This document shows, in pieces, positions 1 through 64,000 of a DNA stretch of 64,000 bases. Location of the stretch: NCBI GenBank assembly GCA_963682025.1, contig OY821519.1:108542264-108606263 (forward strand). The letters run 5' to 3'. Each line of letters opens with the position of its first letter. Positions within the stretch are counted from its first letter, which is position 1. The notes below the pieces were generated by a model. It had not been told where the DNA came from. It saw only the letters and a program-made list of their open reading frames with translations, and ran no database searches. This DNA comes from Cordilura impudica. Its lineage: Eukaryota; Arthropoda; Insecta; Diptera; Scathophagidae. Made by a program: the position numbers and the translations under genes.

Positions 1-224
1 TTGTAACTCATCTTTATTTATTGAATCTTCACATAGGTTTGTCAAATGTTAAAACTAAAACTTAAATATTAAATCCAGCCAGTGCCATACAAAATTTCAT
101 TTGTTCTGTATACATATGTAAACTAATGATGAAAAAAAAATAATTGTATCAATCCATTTTTCATTCAATGAGATCAGCAGTCTCCCTCCTTCTTAAGCGT
201 TGGTGGATACGATTGTTGATTAAG

Positions 225-1718
225 TTACGGGCGAGACTCTAGCCCTTTCAAATAATTTGCACTATATCTAGTGATTTCGTACTTTACTAGAGAAACATTT
301 AAGTCTCTGTGCAAATGTGAGTCTCTCACGTACCATGGTGCGCCTGTAATCATTCTCAAAATCTTTTTTTGGCATCTTTGTATTCTTTCTGTGTTTGAAG
401 CTGAGGTGTTCCCCATAACTGTATATCAAATGGGTTTGAAAATCGAGTTAAAAATCAAGAGCTTACAAGCGAGACTTAACTTTGAGTTTCTGCCAATTAG
501 CCATGTGAATTGGACTAATTTCAATTTTATTTGTGTCAATTTAGCGTCTATATGACTTTTCCAGGTAAGTCGGCGATCAAGATGTAGCCCGAGATATTAA
601 ACAGAGGAATGTTGAGGTATAGACTGGTTCTTAATTCGAATTTGAGGGCAAGTCTCCCTTCTTAGGGTAAATCTTACGAGGATACACTTTTGTTCATTTA
701 TTTTAATCTTCCATATCTAGCCAATCTTCCAGCTCTTCAATATGGCTCTGTAAAAGAAGAGATGCGGTTCAGGGGTTTTCGTGTACGCTTAAAATTGCAG
801 TATCATCCGCAAAATTCGACGTAAGTGTGTTTTCATTTGTTGGCATGTCTCATGTGTGAAGGATGTACAGAATAGGGCCCAAGATACTAGCCTGTGGTAC
901 ACCAGCATGAATTGTCTGTGGAGGGCTCACAAAGCTTTTCTCTCTTATAGAGAATTTTCAATAAATTATATATCTCTCCATTAGCTTATGCGTGTTCGGG
1001 GCAACAACTGTTTAACTTTATAGAGGAGTCCCTCGTGCCAAACTCGGTCGAAGGCTTGCGAGACGTCTATAAAAAGCGCAGACCAGTACTTTTTCTCTTC
1101 AAAAGCTCTTCTTATGGCACTTACAATTCTGTGAATTTGCTCAGTGGTGCTGTGTTTTCATCTGAAACCAAATTGATGTGCTGGAATGGCATTGTTTTGA
1201 TCCATAGATATTGTAAATTTGTGTACCAAAATTCTCTCGAATAATTTTGATAAGTTGGACAGTAAACTTATTGGTCTATACGAATCGACCTTTGTGTTAT
1301 CTTTACCTGGTTTAGATATCATTGTAACGAGTGAAATTTTTCATTCTGGGGGAAAAGGTTCAAGGCGTGTTATAGCATTAAAAATATACAGAATTATTCT
1401 TAATGCAATTCGGGGTAACTCCAAAAGCATTTTATTACTGATCCCATCGATCCCCGATGCTTTTTTTGGGTTTAAATCAATAATAGCCTTTTCGACCTCT
1501 CGAATCTCAAAACGAAGGGACACTGCTCTATGGTGTGAAGTAACAGGTGGCAACTCATCAATAGAACGAAGGGTTATATTTGGAGTAAAAACTTTCTTTA
1601 GATGTTCCACAAAGAGATCTCTATTCTCTTTGTCATTCCTAGCCCATCCTCCACTTTCCTTTCTTATAGTAGGCTTACATACAACAGGTCTTTTAAGATT
1701 TTTTGTAGCACGCCACAA
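225..1718 (-). pseudogene. LINE ORF2 reverse transcriptase, broken
   Basis: The frame at 1718-1341 has the RT N-terminal segment with EVEKAIIDLNPKKASGIDGI, typical of the fingers region of Jockey-like enzymes. The palm motif FADD lies near 800 in another frame. The segment 416-225 gives IQRCQKKILRMITGAPWYVR, the characteristic C-terminal block of Jockey ORF2. Stops and indels lie between these blocks, and a stop replaces a residue between the GVPQ box and FADD. No intact enzyme can be made. Confidence 0.8.
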
Positions 1719-2035
1719 AGAGTAATCAGTTTTTTCTGTTGGGTCCTGTTTTTGAAGATAACTACTCGAATTAGCATTTTTTGTGTTTCAAGCAGTTTCC
1801 GTAGGTTTTTCGTGCATTCCTTCAATTGTTGCTTAAGTTGAGGAGATCTGTGCAGTTGCCACTCTCTTCGAATTCTTCTTTTTTCACCTAATAGCCTTTC
1901 AACATCTACATAAGTAGTTCTATATGGCCTGGTGTGACGAGGAGGTTTAGTAGCAAGTTGAGCAGCTAGTTTTAGATTTTGTTCGAAGTTAACAATCGAG
2001 AGGTCAATATCATCTGGTGTTCTTAGCGGAAAGCT

Positions 2036-2531
2036 TTATGTGCAATGGATACTAAGAAACTCGTTGTATTTTAGCCAATCAGCATTGCTTGAAAGCGTTA
2101 AGTCATCAGATGGGGACACAATTTTTTGGGGGTTCAAAATAGTAACAATAACGGATGTGTGGTCAGACGAGAGTTCCAATGAAGATTCTAAATGCACAAG
2201 ACACGTCCCTTCGGGGAAATAAGCCGTGACCCCCAGAATGTATGCTTGGCTTGGCATGATGAAATCACTAGGCTGTTTTCACAATGATCACACATTAGAT
2301 AATGTTGTAATCTGGATTTAATTAGAATGGTCAGCCACCACATGCTCTACCTCTTCGATCCTTAGTATCATACGAAGTGTATCCGCGCAGTGAAAAGAGA
2401 CTCCTACGAGTCAAGTGAGTTTCAGAGACAAGCAAAATATCAATTTGATTGTCTCTAAGAAAATGATCAAGTTCGTCTTTATGTTGGCTTAAGCCGTTTG
2501 CGTTCCAGAAACATATTTTCAAACAGTTCAT
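2036..2531 (-). pseudogene. LINE ORF2 endonuclease fragment
   Basis: Translation starts at an ATG at 2531 with MNCLKICFWNANGL, the usual opening of an apurinic-type LINE endonuclease, followed by the QIDILLVSETHL segment that holds a catalytic glutamate. A second open segment (2257-2036) carries LSSDHTSVIV, the conserved SDH motif near the end of the domain. The two parts are in separate open frames with a gap of about 70 bases, so the domain is interrupted. The nuclease would nick target DNA to prime reverse transcription. Confidence 0.75.
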
Positions 2532-2784
2532 GGTTTACTTAGCATAGCTTGCAATATCATGGATTGCAATTTTATCATCTCTTGCATCATGTTGGTCATA
2601 ACGTTCGTGAATGTATTTATCGTCTATCGAGGGTCGACTCAAGTTTACTTTGATTTTTATTCGGGGGATAGCATTCTAAATTTGTTACAGCGGGGTGTGA
2701 ATGTACAACATTAGCATATGATTGAATATTTTGCGGGTGGTCTGTATTAATTGGATAATTTCTAGGGGCAGCTGTGCTAATATT

Positions 2785-3168
2785 TTATGATTGCGGGTAA
2801 ATTGTTTTCGATATGGGTGAAGCATGTTTCTTTGTTTTCATATTTTTATATATCGCAGAGTAAACTGGGCAGCCCCTGTAATTTTCGGTGTGATTTTTAC
2901 CACAGTTGCTACACTTTTTTGCCTTATCGTTTGTTTTTGGTTTATCACACTGACTCGTAATATGCAACTCACCACAAATGACACATTCTGGTGGTAGCTG
3001 GTATGCCCTAGTATGCCCGAACTCCTGGCAGTTTAAGCACTGAACCGGTCCTATTCTTTTATGGGGCTGTTCCACGGTAATTTTTCTAAGCAGGATATAT
3101 CCCAATTTGTAGATTGGGTGCACTTCATTTTTCTTTAATATTATATCCCCGGGTTCTAACTCTATCAC
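2785..3168 (-). pseudogene. LINE ORF1 (gag-like) C-terminal half with CCHC knuckles
   Basis: The 127-residue frame contains three cysteine-histidine clusters: CLNCQEFGHT near residue 44, CVICGELHITSQC near residue 60, and CSNCGKNHTENYRGC near residue 86. This triple arrangement is the nucleic-acid binding C-terminus of Jockey-type ORF1 proteins, which coat the element RNA. The first cluster reads HTRAYQ where a final cysteine would be expected, so one knuckle is damaged. The N-terminal half is missing or lost in other frames upstream (positions above 3168). The product would act in RNP formation with ORF2, but this copy is truncated. Confidence 0.8.
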
Positions 3169-3354
3169 TTTATGATAATAATCCTAAGTTGTTGATAATA
3201 ATCTCTGATGGATGAAAAAAAAACAGAAATTTATAAAAACTTATTAAAATTTTTATGAGATAATAAAAGTCATTACATTATGAACTTTTAAGTAAAATTC
3301 TTTAAATAATTTTAAAGGAGCATTAAGGTATGCTAAACAATTTTAGCCAATTCT

Positions 3355-3605
3355 CGAATCACCACTTTTGATATTTATAATAAACACAAATACACAGTGT
3401 GTGTTATACGTATGTGTAAGTAACGAATTTAAATGAGCATTACTCCAAAAAATGTTCCAGGCGGTACAAATCTAAAAATTTTGTGGACAGCTAAAAAGAA
3501 ATACCTTCAAATGAGATATGTTGGATTAAATTCGGTTATTAACTACAATTTTTATATCGGTCACAAGAAATCGCCTTGCCTATTAATATTATAAATATTT
3601 GAATG
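3355..3605 (+). repeat. Dispersed repeat family D, copy 1 (diverged)
   Basis: This stretch aligns by eye with 23810-24150 and 28330-28650. Shared segments include a run ending in ATGTGTAAGTAACG / ATGTATGTGTTAGT, the block AGAAATACCTTYCAAATGA, and CGGTCACAAGAAATCGYCTTGCC. No coding potential is seen. It is probably part of a larger DNA-transposon remnant. Confidence 0.6.
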
Positions 3606-3609
3606 CGCA

Positions 3610-5450
3610 GAAGTAATATAAATGCGATTGTTAAAAAAAAAAAATTTATTTGAGCCTAAATGTAGGCTACTAAATTTTAGGAAACTCACAATTCAAACAG
3701 TGAGTTTAATATACAATTATAATAAAATTCGGAACGGTTTAAAAAAAAATCATTGTGCATTTCTTCACGTGATTTACTTCTCAAAGGTCTTTGTGTTATG
3801 AAACGCTATTAAGTATTGATCTCACAAATGGTATCATAAAAAAAAAGTTTACTGCTTAATTATATGATGCATTAAAACATATTAAAAAATTTTATAATAA
3901 ATCAGCTAAGGTATCCATCACCCCTAAGTCCAACACTAATAATATTTAAGTGAGCAAATTCCATAACTAAAAATACTTTTCAATTCTTTCTGTGAAACTG
4001 TCACTCATTTGAAAGTATATAAACGATTTTTAAAAATGTGTGTTAAATTATTTTTTTATTTCCATTTTTTTTTTTTTTCTGAAGCGATTATTTTTTGTGC
4101 AATTTGAACTCTTGAGTATACTCTCTTTTTCTATACACATTTTTCACTCAGCAAAAGTATCACTTGATGATTTATTATGCTCTACTCATATCCTGAAGTT
4201 TTCATTTTTATTTTGGTGTTTTTTTATATTTTTCGGTATGATTTTGCTTTTTAGTTTTTTGCTGTTGCTACTACCTTACATCACTCGACAATCGATGTGC
4301 ATTGTAGTCACGTACGCGCTTGTACAGGAGTGCAACTGTGTTGTCAACGATTGTCATGGTAAATTAAAAGTTATTTCTTTCTTTTTCTTCGTTTTTATGC
4401 TTTTTATTCGGTCGATGTAGTTTTATATGAGATCGTGTTGAGATTTCATAAACCGTCTGAAAATATTAAATGAAAAAAAACATCAAATACAATTAAAATT
4501 GGTGATAGTTACGTGTTTCTTTTTTATTTTTTTGATTTGGTTGTAATAAAGAATTTACAAAAGCTTACCTACATCTGTATATACAATAAGAAAACCTCAA
4601 ATTTAAATAACTCCTGCTGCGTATATTACACATACGTCAAATATTTTTTGTAACCTACTGTGACACAAATTAAAATTGACCAACAATAATTTTCTTTTGT
4701 GTAATACTTTAGCTGTGCTTTTGAAATAGAATTGCAGTATTTTCTGATATAGTTTGCCAAAAATCTTAATATATTCGTTTTGATTGTGAACTCATAAAAA
4801 AGATGTTGTAAAATTCTTGTAAAATCGAATGATTTAGTAGAATATTGTATTTAATAATATTTAGCACTAAAATTTAATACTAAAATAATGTTAAATGTTA
4901 GTTGAACAAAAATACCACAAACATTAAAACATAAATATTGAGAAACACATACAGCAATGCCTTTCATCAGGAAGCCATCGAAGTAGATTTGATATTTAAA
5001 AAAGGCTTTAATGTTAAAAAATTACAGCAAATATTAAATTGCATTAATTTGAATTAAACCGAAGTATAAATGCTTAACAATATATTACGGCAATTCTTTC
5101 TTTGAATAGCTGGAGAAAAGGAATTGGGTAAATTACTGTTTTTCAAAAAGATAATAATTTAAAATGTTTTCTATTACAATTGTGAGAGTTGCCACTTTTT
5201 AAAATGCATGGCACTTTATTAATATTCCGATCATAAGATTGGAAAATACATTGAAAAAGTCCTAAATTATAAAGTCCTCTTGTGGATTGATTTTTTTTTT
5301 TTAGATTTTTAACAAAATTGTGCCAAGTTGAAGTCAAAAATTAAAAAATCGGGAAGCTGCCTAAGAAAAGGACTTAAATTTTGAAAGAATCGCAACATCA
5401 AATAAGTAGGAGTTTTAAATTCGGCTGTGTCGAATTTTTGGTACCTTCCA
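3610..5450. other. AT-rich DNA without recognisable genes
   Basis: Long A and T runs dominate. An open frame at 4040-4420 (plus) is almost entirely Phe/Leu/Ser/Ile from T-rich DNA, has no domain I recognise and is not called. No splice-bounded exon, RNA gene or element end is evident. Confidence 0.5.
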
Positions 5451-5454
5451 CCTG

Positions 5455-5885
5455 TGTCTCAAACTTATGCCATCTGCTTTATTGACAAAAAATGTCGCAT
5501 GTTATTTGTACTTTTTTCGAAAAGTATATTTTGATATATATCCTGAATGAAGAGCAACTTTATCTTATACATCAATCGAAAAATTTTCGAGCCTTCGCAT
5601 ATCACAAAAAAATGCAGCCATTGACTTCTTTCAGGCCATAGTGTGAGAATATTTCCCCAATGTTTCCCTTTTTTTTTTTTGATTTATCCTTCAAAGAGGA
5701 TAAATCAAGATTTTATGAACACAGTACGTTGAGACCTTTCGATTGATGTATAAGATAAGGTTGCTTTTAATTCAGAATATATGAAAACAATACAATTTTC
5801 GAAAAAAAATTGCAAATAGAATAGAATAGACATTTTTTGTCTGTGTCAGAAATGAAAACGGCATTAGTATTATAAACAATATGGG
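5455..5885. repeat. Foldback element / long inverted repeat
   Basis: The left arm (about 5455-5605) and right arm (about 5725-5885) are reverse complements with indels: GACAAAAAATGTC at 5484 pairs with the same word at the inner edge of 5842, and TTATCTTATACATCAATCGA at 5560 pairs with its complement near 5740. Between the arms a second perfect hairpin, TTGATTTATCCT with its complement across a 6-base loop, lies at about 5680-5710. A sequence resembling the family-F end (TTCGGCTGTGTCGAA) lies just left, at about 5420. Confidence 0.65.
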
Positions 5886-5944
5886 GGACTGTAAATGTGA
5901 ATGGACATTATGGTGGCCCTTCATTATATGGAGGGGAAAAAGGT

Positions 5945-7015
5945 GTTCGAATTTAAAGTCTAACCCCCTAAGTATATGCAAATAGCAAAAAAAAAAAAAA
6001 ACTAAGAAATACAAAATTTTGGGTGAATCAAAAAAAATTAGAGGTGCCTCAACGCGACTGAAAATTTCAAGTGTGTTTATATGGGGCAAATATGACTTTA
6101 TTTCTGATTTTACGAAACTTTCGTTCTATAGTTTCATTTCTTCGACGAGTTATTATATGAGTCGATGTCAGTACTTAATTATCTTTTCAAAAAGCTATAT
6201 AAAATCGAATTAAAACTCGCCAAGATATAGCAAATGCCCCAAACCACTTTTGTGCAAAAAAAAAAAAAAAACTCTAGGTCATGGTATCGCACCTGTACCT
6301 CTAAAGTAAGTCAACTCAAAATTTTTAAATTTTCACTTTTTGCAAGAAAATGATACACAGTGGTCATATCTATCCACTGTAAAAATCCTACGTCGATATT
6401 TCTAGTATTTCGCAAAAAAATACAGTTGTAACCCTCTTTGCGTTAAATGAATATCTTCTTAAGAATCCACTAAATAGACATATTTTGAGTTGCACCCAAA
6501 AAACTTGTTATTTTTGATGATCACTGAAAAAATCGAAAAACAACTACTGTTGTATACTTATTATTCGCAATTCTTTACAATGAAACAACTGTTTTTAAAT
6601 TTTGTAGCAAATATTAAAAAAACGGTTTTTTGCCAATACTTCAAATTTGTAAATTTTGAGTTGACGCACTTTAGAGGTACAGTTGCGATATGTGATGAGC
6701 ATTTTTCAACTTTAGCAAATTGATTAAAGTCATATTTTTTTTTTCCTCAGATATGAAGTATTATTTTACTACCATGTTGTCAACCTATTGCGAAATGAGA
6801 CCAAAAATGAAAAACTTTTTTTGATAAAATTTTGAAAACTCCGTTTTTAAGTTTTAAATAATTTTCTAAAACAAAATTTCAAAAAATGGATCTGGCACTT
6901 TAAAGTTTCGTTAAATAAAAATGTATTCTTTTATTCGACCTTTCGTTTGTTAATTAAAAAATTATTTCATCGAGCCTAAGGTCGTATTTTGAAAAATTAT
7001 TTACTTTTCGAATAG
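5945..7015 (+). repeat. Repeat family B copy, interrupted by a MITE
   Basis: The flanks of 6285-6690 are homologous to the array at 38.9-40.8 kb. Shared landmarks are ATTTTACGAAA-x-TTTCGTTCTATAGTTT, AAAAGCTATA...AAACYCGCCAAGAWATAGC, a poly-A then CTAGGTCATG, and GATTAAAGYCAYA...CTCAGATATGAAGTA. Nothing in it codes for protein. Confidence 0.65.
6285..6690. mobile_element. MITE, family E (TATCGCACCTGTACCTCTAA ends)
   Basis: The left terminus TATCGCACCTGTACCTCTAA continues into GTCAACTCAAAATTT; the right end is its reverse complement with few changes, giving ~45-bp TIRs around a ~320-bp interior. It sits inside a family-B copy exactly after the CTAGGTCATG landmark that is uninterrupted at 39.1, 39.7 and 40.3 kb, so the insertion is well bounded. 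Termini begin and end with TA, compatible with a Tc1/mariner-like TA target. A second copy, split by a mariner, is at 22507-23800. Confidence 0.75.
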
Positions 7016-7198
7016 GATCTTCAGGGATTTATCTAAAAACATAAGCATACATATAAACAAATATTATTGCAACAAAAATTATATTACAAAACAACAAAAA
7101 CAACAAATTTTCTCTTCCGCAGTGGTTCAGTTATGCTGTTTTTTGTAACGAATTGTCATTTCTTAAACATTGGCCCGATTTGTGTGCTGCTATCCTTT

Positions 7199-7990
7199 TT
7201 GTACCCTATACCACTAAGTGGTTTGGGTATAATGACTTTGTGCTGCTGTTTGTAACATACAAAAATATTTGACCTACACCCATCTTTAATTATACCGATC
7301 GAATCAGAATCACCATCTGATTCGATTTAACGATGTCCGTCCGTCCGTCCGTCTGTGTGTCCATGTAAAGCTTGTAATCAAACTGCAGGTCGCAAATATG
7401 AATATATTGTGATAAAACTTGGTATTTAATCTTTTATCGCCATGGGCTAAACGCTATTGAAATTGGTGAGAATCTGTCCATGTTCAGACCTAGCCCCCAT
7501 ACAAATGACCCCTATGAAATCAACATATATTGCCATAAGATCCAAATTATCATACAAATCTTAGTCAAATTGGGTTTGTATGTATATATTACATCCATTA
7601 GTCAGTAGTCCAAAAAATCCCTATTGGACAACTCTTAATTATAGGCCCCATATAGAGCTGCTTCCCGATCTTCACTTAAATCTATCAAAAAACAAAAATA
7701 TTGCACTAATTCTTCTCAAATTTTGTTTGTATATATTTTTGCAAAATGCAAGAGACTTTACCAAACATGGTCAGGATCGGTCCATTTTTGGGCCAAGTCC
7801 TCATATAGATATATCAACCGATATGAATTTTTCATATCTGCAGCCGAAAAAATTAATAAAAATCCCACTCAAATTTGGTTTATGCTTATTTGCTATATCC
7901 AGTTAGATGGGCCTGAGAGATAGGGTCTCTAAACGCATGGTATAGGGTATCGTATAGTGGTCTGGACCGACTATAATTTTCTTACTTGTT
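7199..7990 (+). mobile_element. Family A element, copy 1 (Helentron/DINE-like, non-autonomous)
   Basis: Starts with ATACCCTATACCACTAAGTGG then GGGTATAATGACTTTG, forming a hairpin between ATACCC and GGGTAT. It holds a GTCC x4 array at about 7335 and ends with a near-palindrome (GGTCTGGACC) followed by ACTATAATTTTCTTACTTGTT. About 790 bp. Structure (hairpin, GTCY array, terminal palindrome, T-rich target) resembles INE-1/DINE-1 and mini-me repeats of flies. No transposase or replicase is encoded. Confidence 0.8.
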
Positions 7991-8200
7991 TTTGATTTGT
8001 TTTTCGTTGTACCAACATAAACTTTTCTGCAATTATCATACTCATAGCTAATGCAAGGCATTTTATATATAAAATTAAATTTTTCTAGTTTTTCTATTTT
8101 TTCCTTTGTTTTGCTGCACAATTTGGCAAGAGTATTGTCCGATATATGAGCCACCTTGTAGTTTTCTTCATTAAACAATTTAGATTTTTCAAATCTTTCA
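7991..8200 (-). pseudogene. Penelope-like element GIY-YIG fragment
   Basis: The minus-strand frame from 8178 reads SDNTLAKLCSKTKEKIEKLE, then FNFIYKMPC and YDNCRKVYVGTTKNK. This combination (K-x-K-x2-I, then IYK-x-PC and KVYVG-TK) is the C-terminal GIY-YIG nuclease of Penelope-like retroelements, with the catalytic Y and G both visible. It is cut off exactly where the family-A element begins at 7990. The RT part further right is not recognisable in the decayed 8200-8500 stretch. Confidence 0.65.
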
Positions 8201-8522
8201 GATAATTCTGGAAAATATCACCAAAAACCAAATTTTAGAGGAGAGAGTTTTTTTCATTTTCTTTAAAGCTTGTGTGAGGGATTTCTTTGAAACTTGAAAT
8301 GTAGTCTATTAAACATCTCATATAAGTGATAGATCCATTTCCAAGTTAATTTTGTGTGCAACAAATTTGTTTTGGCGCTTATGTTAGTTTTACCGTCAAT
8401 ATTAGAGGCAGCTGAGACTAAAAAGTGGCGAATAGTTTTGAAAAATTTAAAGTATGCAGAATATTATACATTTTTAAAAATCATAAAAAAGTTTTAAAAT
8501 GAAATAGTAGGTACTTAGGAAA

Positions 8523-10200
8523 TTAAGGTACATCTTCTTCATCTGTTTCGTTTAAATAGTCTTTAATATTTTGGTAATGTTTATAGCCAAGATATTCGTT
8601 ATGAAAACTTTGAGGAATACTATTTTTATTGCAAAGAGCTTTTAAATCATTGAATTTATTTGAGGAAATTTTTAATTTTGTGTTATATAGAGGAGGTGGT
8701 CCACGGACCGTAGAAGGATTTAAATCAATGTTTACAGTCTTTACAGCCGTATTTAATTGCAATCATAGTTCTATCAAAAATTGGAAACCGCATTGTGCTT
8801 AATTTTAACTTTATTTTCTTTGTAATAAGCAGATCAGAAAATATTTTCCAATTCAGAAAATCAGAATACTTTAACGATATACACTCATAACCGAAAGGGT
8901 TTGTTCTTGGAGTTCGCATAACTGGAGCCCATACAGTTCGATTTCGAGTAAATAATTCTGTTATACTGTGAATAGAATCAACAGGCATCATAGTATGATC
9001 AGGTAGTAAGTAAGTAATTTTAATAGATTTTATGAATTTGGATGATTTCACGAAATAAGCTATCATGGTCAACATGGATTTATTGTGATTTTTCCAAGCA
9101 CAGCTATCGCAATACAAACTTAAATTTTTCACAGTTTTCCTTTCATCTAAAATAAGAAGATATTTGTACATTGTTGTACAAATTTCATCGCAACCTCGTT
9201 TGCCGTTTTTTTCGCCCCATAAAAAACACAATCCATTCCTTGTCCCGTTTTCATAAACACTTAAATTGTAATACGTATATTTTCTTGAATATGAGGCGTA
9301 TTCAAAACTTTTTGAAGGTCGAAACTGGCACATAAAAACAAATTATTTTCCGTCCTTTGCTTTTGTTCCTTCAAATAAATACCCTTTATTTGATCTTTGT
9401 CCAATAAATGTGAATTAAATTCTTCTGTTTTGATGTTCCTGATATTTGTATTTTTTGCTTGATCACATTTAGAACATCTATCTTTTTTCGGCAAATGAAA
9501 GCCAATGTGAAAATTATTTTTGAAGATTTTGCGAAAAACTCTCAAAGACAAGGTAGAGTTTGTAAGGTTTTGTTCGTGTAAATATTGGATATAACACTTT
9601 TATAATATGGAAACATTACAAAACTCCTTGGGCAGATACACCTTATTGCTCTTGTTGCGAAAACCGTGTGACGGAACAGGTAGTAATCCCTCAATATATT
9701 TTTTCAAAATTGAAACCTTGTCTTCGTCAGATTTGTTGTGCGATTTACCTTTCCTTTTAATATTCGGTGACTTCAGATTTGCCACATATTTAAGGTTTGC
9801 GATATATTTAAGGTTTCTAAAAAAAATTTCTGGCAAACTTTTATATGGTCTTCGCGAAAGTTTATGAAATATTCGTAACTTAACTGGCGTCTCCCATTCT
9901 CTATCCTCCGTCGTTTTATATTTTTTGCGCAATGCATGAAGTCAACCAAGCTCGCTGTCTTATTTTACTCATGCCCCAATAATGTTCGTGAAGTGCCTGG
10001 TGATCTACTTCAGAAAATTTTGATCCACAATCATTTCCACATTTTTTGTTAAGGCAAGAATTTGGTTGAAGAAATTTTTGAGCACAATGTGTAATATTTA
10101 TTTTCTTTTGTTTTTTGTAGCCCAGTTTTCCAACGCAAGTTTCTTCTTCGATTGCATTATTGTTTACAATTGATTCACTTTCAGTGTCACTGTAAGGCAC
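8523..10200 (-). pseudogene. Decayed transposase-like gene of an insect DDE-type family
   Basis: Five overlapping minus-strand frames (10200-9916, 9932-9600, 9551-9261, 9333-8725, 8762-8523) read as one protein of about 530 residues broken by frameshifts (near 9925, 9290, 8750) and an in-frame stop at about 9600. Landmarks in order: an acidic N-terminus, a cysteine-rich block (CLNKKCGNDCGSKFS), LLPVPSH, LPKKDRCSKCDQAK (CxxC), SFDLQKVLNTP, LYCDSCAWKNHNKS and HTMMPVDSIHSITE. I recall many insect predicted proteins with the same order of blocks, in which the D of DLQ, the D of SDGC and the D/E of VDSMHSTIE look like a DDE-type triad. I cannot name the superfamily. One frameshift lies in an A6 run, so some lesions could be assembly errors. 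Confidence 0.6.
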
Positions 10201-10204
10201 ATTT

Positions 10205-10890
10205 CGATTAGCTTAAATAAAATATTAAAACTTAATAACATAAACTTTAAACACAAAACACTGAACGGAACACATTTTACAGAGTCACACTACACAAGCA
10301 CTTGAAAAATAAACTAAATAAATCATTTAGAAAACAACATCTTTAATCACCTGTTTGTTATTGTTTATAGGTTTTAAAATATTAAGAAAGAACAAAACAA
10401 ATATAATTTCTGCGAACTTAATTTTCAATAAGCCAAATAACTAAGCAATATGACTTTATATCGAACTCCACTCCGCACGGTTGATGCAATCCAAATGCAA
10501 ATTTCATAAACAAGAAAACAAATCAAAACAAGATCCAACAAATTATAAAATTGGCGAGAGTGGACAGAAATATTTTCCCGTTAATTATATTTCCCTAATT
10601 TCATTTGATTTTCTCTCTAATTCTTCGGTTTCTCTTACTTTCATTTATTTCCCCTTTTTGCTTTCATGTCGCTTACGTTCTTTTTTCAGTAAAGCAAAAA
10701 GGTGAGTGTTGCTTACGTTATAATTGAATTGGCATTATCTCTGTATATATAAATATCTAATTTTCCTTCAATCGGGTGTTGCTCCGTAAGATACTTTTCT
10801 ATCGATTTTCATCAAAAAGTCAATTTGGAAAAAATGACGCTTACGTTATTTTCGCGGTTAGGGCTCGATATGTTAATGTTTTATAAATTT
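10205..10890. other. Non-coding, with a repeated GCTTACGTT motif
   Basis: No gene is seen. GCTTACGTT occurs three times on the plus strand within about 170 bases (near 10673, 10710 and 10841), each in a different local context, upstream of the 8523-10200 pseudogene. A related word (GCTTATGTTAG) lies at about 8380, beyond the other end of that gene. These could be subterminal protein-binding repeats or chance. Confidence 0.35.
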
Positions 10891-10894
10891 TCGC

Positions 10895-11515
10895 ATCTTG
10901 TTTAATTGTTGATATGCTTTTTGTTTTTCATAGTCACGAATCAATTTATATGTCAGTTTTTTGGAAAAATTATTTTTATAAATTATGTCCCCTTTCTTCT
11001 CTATATATTCTTTGTGAAATTCCACATCACTAATGTGAGAACCTTTTTTATAAAATTGTGCTATATATTACGAAAACTTACCCTTATATGTTCCTAGCTT
11101 AAAAATGATTCAAAATTCAGCAGTATTTGCAAAATATTTGAATCTTTTGACTCAATCGTCCTATACTAGCTTGAGATCATTTGTGGCGCCAAGTCGAAAT
11201 GGGTTAATGACGTCAAATTATAAAATTACCATAAAATTCGATCAAATATAGCACAATTTTATTTCCTAACCCATAGTAAGGGTTTTCATTTAGTTTACTA
11301 GAACAATTAATTTTTTTATTCCAAATTTTTAGCATGAAAGACTTGCACATTTGATTATTCTATTTTAAGCGTCACATCTAAAAATTCAAAAGCTTACAAA
11401 ATATTCGATTTTTTTTTTTTAATAAATTGTCTTTCACTAGCTTGGGGTCATATGCGACCCCAAGTCCAAAAGGGTTAATGGGGTCGTATTAGTTTATCAG
11501 AGACCCTAGCTGCTT
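10895..11515 (-). repeat. Repeat family B end, inverted copy
   Basis: The reverse complement of about 11200-11500 matches 40785-41000: CCCATTAACCCTTTTG, then a TATGACCC-x-AAGCTA stretch, AAAGACAATTTATT, and GAATTTTTAGATG-x-GRCRCTTAAAATA. No coding sequence. Confidence 0.55.
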
Positions 11516-11714
11516 AAGATAAAATATAACATTTAAAAGTAGAAAACTGATAAATTTGTTTATATACAAAGTATTGAGAAAGAGTACATTACTGAATATT
11601 TCACATAAAATTTATTTTTCTCGAAATCCAAAAAAAAAATTTTGTAAAAAAATTCTAGTAGAGGAATTTACTTAAAAACTCACACAGTTATCTCTAACAT
11701 ATATTTAACAAAAC

Positions 11715-12485
11715 TTTACCACCATGTGGTTTGGGTATAATGACTTTGTGCTGCTGTTTGTAACTACCAAAAAAATTTGACCTAGCCCCATCTTTTATTA
11801 TGCCGATCTACTCAGAATCACTTTCTGAGCCGATTTAGCGATGTCCGTCCGTTCGTCCGTATATCCGTTTGTCCGTCCGTGTGTCCACGTAAATATTTTA
11901 ATCAAACTATAGGTCGCAAATATGCATATATTTCATGAAATTTGGTATATAAGCTTTTATCGGTCATAGGATAAACGCTATTGAAAATGCGAAATTCTGT
12001 CAATGTTCATACCCAGTCCCCATAAGATCCAAATTATCTTATAGATCTCAGTCAAATTGGGTTTGTATGTGTTTATTATATCCATTAATCAGTAGTCCAA
12101 AAGTAATCCCTATTAGACAAATCTTAGTTATAGGTCCCATACGGAGCTACTTCCCGATATACACTTAAATCTGTCAAAAAACAAAAATGTTGCACAGATT
12201 TTTCTCAAATAAGGTTTGTATAAAAAATTTTTGAAAATAAAAGTGACTTTATCAAATATGGTCAGGATCCGTCCATATTTCGACCTAGTCCCCAAATAAA
12301 TTTAGCATCCGATATGAACTTTTTCATATCTGGAGCCAAAAAAAAAAATTAATAACAATGCCACTCAAATTTGGTTTATGCTTATTTTCTATAGCGAATT
12401 AGTTGGACCGAAGGTATAAGGTCTCTAAACCATTGTATAGGGTATCGTATAGACGGTCCAGACCGACTATAATTTCTTACTTGTT
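11715..12485 (+). mobile_element. Family A element, copy 2
   Basis: Begins ACCACCATGTGGTTTGGGTATA (first ATACCC lost), carries GTCCGTCCGTTCGTCCGT near 11845, and ends AGACGGTCCAGACCGACTATAATTTCTTACTTGTT. Internal lines match copy 1 closely. About 770 bp. Confidence 0.8.
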
Positions 12486-12489
12486 GTTA

Positions 12490-12780
12490 TTGCTGTTGTA
12501 TATGTCTAACCTAGCATATAAAATACTTATTTTAATGATCATGTATATGAATGAGACGAAAAGTGAAAAGGTTCAATGACAAGACAATCTGTAGAAAACT
12601 CTTAAAAGTGCAATAAAATACAAATGCATAATACTTAATAAAAAAATACATCTTTTACTTTATTCTACAAATTACAAAAAACAGGAAATCCCAATACTAC
12701 AAATTGTGGAATAAAATATTTTTAGTTCAACATACTTCAAATATTTTAACCCTGGTACGTCTTATTATTTTGATTTTACT
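12490..12780. other. Short AT-rich spacer
   Basis: Nothing recognisable lies between the family-A end and the LINE endonuclease. Confidence 0.4.
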
Positions 12781-12782
12781 CA

Positions 12783-15144
12783 GTGATGTCCTACTACCAA
12801 CCAAAGCCAGGCTTTGGAAACAGACCTTTTGCCGATTTTATGAACAAAATGGAAATCTTAACCATGCCTTACAATGATATAGCAATTTTGGGAGATTTCA
12901 ATTTGAATCTACTAAAAGAATCGTCGTTTTATGATAGTGTGCAGTCATTAGGACTTACACTAACGAATATTACAACACCAACACACTTTACAACGTCCAG
13001 CAGTACATTGATTGATCTTATATTTGTCGCTAATCCATCGAAGGTCCTGCTGTATGATCAAATCTCAGCTTCCAGTTTTTCTAAACATGATCTGGTTTTT
13101 CTAGCCTATGATTTCCAGCTTTACCAAGAAGATCAAATTTTTTGCTCCTATCGTTTTATAAGAATCTTAACTATAGTCTGTTGTATAAAAATTTCAACTT
13201 ATTCAGTTGGAACCAAATATACCAAATGACTTCTGTTGATGACCAGTTGGAGTTATTAGAACGTAATATCTTAAGCCTCTTTGATGATACAGTTACGTTA
13301 AAAAAGAAAAAAGTTGCCACAAAGAGTAAACCATGGTTTTCAACTGATATCCAGCAATCAATACAACGCTGATTGAAACTCGACTTTCGCGCCGCTAGAA
13401 GTGAGGCTAATTCTAAAAAAAGAATGGCTAAAACCAATTACTATTCCGAACGATTTTCATCCGCCATTGACTATAAGGATACATGGAAAACCATTCGAGA
13501 TATTGGTATTGGCAAAAATAATAAAAATTAAAGCTGCCCAATTAATACAAACGAACTTCATAGCATTTTCACTTATCTTCCGACGACAATAGTGAACAGT
13601 ACAGATTCGAACAACAATATTACGAATAATAGCTCCTCTTTTGAACAAACTGCATTCGAGTTTTCTTGTGTTAGTCAGATTGATGTATTATCCAGTTTTT
13701 CATTAATAAAATCAAACGCCGTGGGTTTCAATAACTTACATCCCAAGTTTATCAAGATCATTTTGCCATTAATATTGCCCTATATAACACACCTATTTAA
13801 CACCATTATTACATCAAGTTCTTTGCCTACTAAATGGAAATATGCAAAAATAATACCTATTCCAAAATCGAAAACGGAGTATCGCCCAATAGCTATATTA
13901 AGCTTTCTATCAAAAGTAATGGAAATACTACTACATCCACAAATGAGCAATTATAAAAACGAGAATCAACTAATGTCTGACAAGCAATCCAGATTTCGTT
14001 CTAACCACAGTTGTACTACAGCTTTGGTTAATGTAACCGAGAACATAAGACGTGAACTTGACTGTGGTAACATAAACTTTTTGCTACTTCTCGACCATTC
14101 AAAGGCGTTCGATACAATAAACCATGAAGCTAAAACACTTCTTTAACTTTTCATTCACTTGCACGCAGCTTTTACATTCATACCTCACAAATCGGACTCA
14201 ATCTGTATACGTTAATAATTCGACCTCAAGACCTGTAACACTCACGAGAGGCGTACCTCAAGGATCGATTCTGGGTCCACTTCTTTTTCCCGTCTATGCC
14301 AATGATTTGCCACAACTATCTCACGGCAAAATACACATGTATGCGGACGACGTTCAGCTGTATCTGAGTAGTCCAGTAAGCTCCATAGAAGAAAATGTTA
14401 AAAAGCTAAACTATGACCTTAATAAAATACATTTTTGGGCCACTGCAAATGGACTTTGCCTCAACACGCATAAATCAAAATGTTTGATTATTCATAAAAA
14501 CTTTTCAGCCTGTTATTGAACATGATATACTAATAAACCTTCAGAAAATCGAGATTGTAAATAAGGTAACAAATCTTGGCATAGTGTTCAATAACAACTT
14601 GACTTGGTCAAGCCACGTAGATACACTTGAGGTTCAAACGTATATAAAGCTAAGATCGCTTTGGGTAACTCAGTATTTCACGCCGTTAAGTTTAAGACAT
14701 CTTCTTGCAAAGGCATACTTAATTCCTGGTCTACTTTATGGCTGTGAACTTTTTGGAAACTACGACTACGCCAGCAAGAAAAAACTAAATATTTTGTATA
14801 ACAATATTGTTAGATATGCTTATGGACTTAAGAAACGTGATAGTGTTTAGACTTTCTCACAAAGTCTTTATCGAGTCTCATTCGATAACCTTCTTAATAT
14901 AAGGGTTTTAATGTTTTTGCACAAAATTATTTACACCGAGAAACCACTATATCTTTATGATCAAATAAACTTTGCTGGATCCAGAAGGGGTAAAAAACTT
15001 ACTATTTCTATGCGTCGATGCCTTGTGTCAGAATGGCAATTTTTCATAAACGCCACACGTCCTTGGAATGCAATTCCCCACAACCAACAATTAGTTAGCA
15101 ACGCGATACATTTTAAGAAATTTTTGTTTAATTACTTTGTTTAA
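12783..15144 (+). mobile_element. Decayed CR1/Jockey-like LINE, plus strand
   Basis: Fragments in order: endonuclease C-terminal half (12783-13140, with AILGDFNLNLL and the SKHD metal-site motif); linker (13200-13372); RT fingers/palm (13650-14130, with IIPIPKSK, YRPIAILSFLSK and LLLLDHSKAFD); RT palm (14140-14510, with TRGVPQGSILGP and MYADDVQLYL); thumb and C-terminus (14584-15144, with LIPGLLYGCELF). Every junction is a frameshift or stop. The element's 3'-UTR and AATAAT tail appear at 18291-18398, beyond the inserted family-F element. The fragment at 63420-64000 belongs to the same clade. The 5' half is missing. Confidence 0.85.
13592..14519 (+). pseudogene. LINE reverse transcriptase core, two frames
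   Basis: The first frame (to 14146) covers RT motifs 1-3 up to the first catalytic aspartate (the D of LLLLDHSKAFD). The second frame (14124-14519) holds motif B (GVPQGSIL) and the YADD box, which provides the two other aspartates. The two frames overlap by about 20 bases, and the text between the first aspartate block and TQLLHSYL is shortened. This would be the polymerase of target-primed reverse transcription, now inactive. Confidence 0.8.
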
Positions 15145-15202
15145 ATATATTTAATTTTCATTTCTTTAAGTTCATGAATTTTAATAATTTCTTGTATTTA
15201 TT

Positions 15203-18200
15203 ATACCCTCCACTCCAGTGTGCAGATGGTATATATAAGTTTGTCATTCCGTTTGTAATAATTAGAAGAAAATTTTGGACCCCATAAAGTATATATATTT
15301 GTGATCCTTATAACAACAACTCCGATGTCCGTCTGTCCGTCTGTGGAAATCACGATGACGGCATCAATCGGGCAGTTAGGGTGCTCGTTGACATAAAAAA
15401 TGATTCACTGACATCCTGAGAAGTTTTCTATTTAAAATCGTCCAAATTGGTCGATTAGCGCCCGAGATTTGAATGAAGATCTAAAAAAAAAGTCTTGAAA
15501 AAATGTAATTTTCTTTGTTGTTCTTGTCACGATCACGCCCTCAATAGGATAGCTAAGGTGATCATTTTTAGTGAGAATGATTCACCAAATTCAAGGGAAG
15601 ATTTCTATTTCAAAAATCATTAAAATCAGTAGAGAAGGTCCAGGGAAATCTCTGAAAAAATAAAAAAAAAATGAAAAATATGATGTTTCTATATTGTTCT
15701 TGATGTTACTCTAAATGTTGTATTGTTTTCATAGCTGGAGTTGTTGTTTTTGTGGTCTTTGTGGTAATAATATAATAAAAACTAACCCTTTGTACATTTT
15801 TTTTATCAACTCTAGTAGAAAAGTTTCCATTGTTTTGGCATCACTAAAAAAAATCACAAGATCATTTCTGTCATTGCCACGAGCCCGCCTGCAAAGTTTC
15901 AGATCGATTGGGTCACGGGAAAGGGGTTAAAATCGATCCAAAATTTTTTCGACAAGCAGACAAAGACACAACGAGTTAATATAAAGGGAGTAAAAATTCA
16001 CCAGCATCTAAAGCAAATAATGCTAAAATACCTAGTTGTTATTAAAAAAAACAATGTAAATTTAGCAAAAAAAAATTTTAATGTATTAATTTATTTAAAG
16101 AGAAAAATACAAAAATAACGTTTGATGTTGTATTTTTTGTGTGCAATATTTACATATACATACATACATATTAAATAATACAAATAATATACATATATTC
16201 TACATATATTCAGTATATGTATATCCATAATAACTGCATGTTAGAAATAAATCGGTATATTATTTTATTTACATAAAATTCTGCAATATTTTGTTGTGGG
16301 GAAAATACATTTCTTTTGCATTAACAGAGTGTCAATTCATTTTACTCAGCGTGACTATGCCAGAGTAGATGGCGCCACAATTTTTGTTCTAATTCGCTTT
16401 GGAATAGTTATTTCTATTTTAACTTGAATGTCAATATTTTCAAATAGATATCATACAGAACAATGTTAAGAGTATACACCGGCTGGTCTTTTATTTCATA
16501 CGTTTTTCATTATTCTTTTACAAATATGAACATAAGTTTGGCATATTAACTTTTTGTTGTTTTTACAAAATAGAGTTACCGAGTTCATCAATGAATTTCT
16601 TGCTTTCAAAACAGTTCTACATAGTTATATAGAATTATTATTCTGCTTTACTTACAAAATATCTGATTGTGATTACATATAATTTTTAAAAATTGTTTAT
16701 AATTACTAAAGCATTATTATTCACATAAATACAAAATTGCCATGTTTAAATTTTCCATTCAAATTTAAGAAAATATCAATTCTAAAAACTGGAATTAAAA
16801 ATATCCAATTATAAATTACAATTAATTGAATTTCAAAAAATCATATCAAAACGTCGGAAATTATAATTTTAAATTTAGAAGACATCAATTGCATATTTAA
16901 TATATAAATTTTATTCGTTAAACACAAATTGAAACTCCAAAAAAAAAAAAACACCAAATACCTATTTTTACATATAAAAAATTTTTACATTAAAAAAAAA
17001 AAAATATTGATATTCAGGAGAAATTAATAGCTTTTCAGTACCGCGATTCAGTAATTTCTTTTAACGATAGTCGAATCGTTAAAAAAAGAAAATTGCAAAA
17101 TTATCAGTAAAATTTTTAAACGATATTCGCTATTGTTAAAGTCAGCTGTTGTTGTTATCTAAACGACAACCATTTTTGTGTTGTTTATTCAATCGATAAA
17201 AACTTAAATTTTTAGGTTGAAATGTCGTCATACATAAATAAAAATCATAAAATAGTGAAAATATTTTGCTTTAATTAAAAAACTTTTTTATATAAATAAA
17301 AAAATTAAATAGCATATTCAATTCATTATTTAATTTTCAAATAAATAAACAGAAATATTTGTAAAAAATAGAGATATTAAACATAAACATAAAATCATCC
17401 TGTCAAACACGAAGTAATTTGTTTTTTTCTATTCTTCTTTGTGTTTTTCGCTTATTTTGACAGAGATGCCACTCGTTTACAATTTAAATAAATAAAAAAA
17501 TAGATTTGTCGATGTCGTTAAGATGTATGTACTTAGTGAATCACTTAATCCTTAGTGCAAACAACAATAGCTGTCGATATATTTTGCGGTTGTCGGATCG
17601 TTGAAATTTACAGAATCAGACTACAGAAAATATTAATTTAAATTCAATGAATTTTAGAAAACCTCTAATGATATTTAAGATTAGCGAACATAAAAATTGT
17701 TACATAAATAAACGCAATTTGATGAGAATGTTATTTATATACAAATTTTCACAATTTTTTTTGGATGAATATTTGAAGTTTTTCAGAAAATAAAGAGAGC
17801 AAATTACTTTATTTAAAATGTTTGCGAAATTTGGTTTTTTGCGTTTGGCATCCCTAATTTGATTATTTGTTATTATCAAAAATTTATTCTCTATGTTTTC
17901 CAAATACGGCAATATTTTAATAAAAACGTTGAGAGAGCTTTTTTTTGGTTATTATTTTGTTACTTCATCAGTCCTATATGGCCGCAATGAAGAAATATTT
18001 GACCAGTTAAAAGAAACTATACAGCCATCTCCAATTAGCGTTAGCACGATTTAATGCATATAGCCACCCTACACACCCATTACCTTTGAAATGGAGGTTA
18101 GGGTGAGCTATTTAATTAACAAAAACTAAATTAAACGAGAAGTTGTGTCATATAATCGGAAATGCATGCATGTAGAAAACGCATGCATATTTTTCCAATA

Positions 18201-18288
18201 TTTTGTTTACATTTATTATCAAAACTCAAACCGAGGTGGAGGGTATCAAAGATTCGGCACAGCCGAATTTAACATTCTTACTTATTTA
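15203..18288 (-). mobile_element. Family F element, copy 1 (large DINE/Helentron-like)
   Basis: Left edge: ATACCCTCCACTCCAGTGTG and then GGTATATATAAG, with GTCCGTCTGTCCGTCTG at 15330, an arrangement very like INE-1. Right edge, read on the minus strand: AAGTAAGAATGTTAAATTCGGCTGTGCCGAA, with TTCGGCTGTGCCGAA as a terminal hairpin, then ATACCCTCCACCTCGG. The whole unit is the reverse complement of 57861-60606 at roughly 85-93% by eye, apart from a MITE insertion (17041-17621) and a ~280-bp deletion near 18150. It lies inside the 3' region of the LINE at 12783-15144. No protein of its own. Confidence 0.8.
17041..17621. mobile_element. MITE with GATTCWGTAA TIRs and TA target
   Basis: Left end CCGCGATTCAGTAATTTC followed by TTTTAACGATAGTCG; right end, complemented, GTCTGATTCTGTAAATTTC followed by AACGATCCGAC. 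TA flanks both sides (17039-17040 and 17622-17623). The related family-F copy at 57861-60606 lacks this segment and provides the empty site near 58960. 581 bp, no coding potential. TA duplication suggests a Tc1/mariner-related mover. Confidence 0.75.
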
Positions 18289-18290
18289 AC

Positions 18291-18400
18291 TTTATTTCAT
18301 TTTGTGGCGAATTTTTGAACGATGAAAATCCTGTACTTTAATTATAAGACATGTCTTGTTGTACAGGAAATTAATAAAGAAAGAAATAATAAAGAAATAA
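18291..18400 (+). mobile_element. LINE 3'-UTR and simple tail
   Basis: ATAAGACATGTCTTGTTGTACAG then AATTAATAAAGAAAGAAATAATAAAGAAATAATA looks like the 3' end of a CR1/Jockey-type LINE: short UTR, poly(A) signal and AAATAAT-like tail. It follows the right edge of the family-F element, so it is best read as the displaced 3' end of the 12783-15144 LINE. Confidence 0.6.
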
Positions 18401-18404
18401 TACT

Positions 18405-18945
18405 CACAACACGGCCAGACATTTGGTTAAGCTCTACCCGTGGTTTATATGCCTTCCACATTTTATAAAATCTTTATTTACGGGTCAGAAATAGTATCAC
18501 ATGCATTTTTGCCAACTGGCCAACTATCTGAGGAAGCTCAAGAAGCTCGAAACAAAGACTTTAAATATTTTAGAGAACAATATGCGTGAAAATGCAGTCG
18601 CGAGAAGTCGAATGAAGACATTTTCACTTTCATGTTCTACTTCGTTCAGATTCGTTATATACCGCCAAAGGAAGAAGTTATAAGCAAAAAATTCATCATA
18701 TACGACAATTGGCACTAGATTTAATAATTTTGCCAAACACAACAGGCAAAGAAGATTAAAATGAAGATGATGACTATAAAAGTGATGATGATTATAATGA
18801 GTGTGAAACATGATGTGTTGGTGATCACAATAATGAAAAGTTTGCTGATATGGAGAATAAAAAATATAATAATAATAAAAAAATGCATATACCTGATATT
18901 AAATTTATTATAAGACAAAAACGTATTTATTTGTTTTTTTTTAAT
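18405..18945. other. Non-coding spacer
   Basis: Open frames on both strands (18501-18683 plus; 18524-18918 minus) are compositional (His/Ile/Phe runs from GATGATGATTATAATG-type repeats). No domain and no splice pattern seen. Confidence 0.4.
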
Positions 18946-18949
18946 AAAG

Positions 18950-19248
18950 GACCATGCCCACTTAAGTGATCCCGCCCATTTTCGGCACAGCTACTAAAAT
19001 TAATAATTGGTGACCTGGCACATATTCGCAAAGCTCTCCCTATCATGGTACTCAATATATATGATATTAAAATTAATTTTTTATGGGAGGTACCACGCAC
19101 TAGTCACCTAGCGATATGAAATATACCTTACGACCTATTTTCATACCTACCAAATAGACAGAAAGAATTTCATAAAAATCGGTCAAGCCGCTTCGGGGGA
19201 ACCTAAACACCGTGACACGAGAATTTTATATACATATATATAGATTTT
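18950..19248 (-). mobile_element. Helitron-related fragment (family C)
   Basis: Contains the family-C landmarks found at 41.9-43.4 kb: GATCCCGCCCATTTTCGGC, GGTGACCTGGCAC, GCAAAGCTCTCCCTATCATG and TATGGGAGGTACCACGC. It ends TATATATATAGATT, like the TCTATA-type 5' terminus of the other copies (minus strand). Only about two of the 144-bp units remain. Confidence 0.55.
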
Positions 19249-19354
19249 CCGAGAAAAGTATTCAGTCAATTATCACTTTAGTTTTTTTTTTCGAATTTCA
19301 AATTATTTATACGTAACAAAAACTTTCACTAAAACAAATTTAATATAATTCTAG

Positions 19355-19534
19355 CTAATATTCTTTAGATTGTTTTGTTGAGCCGTCTTCATTTGCAACA
19401 TTCTTAAATTTGAGGAAATTTTCATCATCCCAGGCTTGTCGTTGGGTGGAGCCAAAGACAATATAGAAAAGATTACCCAAGAAAAATACGACGGCCGATA
19501 CAGCAAAGACAATTTGCCATTCTGTACGATCAGA
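19355..19534 (-). CDS. SLC17-type MFS transporter, last exon
   Basis: The acceptor ctttacag (minus) opens at 19534 in phase 0 and the frame runs to TAG at 19355-19357, giving 59 residues: SDRTEWQIVFAVSAVV, FFLGNLFYIVFGSTQ, then an acidic tail WDDENFLKF. This is the twelfth membrane segment and cytoplasmic tail typical of insect SLC17 (inorganic phosphate/sialin-like) carriers, where WQ-x-VF starts the last helix. ATTAAA (minus), a variant poly(A) signal, lies about 10 bases past the stop. It joins in frame to the exon at 19626-20714 across a 91-bp intron. Confidence 0.85.
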   Translation of the reverse strand, partial: SDRTEWQIVFAVSAVVFFLGNLFYIVFGSTQRQAWDDENFLKFKNVANEDGSTKQSKEY

Positions 19535-19625
19535 CTGTAAAGAAAAAAATTTTAAAATTGAAATTTACTATAACCAAAAGTTCAAGAGAAATATTTTATA
19601 AAATAAAAAAAACACAAAAACTTAC

Positions 19626-20714
19626 AACATCTGTAACGATAATTCCTACTAGCAGAGGCGTTAATATGGGTATAATACTGGCCGAGGTATTAATAATACC
19701 CATCAAGATACCAGCATGATTTGGTGACAAGTCAATGGTATTTAGACCATTTCCTATAGTGTAACCAGCATTAATACCAACATTTACCGTCATTAGTACA
19801 ATGGCCAATGTTCTTTGATCTTTGCCAACAAAACCAATACCTATTAAGCCCAGGGCCGGCCCCCAAAATGCCAATGAATTGAAACTTTTTCTTATGGCAT
19901 TTAGAGATAAAATTTTACGTTGCAGTAAAATGTCAGCTGATACGATATATACAAATGACATGCACCACATAGCCAAATAGGGTAAAGCCGAAAACAAAGC
20001 ATTATTTTTCATGTCCATGCCCAGAACACCGCTCATATATGAAGGTATTTCAGCTTGTAAAGTAGAATAGCTCCAAGCTTCAGATGATCTTGCCACCAGT
20101 AGTGCCCAAAAGGGCCATGAAGTCAATATAGCTTTCCAGGGAATTGGAATTAATTTTGGTTTATCACTTGCACTATCACGTTCCTTGAGAGTACTTTTCG
20201 AATTTTCAATATAATTTAGTTCGGCTTCTGATATTAACTTTGATTCCTTGGGACTATTAGCTGCAAATAAAAGCCATAGTACACACCAGAATATTCCAGC
20301 AGCACAGGATACATAAGATATACCTGGCCATCCCAATGATGAGGCAGCTATAGTCCCACTAAGAAACATTGCCATTAGAGTACCGCATTCAGAGCCATTA
20401 CCGGCTAAAGCTCCCAAACGATTTCTTTCATTAACCGGACACCAGTTTGCCAAATGAGCATGCACGCATGGAAGCATAAGTCCTTGGAAGAGACCTTGTA
20501 CTACACGTATGCCACAATACACCTTCCAACCACCCCAGTCCACGGTGAAAGGTATAAGCAGTGCGAATAGAGCTGAACCGATTGTAGAAACGAATATTGT
20601 TGATTTGGCACCAAAACGACGACAAAAATAACCACCAGGAAATTGTGTCACAAAGTAACCCCAAAAGAAACTGGATAAGATGTAGGACTTTTCCATTTCA
20701 TTCCAATCATATTC
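19626..20714 (-). CDS. SLC17-type MFS transporter, main exon
   Basis: A 363-residue exon bounded by a good acceptor (ttctag at 20715-20720) and a gtaag donor at 19621-19625. It starts EYDWNEMEKSYILSSFFWGY, the conserved loop and helix 2 of SLC17 proteins, then FVTQFPGGYFCRRFGAKST (the helix 2-3 RxGxK-type MFS motif), GLFQGLMLPCVHAHLANWCP (helix 4 signature), a central hydrophilic loop (KESKLISEAELNYIENSKST), and NHAGILMGIINTSASI near the end. About ten membrane segments lie in this exon. Family members move organic anions or phosphate with Na+ or H+ across plasma or lysosomal membranes; the substrate cannot be read from sequence. The frame is intact, so the gene is probably functional. The exon lacks the expected start codon context: the ATG at 20696 is internal to the EYDWNEMEK block. 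Confidence 0.93.
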
Positions 20715-21008
20715 CTAGAAGAAAAAAAAAAAGAATAGATTCAATTTAAAAATTTTATTACAAATGACATTCCCAAATCTTGAATCAAATAAGATGCTAA
20801 ATTAATATTTTTGCCTATACGAGAATCAACTCTAAATTATAGGGTGTCCAGCCAACCAATCGATACCATACATTATATAAATAACAGTTGGAAACGTCTA
20901 GATTAGGGAATGTAACCAGGACTGAATTTAAAAAATCCCTGGAATCGAAATTTTGAAAAGTAATATCCCGGAATTTTTCGAGATTTTTCGATTTTGTTAT
21001 CCCTAGTA

Positions 21009-21695
21009 GCTTGTGGTATGAGGGTATAATATAATTTTGTGCTGATGTTTGCAACTAAAAAAATATTTAATCTAGATACACCTTGTATTAGAGCGGTCGA
21101 CTCAGAATCACTTTCTGAGTCGATTTAGAAATTTCCGTCCGTGCGTCTGTCTAAATGTCCATCCTACTGTGTGTCCATGTAAACCTTGTTTCAAAGTGCT
21201 GGTCACAAATATGAATATATTTTGCTGGAATTTGGTTCATAAGATTTCATCGGCCATAGGACTAATGCTATTAAAATGGTTGAAAATCGATACATGTACG
21301 AACACAGCCCCATACTAATAACCCCTGTAAGACCGACTCAATTTATTGTATGATCCAGATTATCTTACCCAATAATCATTAGTCCAAAAGCAAACGCTGT
21401 AGCAAAATTTTAAGCCACATAAATCTATCAAAAAACAAAAATATTCCATACATGTTTTTTAAATTTAATTAGTGGTCATGACCGGTCTATCTTTTAACCA
21501 AGTCCCTATATAAAAATAGCATCAGATATGCACTTTTTCATATCCCCACACCCCAAGTTATTAACAATATACTAACATATGGATTATGCCTATTTTCCCT
21601 ATCAAGTTATTGGCTCAGGAAGGATTGAACCAAGACCTTCTCTCGAAACGCATGCTATAGGCTATTGTGTGGGCAATATATAACTTTATTACTTG
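21009..21695 (+). mobile_element. Family A element, copy 3 (old, diverged)
   Basis: Recognisable from GGTATGAGGGTATAATATAAT, CAGAATCACTTTCTGAGTCGATTTAG, GTCCGTGCGTCTGTC, and the end GAAACGCATGCTATAGGCTATTGTGTGG. The terminal palindrome has decayed. It lies in the large intron of the SLC17 gene. Confidence 0.7.
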
Positions 21696-22506
21696 CATTT
21701 ATTATGTCTTTTATCATATTTCAAAATTAAATTTTTCTTTTAGAATAAAACAAAAATTTATATAATAATTTCAACGTTTGTCAATTTCGGTACTGGCAAC
21801 CATATGCCATGCATTGAACTGATACTCCGTACTTTGCCAATATAATAATTCTCCTAGTACAAGGAATTTCTCTATTCCAATTTCAAATTTTAGATTTACC
21901 CTCCATAAATTGATCATAGACGCATTTTATATGTTTCCCAATATATTTTAACTACAGCGATAACCGCCCTTGAGCTGAAATCATTTGAAAACTCTTTTGA
22001 TTTTAAAGGGTTTTAAAAATTTTCATATTGATTTATACTGATTGAGCTGTGTACAGAGTTTGCTTAATTGGTATTTTGATAAGTTGCGATCTGGTGATTC
22101 GATTACCAGATGTGGATTTGCTTAGTTTTCGAGATATGGAACACATAAACTTGAAAAAGATCTATCATAGTTTTTTGAGACTATTTGCCAACATTGTTCT
22201 TGCATCCAAAAACTAGAAATTTATATTAGCTGTGTCATGTATGCTATTCTCAAAAAACTATTTTGTTTACTGAATCATCATTAGTTAACGAATAATAAAT
22301 GATTAAAAAAATGTAAATCGTTATTAAGCCCTTTTTAAAATTTTGCTACTGAGCAGCATTTATCAATTTGTTATTGTTAAAAAACACGATTACGGCTTAG
22401 AAGATTTCAAAAATTTTATAACGAGGGCGGTGCCAGAGCATACCGATCTGGCGTATAGATGTCGGTAGTAGTTTGAAAGAATTGCTTTGGCGAACACTAA
22501 CAACCT

Positions 22507-23805
22507 TATAAAACATATCGCACCTGTACCTCTAACGTGAGTCAACTCAAAATTTACAAATTTTCAGTAGAGGCAAAAAACGGTTTTTTTAATATTTTTA
22601 AAATGCTATAAAAAAAAACTACTGAATACTATTTCAAATTCCTTTTTTGGTTTGTAAGCACAATCCTTCCGGTTAATAATGGAAAATAATTTCATTCAAA
22701 TGGCTGCCTCGGCTGGCCATGCAGTAGCCTACACGATCGGTCCAATTTTTAAGCACATTATCGATTGTGTGCAGCTGTATTTCACCATGGCTTCACGAAT
22801 ATTGTCCTTTAAAGCGTCAATTGTCTCTGGCTTGTTGGCTTAACACTTATCTTTGAGGGCACCCCACAACTAGTAGTCCAACGGTGTAAAATCGCAGCTC
22901 CGAGGTGGCCAAACGACATCAGCTCTGCGGCTGATAATGCGATCTTCAAAAACAGGGCGCAAATCATCGAGTGTAGCTTCCTGTTGAAACCAAATGTTGC
23001 CAGTATCCTCCTCTTCAATTTTTGGTAACAAAAATTCGTTCAACATGGCCCGATAACGAACGCCATTGACTGTAACGGCCACTTCTTGCTCATTTTCGAA
23101 GAAAAATGGCCCAATTATGCCTCTGGACCAAAATCCGCACTAAACAGTGACTCGTTTTGGGTGTATCGGCTTTTCAATGTATGCATGCGGGTTTTCTGTG
23201 CCCCAAATGCGACAATTTTGCTTGTTTACATACCCGCCAAGATCAAAATGAGCTTCATCTGAAAATATGATTTTTTTTTTGGCAAAATAGGCATCTTCTG
23301 TAAGTCGATCGCAGGCCCACTTAGCGAAGCGAAAACGCATTGGATGGTCAGTTGGCTTCAACTCCTGAACCAATTGGACTTTGTATGGCGTCATACTTAG
23401 GTCTTTATGCAAAATTCGTCTCAATGATGCCTCCGAAATATTCAATTCTTGAGAACGACGGTGAATTGATGTTGCTGGCGCTTCACGCACACTTTCTGCC
23501 ACAGCAGCAATATTCTTGGGTGTACGCACTGTTTTTGGCTTTTCACGCTTTGGTTTATCGATGAGGATGCCAGTTTCTTTCACTTTTTTTACAAGATAAC
23601 GAACATACGGAGCTGACGGTGCTTCTCTTCTTCCAAGATCCGTACGCAATTTTCGCAACATTACCATGATTTTCAAAGTAATGTCGCAATACTTCCCAGC
23701 GTTGTTCAGCGTTGTACACAATCATATTCGTTCAGCGGAAGGATAAAACTAATTGAAAAACAGTTGTTTCATTGTAAGGAATTGCGAAAAAAAAACATAT
23801 GTTAT
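22507..23805. mobile_element. MITE family E copy 2, split by a mariner
   Basis: 22507-22605 starts TATCGCACCTGTACCTCTAA and matches the E terminus and interior. After the mariner, 23752-23800 resumes with AAAACAGTTGTTTCATTGTA and GAATTGCGAA, which in the complete E copy (complement of about 6555-6600) directly follows the left part. The distal half of E is missing at the junction with repeat D (about 23810). Confidence 0.65.
22673..23725 (-). pseudogene. mariner transposase, frameshifted
   Basis: Begins at an ATG at 23725 (MIVYNAEQRWEVLRHYF, helix-turn-helix N-terminus), continues as LVKKVKETG, TVRTPKNIAAVAESV, LRRILHKDLSM, IIFSDEAHFDLGGYVNKQN (first catalytic D), then VAVTVNGVRYRAML, WFQQEATLDD, PPRSCDFTPLDYYLWG and ends SRGSHLNEIIFHY at 22673. 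The family normally has WFQQDGAT at the second catalytic aspartate; here the D and G are lost, so the enzyme would be inactive even with its frameshifts (near 23680 and 23140) repaired. ATCCTTCCG occurs, inverted, just outside both ends of the gene and is probably part of the TIR. Confidence 0.85.
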
Positions 23806-23809
23806 AAGA

Positions 23810-24150
23810 TACCAGCAGAGCCCAACCTTCGAAATTCGAGTGCAAATTCTGGAATATTTTTTTTCATTCACGCGTGTGAGATTCAATTATTATAATGAAA
23901 TTCGATTGTGTTATTGTGGTTATGTCCAGAATTATTATATACAATTTTTGCAAACACAATAACAAATTTAATAAACACACAGCGCAATGTATAATTGTAT
24001 GTATGTGTTAGTGCATCATTAAAAAAAAATTTTAAAATTTGAAATTCTGTAAATCTGGTGGATAGCTAGAAAGGAATTCCTTTCAAATGAGGTATGCTTG
24101 GCCAAAAGCGGGGTAAAACTGACAAAGTTACTTCGGTCACAAGAAATCGT
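23810..24150 (+). repeat. Repeat family D, copy 2
   Basis: Matches 28330-28650 and part of 3355-3605: CGAAATTCGAGYGCAA, ACAAATTTAATAWAACACACA, TATGTATGTGTTAGT, AAATGAGGTATGCTTGG and TCGGTCACAAGAAATCGTCT. No coding potential. Confidence 0.65.
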
Positions 24151-24179
24151 CTTGCCGATTAATGGTCAAACCATTGAGG

Positions 24180-24870
24180 TGGCCAGGTGGAAACGGTAGG
24201 TAAATCCACTAAGTAATTTTGGACATTCGTCGGCAGAATGTGTCTAAGCTAGCTGATATGATGGCATTTCAAAAAGTTGTATATTCCGTATATTGACCAA
24301 AAAATTTTGAAATGAGAAAGCTGTCTGCAAGATGGGTGGCACGTTTGCTCTCAACAGAATAAAAACACCGGCAATGTTTAACCACAATAAAGCTAAGTTT
24401 CTGCATCGATTCTTGATCATGGTAGAGACATGGGTCCACTACTTCACACCATTTACAGGCAAGGCAATGGTGTCTGCCTTTTGGGATGCGCGTGGGATAG
24501 TTTTTATTGCTTAAATTCAAAAAGGAAAAACAATCAACGCGAGTATTATCCTAACTTATTACAGTGTTTAAGTGATGAAATATAGGAAAGTGGCAGCATT
24601 TGGCGAAAAGGAAAGTGATGTTTCATTATTAAAATGCCCAGTTCACACGCACCTTATTCGCTAGATTTAGCCCGCTCGGATTGTTTTCTAATTCCAAACT
24701 TGCTAAAATGACTTGATAGTTAAAGATTTACCAACAATGAAAATGTTAAGTATGCGCTAGATATGAAGTATGAAGAGCTAGACAGTTCATACCATAATTA
24801 GGGCATCGTAGGTATGGAATATCGCTGGGGGGAGTGTTTCGCACTACAATAAGATTATGTTGAGAAAAAA
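24180..24870 (+). pseudogene. Second mariner (irritans-like), heavily decayed
   Basis: In shifting frames the plus strand gives a KLSARWVARLL-like block (24310), then FLIMVETWVHYFTPFTGKA with the first catalytic region (VDETW expected, here VETW, D lost), MVSAFWDARGIVFIA (24470), QKGKTIN, and near 24640 PVHTHLIR where NARVHT is usual. Order and spacing are those of an irritans-subfamily mariner transposase. Multiple stops make it non-functional. Also in the SLC17 intron. Confidence 0.75.
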
Positions 24871-25188
24871 AATTTTTTCCCATATTATTTGTTTTTTTTT
24901 TTTGGTCAGGTCGGCTTGTTCTATGACCGTTATCGTAGTTTCATCGTACTAGCTCTAAGTTATAAGATATTTCTGATTTTACTTAATAACAAGAAAGCAA
25001 CAACAATTTTTGGCTAGACAAATATTCTCTTCTAACACTCATAAATTGAAACAGTTATCAAGAGCTAAGAATATCGTAAACAGTTTAATTTTTTCATGAT
25101 TTATAAATCACAATTACAAGTGGTATTTTATAAAGATTAGAGATTGTGCTTAAGTGGTTGCGTGTTTGTAGAAGTAGATAATGCTTAC

Positions 25189-25325
25189 CGGAAAATTTGG
25201 ATTTGTTGCTTCTGCATTTGTCATAGCAACCACGGATACACCAGCATTGAACTTGGCAATATAGTTAACCGTTAAACAGAGGAACAACAAAAGTATTTGT
25301 AAATGTCTTTGCCCCAAAACTGGAC
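25189..25325 (-). CDS. SLC17-type MFS transporter, 5'-proximal exon
   Basis: On the minus strand an acceptor (tttttaag) precedes 25325 and a donor (CCG|gtaagc) follows 25189. The exon reads PVLGQRHLQILLLFLCLTVN, YIAKFNAGVSVVAMTNAEAT, NPNFP, i.e. helix 1 of an SLC17 carrier, and its last codon joins in phase 0 to EYDWNE at 20714. The intron between is 4474 bp and filled with transposons. The exon begins in mid-codon (two leftover bases), so at least one short upstream exon with the start codon exists; I could not find it in the AT-rich DNA to the right. Confidence 0.88.
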
Positions 25326-25549
25326 CTTAAAAATCAAATTTATTTAATTTTTTTTATTTAGCGTAAACTCCAAGCAAATGTATAAAAAGATTTAAGAATT
25401 AAGGATCAGTGTACATAAAATATATTAAACTGAACTTAAAATTTATAAGATTTTCTATATTGGCATGGTAGATTTGAGGATAATTTAAAAAAATTTTTTT
25501 TCACAAAGCAATGGCAACGTTTCGTTTTACAAAATGATAACACATATTT

Positions 25550-25860
25550 TTATACCCTAGACTATTATGTCGTCAGGGTATAATGAGTTTATGACGATGG
25601 TTTTAACTGCCAAAGTCGATGTAGCAATGTTCGTCGACCTTTCTGTTTGCCTGTACATCTGTGTATCCATGTTAACCCTATAATCAAACTACAGGTCGTA
25701 ATTATGAGTATATTTTCACAAAATTTGGTTACAAGCTTTTATCGGCCATAAGACGATCAAAATTTAAACTGGGAAAATCGGTACCTAGACCCCATATAAA
25801 TAGACTCCATCAGGCTGACTAAAATTATTATAATATTCAGATTATCATATATAGATGTAT
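25550..25860 (+). mobile_element. Family A fragment (5' part)
   Basis: TTTTTATACCCTAGACTATTATG and AGGGTATAATGAGTTTATG start it; GTCCATG-type and CAAACTACAGGTCG lines follow. It breaks off near 25860, before the part carrying the terminal palindrome. Confidence 0.65.
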
Positions 25861-25861
25861 A

Positions 25862-26493
25862 TATATGTGAATTGAAATTGTTTTCTTTTCATAAGAATTT
25901 TATACTGAAATCTGAAAACTTTCGATGTTGTTAAAAAACACATCTGCAGAAGTTGTTTCGATTGACACTATTTGCTTATATATTATGATCCTTTATATTC
26001 TTCAAAATTGTTTTCTGTTTGTATTCTCTTTCTTGAAGTATCTCTTTTTACCCTTTTGTATATCAGCAGTCATATTTTTTATACTTTAAAATTTCCTTTT
26101 CGGCATATTTCGCATTAGCCAATTACCGATTTACCATATTAATATTCCACTACCGTTAAAGTGAATATTTAAAATCGAACTCGTTCAATAAATAGTTATT
26201 AACAATAAAGAAAATTTTGACCATGGTAGTGAAATTTCACAAATCAAAGTTAATATACAAATAATCTATGATAACGCATGACAAAAAATATGATAAAGAA
26301 AGATTATTCAGTACCCAGACCTGTCAATACCGATGGTAAAGAGTAATTTTATTGTGCGTAAAATGGATTTATTTATGTTATCAAATATTAAATTTAAAAT
26401 CTTTAACATGAAATGAACAAGTTCCATTAGCAAAATCTTTACAAAGTTCGCTATTCTTTAGATTGCAAAGCACAAATATCTGAGGTAAAAACA
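25862..26493. other. AT-rich spacer
   Basis: Nothing recognisable. The missing first exon of the transporter could be here or further right, but no ATG followed by a donor with convincing codons is seen on the minus strand. Confidence 0.35.
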
Positions 26494-26815
26494 AGTAAGG
26501 GTGTTAAGTTCGGCTGTGCCGAATCTTTAATACCCTCCACCTCGGTTTGAGTATTGATAATAAATGTAAAAGCAATATTTGAAAAAGTAAGCCATTTATT
26601 TAACTTAGTATCAAATTATTTCAGCAAATTCTTTAGGTTGATCCGCTTAACAGATAATTTTTGTCTATTTCAAGAGTTTGGTCTATAAAGGTCTCTCACA
26701 CTATTAATTCGTATTCCAACGAGGAAAAATCTTTTTCGCCATTTCTATTACTTCGATAAAAGAAAATATGTTTCGGTGTTTGCATGCATTTAGGTTATAT
26801 GCATTGATTATCTTT
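26494..26815 (+). mobile_element. Family F fragment (terminal 320 bp)
   Basis: Starts ACAAGTAAGGGTGTTAAG, then TTCGGCTGTGCCGAA, ATACCCTCCACCTCGG, and runs parallel to 57861-58180 (GATAATAAATGTAAA, TTATTTCAGCAAATTCTTT, GTTTCGGYGTTT). It stops where the longer copy continues, so it is a one-ended fragment. Confidence 0.75.
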
Positions 26816-28329
26816 TTTTTTGGGCGGAGCGCTGTGTTAAAAATTTTATGATTATACGGTGCTAAGCATTATTTGATAACGAACACTTGAAAAAAATAAG
26901 TTCACGTACTTTATATTTCTATTTTATTGATGTAAAAAATATCATCAAATACTAAGTTATCTCATGGGAACAAGTAACATTAGTTTTTTTTTTTTATAAA
27001 ATTAATAAAAACACATTTTTTTAATCATAAAACTAACACATTTACACTTTACGTTTCGTTGTAATTTAACGCTTTTCAGCACTTTTTGAGGTTTTTCGCT
27101 TTTTGCTTGAAAAAGTTAACAGCGATAAGCACGGCCATGCTTTTATTCATTTCACATTTCTTTTTTAAACATTTTATAATTTTTATTAGGCAAAGAATTA
27201 TTTTCAGTTTTTTCATTTATGTATATACCTTTACTTTCGGCAACGGTCATTGGAAAAACTGTATGATATGAAAAAAAAACATTTTTTCCAAATATTCAGT
27301 GAATAATTATTTCGCACTAAACACCAATATGCGTCTGTTTTTCACAACTGAAATAGAAAATATGAAATCATATTTCATTAGAAATAGTCTGTATCATAAC
27401 TGTTTACTTAAATATCGATTAAAATATAAGTGTTAGATATCAATAAGCTCAATAATTTTATTAACAGAAATTCATAACTTATAATTAGGGCTGACTTCAT
27501 ATATGCAGTTTGCAATGCAACACTGCAATGCGTAGTGTTCACAAACACAGTAGACTTAGTTCATTATTGTATGGCGATGCATTGTTCTTATTTGTTATTC
27601 TTTGATGCTTGGTATATGTTGATTTTTACTTTTTCTTGGCGGCAAAACTAAAAATACAAAAAATATTTCAATTTGTGGTAGAAATGGCGGATTTATGGTG
27701 GGGCAAACTTTTATTAATTTAAAATTTTCAATTTTATGATTATTTATGACTTTTTGTATATTTATTCGTATTGCAAAGAAGTGGAACCATGATATCAGTT
27801 CGTTTGAGGCATGAGCCAGATTTCAGCTGCAGTTTTTGGAAAATTGTTAACATCTCCCTCTTAGCGTCAAATCATTTTAATGATTTTAACAAACGCCTTA
27901 TATTCGATACAAATTGTGACGCCGACATGTCTGAAAAAACAATTATTGCAAAGTTTCCAAATTATATTCTCCAATGCTTTTTCAAAACGTAATTCCAGTA
28001 CGTCCAATTGTACGTGAATACCACAAGGGATTAATCGCAATCTGCGATCAAATTATAACATTTGGTAATAAATACATGAAATGTACTTTTTTCCATTCGA
28101 AAATGAGAATAATTAATTTTGCAAAAAGTTAATCACACAAAGAACCACAATCTATTCTGTAGAAGGAAAAAAATTCATGTGAGTCCGATCAAAGGGGAGA
28201 TGTATAAACATCTGGTAATTAAAGATTTTTTATTTCACTTTTTTTAAAATCAAACAGAAAGCGTCATCTATGTACCACTTATAGCAATCAACTGCAGGGG
28301 TTCTGCTAAGATAAAAATATTTATTTTTA

Positions 28330-28648
28330 CTAATAGATTCCAGCGCTCGAAATTCGAGCGCAATTTCTAGGCAGCTTTATTTTTCACCTTAGCCAATTCA
28401 CTAACCAACACTTTTTGGGTTTATTATAATTGTGAATGAAGATAACAAACTCATTACCAAACACATTAACAAATTTAATATAACACACATAGCATATGTA
28501 TAATTTTATGTATGTGTTAGTATCAACTTTAAATGCAATTTACTCAAAAGAAAGGAAAAAAATTTAAAAACTTGTAAGTCTGCAAAACGGTTAAAAAGAA
28601 ATACCTTTCAAATAATATATGTTTGGTCAAAATCCGGATTCAACCGGT
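28330..28648 (+). repeat. Repeat family D, copy 3
   Basis: CGAAATTCGAGCGCAATTTC, ACACATTAACAAATTTAATA, TATGTATGTGTTAGTAT, AAAGAAATACCTTTCAAAT align with copy 2 (23810-24150). It ends where the heptamer array begins. Confidence 0.65.
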
Positions 28649-28703
28649 TAATTTTTAATTTTTGGTTTTTATTTTTCATTTTTCATTTTTCATTTTTCAT
28701 TTT

Positions 28704-29012
28704 TATACCCTATACCAATATAGAGCTGCTTCCCCATCTTCACTTAAATCTATCAAAAAACAAAAATATTGCACAGATTTTTCTCAAATTTGGTTTGAAT
28801 ATATTTTGTAAGTGACTTTACCAAATATGGTCAGGATCGGTCCATTTGTGACCTAGTCTCCATATAAATATAGCACCCGATATGAACTTTTCATATCTGC
28901 AGCCAAAAAAAAATAATAACAATGCCACTCAAATTTGGTTTATAGTTTATGCTTACTTTCAATATCCAATTAGTTGGGCCGAAGGCCTACACCGACTATA
29001 ATTTTCTTATTT
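28704..29012 (+). mobile_element. Family A element, internally deleted
   Basis: ATACCCTATACC is joined directly to ATAGAGCTGCTTCCCC, skipping the GTCC half; the end is ACACCGACTATAATTTTCTTA with half of the palindrome missing. It lies within the T-rich heptamer region, with TTTTTCA repeats before it and TTTTTWA-type repeats after it. Confidence 0.7.
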
Positions 29013-29159
29013 GCTTATTTTTGATTTTTTATTTTAAATTTTTTAATTTTTCATATTTAATTTTTTATTTTTCGTTTTGTATTTTCCTTTTTCCATTTAT
29101 TATTTTTTATTTCTCATTTTTCATTTTTTATTTTTCATTTTATATTTTTAATTTTCTAT

Positions 29160-31350
29160 TTTTCATTTTTCATTTTTCATTTTTAATTTTTAATTTTTAA
29201 TTTTTAATTTTTAATTTTTAATTTTTAATTTTTAATTTTTAATTTTTAATTTTTAATTTTTAATTTTTAATTTTTAATTTTTAATTTTTAATTTTTAATT
29301 TTAATTTTTAATTTTTAATTTTTAATTTTTAATTTTTAATTTTTAATTTTTAATTTTTAATTTTTAATTTTTAATTTTTAATTTTTAATTTTTAATTTTT
29401 AATTTTTAATTTTTAATTTTAATTTTTAATTTTTAATTTTTAATTTTTAATTTTTAATTTTTAATTTTTAATTTTTAATTTTTAATTTTTAATTTTTAAT
29501 TTTTAATTTTTAATTTTTAATTTTTAATTTTTAATTTTTAATTTTTAATTTTTAATTTTTAATTTTTAATTTCTAATTTTTAATTTTTAATTTTTTAATT
29601 CTTAATTTTTAATTTTTAATTTTTAATTTTAATTTTTAATTTTTAATTTTTAATTTTTAATTTTTAATTTTTAATTTTTAATTTTTAATTTTTAATTTTT
29701 AATTTTTAATTTTTAATTTTTAATTTTTAATTTTTAATTTTTAATTTTTAATTTTTAATTTTTAATTTTTAATTTTTAATTTTTAATTTTTAATTTTTAA
29801 TTTTTAATTTTTAATTTTTAATTTTTAATTTTTAATTTTTAATTTTTAATTTTTAATTTTTAATTTTTAATTTTTAATTTTTAATTTTTAATTTTTAATT
29901 TTTAATTTTTAATTTTTAATTTTTAATTTTTAATTTTTAATTTTTAATTTTTAATTTTTAATTTTTAATTTTTAATTTTTAATTTTTAATTTTTAATTTT
30001 TAATTTTTAATTTTTAATTTTTAATTTTTAATTTTTAATTTTTAATTTTAATTTTTAATTTTTAATTTTTAATTTTTAATTTTTAATTTTTAATTTTTAA
30101 TTTTTAATTTTTAATTTTTAATTTTTAATTTTTAATTTTTAATTTTTAATTTTTAATTTTTAATTTTTAATTTTTAATTTTTAATTTTTAATTTTTAATT
30201 TTTAATTTTTAATTTTTAATTTTTAATTTTTAATTTTTAATTTTTAATTTTTAATTTTTAATTTTTAATTTTTAATTTTTAATTTTTAATTTTTAATTTT
30301 TAATTTTTAATTTTTAATTTTTAATTTTTAATTTTTAATTTTTAATTTTTAATTTTTAATTTTTAATTTTTAATTTTTAATTTTTAATTTTTAATTTTTA
30401 ATTTTTAATTTTTAATTTTTAATTTTTAATTTTTAATTTTTAATTTTTAATTTTTAATTTTTAATTTTTAATTTTTAATTTTTAATTTTTAATTTTTAAT
30501 TTTTAATTTTTAATTTTTAATTTTTAATTTTTAATTTTTAATTTTTAATTTTTAATTTTTAATTTTTAATTTTTAATTTTTTAATTTTTAATTTTTAATT
30601 TTTAATTTTTAATTTTTAATTTTAATTTTTAATTTTTAATTTTTAATTTTTAATTTTTAATTTTTAATTTTTAATTTTTAATTTTTAATTTTTAATTTTT
30701 AATTTTTAATTTTTAATTTTAATTTTTAATTTTTAATTTTTAATTTTTAATTTTTAATTTTTAATTTTTAATTTTTAATTTTTAATTTTTAATTTTTAAT
30801 TTTTAATTTTTAATTTTTAATTTTTAATTTTTAATTTTTAATTTTTAATTTTTAATTTTTAATTTTTAATTTTTAATTTTTAATTTTTAATTTTTAATTT
30901 TTAATTTTTAATTTTTAATTTTTAATTTTTAATTTTTAATTTTTAATTTTTAATTTTTAATTTTTAATTTTTAATTTTTAATTTTTAATTTTTAATTTTT
31001 AATTTTTAATTTTTAATTTTTAATTTTTAATTTTTAATTTTTAATTTTTAATTTTTAATTTTTAATTTTTAATTTGTTAATTTTTAATTTTTAATTTTTA
31101 ATTTTTAATTTTTAATTTTTAATTTTTAATTTTTAATTTTTAATTTTTAATTTTTAATTTTTAATTTTTAATTTTTAATTTTTAATTTTTAATTTTTAAT
31201 TTTTAATTTTTAATTTTTAATTTTTAATTTTTAATTTTTAATTTTTAATTTTTAATTTTTAACTTTTAATTTTTAATTTTTTATTTTTAATTTTTAATTT
31301 TTAATTTTTAATTTTTAATTTTTAATTTTAATTTTTAATATTTAATATTT
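29160..31350 (+). repeat. TTTTTAA heptamer satellite, ~2.2 kb
   Basis: From about 29185 to 31345 the sequence is almost only TTTTTAA, roughly 300 units. Sparse variants are 6-base TTTTAA units (e.g. near 29300, 29420, 30045, 30620, 30720), an extra T near 29590 and 30570, and single changes (a C at 29573 and 31263, a G at about 31076). The left border grades through TTTTTCA units (28665-28700, 29160-29180), suggesting the A variant arose from a C variant and expanded. Confidence 0.97.
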
Positions 31351-31799
31351 AATTTTCCAACTGCAGTTTTGTAAAATTCAACAGCATGTGTCATCTACGT
31401 ATAACTAAAGCAAACAACTGCCGGGGCTCTTGTGGGGTTGTTGAATTATGTATCTATTATACTTTTATATTGTGAAGTTTTCAACGTTTCACAGCAAAGG
31501 GTTATTGAATTAGCTGAAACAATTTTATATTATAATTTTTTCACCAATACAATCATAAGTCACACCGATTTGTCTTACGGCTCACATGTTACGCTATTTT
31601 TGTGATTGTATATTGAAATAGAAATTTACCCCCCTGCGCGTATAGATGTTTACATATCAAAAACTTTTGCGCGTTCATAAATGTACTAAAATGTCATTTC
31701 ATTATTTGACAGAGTAGTACTGTCATAAAACATTGCTTTGCCTCATGAAACACTTTGCCTTTGCAGTGTTGCATTGCAAACTGCATATATGAACTGCAT

Positions 31800-32915
31800 A
31801 AGCTAGGCTAGCTTAGTATTATTAATATCGGCAAAGCAAATATTAATAAAAATGAATTCTTATGAGGATGGGAAATGGTTCGATTGAATAAGAGAATTGA
31901 ATTATGGTTCGATTGGTTCGATTAAATAAGAGTATTGAATTATGTATGAACACTATTACGAATGTTAGCAAAAAAAAAATATAGCGGCTAAATTATTGTC
32001 AAAACTCAAGGTTAACTAATAATAATTTATACAATATACATCCAAATAAATCCATGTTTTTTGTTTAATGGTTTTTCTGCCATTTAGTATATAATTTATA
32101 ATTTTTTTTTTTTAATTTTTTCATTAACTAAAATTAGCATAAATAAAATATGCCTACACTAAAGACATTTCGTGCAGCACATTCTGAATTATATTAAAAA
32201 GAGAAATATAAAATGAAAACAAAATGAATTGAGTATTGTTAGCATTGTGACACTTTCATTTGTCAAAACAATTTCAATTTTATTATATCCCCAGCAATTG
32301 TGACAAAAAAAAAGGAAATAAAAACAACAACAAATTTGATAAGCAAACAACAAAAGGGCAACAATATTTATTAGAAATACTCTACCATTCAATATCCCAC
32401 AGCGTATTATGTCTATTGGTTTGCAACATTTAGACTCACAATTCAAAAAATAAGATAAGATATTTTCCAAAAGCTTTATTATGAATGAAGCTTTTGTTAA
32501 GACAGGACAAAACAAAATAAGGCAATCATAAAACGCTAATAAATTAAGTGTTATGATAAGAGTGTTGAGTTAGATCCCATTATTATTAAAATTTTTAATG
32601 CGAACTGGAAATCTATAAAACTGTAAAAAGAAATCATAAATTATACTTTTATTTAATAAACAAAATTAAATTTCATACGAAGTATAAAATCCTGATCTTA
32701 AGAGTCAGAATAATGTTATAAAAGCTATCAAAAGCAGAGTAACAAAATCTAAACTATGATCGCGAGGGGTGCTAAGCTTTAACTACCCTTAAGCAGTAGT
32801 CTGTTGTGAAATATCCGGGTAATTCTATACACACTTCTTCCCCTACCAAATCGCAAAATGTTTACATATTATAATACACATTTAAGCATGTTATTTATAA
32901 TTGCTTCCTTCAACT
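31800..32915. other. AT-rich spacer
   Basis: No gene recognised. A minus-strand open frame at 32189-32515 is Phe/Ile/Cys-rich and has no domain I know; it starts MFCPVLTKASFIIKLLENIL and could be a short membrane-like sequence by composition only. A ~45-bp direct duplication (ATGGTTCGATT...GAATTATG) is at 31875-31945. Confidence 0.35.
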
Positions 32916-32919
32916 ATAG

Positions 32920-33015
32920 GATACCCTATACCATGCGTTTAGAGACCGAATCTCTTAGGTCCAAATAACTGGATATAGAAAATAAGCATAAGCCAATTTT
33001 GAGTGGCATTAAAAT
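32920..33015 (-). mobile_element. Family A scrap, minus
   Basis: GGATACCCTATACCATGCGTTTAGAG and TGGATATAGAAAATAAGCAT match the palindrome-proximal end of family A read in reverse; the palindrome itself is absent. Confidence 0.6.
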
Positions 33016-33326
33016 GCTATTTGCTTGATAAAATTTGGCCAGAGTGGCTTGGGAGAAAATATCACAAAACAGAAATGTCACCTTATTATCGCATTAATAT
33101 AAACATGACAAAGATGAGTAGAATGTGTATGTACTTTGGATTTATCTCCTCTACTCCGTTTCCAAACATTATTTAAACTAGAAGAAGCCTTTTTTGTATC
33201 AGCAAAAGCTTACAATTCTATTCAAAAGGAACGTAGTGTACCATATGATCGATCATGCATACCTCTAATAAATAGAAATATTTTATTTGCGTTTATGAGA
33301 GTGTATATGTGCTGTTTGGTGGCATA

Positions 33327-34106
33327 TTTTTTATACCCTATACCACTATGTGGTTTGGGTATAATGACTTTGTGCTGCTGTTTGTAACAACCAAAAATAT
33401 TTGACCTAGACCCATCTTTAATTATACCGATCGAATCAGAATCACTTTCTGAGTTGATTTAACAATGTCCGTCCGTCCGTCCGTCCGTCTGTGTGTCCAT
33501 GTAAAGCTTGTAATCAAACTGCAGGTCGCAAATATGAATATATTTTGATGAAATTTGGTATATAAGCTTTTATCGGCTATGGGATGAACGCTATTGGTGA
33601 GAATCGGTACATGTTCAGACCTAGCCCCCATAAAAATTACCCATATGAAATCGACATAAATTGAGATAAGATCCAAATCGTCATATAGATCTTACTCAGA
33701 TTGGGTTTGTATGCGTTCATTACATCCACTAATGAGTAGTCCAAAAATTATCCCTTTGACCCCATATAGAGCTGCTTCCCGATTTTCAGTTAAATCTATT
33801 AAAAAACAAAAATATTGCACTGATTCTTCTCAAATTTTGTTTGTACATATTTTTGCAAAATACAAGAGACTTTACCAAACATGATCAGGATCGGTCCATT
33901 TTTGGTCCTAGCTCCTTTATAGATATAGCATCCGATATGAACTTTTTTATATCTGCAGCCAAAAAAATTAATAAAAATCCCACTCAAATTTGGGTTTTGC
34001 TTATTTTCTATGTCCAGTTAGTTGGGCCTAAGAGATAGGGTTTCTAAACGCATGGTATAGGGTATCGTATAGTCGGTCTAGACCGACTATAATTTTCTTA
34101 CTTGTT
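33327..34106 (+). mobile_element. Family A element, complete copy 4
   Basis: Complete: ATACCCTATACCACTATGTGG hairpin start, GTCC x5 at about 33467, and the exact palindrome AGTCGGTCTAGACCGACT then ATAATTTTCTTACTTGTT. About 780 bp. A good reference copy for the family. Confidence 0.88.
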
Positions 34107-34109
34107 TTT

Positions 34110-34640
34110 TTTAGAAAAGGTTATAAAATGGCTCTAAATATGAAAACACATAAATATTAAAAATGTTTTACGACGTGTTTTAAATTCAATGACAGTTTAA
34201 AGAAAGAAAAAAATAAGTATCCTTATAGAAGAAATTAAATATTTTTACGTATGTCATTTAACAACGAAAATTAAATTGTCGTTAAAGTCTAATATTAACA
34301 TTTTCATATTTTTTAAATATAGTCTTTAAGAAAGTATATGTGACTTGGTATTTAAAAATAAGCTGTTAGAATATATTGATTTAATTTTTTTTATTATTTT
34401 AATCATATTACATATGTACATATTTTTTTTAGTACAAATATTTATGTCGTTGGAATCGAAATGTGGTCATCATTATTTTTTTAAATTTGAATATATTTGT
34501 TTACATCGGCGTTAAAGGGGGCCACCTGTATTTTACTGGTATCTTCTTCTGCTTTATTTGCTAATTCGTTCTTCGAATTTTAGCGACCAATACAACTACA
34601 ATTTGTTACATATTTAACATTTCCAAAAAAAAAAAAAAAA
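34110..34640. other. AT-rich spacer
   Basis: No coding sequence or element ends recognised. Confidence 0.4.
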
Positions 34641-34644
34641 AATA

Positions 34645-37600
34645 AATTATCATATATATTTTTAAGTAGCCCCGCAAAAACATCTCGATCTCTAGCTTCA
34701 TTTAGAAGTCTGCCCATGTCTCTGATACCAGTCCATACTTCAATATTATCAATCCATGTTATTTCTTTTCTCCCTTTAGCAGCCTTTCCTTCTATATTAT
34801 CGATTGCAACAGCTTATATTTTGGGTTTCTCATAAAATGTGCCAGGTATGATGTTTTTCTTTTCTTTATGACGGTAAATAGCTATCTTTCGCAGTGCATT
34901 TTTTGCAAAACTTTGGTAGTTGATATATGTTCAGTCCAGGGTATTTTGAGTATTCTTCTATAAACCCACATTTCAAAGGCCTCTAATCTTTTTATGTCTG
35001 ATGATTTTATGGTCCATGTCTTCACCGCATATAGTAAAACCGACCAAACATATGTTTTAATGAATCTTGAATTTGTTTCAAGATGAATATCGCGACTTGT
35101 AAGTACTTTTTTATACCCTATACCACTATGTGGTTTGGGTATAATGACTTTGTGCTGCTGTTTGTAACAACCAAAAATATTTGACCTACACCCATCTTTA
35201 ATTATACCGATCGAATCAGAATCACTATCTGATTCGATTTAACGATGTCCGTCCGTCCGTCCGTCCGTCCGTCCGTCCGTCCGTCCGTCCGTCCGTCTGT
35301 GTGTCCATGTAAAGCTTGTAATCAAACTGCAGGTCGCAAATATGAATATATTTTGATGAAATTTGGTATTTAATTTTCTATCGGCCACGTGATGAACGCT
35401 ATTGAAATTGGTGAGAATCGGTCCATGTTCAGACCTAGCCCCCATACAAATGACCCCTATGAAATCAACATAAATTGCCATAAGATCCAAATTATCATAT
35501 AAATCTTAGTCAAATTGGGTTTATATGTATATATTACATTCATGATCTCTATTGGACAACTCTTAGTCATAGGCCCCATATAGAGCTGCTTCCCGATCTT
35601 CACATAAATCTATCAAAAACAAAAATATTGCACTGATTCTTCTCAAATTTTGTTTGTATATATTTTTGCAAAATACAAGAGACTTTACCAAACGTGGTCA
35701 GGATAGGTCCATTTTTGGACCAAGTCCCCATATAGATATAGCATCCGATATGAACTTTTTCATATCTGCAGCCGAAAAAATTAATAAAAATCCCACCCAA
35801 AATTGGTTTATGCTTATTTTCTATATCCAGTTAGTTGGGTCTAAGAGATAGGGTCTCTATACGCATGGTATAGGGTATCGTATAGTCGGTCTAGACCGAC
35901 TATAATTTTCTTACTTGTTGTATTTAAAAAAGGCATCTCGAGCCATTTCTTTTGAACAATCCCATTTGTTGTTGATTGTAACGCCGAGATATTTAAAATT
36001 CTGTACTCTTTCGATGCATGCGCTTTGTATTTTTAAGGAAGTAGTATAATGGTTATTTTTCTTGCTCACAATCGTATATTTTGTTTTTCGAATATTGATA
36101 TTTAGGCCACATGCATTACTGTTTGTTGCGAGTTTATTTACCAGGTCTTGTAGCGCGGGCATATTGTCAGCCAGTAATGTTGTATCATCAGCATATCTTA
36201 TGTTATTGATAAAAATACCATTTGTGTATATACCTTCCGAACTTTGCTGATAGACTCTTCAAATATTCCTTCAGAATTAGTATTAAATAACAAAGGGGAC
36301 AGTATGCATCCTTGTCTGACGCCCTTGGATATAGCTATACTCTCAGTAAGTTTTCCGTCAATCTCAATTTGTGTGTTTGGTGCTAATATAGACTTTTAAT
36401 GCATTGTATTTCCTTTTGATCTATCCCAATGGATATGAGAATTTCCATCAATTTATCATGTTTCACGTTGTCAAAAGCTGTTTCATAATCTATAAAGCAT
36501 AGGAACACGTCCTTTTGTACGTTACGACATTTTTGAATCAATGTATGTATTGAGAAAAGTGCTTCTCGAGTACCCATGCCTTCTTTAAACCCAAATTAGG
36601 TCGTACCCATTACTTTTTCACATTTATCATATATTCTAGTGTGAATTATACGGAGAAAAATTCTGAGGGCATGACTCATCAGGCTTATTAGTCTATAGTC
36701 GCTACAATACCGGGGGTAGCTTTTTTTTGGAATGGTTATGAAGGTTGATTTCAGCCAATCTTGTCGGTATTGTGCAGTATTATAAATGTAATTAAATAAT
36801 TCAGTTAATAGGTGGATGTTGTTGTCATCTATCAACTTTCAGTTTTCTGCGGGCATCTCCTCCGGGCCAGAAGCTTTCTTGTCCTTAAGCGATTTAACTG
36901 CCGTCTCTACCTCTCGTTTAGTAATTGGGTTTCCTGTAAGTGGTTGTGATGGGGATTCATAAATTGGTCTATTGTTGTCGGTGAATACTTGTTTTCGTAT
37001 TCAATCCATATAAATTAATTTTCTTCATTGCCAAGTACAACTTCGTTGTTGTTGTTATATAAAACCTTCGGAGTGGTTTTGCGGTATATTCCCGCCGCTT
37101 ATTTTAGCTTTTTATGGAGATTGAAGTCGTCATGTAAAAATTGCAATCTTTCGATCTCTAGGCGTTGTTTTTTCAAGTCTTCATTATTTGCGCTGCGTAC
37201 AGCAGTTCGAATCTCCCTATTTAATTCCCAGTATCGTTCGTAATTTACGTTTTTATGTTCGCAGCGTTCTTCCATTAATTTCAGTATTTCATTTGTTATC
37301 CATTCGTTCCTTTTTGGCCATTCACTGTCTCTTAATTTCGTTCCGTTATTGATATTATAGTATTTTTGACACCATTCCATATATTTTCTGAATCCTCTCT
37401 GTTCATATTATTTAGTTGTAGATTTATTTCACCTCTCACGTTTGTAATATATTCGAGTCTTCAAGTTTTCCAATATTTATTTTCGTGCGTGATTTGCTTT
37501 TTTTCGTTACTGTAAGTTTCGGTCGTAGGTCTGTGACTAGAAGGTTGTGGTCTGAAGGTACGTCAGCCCCTGGGTAAGTTGATGTTCTTGCTACAGAGGA

Positions 37601-37790
37601 GCTATATCTTTTGTTTAAGAGTGTGTAGTCGATTTGATTTCGTACAATGTTTTCATTTCTATCTTGGGGAGATATCCAAGTATAGCGTCTTCTGGCAGGA
37701 AGGCAGAACAATGTGTTTGTGATTTTCATTTTGACCTGTTACGTCAGGTACTTTAGTATCTCCTACTAATACTGGCATCGGCATGGAGTA
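34645..37790 (-). mobile_element. RTE-like LINE, 5'-truncated, with a nested family-A copy
   Basis: Minus-strand blocks in order: endonuclease C-terminus (37729-37436, RRYTWISPQDRNENIVRNQI, DYTLL, ADVPSDHNLLV), linker (37380-37099, WITNEILKLMEERCEHKN), RT start (36835-36596, STFITIPKK and YRLISLMSHALRIFLRI), palm (36577-36383, DVFLCFIDYETAFDNVKHDK), motif B (about 36330, GVRQGC), then FKYLGVTINNKWDCSKE (36162-35911), and after the interruption at 35108-35919 the C-terminal part to about 34680. A poly-A tract (minus poly-T) at 34626-34643 is near the 3' end. EN and RT motifs fit the RTE group. Stops are frequent. Confidence 0.82.
35108..35919 (+). mobile_element. Family A element, complete copy 5, inside the RTE-like LINE
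   Basis: ATACCCTATACCACTATGTGG start, GTCC x12 array (35247-35294), and AGTCGGTCTAGACCGACT with ATAATTTTCTTACTTGTT at the end. The LINE frame resumes on either side. It has the longest GTCC array of the copies in this window. Confidence 0.88.
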
Positions 37791-37794
37791 TATT

Positions 37795-38469
37795 GTTACA
37801 TACAAAGGGCGCTATATTAATGTAAGGCTTTCCTGTCAATTTGTTATATAATACCCTACAAGAAATAATTGACCGAAATAAACACATAAACAATTTTTGT
37901 ACTAACACAGTTGCAACAATTTCCTATTTGAAGAACATATGACTGTCATTGATGATGTAAACATCCATCATTGCTTATGTTGCATATTTGTTTTTTTACA
38001 TTTTTTTTCTAATATTTGTGAATTCCCGGGTATTATTCATAATAAATTTGTCTTGCGGAAAGTGCATTCATAATTTAATTTAATTGTGTGAAATTCTATA
38101 AAAAAAAAATATATAGACAACGAAAATAAAGTTTTAAGCGAAAAAGTCAACTTAAGTCTTTGGTCATCTTAAGATTCGAAAAATACCAAAATTATTAGAA
38201 GTAATACGGACAATATTTCTTGCTGAAAAAAAATTTTTAACTTTCGAAAAAAATATTTCTTAAATATCAGCTACAATAGCAGGTGTTGTATATCGTACGG
38301 GTAATACAAATTCAAGAGAATCGAATCCCGATTTCCAAAGGCAAACGACTATTCTAATAAGAGCCGAATCAATAAGGGGAAAAAATTAAATCGAACAAAT
38401 TGTACAGTGAGTTCTGTATATGATATTCAAAAACACATTTTTAAAGCAATATTCATTATCTTGTTTTAG
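37795..38469. other. AT-rich spacer before the flippase exon
   Basis: No exon of the adjoining gene is visible upstream within this stretch on the plus strand; it ends with a polypyrimidine tract and ttgttttag acceptor. Confidence 0.4.
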
Positions 38470-38812
38470 TACCATAGATTATCAAGCCTCAAGTCCCGAT
38501 GAAAAATCCTTGCTCAAAGCTTGTGCTAATTTGGGTTTAATTTTTATGGGCGATGGCAATGAAATCCTCAAAATACGTGTCACGTCCCACACATGGACTA
38601 TTCGCGACCCTTTAGTGTGGGTAAAGTTAATGAGATGAATTTCGATAGTTTTCGTATATTGGAATTTTCCTCTGTTCGAAAGCGGATGAGTATAATAATC
38701 AAAGGTGATATATACCAAAGGTGATATATACCAAAGGAGCTGGGAGCTATATATGTGTTTCCATTTTGCAGCAACAATGCAGGAGAGATGGTGGCCAAGA
38801 CCGATATACATT
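38470..38812 (+). pseudogene. Orphan exon of a P4-type phospholipid-transporting ATPase
   Basis: After an acceptor (ttgttttag) the plus strand reads TIDYQASSPDEKSLLKACAN and LGLIFMGDGNEILKIRV; YQASSPDE is the nucleotide-binding-domain signature of flippases. A frameshift near 38612 is followed in another frame by VNEMNFDSFRILEFSSVRKR and MSIII, matching the FxSxRKRMS motif. A 16-base tandem duplication (GGTGATATATACCAAA, 38703-38734) causes a further shift, after which CSNNAGEMVAKTDIHLE can be read. Homology ends abruptly at 38812 against family-B repeat DNA. P4-ATPases flip aminophospholipids to the cytosolic leaflet. With two or three shifts and no neighbouring exons this looks like a duplicated, dead fragment. 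Confidence 0.75.
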
Positions 38813-38814
38813 AG

Positions 38815-40802
38815 AGTGGTCCTTAAAATGAAAATGCGATTTTGGGGAGAGGCGGTGTCCAGTTTATTTCCTTTCTATATAAAACTAATAAATGTGAATT
38901 TTGGGGACAATCGAATAAAGAAAAGTCGTGACGGAAATCGATTCAAAATTTCACTTTTTTTCATGACTTTTTTTCAGATTTTACGAAAATTTCGTTCTAT
39001 AGTTTAATTTTTCCAACAAATTGTTATATAATTCGGGATAAGCATTAAATTATCCTTTCAAAAAGCTATAAAATGTCAAAAACGAATAAAAACCCGCCAA
39101 GAAATAGCTAATTACACAGACGACTTTTGTGTCAAAAAAAAAACTAGGTCATGAAATTTTAAGGCATTTTTTTCAGTTTAGATAAACTGATTAAAGCCAC
39201 AACTTGTTTTGGTCTCTATACTTATAAGTCCTCAGATATGAAGTATTGTTTTATTACCACGTTGTTAACCAATTGCGCATTGAGACCGAACATGAGAAAT
39301 TTTTTTTTATAAAACTTGAAAATTCCTTTTTCAAGTTCTAAAAAATTTTCCTAAACAAAATTTTAAAAAAATATATCTGGCACTTTAAGGTTTTGTAAAA
39401 TGCACGTTTCAGATTAACTGAGTGAATTTTTAATTAAATCCCTTTGTCAGAATTTTTTGACAATGATTTTATTTTTGCGGATTTGGAGAAAAATGGGATT
39501 TTTGTAAAATATATTGTAAATGTATTCTTTTTAAATACTTTGTATCAAAAATTCATCACTTTTCTACTTTTAAATGCCATATTTTATCGCAATAGCCTAG
39601 AGTTTCGAAAAAAAAAAAATAAAAGACCCCACTAACCCTTTTGGAAAAGCCATAAAACGTCAAAAACGAATAAAAACCCGCCAAGAAATAGCAAATGACC
39701 CAGACGACTTTTGTGCCAAAAAAAAAATAGGTCATGAAATTTGAAGGCATTTTTTTCAGTTTTGAGAAATTGATTAAAGCCATAACTTCTTTTGGTCTCT
39801 ATACTTATAAGTACTCAGATATGAAGTAACATTTTATTACCACGTTGTTAACCAATTGCGTATTGAGACCGAAGATGGGATTTTTTTCTTATAAAATTTT
39901 AAAAATTCCTTTTTCAAGTTTTAAGAAATTTTCTTTAACAAAATTTAAAAAAATGTATCCTGCACTTCAAGGTTTTGTTAAATACATATTTCAAATTAAC
40001 TGAGTGAATCCTTAAGTAAATCCCTGAACCGGAATTTTTTTGACAAGGATTTCATTTTTGCGTATTTGAAGAAAAATGGGATTTTTGTAAAATATTTTGT
40101 AAATATATTCTTTCTAAATACTTTGTATCAAAAATTCATCACTTTTCTACTTTTAAATGCCATATTTTATCGCAATAGCCTAGAGTTTTGGAAAAAAATT
40201 ATATGACCCCATTAACCCTTTTGGAGAAGCCATAAAACTTCAAAAACGCATAAAAACCCGCCAAGAAATAGTTAATTACACAGACGACTTTTGTGCCAAA
40301 AAAAAAACTAGGTCATGAAATTTTAAGGCATTTTTTTCAGTTTTGATAAATTGATTAAAGCCACAACTTGTTTTAATCTCTATACTTATAAGTACTCAGA
40401 TATGAAGTAATGTTTTATTACCACGTTGTTAACCAATTGCTCATTGAGACCGAAGGTAAAATTTTTTTTTTAATTTTTGAAAATTCCTTTTTCAAGTTTT
40501 AAGAAATTTTCTTTAACAAAATTTAAAAAAATGCATCTGGCACCTTAAGATTTTGTTAAATACACGTTTCAGATTAACTGATTGAATTTTTAAGGAAATC
40601 CCTATGCCAGAATTTTTTTGACAATGATTTTATTTTTGCGGATTTGGAGAAAAATGGGATTTTTGTAAAATATTTTGTAAATGTATTCTTTCTAAATACT
40701 TTGTATCAAAAATTCATCACTTTTCTACTTTTAAATGTTATATTTTATCTTAATGGACTAGGGTTTCGGAAAAAATGATATGATCCCATTAACCCTTTTG
40801 AA
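38815..40802 (+). repeat. Family B with a 3-unit, ~580-bp tandem array
   Basis: Units begin AGCYATAAAA...TCAAAAACG-x-ATAAAAACCCGCC at 39064, 39648 and 40228 (spacing 584 and 580). Each carries AAAAA-CTAGGTCATGAAATTT-like, GATTAAAGCCAYAACTT, ACCACGTTGTTAACCAATTG, CATCACTTTTCTACTTTTAAATG and CCATTAACCCTTTTGG. The segment 38815-39063 precedes the array and matches the left flank of the copy at 5945. Units are about 90% alike by eye. No conserved frame. Confidence 0.85.
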
Positions 40803-41710
40803 ATTTGGGTCACATATGTATGACCCTAAGCTAATAAAAGACAATTTATTCAAAAAATTCAAATATTTGTTGAATTTTTAGATGCGGCACTTAAAATATA
40901 ATAACTAAATGTGTAGAACTCCCGTTACTAAAATTTGGGATAAATTCGAGAACGATAACCCATTATTTGCCAAGGCCAGCTTTGGATTTTAAGATATTTT
41001 TAAATAAAAATTGCCGAAAACGAGTTTTTCTATTAAACTCGCTGAAACCATTATATAGAATTGAAGAAAAATAATCCTGCAATTTTTATTTAATTAACCC
41101 TTCAGTGCTCCTGGGATCAAAATTATCCATTGTGATATATCTCTGGTGCAATTGTCTGCTTATTGCTCGCGAATATAAATTAAGAGTGAGAGTAAGATGC
41201 AAATTCATGTGTACACAGCAGTTTCGGTCAGTTGGCCTTAATAGAATGATAGAAATTTTGTTCTACGCTATGACCGAAACTTCTGTCAGCAGTTACAGTC
41301 GTATGACCGCTCAAATGACCGTCGCTATTCTTGTAGGGATATAACGTTTTTTATCCCGATATTTTGCTATTCGCTTTTGGAGCCATCTAACGTAGTGATT
41401 GTTTTTGTTGTCGATATTATATTTTATGTAATACACCGCCATTTAGAAGGAAAGAATAAAGTGAAAGTAAGCTTGAAATTACTTTTAATTCTTTGTTTTG
41501 GAAAACCCAAAATTGTTTGGCATGTCATTTTGTTACTATTTGACACTTTTAAAGCTTGCCTTTAAAGGACATGCTTATATCCATATATCCAAAATTTCCA
41601 GAAGTATTAAATTTTTAAGCTATAAATAAAACATTTTTCGCATTCGAATATTGTCGAAGTGAAACAAAAATTTAGCCCATATGATTCTATTCAAAATAAA
41701 AAATTATGTA
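40803..41710. other. Family B tail and non-coding DNA
   Basis: 40785-41000 matches the inverted copy at 11.2-11.5 kb. Beyond it a perfect 10-bp hairpin (GTTTCGGTCA/TGACCGAAAC, about 41220-41281) is visible. Small open frames at 41105-41344 and 41377-41565 have no recognisable domain. Confidence 0.4.
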
Positions 41711-41713
41711 TTA

Positions 41714-42115
41714 CTAGATGTAACCCGGTGTGCTTCGCTACACCCTCCCCCTCCCCCTCCCCCTTCCGAATCATTATGAAAGGCCTCATGCAAAGTCCCA
41801 AGGCTCCCAATAATACATTCGTCTCATCCCGCGCATTTTTTGTCTGACTACTCACGTTAATAATAGATGACCTAAGACAAATTTGCAAAGCTTTCTCTAT
41901 CATAGTACTTAATATATATGATATTAAAAATTTACTTTATATGGGAGGTGCCAATCCCACTAAAAATATTTAAAAAAAATTAAAGCCTGTAGCACTCCCA
42001 TATCCGCAGTAAGACTATGTGAAATTTTCAGGAAGATCAGCTGAGTAGTTACGGAGATTACCTCCTACAAACAAACAAACAAACAAATATTACCTCTTTA
42101 TTATGTTAGTATAGA
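41714..42115 (-). mobile_element. Short non-autonomous Helitron, complete
   Basis: Minus strand 5' end TCTATACTAACATAATAAAG at 42115, preceded by A; 3' end at 41714 with hairpin GGTGT-AGCGAAGC-ACACC (41727-41744), then GGGTTACAT-CTAG, followed by T. These are the defining Helitron termini: 5'-TC, subterminal hairpin, 3'-CTAG, insertion between A and T. The inside contains one family-C block (GGGAGGTGCCAATCCCAC) and no gene. Confidence 0.8.
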
Positions 42116-42149
42116 TTATTAGTATAGATTTTTTTATTTCAATGCTTGC

Positions 42150-42253
42150 TGATGCTGATATATAATGTTTTTTGTCTTTTCATTCGGTACAAAAATTATC
42201 AGATTTTTCGGCGTTCCTACCCTGGAGCAAGGTACATGTAGCTGTCCATGAGA
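42150..42253 (-). pseudogene. Helitron Rep/helicase C-terminal fragment
   Basis: Minus-strand translation gives SHGQLHVPCSRVGTPKNLII and then FVPNEKTKNIIYQ. SHGQLYVACSRVG is the last conserved block (helicase motif VI region) of Helitron RepHel proteins in insects, with the arginine of SRVG as the ATP-binding arginine finger. Only the last ~35 residues survive. The same segment appears, more decayed, on the plus strand at 52470-52570. Confidence 0.75.
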
Positions 42254-42459
42254 AGAAGATGGATTATCCATATTAGATCTGGCAACACTTAACTATTGGC
42301 CTTGAACTTAGAATATCATTTGGCAATTTTTCATTTTAGCGATTTTTGATTTTGCCCATTTTTGATTTTGAAGATTTTTGTATTTTGGGCGATTTTTATT
42401 TTTCACGACTTTTGGGTTTGAAATTGTCAAAAGACTGTCGCTTTCGTAGTGCTTCATAT

Positions 42460-43340
42460 TTTTTACGTAGGAGGTGCCACGCTCACTAATCCCATCCCGC
42501 CCGATTTTTATTGGACTACTCACATTAATATCTAATGGACTCATGCAAAATGTCGAGTCTTTCCCTTTTATAGTACACCAGTTATATGATATTAGATATC
42601 TACTTTGCATGGGCGGTGCTATGCCCACTGCTCCGATCACGCCCATTTTTTTGTTCGACTAATCACACAAAGAACCTATGGGCTCACGTAAAGCCACAAA
42701 GCTCTCTCTTTTACAGTACTCCAGATATATGACATTAAATAGTTACTTTGCATGGGGAGTGCCACGCCCATTGGTGTGAACCCGTCAATTTTTTGTTCGA
42801 CTACTCATACTAAGATCTGATAGGCTACTGCAAAGTGTCAAAGCTTCCTTTTTTAACACACCAGTTATATGATATCATATATTTACCTTGTATGGGCGGT
42901 GCCACGCCCACTGCTCCGATCACGCCCATTTTTTGTCTAACTAATCAAATTCATAACTTATGGGCTCACACAAAGTCCCAAGACTCTCACTGTCACAGTA
43001 CTCCAGATATATGTCATTTTATATTTACTTTGTATGGCAGGTGCCACGCCTATTGGTCCGATACTGCCCATTTTGCATCCGACTACTCACATTAATAATA
43101 GGTGACATCAGAAAAATTTTAAAAGCTCTCTCTATCACATTACTCGAGATATATAATATTGAACTATTACTTGTAAAGGAGATACCACGCCCACTTATCC
43201 GATCCCGCCCATTTCCGGCGTAGCTACTAATACTAACAATAGGTGACCTGACACGAATTTGCAAAGCTCTCCCTATCATAGTACTCAATATATGTACACG
43301 ATATTAAAAATTTACTTTGTATGGGAGGTGCCACGCCCAC
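42460..43340 (-). repeat. ~144-bp tandem repeat within Helitron (6+ units)
   Basis: The motif TTTGTATGGG-x-GGTGCCACGCC recurs at about 42603, 42748, 42888, 43029, 43171 and 43317 (spacing 140-146). Alternate units are more alike (42603 with 42888; 42748 with 43029), hinting at a dimeric ~285-bp higher-order unit. Such internal tandem repeats are known in non-autonomous insect Helitrons. Confidence 0.85.
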
Positions 43341-43539
43341 CAAAAATATTTAAAAAATTATAGCCTATAGCACTTCCCATATCCGTAGTAAGACTCTGTG
43401 AAAATTTCAGGAAGATCAGATGGGTAGTTACGGAGATTACCTCCTACAAACAAACAAACAAACACACATTACCTCTTTATTATATTAGTATAGACTTAAC
43501 AAACAACCGTTATTACTAAATTCTTTCTTTTAACTCACA

Positions 43540-44155
43540 CTCTCTGTCTGTCTGTCTGTTTGTCTGCCGTGGGTCAACCCCATTCTCCCTTATCCAATTG
43601 ATCTGAAACTTGGCCCATAGTCTTGTTGTGAAAAAAGATTAATTTTGGGGTAGTCACGCATAGTCACGCATAGTCTCGGAGTGATCTAAATTTCATTTCC
43701 CATCTCATCCAATCCGTCTAAAACGTAGTCCATACACTTGCTGTGAAAAAAAGACTAACTTGAACTCAGTCACGGAAAGACTTAAAACGGATTTCGCCTC
43801 ATCCAATTATTCCGAAACTTGGTCGGTATAATTGCTGTAAAGAAATATTAACTTCGACATAGTCACGCACAGTCACGCATAGTCGCGCACACTTACGGAG
43901 TGATTTAGGACACATTTCTACTTATTCGATAGATCTGAAACTTGGTCGATAGACTTGCTGTGAAAAAAGATTAACTTTGAGATAGTCACGCACAGTCACG
44001 CATAGTCACACACAGTCACGGAGAGATTAAATACTCACTTCCCCTCATCCGATCGATCTGAAACTTTGTCCATAGACTTGTTGTGGCCAAAGATTAATTT
44101 TAAGATAGTCACATAAAGTCACGCACAGTCGCGGAGACATTCAAAACCCATATGC
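43540..44155 (+). repeat. Minisatellite, ~120-bp units with AGTCACGCAY subrepeats
   Basis: A CTGTCTGT run (43540-43565) leads into five units centred on GATCTGAAACTTGGTC (43608, 43727, 43813, 43931, 44057), each followed by a TTGCTGTGAAAAAAGATTAA block and then one to four 10-base AGTCACGCAY repeats. Unit length varies from 86 to 126 with the number of 10-mers. Confidence 0.8.
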
Positions 44156-44159
44156 ATAA

Positions 44160-44545
44160 GAAAAGAAAGAATTTTAATAAAAACCTGGTTTTTATGGGCT
44201 AGAAATATAATAAATAAGTAATTAATAAATTAATAAATATATTAACACTGATAATGTCCGCCCAGAGTTGCGGATAGTTTCCATACTCATGTTTCTTTTA
44301 AAATAAATCATAAAGCAAGGGGTTAAAAGGATATTTGGGTCAGCTTATTTTTATTTTAATTAATTATTCTCATGTAGAAATATCTCTTGTTTTTTTCTTT
44401 ATATTAGAACTCTATTTGGTTTCAAACATAAAAATATGGATTTTTTATCAGCCAAATGCTGTTTTTTCTAAAACAATTATTTTATTATAGGCGTTTTTTA
44501 TATGTATTTCAATTTTTTATATGTATATATCAATTTATATATATA
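44160..44545. other. AT-rich spacer
   Basis: No gene or element boundary recognised. Confidence 0.4.
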
Positions 44546-44548
44546 TAT

Positions 44549-45930
44549 GCCCTATACCACTTAGTGGTCATGGTATAATGACTTTGTGTTGAAGATTGTA
44601 GCTACCAAAAATACTTGACCTAGTAACACTTTCTGAATCAATTTAGTGATGTCGGTTTGTACATCCGTCCGTCATGTAAACCACGTAATCAAAATAAAAA
44701 CAAGTAAGAAAATTATAGTCGGTCTAGACAAAATAAAAACAAGTAAGAAAATTATAGTCGGTCTAGACCGACTATACGATACCCTACACCATGGTTTAGA
44801 GACCCTATCCCTATCGCTGCGGTCCAACTAATTGGATATAGAAAATAAGCATAAACCAAATTTGAGGGGAATTGTTTTTAATTTTTTTGGCTGCAGATAT
44901 GAAAAAGTTCATATCGGGTGCTATATTTTCAAAAAATATATACAAACCAAATTTGAGAAAAATCTGTGCAATATTTTTGTTATTTAATAGATTTAAGTGA
45001 AGATCAGGAAGCAGCTCTATATGGGGCCTGTGACTAAGAATTGTCCTATAGGGACTACTTTTTGGACTACTGATTAATGCATATAATAAACACATACAAA
45101 CCCACCTTGACTGAGATCTATATGGTAATTTGTATCTTATGGCAATTTATGTAGATTTCATAGGGGTCATTTGTATAGCGACTAGGTCTGAACATAGAGC
45201 GAATTTCACCAATTTCAACAGCATTCATTTTATAGCTGATAGAAGCTTACATAACAAATTCCATCAAAATATATTCTTATTTGCGACCTGCAGTTTGATT
45301 ACAAGGTTTACATGGACACACAGACGGACGGACATCGCTAAAACGACTCGGAAAGTGATTCTGAGCCGATCGGTATAATAAAAGATGGGTCTAGGTCAAA
45401 TATTTTAGGTAGTTACAAACAGCAGCACAAAGTCATTATACCCAAACCACATAGTGGTATAGGTATAGTGGTATAAATACCAAAACAAGCCATACGATGA
45501 ATGCTATTGAAATTGGTGAATATTGGTACATGTTCAGACCTAGTCCCCACACAAATGTCCCCTTTGAGATCGACTCAAATTGCAATAATATCCAAATTAT
45601 CACATAAATCATGATAAAATAGTGTCTGTATATGTTTATTACATCCACTTAGTTCAAAAATAATATAAAAATGCTGCACAGATTTTACTCAAACAATAAG
45701 TGACTTTACCAAATATGGTCTGCTCCATTTTTCGTCCTAGTGCCCATATAAATATTGCGTCCGATGTGAAGTGTTTCATATCCGAAATAATTAATAACAG
45801 TGCCACTCTAATTTGGTGTATGCTCATTTTTTTTATCTAATTAGTTGGACCTAAGAGATACGACCTCAACACGCATGTTGAAGGGCATCGTAAGTCGATC
45901 TAGACCGCCTTTAATTTTCTTAATTGTTTT
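44549..45930. mobile_element. Cluster of three family A copies with a 39-bp terminal duplication
   Basis: 44549-44690 is a plus-strand 5' part (CCCTATACCACTTAGTGG, GTCCGTCC). 44691-44729 and 44730-44768 are a 39-base direct duplication of the palindrome end (AAAACAAGTAAG... GGTCTAGAC). 44730-45467 is a nearly full minus-strand copy ending ACCACATAGTGGTATAGG. 45488-45930 is a plus-strand 3' part ending GATCTAGACCGCC...TTTTCTTAATTG. The minus and second plus copies lie head to head. Confidence 0.75.
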
Positions 45931-45940
45931 TTAATAAGAA

Positions 45941-46440
45941 CTAGAGGACCCCCGCTGCTCCGCAGCATTATATTATATTATATTAATTTTTATAATATAA
46001 TGCCAAAATTTGTCAAGAGAAGTTAACGTACAGTAAAAGTAATGTTAATTTTCCACGCATAACTTGCGTCAAACTCAACGAATTTGCCAAGAGAAGTTAA
46101 CGTACAGTAATGCCAAAATATGCCAAGATAAGTTAACGTACAGTAAAAGTAAAGTTGATTCTCCACGCATAACTTTCCTCAAACCCAACGAATTTAAGCA
46201 GTTAATAGCTCAAAAGAAGGAGCTTGATCCACTGAGTGTTCTTAGACCTATGTCAACAGCCTACGTTAATTTGAACTCAAGTTATAGAGGTTTGAGAGAA
46301 GAAAAATATTGAAAAAAATCTTGAATGCAAATTTTATTCATAAATTCTTTTAATATATAAGATGTTATCAAATTCGATATGTTACTTTAAATGCAAATCT
46401 TATTTTCATTTTAATAAATTAAATTTTATAATACAATGTT
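45941..46440 (-). mobile_element. Helitron 3' terminus and body
   Basis: Read on the minus strand, hairpin GCTGC-GGA-GCAGC (45954-45966), then GGGGGTCCT-CTAG ending at 45941 and followed by T: a clear Helitron 3' end. The body runs to the right through a duplicated ~87-bp coding-like block (45999-46086 and 46109-46195) and an open frame to 46312. The 5' TC end was not found. Confidence 0.55.
46064..46312 (+). CDS. Open frame of unknown origin inside Helitron DNA
   Basis: The 82-residue frame has two tandem versions of NAKICQ[ED]KLTYS and then KVDSPRITFLKPNEF, followed by KQLIAQKKELDPLSV, LRPMSTAYVNLNSSYRGLRE and EKY before a stop. Composition is balanced (Lys, Leu, Ser, Asp, Arg), unlike the compositional frames elsewhere in this AT-rich window, and the duplicated DNA keeps reading in frame through the second copy. 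I do not recognise the protein. It lies downstream of a Helitron 3' end in the element's body, so a captured host exon is possible. It may also be a relic of an element protein. Confidence 0.35.
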   Translation: MRQTQRICQEKLTYSNAKICQDKLTYSKSKVDSPRITFLKPNEFKQLIAQKKELDPLSVLRPMSTAYVNLNSSYRGLREEKY

Positions 46441-46591
46441 CGCTAGATCCTAGTAATTTGTTGTAAGGCCAACTTGTGGACAATTATTTTTGATTTTCCA
46501 TTTTCGCTGCATAAAGTAAATATAAGAACTATATATCATAAAACTGGAGTACCATACAAGAGAAAGTCTTGACACTTTGTACGAGTCCATC
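46441..46591 (+). mobile_element. Helitron (family C), left part interrupted by BEL element
   Basis: The complement of 46495-46591 reads GATGGACTCGTACAAAGTGTCAAG..., GTACTCCAGTT-TTATGATAT, TACTTTATGCAG, matching the 144-bp unit at 42530-42610. The sequence continues at 52132 after the BEL element, with CCATC present on both sides. Confidence 0.7.
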
Positions 46592-46746
46592 TGTTAAAGT
46601 AAAAGTACTTCATCATTTTCAACTCCTCTTCAAAATACGAAAATGAAACAAGTTGGCTACGAAATATTTTATTTGTCAGAAAAACTTTTCAATAATTTTT
46701 GTAATAATTTTTATTTAATTACCTTTTTGAAATAAAGACGACAACA
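46592..46746 (+). repeat. BEL element 5' LTR
   Basis: 155 bp, TGTT...AACA. Contains AATAAA about 12 bases from its end, which would act as poly(A) signal in the 3' LTR. No convincing TATA box is within it; CTATAAATAC lies just downstream at 46762, so transcription start placement is unclear. Confidence 0.93.
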
Positions 46747-46853
46747 TCAGTTTTCATTTTCTATAAATACGGGTTGAAAATTTTGGAATTTTGCCAATTC
46801 ATGTATTGTTTTAACGCGTTTTATTTGTAAAATTCAATTCTACATATAACAAA

Positions 46854-47996
46854 ATGTCAAAATACAATTTAATAAGTAGTGCAGCCGCACAAGTTCCCAC
46901 ACCATGTCAAGCCGATGATATTCCGGATCCTGTTAATAATAACGGACAAGATTTAGATACAACAATGCTAGATCCAATAGGTACAATGCCATCATCTTCT
47001 GATGATAATCAGCTATCTGCTATTATGGCTGGTATTAATGATCTCGCGAGATCTGTTGCCGAAAGTCGCCGTGACATTGATTTCCTCAGAGGGCACGCAC
47101 AACAACAACCACTTGGAAGTTATATACAACAACATCATCAGCGAAATCTTCCAGAAAACCGTCCTCAACAACCGTTTATACCTGAAGAACATTTTCAGCT
47201 AAACAATCCAATGAGAATTCCTTCTGAGGATTCTCCATCTTCTAATTATTATAAACTATATGATCTACCAGTATTTTCGGGAAAGCCAGAAGAATGGCCA
47301 TTATTTTATGCCAACTTTAAAGATAGCACTGAAACATCCAATTACAGTCATCATCATAATTTAATGCGTTTACAAAAATGCCTTGTTGGTGACGCAAAGG
47401 AAGCTGCTACTTCAATGCATATTTATCCTAACGATGTATCAAAGATAATAGATGAACTTGAATTCCGTTTTGGACATGCCGATCTTTTGGTCCGCTCCCA
47501 ATTACAAATTATTCAACAATTTCCTCCTATTACTGCCAAGAGGATGGATCAAATAATTTCCTTTTCAACGAAGGTGAGAAATTTCTTAATTCTGCAAATT
47601 GTTCACATCATTTGTTAAATTCAACTCTGCTTGAGGAATTGGTTGCCAAATTACCATTTGATAAGCAATATGAATGGGCAAGGGAATCTATGGTAATAAA
47701 ACCTTTTCCAACAGTAGGTGATTTCTCTATTTGGCTTGGAAAATTAGCTAAAGTTGTAAGTGTTATGTCAATAAATGTTCCTCATAATAGCCAATACGTC
47801 CTGTGATGTTGATTGAAGAGCAATTTCAAAAACAAACCGCTAACTGTTATGTATGTCAAGGACAACATACTATTTATAAATGTAAAATTTTCACTCAAGA
47901 GCTGCCTGTCAATGGGAGAAGGTAAAAAAATTTAAGCTGTGTTTTTGTTGTTTAAAAAAGGGCCATGGTTCATCTAATTGTCGCTCTAAGAAGATA
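46854..47996 (+). pseudogene. BEL/Pao gag with zinc knuckles, frameshifted
   Basis: Starts at ATG 46854. An acidic/Gln-rich N-terminus is followed by LPVFSGKPEEWPLFYANFKD (about residue 135), the DUF1759 capsid-like start, then LMRLQKCLVGDAKEAA and IIDELEFRFGHADLL. The frame shifts near 47578; the same domain continues with NSTLLEELVAKLPFDKQYEW (47612-47806). Further shifts occur at about 47806 and 47900. The knuckles NCYVCQGQHTIYKC and LCFCCLKKGHGSSNC follow at 47840-47990. This would form the particle shell and bind RNA. Confidence 0.85.
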
Positions 47997-48788
47997 TGTG
48001 GTATCGACAGCTGCCAACGCCCTCATCACCAAACACTTCATGAGAATAAAAAAATTCAAGCCTCTTCGACGAAAACAAAGCAACCATTGCTTAATTGTAG
48101 AATTCAACATATTGAAGGAAGTAAACTTTTTAAAATATTACCAGTAAAGATATTTGGTCCTGTCGATTATTTTAAAGTTTATGCTATATTTGATGAAGGA
48201 TCTTCTATTTCCTTGCTGGATGAAAACATTGCCAAATAACTGGGTCTCAAAGCAGAACAATCTACACTCACTCTTCAATGGTATGGCGATAATGTAGTAT
48301 CTGAGAAATCCTTCAAAGTAAATTGTGAGATTGAAGGTGTTAGTGAACCAAATATTCGTTTTGGCCTGAAGAATCTGCAAACCGTTAAGTATTTGAATTT
48401 ACCTGTGCAGTCCTTCAGAAAGGAAATCTATACACATATGAGCAATCTTCCAATCGAGAATTATAATAATGCCTGTCCTATTCTATTACTTGGTTTAGAT
48501 AATATTCACTTAGCCATTCCTGCTGCCATCAAAGAGGCTGGTGAATTGTCTCCGGTTGCAGTAAAAACAAAGCTCGGATGGGTAGCATATGGTCCCACAA
48601 ATACATCATCCCCTTCAATTTCAACAGTTTCACATTTTCAAAATAAGCAGCCAACACAAGAGATCCATGATATGATAACAGACTTTTTTGCCACTGAGAA
48701 TTTCGGTACCAATCCTGTAACAAAACCCCTTCTTTCTGACGAAGATCAAATCGGCCGTAATATTATGGAGAAAAAATTAAACGTATAG
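47997..48788 (+). pseudogene. BEL/Pao aspartic protease region, nonsense mutation
   Basis: In one frame after the knuckles, ILPVKIFGPVDYFKVYAIFD leads to DEGSSISLLD (48195), the protease active-site segment (D-x-G-S type, DUF1758). TAA at 48237 interrupts it (AK*LGL). The open stretch 48393-48788 has ACPILLLGLDNIHLAIP, the second protease block, and KTKLGWVAYGP. It ends in a frameshift within an A6 run at 48771-48776, after which the RT frame begins. Confidence 0.82.
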
Positions 48789-50935
48789 GTGAACGATTCG
48801 AAATTGGGCTTCTCTGGAAAAAGTATCCTCCAGAGTTACCTTCAAATTACATCATGGCCGAGAAAAGGTTATTTACTATTGAAAAAAAAATACACCAAGA
48901 TGAAAAATTCGCTGAGCGATACCGCGCAGAGATAGTTAAGTACGTAGAAAAAGGTTATGCCCGTAAGTTAACAACAGATGAGGTAAATGATAAAAGGTAT
49001 CCCATATGGTACTTGCCACAATTTGGTGTTGTTAACCCTCATAAGCCAGAAAAGCTTCGGGTAGTATTTGACGCTGCAGCAAAAACTTCAAATATATCGT
49101 TAAAGATTTCATTAGTGAAAGGACCAGAGCAAGCAAAACCACTACTCAATATTCATCTTAAATTTCGTCAAGGAATTATTGCAGTTGCTGCTGATATTAG
49201 AAAGATGTTTACACAGGTAAAAATTCGAGATGATGATCAAAATGCTCAGAGATTTCTCTGGCGCGACGCCGATTTTAACAAACATATTCAACATTATGTC
49301 ATGTCTTCAATGACATTTGGAACTGTGTGTTCCCCTTGTTGTGCAGAGTATGTTAAAGATCAAAATGCTAATGAATTTGCACATATATATCCTGATGCTG
49401 CTGAAGCCATAATTTACAAACATTATGTGGATGACTATGTATGTAGTTTTAATAACGAAGAAGCTGCTATACGTGTATGCAAAGAAGTTGTTCAAATTCA
49501 TTCAAAAGCTGGTTTCGAATTACGTGGGTTCCTATCCAATTACCAAAGTGTAGAAGCTTCACTTAATCCAACTGCTATTGGTCCATCAAATCCAGTTAAT
49601 ATGGAAAAACAAGCTACAATTGACAAAATTCTCGGTATGTTTTGGAATAAACATGACGATACATTCGAGTTTAAAACGAAGTTTAATTGCCTTAATCCTA
49701 ATGTATTTAATGAAGTTCGTGTTCCTACCAAAAGAGAAATGCTAAAGATTGCAGTGACGGTTTTCGATCTATTTGCTTTGATTGCAGATTTCCTACTATA
49801 CTCTAAAATAATGGTGCAAAATTGTTGGAAGCAAGATATTGGATGGGATGACCCCATTCCAGATTCTTTACATAAGAAATTTAAAGCTTGGTGGAGAGAA
49901 TTTAAAGAAGTTAACAATTTTAAAGTCCCAAGATGCTTATCTCCAAATTTTTCTAAAGCCTTACATGTTCAACTTCATGTTTTCGTCGATGCTAGCCAAG
50001 ATGCTTTCGCAGCAGTTTGTTACTTAAGAATTATTCATGATGGTGGAATTGATGTTTCTTTCGTCATTGGAAAAATTCGGTGTGCCCCAAAGAAATTAAT
50101 AAGTATTCCTCGTTTAGAATTGCAAGCAGCTATCTTGGGAGTTCGTATAAGCTAATTAGTAACCACAATACAAAAATTCCAAATATCTTCAGTACATTAT
50201 TGGTCAGATTCGCAAACCGTTATTCGTTGGATTTATTCTACAGAACGCCGCTTTAAGGCTTTTGTAAGCCATAGAGTGGCTGAAATTCTAGAAAATTATA
50301 CACCAAGTCAATGGAAGTGGGTTCCAACTAACCATAATTCTGCTGATGCTGGTACACGTCCCACTTATCCTCCAAAACTTATCCACCATAGTTTATGGAT
50401 AACGGGCCCAACATTTTTAAAGGAAGATGAATCCCGTTGGCCTCATCTTAATGTCGAAAAAATTGATATATTACCAGAAGAAGTAAAGCCATGCCTAGTT
50501 GTTATTAACATTCCTGATAATATTATTCAGTATTCTCGATTTTCCTCTTACATAAAGTTGAAGAGAACAATTGCTTGGATTCTTCGTTTTCTTAAAAGAT
50601 GCCGTATACCAGATTGTTTGAGCATAATAGAACTAACAGCTGCAGATATTGTTTTATGTCGTTTGGTACAAAGCGAATGTTTTGCAAACGAAATACATTC
50701 TATCAAGCATTTCCAAAAAGTTCCTAAATCTAGCGCAATATATTCGTTGGTGCCTTACTTAGATGAAAATGGTCTTCTAAGAGTTAATGGTCGTTTAGAT
50801 GAAGCTTTGTATTTGCCTATTGATGCCAGAAGACCGGTAATATTACCGCAAAAGCATTATGTTTCAGAGCTTATAATGAGATACTATCATAACAAAAACT
50901 ATCATCAGAACATGTCAATAACTATCAATGAGTAA
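48788..50935 (+). pseudogene. BEL/Pao reverse transcriptase, RNase H and H2C2 region
   Basis: The RT starts with ERFEIGLLW (48790), then KGYARKLT, YLPQFGVVNPHKPEKLRVVF (RT motif 1), VAADIRKMFTQVKI (motif A aspartate), MTFGTVCSPCCAEY, and HYVDDYVCSF (the YVDD catalytic box, about 49421). VPTKREMLKIAVTVFDLFAL belongs to the Peptidase_A17/connection region. RNase H follows from LHVFVDASQDAF (49975), with VHYWSDSQTVIRWI (50195) after a TAA at 50153-50155. HNSADAGTRPT and an H2C2-type zinc domain follow, interrupted by TAA at 50933. The three stops are in the same frame as the flanking protein, so they are point mutations rather than indels. Confidence 0.9.
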
Positions 50936-50983
50936 CGCCAAAAATATTGGATTCCTCACATAAAATCAGTATATAAGAAAGTA

Positions 50984-51982
50984 GTGAAGACATGCGATGT
51001 TTGTAAATATGACAGTGCCAAGCCAAACATGTCTCTAATGGGTCAATTACCCCTGGATCGAGTTACGCCATTTGTACGTCCGTTTACCTATACAGGAGTT
51101 GATCTGTTTGGTCCATTTAATGTTTCTATTGGACGGCGTAAGGAAAAGAGATGGGCAGTTATATTTACCTGTTTGACTGTCAGAGCAGCCCACATTGAAT
51201 TAGCGGCTGACCTTTCTGCAGATAATTTCATTTTGTGTTTTCGAAATTTTATAAATCGTCGTGGAACACCTGTGAGTATTCGAAGCGACAATGGAACCAA
51301 TTTCATTGCTACCCAGAAGCTTTTGAAGAAGGCACACAGGATTTTAAATATTGATGAAATAACTCAAGAGACTACAAAACATAATATTGATTGGATTTTC
51401 AATTGTCCAGCTAATCCGAGCTCTGGAGGGGCCTGGGAAAGGTTAATTAGAATTGTAAAACGTCTACTACTAAAAACCCTAAGAGAAGAAACCCCTCGTC
51501 TTGAAACATTACGAAGTGTTGTTATTGAAGCCGAGAATATAATCAATTGTCGCCCTTTGACAGAAATTCCAATTTCTTCCGAAGATGATGAACCCATTAC
51601 GCCTAACCATTTCTTATTTGGTTGCCTTAATTCAACGCAAACTCCGGATACTACAGACGAAAACATATACTTAAGAAAACAGTGGAAACTTGCACAAAAT
51701 TTGAAAGATAGATTATGGAAAAGATGGGTAGTTGAATTTCTTCCTCAGCTAATGCATAGACCAAAATGGAGAGACAAAAATTCACCCATTCAGACCGATG
51801 ATATTGTTATAGTTTTGGATTCAAGTCTGCCAAGAAACCAGTGGCGCAAGGGTCGAGTTATGAAAACATATCCATCGAAAGATGGCCAAGTACGATTTGC
51901 AGACATTAAAACCCAAAATGGGGTCACTCGTCGCCCGGTCTCAAAGTTAGCAATATCTGGTTCACGAGGTTGGGAATGTTAA
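50984..51982 (+). CDS. BEL/Pao integrase and C-terminal domain (open 332-aa frame)
   Basis: CDVCKYDSAKPN ends the zinc domain. The catalytic core shows YTGVDLFGPF (first D), IRSDNGTNF (second D) and SSGGAWERLIRIVKR (the E), the D,D-35-E set of retroviral-type integrases. The end contains DDIVIVLDSSLPRNQWRKGR and VTRRPVSKLAI, the DUF5641 tail of BEL integrases. All catalytic residues are present in this segment, but it has no own promoter or start and depends on the broken upstream frame. The stop lies in the right LTR. Confidence 0.9.
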   Translation: MKTCDVCKYDSAKPNMSLMGQLPLDRVTPFVRPFTYTGVDLFGPFNVSIGRRKEKRWAVIFTCLTVRAAHIELAADLSADNFILCFRNFINRRGTPVSIRSDNGTNFIATQKLLKKAHRILNIDEITQETTKHNIDWIFNCPANPSSGGAWERLIRIVKRLLLKTLREETPRLETLRSVVIEAENIINCRPLTEIPISSEDDEPITPNHFLFGCLNSTQTPDTTDENIYLRKQWKLAQNLKDRLWKRWVVEFLPQLMHRPKWRDKNSPIQTDDIVIVLDSSLPRNQWRKGRVMKTYPSKDGQVRFADIKTQNGVTRRPVSKLAISGSRGWEC

Positions 51983-52131
51983 AGTAAAAGTACTTCATCA
52001 TTTTCAACTCCTCTTCAAAATACGAAAATGAAACAAGTTGGCTACGAAATATTTTATTTGTCAGAAAAACTTTTCAATAATTTTTGTAATAATTTTAATT
52101 TAATTACCTTTTTGAAATAAAGACGACAACA
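51977..52131 (+). repeat. BEL element 3' LTR
   Basis: One substitution from the 5' LTR. Preceded by a purine-rich stretch (GAGGTTGGGAA), the likely polypurine tract, and followed by the CCATC target duplication. Confidence 0.93.
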
Positions 52132-52575
52132 CCATCAGATATTAATGTGAGTAGTCAGATAAAAGTGGGCGGGATAGGATTAATAGGCGTGGCACGTCCT
52201 ATACAAAAATTATTAAGTACTATGAAAGCGACAGTCTTGAAACCTTCGACAAGAATATTAATTATCAATGTGAGTAGTCGTGGCAAATAAGGGTGATATC
52301 GCCAAATTAAAAAAATCGCCAAAATCAAATATCGCAAAAACTGAAAAACCGAAAAACAAAAAGCGCCAAAAACAAAATTTTTCAAAATAAAAAAACAAAA
52401 AAAAATACAGATGATCTTCTAAATTCAAAGCCAATCGTTAAGTGTTGCCGGGTTTAATTTGGAAAATCTATGTTTTTCTCTTGGGTAGCTATTATCAGCT
52501 AGCTCCAGCAGAGTAGGAATGTCGAAAAATTTGATAATTTTTTCAACGAATGAAAAAAAAAAAAGCATTGGAATA
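52132..52575 (+). mobile_element. Helitron (family C), right part, with helicase remnant
   Basis: Resumes from 46591: the complement reads CTACTCACATTAATATCTGATGG, then GGCGTGGCAC and further family-C blocks. 52290-52400 matches 42310-42420 in reverse (GCGATTTTT-type runs). 52470-52570 (plus) has SSRVGMSKNLIIF, the decayed counterpart of the helicase end at 42150. The CTAG end is not recognisable. Confidence 0.65.
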
Positions 52576-52636
52576 AAAAAGATAAAATAAACGAAATAAA
52601 ATGTTTTAATTGCACAATATAAACTTAATAAGAAAA

Positions 52637-52726
52637 AATATATACGAACAAAATTTGAGAAGAATCAGTGGAATATTTTTGTTTTTTGATAGATTTAAGG
52701 GAAGATGGGGAAGCAGCTCTACATGG
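52637..52726 (-). mobile_element. Family A element, minus, part 1 (before Transib)
   Basis: The complement reads GTAGAGCTGCTTCCCCATCTTC and AAATCTATCAAAAAACAAAA, the middle of family A. The palindrome end is missing on the left. It continues at 54722. Confidence 0.8.
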
Positions 52727-53277
52727 CACAGTGGTCCCAATGAGAAATATAGCACGAAAAAAGTCGTATTTCCGGATTGTAAAAAAGTGAAAAATTTGCT
52801 TGGTTATTTAATGACAAGTCTCCACCGTGCATAACGGTTAAAAAATTTTTTGTATGTTTACAATATTGGCACTGCAGTATTGTGTTGAACACAAACAACT
52901 GTTTTTGTTTGTTTTTCATAAGAGATCAGTCAATAATCTAGTGTGATTTTGAGAGGCTGTAAAATAAAGTGAAAGAATTTTCTTTAATATTTCTTTAATG
53001 TATTTATACAATAGAGGTATGTATTTTTTTAATTCTTGATGTGCCGTTGATCTAATATTAAGTTTAGACAACAAAATGTATGAAAGTTTAAATGTATTTG
53101 TTAATTGTGTAATTTTATCAGTATTGCAACTTGTGTTAGACTTTTAAATGTGAATTTCACCAGCTTTTGCTCCAATTGTTGTGTCGTCATCATCTATAGA
53201 GTGTGAGTTATTAAATGTTTAAAGAACCATCTGCCGATTTTTGCCTAACACACTAAATTTCTCATTTTAAGGTTGCA

Positions 53278-53826
53278 ATGTCTATCACCAAAAGGGATTT
53301 GTTCAACGTTTGGTACACTGAAAAGGACCAAAAGAAAAAAAATTATACTTTTATATATTACATTTTCATCAAAAGTGGTATAGAAAATGACGACTATAAA
53401 AATAAACTAAAACAAGCAGCTCGAAATTTCGTTAGTAAATTGTCGAAAAAGTGGACGCAGGCACATCGAACAAAGAATGTTTTTGAGCCTACTTATAAAT
53501 GTTGGTTGGATGAATTGTTTGTCTTTCCTAGTAAAGCTTCATCGATGTTCGACGAGGAAGAAGACTCGGATGCACCGTCAACATCGAAGCATGGACGACC
53601 TTCCAAAGTGTTTTTGGAAGGGGGCCAAATATCGAAGCAATTGAAAACGAAGTCTCTTATGAAAACTTGCTCTCCAGAAGAGTTAATATTTGCTGCTGCA
53701 AGTAGTCTTTACAAAGCAGGCAAAAGAGTTGCTGCAGGCGTTATTAGAACTATAGATGTTTTTTCAAAAAGGCCAGTAAAAATAAAAATATTGCTAGGTA
53801 CACCATCCAACAGTTCACGGCACTAA
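53278..53826 (+). pseudogene. Transib transposase N-terminal part
   Basis: The frame begins MSITKRDLFNVWYTEKDQ at 53278 and runs 182 residues. It has a basic DNA-binding-like region (SKLSKKWTQAHRTKN, YKCWLDELFVF), an acidic linker (EEEDSDAPSTSKHGRPS), and LMKTCSPEELIFAAASSLYK followed by AGKRVAAGVIRTI. The last residues after KIKILLG are out of frame. In complete Transib proteins this region precedes the first catalytic aspartate; neither it nor the second is found, so the core was deleted near 53795. Confidence 0.7.
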
Positions 53827-54382
53827 AAATAATGACAACACCGCCAGAAGGTTTTTCAAGGAACCACGTTTAGCTTCACAAATAACTGGCGTTGACGAAA
53901 ATTTAATTAGAAAACTTGGCGTCATTTTAAGATGTATGGCATCCGGTTATGCAATTAATGCAGAATTGTTTCGAATGTATGCTTTCGCAAAAGCGGAATT
54001 ATACGTGGAATTGTATCCGTGGTATTGGATGCCATCAAGGGTCCACAAAATATTGACTGATGGTGCAGACATTATTGAAAAAGCTACCCTGCCCATTGGA
54101 ATGCTATCCGAGGAAGCGCTTGAATCTCGCTACAAAGATTTTAGATATGTTCGAGAACATCATCCTCGAAAAATGTCACGGGAAAGTAACATGCAAAATC
54201 TTTTTAACAATATGCTTTTTTCATCGGATCCATACATATCTTCTCTTTCAACAAAGCCGACGAATAGAAATATAGAAACATTATGCCCTGACTCAAATGT
54301 TTTGCATTCTGATACTTCTATTTTGAATCTGCAAAACGATTCAGATGACGAAACCGATTCTGAAACAAACGCCGATGAATAA
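53799..54382 (+). pseudogene. Transib transposase C-terminal part with RAG1-like Glu region
   Basis: From 53799 YTIQQFTALK can be read, then after a shift in an A5 run (53825) KNNDNTARRFFKEP, VDENLIRKLGVILRCMASGY, LYPWYWMPSRVHKILTDGAD, and MLSEEALESRYKDFRYVREH, SRESNMQNLFNNMLFSSDPY, with an acidic tail ending at 54382. The block LSEEA-x-E-x-R-[NY]KD followed by x-R-x2-R-x-[MF]-SR corresponds by position to the RAG1 segment holding the third catalytic residue. A glutamate is retained here, while the usual asparagine before KD is tyrosine. Confidence 0.75.
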
Positions 54383-54721
54383 ATATTTAAATACAATAAG
54401 AATGTTAATTATTTTAAATAAAAAAACAAACATCTGAAAACACAACAATATTTCTATTCGTTCCTTTTTTGAGTTCACGGTAAATATTTTAATATTTTGA
54501 ATAAACAAAACACACAAATCAACACATAATATTATCAATGAATATGAAATAATTTTGCAGGTTTTATATCAGTAATTTTTATATGATAAGTGCCACACCC
54601 ATTCAATTGAATCCGCCCATTTTTGGTGAGAGATCGTGCCATACAAGTTTGTATGCTTCTAGGCACTTTTAAAAAGAGTTATGACTTTTTTCGTGTTACA
54701 TTTCTCATTGGGACCACTGCG

Positions 54722-55170
54722 CATGGGGCCTATGACTAAGAGTTGTCCCATAGGGATCGTTTTTGGACTATCCATTAATGGATGTTATAAACGCATACAA
54801 ACCCAATTTGAGTAAGATCTATATGACAATTTGGATTTTATTGCAATTTATGTCGATTTCATAGGGGTCATTTGTATGGGGGCTAGTTCTGAACATGGAC
54901 CGATTCTCACCAATTTCAATAGCGTTCATCAAAGCTTGAATATCAAATTTCATCCAAATATATTCATATTTGCGACCTGCAGTTTGATTAAAAGATTTAC
55001 ATGGACACACAGACGGATGGACGGACGGACATCGTTAAATCGAATAAGATATAGATTCCTGATTCGATCGGTATAATAAAAGATGGGTCAAGGTCAAATA
55101 TTTTTGGCAGTTACAAACAGCATCACAAAGTCATTATACCCAAACCACATAGTGGTATAGGGTATAATTA
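54722..55170 (-). mobile_element. Family A element, minus, part 2 (after Transib)
   Basis: CATGGGGCCTATGACTAAGAG resumes the sequence cut at 52726. It continues through TTTGCGACCTGCAGTTTGAT, CACACAGACGGATGGACGG (the GTCY array in reverse) and ends ACCACATAGTGGTATAGGGT. Confidence 0.85.
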
Positions 55171-55261
55171 AAACGTCTATACTGGAGGCTAAGACCTAAA
55201 TCCCAATTGACAGTAAGCTAAAAATTTACAAAGCTTTATTCTATTCTGATTTAAGGTGGAG

Positions 55262-55523
55262 CTAGTACTTCAAATATTGAAACACTTCAAATGCTACGTT
55301 TAATAGTAAATTTTTCTTGAAATGTATCCAGTAACACCATAACACATGTTGACCTATATATCGCAACAGTAAAATAAGAAAGCCGCCAGCATACACAATG
55401 ATACCTAGATAGATTAAGCCATCATACAAATGTTCTTGTAACATGTCTACTTGATTAAACAAATGAAAGGTTGCTCGTTCTTGATCTTCCGTATAGAAAT
55501 TGAAAATGTTTACTAATACATAT
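55262..55523 (-). CDS. Possible terminal exon of an unidentified membrane protein
   Basis: On the minus strand, after a candidate acceptor (tatgtattag at about 55524), the frame gives NIFNFYTEDQERATFHLFNQ, VDMLQEHLYDGLIYLGIIVY, AGGFLILLLRYIGQHVLWCY, and WIHFKKNLLLNVAFEVFQYL before the stop at 55262. One clear hydrophobic helix (GLIYLGIIVYAGGFLILLL) is followed by a second amphipathic stretch. AATAAA (minus) lies at 55235-55240, about 22 bases past the stop, as expected for a last exon. Amino-acid usage is protein-like and unlike the compositional frames around it. I do not recognise the family, and upstream exons were not found to the right. Confidence 0.4.
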
Positions 55524-55534
55524 GGACACAAAAG

Positions 55535-57575
55535 TTAATTAAATTGTTATTGTGCTTTACTTAATGTAGCGAATCACAATTATGGTAGTAATTTTTTTAT
55601 GTAAAACTTATCAAATTTGCTTAGTGTCTTTATTATTTAGATAGACTGTTAATAAAATGTTTTGAATAAAAAAAAAATATAACACGTTTTTCATCAACTG
55701 CTTCTTGTTTTGCGAAATAAAAGTAAATAAAGAAATTTTTTTTAATAATCGTTCGTTTTATAAACGTTTTATAGATTTTATGCAAAATATATCTATCTGA
55801 CATATTCAGCAATATCTTTTGCTAAAATTTCCAATTAAATCTCATCCAAACTATAAGTTTTATCGTTGAATTATTTTTACACAATTTTTCTTTAAGTCTT
55901 CACATCTCACAAGTATATAAGTATGTATATGTATGTACTTATACATATTAAAAACTTTTTGTAACGAACGCCTCTTGTAAGTTACTTAATTTAAACCATT
56001 TCTGTAATTAATATTATTTAACAATGGATTTTGTTTGTGAACTTTTACAAAAAAAAAAAAAAAAATAGAAAAATCAATACCAAGGGGTACAATAAAAACT
56101 TTCGTACAGAAAAAAAAATAATTATTTACGGAAATTATTTCACCTTAAATACTTAATGATAAGTTTTACGACTGTGTTAAAAACAGAAAAGAAAATTTAA
56201 CAAGTTAAAAATTCTACAATTAATTTAAAAATTGGAAGTAAATCTGAAATCAAAGTACCTCCGGTTACGAAGCTGTATAAAAAAACAAAAATTAAAAAAC
56301 CCAGAAAAACATGCAGTTGTAGCAAAACGTGAAGGCAAATAAATATCTAGAATTACAAATATCCGCTATCTGGTCATACCATTTGTAATTAATTGCTGTC
56401 ATTATAGTGACAACGATAGCGTAAAAAAAATGTATCAATTATTTCTTTATTTATCTTTTTTTTCGAAAGGATGAACAGGCAACTAGAAAAAAAATCAAGG
56501 TCAGTATTTAATTGTGTTTGACACAATTTATAATGACATTTTTCTTACAATAAATTATGTTTTATATAGCATACCCAGAATATAAATATCCATATCGAAC
56601 AATAAAAACATTTTATCTTCAACACAAAGCTTTAACAAAGTATAAATCTTATAAAAAAAAAAAGAAATATATATATATATTATCTTAAAAAAGGGTTTTC
56701 ATATAAATCCTAAAAGAAAAAGGTTATATTTCATTGATTTTAAACAATATTACAAAAGAAAATAGAAACAATATTTATGTAATATAAAATAAATGTATAA
56801 ACAGCAGTGATTGTTGCTGGAGTTTTAGGTATATTCACACGTTTTAAATTTTCAGGCTGTTATTGTCAGTGAGTGTATAACGTTCTACTCGTAAAAATTT
56901 AATATTTTATGAAGGGTTTAATGTTTACCAATATTTTCCATTTTATTTGTACATATATTTTTGCAACCATTATGAAAGTTGTAAAAATAATCACTTTTGT
57001 CGTTACTTTTGTGGTATTAACATAAATATTAAATCTTTTATTTGCCTATTATTTATGTTTTGATATTTGGGTTTCAATTTTTTTTGGTTATATATTTTAT
57101 TTACGACAGATTCACGTTTAATATAGAATTAGATATAATAAATAAACCAAAAATAAACCGTATTTTATATTTATTGTGTAGTTTATTATTGTTTTGTCAT
57201 TTCTTTTTTGTCTCTAAAAATATATGCTCAAATATAAAATTATATTCGTTTTTAAATAATGACACACGTTAAAATGTCACCCTTTTTTAGCATCGCATAT
57301 TTCCCATGCAAAAGACCAGAAAACTTCTGGGGAAGAATATTAATATGAAATGAATTCTCTATTAGTTTATTTATACCAGAGACAGAAATATCATGTATTA
57401 GGTAAACGTTAAAATAGGATATATTGTTATGGATCCGCCATGTATTTAGATAACCAATTTGAAATTTTCAATTCTTAAATAAAAGCTAAAGAATAAAGCC
57501 TTTCATTCAGTATTCTCAAAAAATTTATATATTTGTTTAATATGCTTTATCGGGTTAAAACACCCCAACAGCTAA
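55535..57575. other. AT-rich DNA without recognisable genes
   Basis: Long A/T runs and short TA repeats (e.g. 56672-56685). The open frame at 57042-57272 is Phe/Ile/Tyr-rich and compositional. If 55262-55523 is a real exon, this would be intron or beyond. Confidence 0.4.
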
Positions 57576-57577
57576 TT

Positions 57578-57650
57578 TTTATACCCACCAGACCACTCTG
57601 CAGAGGGTATATATAGGTTTGTCATCCCTTTTTTAAAAAGAATAAATTTT
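57578..57650 (+). mobile_element. DINE/INE-1-like hairpin end fragment
   Basis: TTTTTATACCCACCAGACCACTC followed by GCAGAGGGTATATATAGG and TTTGTCATCC resembles the ATACCC end of family F at 15203 and 60600; the GTCY part and the rest are missing. Confidence 0.55.
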
Positions 57651-57714
57651 TTCCAAAAAAATACCCTTGTTTAAAAATTAATATTTTTTAAAAGTTAATA
57701 TTTAGTAAAAGGCA

Positions 57715-57860
57715 GGATGGAATTCCGTATGAATTTTATAAATTTGCTCCTCGTTGCCTCCTTTATGAAATTTAATGAAATATTGATTATGTTTAATAAT
57801 ATCCTCCTTTGGGAAAAAGTACCATCATCTTTCAAGCAATCCATTTTGATACCATTATTT
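57715..57860 (+). pseudogene. LINE RT fragment left of the family-F insertion
   Basis: The plus strand gives NILLWEKVPSSFKQSILIPL-F, the segment just before the RT fingers (W-x2-S...ILIPLFKK). It is cut at 57860 and its sequence resumes at 60607 with CDPNLAANYRGLYLIDTICK, so both belong to one LINE. Confidence 0.7.
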
Positions 57861-60606
57861 AACAAGTAAGAGTGTTAAATTCGGCTGTGCCGAATCTTTG
57901 ATACCCTCCACCTCGGTTTTAGTATTGATAATAAATGTAAACAAAATATTTGAATAAGTAAACAATTTGTTAAACTTAATACCAAATTATTTCAGCAAAT
58001 TCTTTGGTTTGATCTGGATTTTTGTTTATTCCAAGAGTTGGTATATAGAACTCTCTCACATTAGTAATTCGCGCTCTAGCGAGGAAAGATCGTTTTCTTC
58101 ACTTCTATTATTTCAGATAAAAGAAAACAGGTTTCGGCGTTTTTGGTCATCGTGGTTGCTGATCGGCATACATTTATGTTATATACCTATATACATGCGT
58201 TTCCGGTTATATGACATAATTAGTTCATTAATTTAGTTTAACTTTTTGCATATTATATAGCTCGCCCTAACCTCCATTACGAAGGTAATAGTTGTGTAGG
58301 GTGGCTATACGCATTACATCGTGCTAATTGGAGATGGCTGTATAGTTTCTTTTAACTGGCCAAATAATAATTCATTGCGGCCGTATAGGTCGGATCGAGT
58401 AACAAAATAATAACCAAAAAAAAAGCTATCTCAATTTTTTTTGTTAAAATATTGCCATATTTGGAAAATACATTTTTTTTTTACATACTAAAAGGGAGTT
58501 TTCACTATTTACACAATACAATACAAAATCTAAACCAGTGAGGCCAACTTTTGATTTTGAATTAAATTATGTTAATAAGATATATTTTCATTTATTGGCT
58601 CCAAATGCTACTACCTGGGAATTATTGTCGAACTTCAATGTTTTGAGTTTTAGCTTGCCTACCATGAAGTCGAATTTTGAAGTCACCATGTACACTGGTT
58701 CAAATTAGGCATGCCAAACGCAAAAAAACAAATGTCCCAAATATTTTAATTAAAATAATTTATTATTTTTATTTTCTGAATAAATTTTCATTCAAAAAAA
58801 TTGTGAAAAATAATATATAAATAACATTCTCATAAAATTGCGCTTTATTTATGCAACAATTTTTATATTCGCAATTCTTAAATATCATTTGAGGTTTTCT
58901 AAACTTCATTGAACTTAAATTAAAGTTTTCTTATCCTGAAGTGCTATTAATGTCTCCTCAATCGCAATATTTTTTTTTTTTTAATTTCAGTAGATTTTTT
59001 TTAAATGTAAACATATTTGGTTTTTTCTGAATTCCAATTTGTGTTTAAAGAATAAAATTTATGTATTAAGAATTCAATTGATGTCTCTTAAATTTCAAGT
59101 TATTAACGACGTTTTAATACGATTTTCTGAAATTCAATTGATAGTTTCTAATTTATAATTGGAAATCTGAATTTCAATTTTTAGAATTGGTATTTTCTTA
59201 AATTTGAATGGAAAATTTAAAAGGCACTAATTTATATTTATGTCAATACTAATGATTTGGTAATTATAAATAATTTTTAAAAATTATATGTAATCGCAAT
59301 CAGATATTTTGTAGGTAAACCAGAATAATAATTTTATGTAACTATGTAGAACTGTTTTGAAAGCAAAAAAACTCATTGATGAACTCGGTCGCTCTATTTT
59401 GTAAACAAAACAAAAATTTAATATGCCAAATTTATGGACATACATATTTGTAAAAGTATAATGGAAAAACGGTGACATTAATGTTAAAAATAGAAACAAC
59501 GATTGCAAAGCTAATTAGAACAAAAGTTGCGGCGCCATCTACTGTTGCATAGCAACTCTGAGCAAAATTAAGTGACTCTGTTTGTTAATACGAAAGAAAT
59601 GTATTTTCCCTAAAACAAAATACATATTGGAGAAATTTATATATAATAACGATTTATTCTAATATGCGGTTATTATGAATATACATGTATATAATATATG
59701 TATATTACTTTGTTATTTAATATATGTATGTATGTACATATGTATATGTAAATATTACACACAAAAAATAAAACATCAAAATTTATTTTCGTGTTTCCTT
59801 TAAATAAACTAATGCATAAAATTTGGTTTGGTAAATTTAAATTGTTTTTTATTAACAACTAGGCATTTTAGCATTATTTGCTTTAGATGTTGGTGAATTT
59901 TTACTCCTTTTATATTAACTCGTAGTGTCTGCTTGTCGAAAAAATTTTGGATTGATTTTTAGCCCCTTTCGTGTGACCCAATCGATCTGAAACTTTGCAG
60001 GCAGGCTCGTGGCGATGACAAAAATTATCTAACTATTTTTTTTAGTGATACCAAAACAATGGAAACTTTAAAATTTTTCTACCAGAGTTGAGAAAAAAAA
60101 TTTACGACCACAAAAACAACAAGTCCAGCTATAACAACAATGCACATTTAGAATAACAACAAGAACAATATAGAAACATCATATTTTTAATTTTTTTTTT
60201 TTATTTTCTCAGAGATTTCCCTGGACATGTTATACCGATTTTAATAATTTTTTAAACAGAAAACTTCCCATGATCTTGGTGAATCATTCTCAATAAAAAT
60301 TATCACCCTAGCTGTCCTACTGAGGCCGTTATCGTGACAAGAACAACATAGAAAATCATATTTTTTCAAGAATTTTTTTAGTTCTTCATTCAGATCTCGG
60401 GCCCTGTTCAACCGATTTGGACGATTTTAAACCGCTTACGGTTGTAATCGTAATTTCCACAGACGGACAGACGGATATCGCTATATCAACTCCGCTTGTT
60501 GTAAGGATCACAAATATATATATTTTATGGGGATCAGAATTTTTTTTTTAATTATTGCAAATAGAATGACTAATATATACCCTCTGCACACTGGGGTGAA
60601 GGTATT
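57861..60606 (+). mobile_element. Family F element, copy 2 (2.75 kb)
   Basis: Left end AACAAGTAAGAGTGTTAAAT, hairpin TTCGGCTGTGCCGAA, then ATACCCTCCACCTCGG. Right end, complemented, has TTCACCCCAGTGTGCAGAGG followed by GTATATAT, and GTCCGTCTGTCC at about 60470. It is the inverted counterpart of 15203-18288, lacks the MITE found there, and keeps about 280 bp (57950-58250) deleted from copy 1. It interrupts a LINE reverse-transcriptase gene. Confidence 0.85.
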
Positions 60607-62440
60607 AAAAATGCGATCCAAATTTAGCAGCAAATTATAGAGGCCTGTATTTAATAGATACTATCTGCAAAATTTTCAATAACATCTTGTTGAATCGAAT
60701 AACAGAAAATAATATTCTGAATGAATTCGAAGCTGGATTTAGAAAAGATTATTCTACCGTTGACAACATATTTAATCTTGTCAACATTGTAAATTTAAAT
60801 AAATTGAGCAATAAATATACTTATGCCTTCTTTCTTGATTTGTCGTGTGCATTCGATATGATGCAGAGAGCCGAATATGGGATGGAATTTCATTTTCTAA
60901 ATATCTTACAGTGCAGTCCGGGGTAAAGCAAGGTTGCATTCTGAGTCCAGTTTTGTTTTCCCTATATTTTACCTGGTGGACTAAATTTTGTAAACGTAAA
61001 TATAAAAGTTTTATTATACGCAGATGACCTTGTTATACTATCAGACTCTCCTAGTGGTTTGCAAGGAATGATTGATGCTCTACAACAATATTGTTCTATA
61101 TGGAGCCTAAAAGTTAATTTGGCGAAATCGAAAGTAGTCATATTTCGGAAAGGTCCAAGAATGTCATTTGGCTTAATATGGCATTATGAAAATGAAAAAA
61201 TCGAAAAACCTTTAATAAATATCTACAAAATAAGATTTCTGCCTCAAAAATAGCCATCAATACCACTTGATCCAAATATATAAATAATCCCAAAATATTT
61301 AAAAAGAATAAATTAAAAATTTTTGAGGCTAGCTCTCAATCGGTAATTTTTTATGGTGCTCAAGTTTGGGTATATTAAAGACACGATGATGTGGAGAAAT
61401 TATTTAGATTTTTCATTAAAAAAATTTTATACCTACCAACCACTACTTCTAACTACATGTTAACTTAGAAACTGGTCTCAATTCCTTGTATATTTCAACT
61501 CTAAAAATTCATTTTTGCTATATAAACAAAGTTTTATCTCAAAGTCCCCATAGACTTCCACCAATATTGGCTGAAAAAGTTATAGAGCTGAATGAATACT
61601 GGGCAAAAGAGTGGTAAAATTTATGTTAGCTGCTGCAGTTTTGTCATCCAAACAACAACTATGTGTATATTGGGAAGAACTAATACATCTACTTAAATTG
61701 AAAGACAGATATGATTTCGCTTTCAATGCTTTAAATTCTCAATCCCACCACCTTTACTTACAACTGGATTATAATGTAACACCTAAACTCACTGCTGAGT
61801 TTTCCTCTCGAGATACCAGTTTAATTATAAGGGCTAGAGGTGGCTTACTGAATCTTAACGCACGATGTTTCAAAAGTAATATAGATGGTATGTGCTCAGT
61901 TTGTAACATGCACGAATCTGAAAATACATTCCACGTCATCGGCATTTGTCCAGTATATGTAAACTTTTCCGAGAAATGGGACATAGTGTGTGAAAATTAA
62001 GTTTTGAGAAAAAACGCATTTAAAGTTTCTACAGCCTTTTAGGTACCAGAATCCACCGTTTTTGACACAGCCTGTTTTTTGACACACTAGGTCTCTTTTC
62101 TCGGAGAAGGTCACATATAGAGAATATAGATATATTTATTTTGGTTTGAATACACTCAGTAAAGATGAAGTATTTAATATATTAAATGGCACAAATTTCG
62201 ACTTGCTATACAAATATTTAGACACATGTATAAAACACAGAAATCTTATTTTAAATGGATTTGAAATTAAAAAAAAAATTAAGTAAAATTAGAATGATAA
62301 ATTATTTTAATTAAAATGCCAATCTGGTTAACAGCAATAATGCTACGCCAAATATAGATTGTAAATAATTTAATAAATAAATTTACTTTTATATCATAAT
62401 TATACATATCTATTAATAAATAACAAAATAATAATAAATA
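60607..62440 (+). mobile_element. LINE, RT to 3' end, right of the family-F insertion
   Basis: Blocks in shifting plus-strand frames: ANYRGLYLIDTICKIFNNIL, EFEAGFRKDYSTVDNIFNLV, TYAFFLDLSCAFDM (first catalytic D), SGVKQGCILSPVLFSLYF (60915), YADDLVILSDSPSGLQG (about 61018; box spans two frames), WSLKVNLAKSKVVIFRKG, ARGGLLNLNARCFKSNIDGM, then a C-terminal zinc knuckle CSVCNMHESENTFHVIGICP (about 61895). LDTCIKHRNLILNGFEIKKK ends near 62285, with a short UTR and AATAATAAATA tail to 62440. A ~120-bp unrelated stretch (61977-62097) splits the C-terminus. Clade not assigned. Confidence 0.8.
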
Positions 62441-62762
62441 CCCTTTTTTGAAAAAGTATCCACAAAAATTAGCTTTTTTTAAAAACTACCCTTAAAAAAA
62501 TTTTTATATATTTTAAAAGTATCCCTTTAAAAAAAAAATTTTTTTTTCTTGAAAAACAACCCTTTTGAAAAAAGTACCCTTTTAAAAAAAAAAACCATTT
62601 TTAAGTACCCTTTTTTTAAAAAATATCGCTTTCTAAACAGTTTTCTTTAAAAGTAATTTAAAATAAGCACCCTTTTTCAAAAAACGCCACTTTTCAAAAA
62701 AGTACCCCTTTCTTTAAAAAAAAACTACCGTTTTTTTAAAACAAAAATTTTCCTAAAACAAT
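62438..62762 (+). repeat. Degenerate AAAGTACCCTTTTT repeats
   Basis: Many irregular copies of AAAAGTACCCTTTT with variable A and T runs. A similar short run is at 57655-57720, next to the other LINE part. No coding potential. Confidence 0.75.
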
Positions 62763-62764
62763 AT

Positions 62765-63235
62765 TTATACCCTTATACCACTATGTGGTCTGGGTATAAT
62801 GAATTTATGGTGATGTTTGCAACTACCTAATATTTCACTAATATTTCACCTAGACCCATTTTTTATTATACCGATCGGTACAGAATCACTTTCTGAGTCA
62901 ATTTAGCAATGTCCGTCTGTCTGTGTGTCCATATAAAACTTGTAATCAAACTACACGTCGCAACTATGAATATATTGTGATGATAAATTGTATATAAGTA
63001 TATACTTCCATCACCCGTAGCATAAACACCGTTGAAATTGGTGAAAATCAGTGTGTTTTCAGACCTAGTCCCCGTGCAAATGGCCCCTATGAAATCGACT
63101 ACAATTGTCATAAAATCCAAATTATCTGATAGATCTCGGTCAAATTGTTTTTGTGTATGTTTATTACCTCCATTAATCAGTAATCCAAAAATATACGCTA
63201 TAGGAAAATTCTTAGTCATAGCCCCCACAGCATTA
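62765..63235 (+). mobile_element. Family A element, 3'-truncated
   Basis: ATACCCTTATACCACTATGTGG and GGGTATAATGAATTTATGG start it; the GTCCGTCTGTCTGTGTGTCC array is at 62911. It stops at about 63235 near AGCATTAAAG, before the palindromic end. Confidence 0.75.
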
Positions 63236-63419
63236 AAGAAAAAGTGTTTTTTCGTTATATCCTTTTTAAAGCGAAATCTATTTTGTTTCCTCTGTCATAC
63301 CTTAAAAAGATTAATCTATTGTATAGTTATTCAGACTGTTTTGTGTAAATTACTTTATGAAAAAACAGTAATGTTCGAAGTTTTAACAAGCTATCGAATG
63401 ATATATTACATATCTGTCT

Positions 63420-64000
63420 AGAGAGCTGTGAGATTCTACATCTCCTACTGCGACCAAACACATATCTGGCAATATTATTTTACGTTACATTAAGCCTTTT
63501 CATACTTAATGTATCACAGCTAGCGAATAGTTCACAGCCATGCAGGAGTGTAGGCAACAAATAAATCTTGGCTTGTAACATTCGAATATTAAAAGGTGTA
63601 TAATACTGCGACATCCAAAGGTTTCTTAACATTGCATAAGTTTTACCACATATAACATTTATGTGATTTGACCAGCCTAACTTCTTGTTAAAAAATACAC
63701 CTAGATTTTTGGCAGTTTCATCAATCGCGATGACAGAATTACCTATTCGAATAGGTGGTAAAACAGTTGTTAAAGACTAGATTTTTCCAATTATCATAGC
63801 TTTCTTTTACACTGTCTAGATCATAATTATTTTTTGTAACGTAATTATTGACATCAGATGGTTTACAACTTATAAAAAGTTGGACATCATCTACATACAT
63901 ATGTATTCCACAAAAACTGAGTCGAGAGGGTAAGTGGTTAGAATATAATACATACAGTAGTGGGCCAAGTATTGAACCTTGCGGTACGCCTCTCGTAGTT
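63420..64000 (-). pseudogene. CR1/Jockey-like LINE RT fragment, running off the window
   Basis: The minus strand from 64000 reads RGVPQGSILGPLLYVLYSNH, GIHMYVDDVQLFISCKPSD (YVDD box at about 63895), then LPPIRIGNSVIAIDETAKNL, GVFFNKKLGWSNHINVI, LRNLWMSQYYTPFNIR and LLPTLLHGCELFASCD. It is clearly the same clade as the LINE at 12783-15144 (MYADDVQLYL, YGCELFGNYD). A frameshift lies near 63780. The 5' part is outside the window. Confidence 0.85.

What the first reader, a model, noticed from the sequence alone, without database searches (positions are those of the whole stretch)
52727..54721. Internally deleted Transib with RAG-signal-like ends (CACAGTG) and a 5-bp target duplication
Seen: left end CACAGTGG, right end the complement of CGCAGTGG, 39-bp TIRs, CATGG on both sides, inserted in a family-A copy whose two halves abut cleanly. 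The 39 bases split as a heptamer, 23 bases and an A-rich nonamer-like end (AAAAAAGTC), the layout of a 23-RSS. Inside, the transposase keeps its N-terminus and a C-terminal block aligning with the RAG1 region of the third catalytic residue, while the part that should hold the two aspartates is missing near 53795. Known: Transib elements have CACWRTG-like ends, 5-bp duplications and a RAG1-core relative. Inference: the element is a non-autonomous derivative that could be moved by a full-length partner elsewhere in the genome.
Basis: partly seen in the sequence, partly recalled or inferred. Interest (0 to 1): 0.75.

Follow-up and report, generated by a model that had tools for sequence, protein, structure and literature searches.

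The report
Broken RAG-like jumping gene in fly
A fly chromosome carries a broken copy of a Transib transposon, a known relative of the machinery that builds antibody genes; it has lost two of its three catalytic residues, one of its ends looks damaged, and no intact partner of its own family was found, so it is an ordinary fossil with one modest lead on how such transposon ends are recognised.

Summary
Its 39-bp ends have the heptamer / 23 bp / A-rich layout, CATGG lies on both sides, and the C-terminal frame matches the solved HzTransib transposase (E 4.7e-43). Relatives in the host genome (a calyptrate fly, inferred) show a 944-bp deletion at 53810/53811 that removes both catalytic aspartates and shifts the frame; the glutamate remains. 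The census of its family gives 7 loci (6 insertions) in one assembly, none with an intact gene. No other locus found carries this deletion, so no mobile non-autonomous family grew from it here. The right end reads CGC where the 10 other family ends read CACAGTG, and it has lost a TAGC block present in 59 of the 62 Transib ends I listed. Part of the locus was later duplicated on another contig. Other Transib families of the genome have open frames of 704-723 aa. Verdict: new member of a known kind, low interest. The lead: the best-conserved inner block of these ends is TAGC near 24-27, inside the RSS-style spacer, and not the nonamer.

The parts
52722..52726 (.). left copy of the 5-bp target-site duplication CATGG
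52727..52765 (+). left TIR: CACAGTG, 23 bp, AAAAAAGTC
52766..53277 (+). presumed 5' untranslated region, shared with genomic copies
53278..53810 (+). N-terminal part of the Transib transposase gene, with a GRPSK motif in the region aligned to the N-termini of P0020, P0024 and P0026; the frame runs on out of register to a stop at 53824-53826
53810..53811 (.). deletion joint: 944 bp present in L023 are missing here, no microhomology seen; both catalytic aspartates lost
53811..54379 (+). C-terminal part of the transposase gene (other frame; stop 54380-54382)
54122..54124 (+). codon of the retained catalytic glutamate (aligns with HzTransib E436); the conserved Asn three residues later is Tyr
54683..54721 (-). 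right TIR with three private changes: CAC to CGC in the heptamer, position 23, and TAGC to TAAC
54722..54726 (.). right copy of the target-site duplication CATGG
52634..55170 (.). family-A repeat interrupted by the insertion (outer limits approximate)

Best explanation
This is a dead, internally deleted copy of a low-copy Transib family (family 1) in a calyptrate fly. A Transib transposase cut an element out and joined it into a family-A repeat with a 5-bp stagger, giving CATGG on both sides (shown by ends, duplication and empty sites; the chemistry is inferred from HzTransib and RAG). Later, or during the move, 944 bp holding both catalytic aspartates were lost at a joint without microhomology (shown; faulty gap repair is the inferred cause). 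The family fell silent and every copy found has decayed by substitutions, deletions or insertions. Here the right end lost its CAC, which probably ended any chance of being moved (inferred). Part of the repeat together with the transposon's first 351 bp also exists on another contig as a copy of the same insertion (shown).
For: The C-terminal frame hits HzTransib (6pqn) at E 4.7e-43, the only PDB sequence matched at E up to 1. The N-terminal frame matches N-termini of 8 of the 44 homologues then held at E 5e-11 to 3e-6 (E-values for that small set). Copy L023 has the missing segment with CDG and MIDGK motifs at the two aspartate positions. Ends were found in 16 of 17 genomic Transib copies scanned; 9 of these have both ends, and 8 of the 9 have a perfect 5-bp duplication. 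The TIR census finds 10 ends and 0 for the reversed control. None of the 7 loci has an intact gene. L026 shares 444 bp at 98.4% including two flank changes (AAGGGAAG, TACATGG) not seen in the other aligned family-A copies of the window, and one derived Transib base.
Against: The census allows up to 3 mismatches in one assembly and misses even one known end (the right end of L021, with a one-base deletion), so more diverged or unassembled copies would be missed. The two half-frames themselves match no Pfam family above its cut-off, and the N-terminal half has no real PDB match. The effect of CGC on Transib cleavage was not tested. When the deletion occurred relative to the insertion cannot be decided from one copy.
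Confidence: 0.93

Rival explanations
1. A still mobilisable non-autonomous element, served by a transposase of this or another Transib family in the genome.
For: Left TIR intact, right TIR 36 of 39 identical to it. Other Transib families have open frames of 704-723 aa.
Against: Right heptamer is CGC and its TAGC block is broken. No second locus with this deletion joint. No intact family-1 gene found. The family with those open frames shares little with these ends beyond CACAGTGG and TAGC.
Confidence: 0.05
2. The element inserted in full length and the middle was deleted later in place, as against inserting already deleted (a sub-question of the best explanation).
For: The joint is unique among the 7 loci; another copy, L025, has a different deletion.
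Against: The duplicate L026 stops at element base 351, so it cannot date the deletion.
Confidence: 0.6
3. The transposase remnant has been co-opted by the host (domesticated DNA-binding fragment).
For: Both half-frames are still open (182 aa from the ATG and 194 aa), and the N-terminal half keeps GRPSK.
Against: The window copy has the most private substitutions of the family (25 of 1084 and 27 of 909); the joint shifts the frame; and the joint was found in this copy only.
Confidence: 0.02

Closest known systems
HzTransib of Helicoverpa zea (PDB 6pqn and related entries; the name HzTransib for this entry is recalled, the table calls it putative DNA-mediated transposase)
   Same: C-terminal core homologous, with catalytic Glu at the same place; homologue P0024 aligns over the whole core
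   Different: Window copy lacks the segment with both aspartates and is frame-shifted
Transib families hopper and transib2 of Drosophila melanogaster
   Same: 5-bp target duplication; hopper has a GC-rich target motif (PMC3276498 passages: CCANTGG)
   Different: Not compared by sequence here
Vertebrate 23-RSS / RAG1
   Same: CACAGTG heptamer (RSS consensus recalled), 23-bp interval, A-rich block; weak RAG1 matches of homologues (PF12940 in 4 of 6 scanned, only P0018 at the cut-off)
   Different: Both ends have the same 23-bp interval, no 12/23 pairing; a nearly fixed TAGC block lies inside the interval

Membership tests
Transib superfamily | Transposase homologous to Transib/RAG1 core | tested here: met
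Transib superfamily | 5-bp target-site duplication, GC-rich | tested here: met
   CATGG; 8 of 9 two-ended copies perfect, one of them (CTTTA) not GC-rich
Transib superfamily | TIRs beginning CAC with an RSS-like heptamer | tested here: met
   Left end and the other 9 family-1 ends CACAGTG (10 of 11); this copy's right end CGC
Transib superfamily | DDE catalytic triad in the family's longer copy | tested here: met
   L023 shows CDG, MIDGK and SEEALESRNK, in more than one frame
Autonomous Transib | Intact transposase gene | tested here: not met
   944-bp frame-shifting deletion
Mobile non-autonomous (MITE-like) Transib family | Several insertions sharing the same deletion | tested here: not met
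   Joint found once; the 10 TIR ends found in the genome lie in the 7 known loci
Functional 12/23 RSS pair | One 12-bp and one 23-bp spacer | tested here: not met
   Both ends 23 bp

The most novel reading that the evidence does not exclude
In these fly Transibs the transposase reads the heptamer CACAGTG+G and a second block, TAGC near positions 24-27, while the A-rich 'nonamer' at 31-39 is a lineage-specific feature. If so, the RSS nonamer arose as a replacement of an inner contact that lay within what became the 23-bp spacer.
Probability: 0.2. Interest if true: 0.45.

Novelty: new member of a known kind. Interest (0 to 1): 0.2.

Why it matters
By itself it is one more transposon fossil. Its value is as a check: with the host genome in hand, the claim of an element ready to be moved by an intact partner finds no support. 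The same genome offers at least eight Transib families by my grouping, with target duplications and several long open transposases, on which the link between Transib ends and antibody-gene signals can be tested.

Tried and rejected
Rejected: (a) another superfamily - the significant hits of both frames lead to Transib/RAG1-like proteins. (b) A chance 39-bp inverted repeat - 0 of 100 shuffles. (c) L026 as a second insertion into the same target - it shares flank changes otherwise seen only in the window copy, so a duplicate is likelier. (d) A hidden MITE family - none at up to 3 mismatches. Led nowhere: Pfam on the two half-frames themselves (only a sub-threshold DUF6642 match); PDB on the N-terminal half (only chance-level hits); phage records and viral contigs (no relative). 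Kapitonov and Jurka 2005 is not held, so its TIR consensus is recalled, not read. A paper search for Transib with TAGC and terminal inverted repeat found 0 papers; a four-base word is a poor search term, so this is weak evidence of novelty.

Full report
What is there. Window 52727-54721 (1995 bp) is bounded by 39-bp inverted repeats that match at 36 of 39 positions and flanked by CATGG on both sides. Each end splits into a heptamer (CACAGTG left, CGCAGTG right), 23 bp, and AAAAAAGTC. A pattern covering both ends hits only these two places in the window, and nothing in 100 dinucleotide shuffles. The flanks are two parts of a repeat ('family A'). With one CATGG removed, the joined flanks align through the site with four other family-A copies in the window (near 7.7, 12.2, 35.6 and 45.0 kb), which read TATGG once. 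Of the other aligned copies, those near 28.8 and 33.8 kb break off at or just past the site, one near 63.2 kb begins at it and one near 21.4 kb does not reach it. The duplication claim is supported by the four paralogous empty sites.

What it encodes. The frame from the ATG at 53278 to 53823 (182 aa) matches the N-termini of 8 of 44 Transib-like proteins held at that point; the best are P0020 at E 5e-11 and P0024 at E 2e-10, E-values for that small set. Frame 53798-54379 (194 aa) matches the solved HzTransib transposase 6pqn at E 4.7e-43 over residues 316-462 of the chain. P0024, a homologue of both halves, aligns with 6pqn over the whole core and weakly with RAG1 and RAG1L chains. Of six homologues scanned, four match Pfam RAG1 at E up to 0.01, only P0018 at the curated cut-off, and P0023 and P0026 not at all. 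The window's own half-frames match no Pfam family above its cut-off, and the N-terminal half has only chance-level PDB hits. A review gives the HzTransib triad as D126, D225, E436 (PMC6941560, passages seen). The 6pqn chain numbers fit these with an offset of 17 (my inference from the printed alignments). On that numbering the glutamate is kept here at 54122-54124, and both aspartates fall in the missing part. The conserved Asn three residues after the glutamate is Tyr here.

Host genome. The window lies in an unnamed 1.49-Gb assembly. A transporter ORF at 19599-20714 is 79% identical to Musca domestica and 73-76% to Glossina, Calliphora and Lucilia, so the host is a calyptrate fly (inference). 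A DNA search of the assembly gave 53 matches, 40 of 129 candidates scored. The close ones fall at 7 loci: the window, L021 (C2:247.57 Mb), L022 (C1:264.96), L023 (C5:68.3), L024 (C1:296.29), L025 (C2:136.4) and L026 (C1:279.97). An independent TIR pattern search with up to 3 mismatches found 10 ends, all in these 7 loci, and 0 for the reversed pattern. It missed one known end, the right end of L021 with a one-base deletion, so it is not exhaustive. The family is small, and no miniature relatives were seen in this assembly.

The deletion. Matches break at element base 1084/1085, window 53810/53811. L023, L021 and L022 carry further sequence there. Against L023, 944 bp are missing (L023 1610-2553), without shared bases at the joint. 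L023 reads YKWGCDGSSG and LTMIDGKVF in the missing part, the two aspartate motifs. Since 944 is not a multiple of three, the halves are out of frame. No other locus found has this joint; L025 has its own, different deletion.

Is there a partner? None of the other family-1 loci has an intact gene. L023 has a 496-aa open stretch ending before the glutamate, then a stop and a frame shift, and its match ends at element base 1922, so its right end is missing. L021, L022, L024 and L025 have stop-free stretches of at most 113, 264, 224 and 146 aa matching P0018 (stretches of 60 aa or more considered). L026 holds only the first 351 bp. Substitutions private to each copy are 0.65-2.97% where three or more other copies could be compared (0.28% for the short L026), highest in the window copy (25 of 1084 and 27 of 909). 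Family 1 looks extinct in this assembly.

The right end. Seventeen Transib copies were scanned for ends and 16 gave at least one, 25 ends in all; 23 begin CAC, the exceptions being this element's right end and the left end of L032. Within family 1, 10 of 11 ends read CACAGTG. PMC7204232 states that the first three bases CAC are invariant and functionally critical in RSSs and in Transib and RAG-like ends, and vital for cleavage (passages seen). This end also carries TAGC changed to TAAC. I therefore think this copy was no longer movable; this is inference, not a cleavage test.

Duplication of the locus. L026 matches the window over 444 bp at 98.4% (7 differences), comprising 351 bp of Transib and 93 bp of family A. 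It shares two flank changes (AAGGGAAG, TACATGG) not seen in the other aligned window copies of family A and one derived Transib base (position 113). I read it as a copy of the same insertion, so family 1 is 6 insertion events. L026 lacks the right side, so its own target duplication cannot be checked.

Other Transib families of this genome. A protein search with P0018 returned 88 matches, 87 candidates scored of 38,487 at first look, so counts are lower bounds. Several frames are long and open, e.g. 714, 723, 704 and 713 aa for L049, L056, L061 and L063, and copies of that family are up to 98.9% alike. Of the nine copies with both ends, eight have perfect 5-bp duplications (CATGG, CGCTG, AAGCG, TAGCG, GGGCG, CGATG, CGACA, CTTTA) and one differs by a base (GAACG/GAATG). 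In one search a matching 5-mer and 20 of 40 matching end bases were part of the search condition, so its 22 rows (of 30 loci) are not independent evidence. The mostly GC-rich 5-mers agree with published Transib targets (CCANTGG for hopper and transib2, PMC3276498; CGNCG for moth Transib, PMC4735498; passages seen).

A lead. I grouped the ends by eye into eight families and compared representatives (17 ends listed, 15 counted by column; two family-3 ends left out). Bases 1-8 are nearly fixed. TAGC stands at 24-27 in 14 of the 17 and at 23-26 in the other three. The A-rich block is present in families 1-4 but not in 5-8. With one end for each of seven families (family 8, whose TAGC is shifted, left out; family 3 by its right end; family 5 by L065), mean conservation is 0.98 for bases 1-8, 0.62 for 9-22, 1.0 for 24-27 and 0.70 for 31-39; a run of four columns as conserved came up in 68 of 20000 column shuffles. 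Over all 62 ends, with repeats of the same locus removed, TAGC is at 24 in 56, at 23 in 3 and absent in 3: this element's right end and the left ends of L053 and L055, so two of the four family-5 left ends lack it. Many of the 62 are near-identical copies. Shared ancestry could give the same pattern, the block was chosen after seeing the data, and the representative of family 5 was one that keeps it. It nonetheless suggests that the inner recognition site of these elements lies inside what the RSS reading calls the spacer. PMC8355894 describes Transib ends with heptamer and nonamer-like parts and 20-22-bp symmetric spacers, and some with 12/23 asymmetry (passages seen), so the RSS-like layout itself is not new.

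Verdict. New member of a known kind, interest 0.2.

Noticed in passing
window 18437-18640: Second, more distant Transib relic (51% protein identity to P0001 over 68 residues).
   Followed up: no
L022 5842-6060: Another family-1 copy also ends inside a family-A repeat, about 6 bp from the window's insertion point: possible target hot spot at the GC-rich TATGGGGCC.
   Followed up: partly
L049, L056, L061, L063: Transib family with 704-723 aa open frames and copies up to 98.9% alike: perhaps active recently.
   Followed up: partly
window 46815-51982: BEL/Pao-type retrotransposon just upstream, in several frames (Peptidase_A17, RVT_1, DUF5641 in the two frames scanned); described only.
   Followed up: no
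window 29017-31356: Array of about 335 copies of ATTTTTA, 97% matches, 2.3 kb.
   Followed up: no
window 42473-43340: Tandem array with a unit of about 142 bp.
   Followed up: no
window 19599-20714: Phosphate-cotransporter-like MFS gene, 79% identical to Musca domestica; places the host among calyptrate flies.
   Followed up: partly
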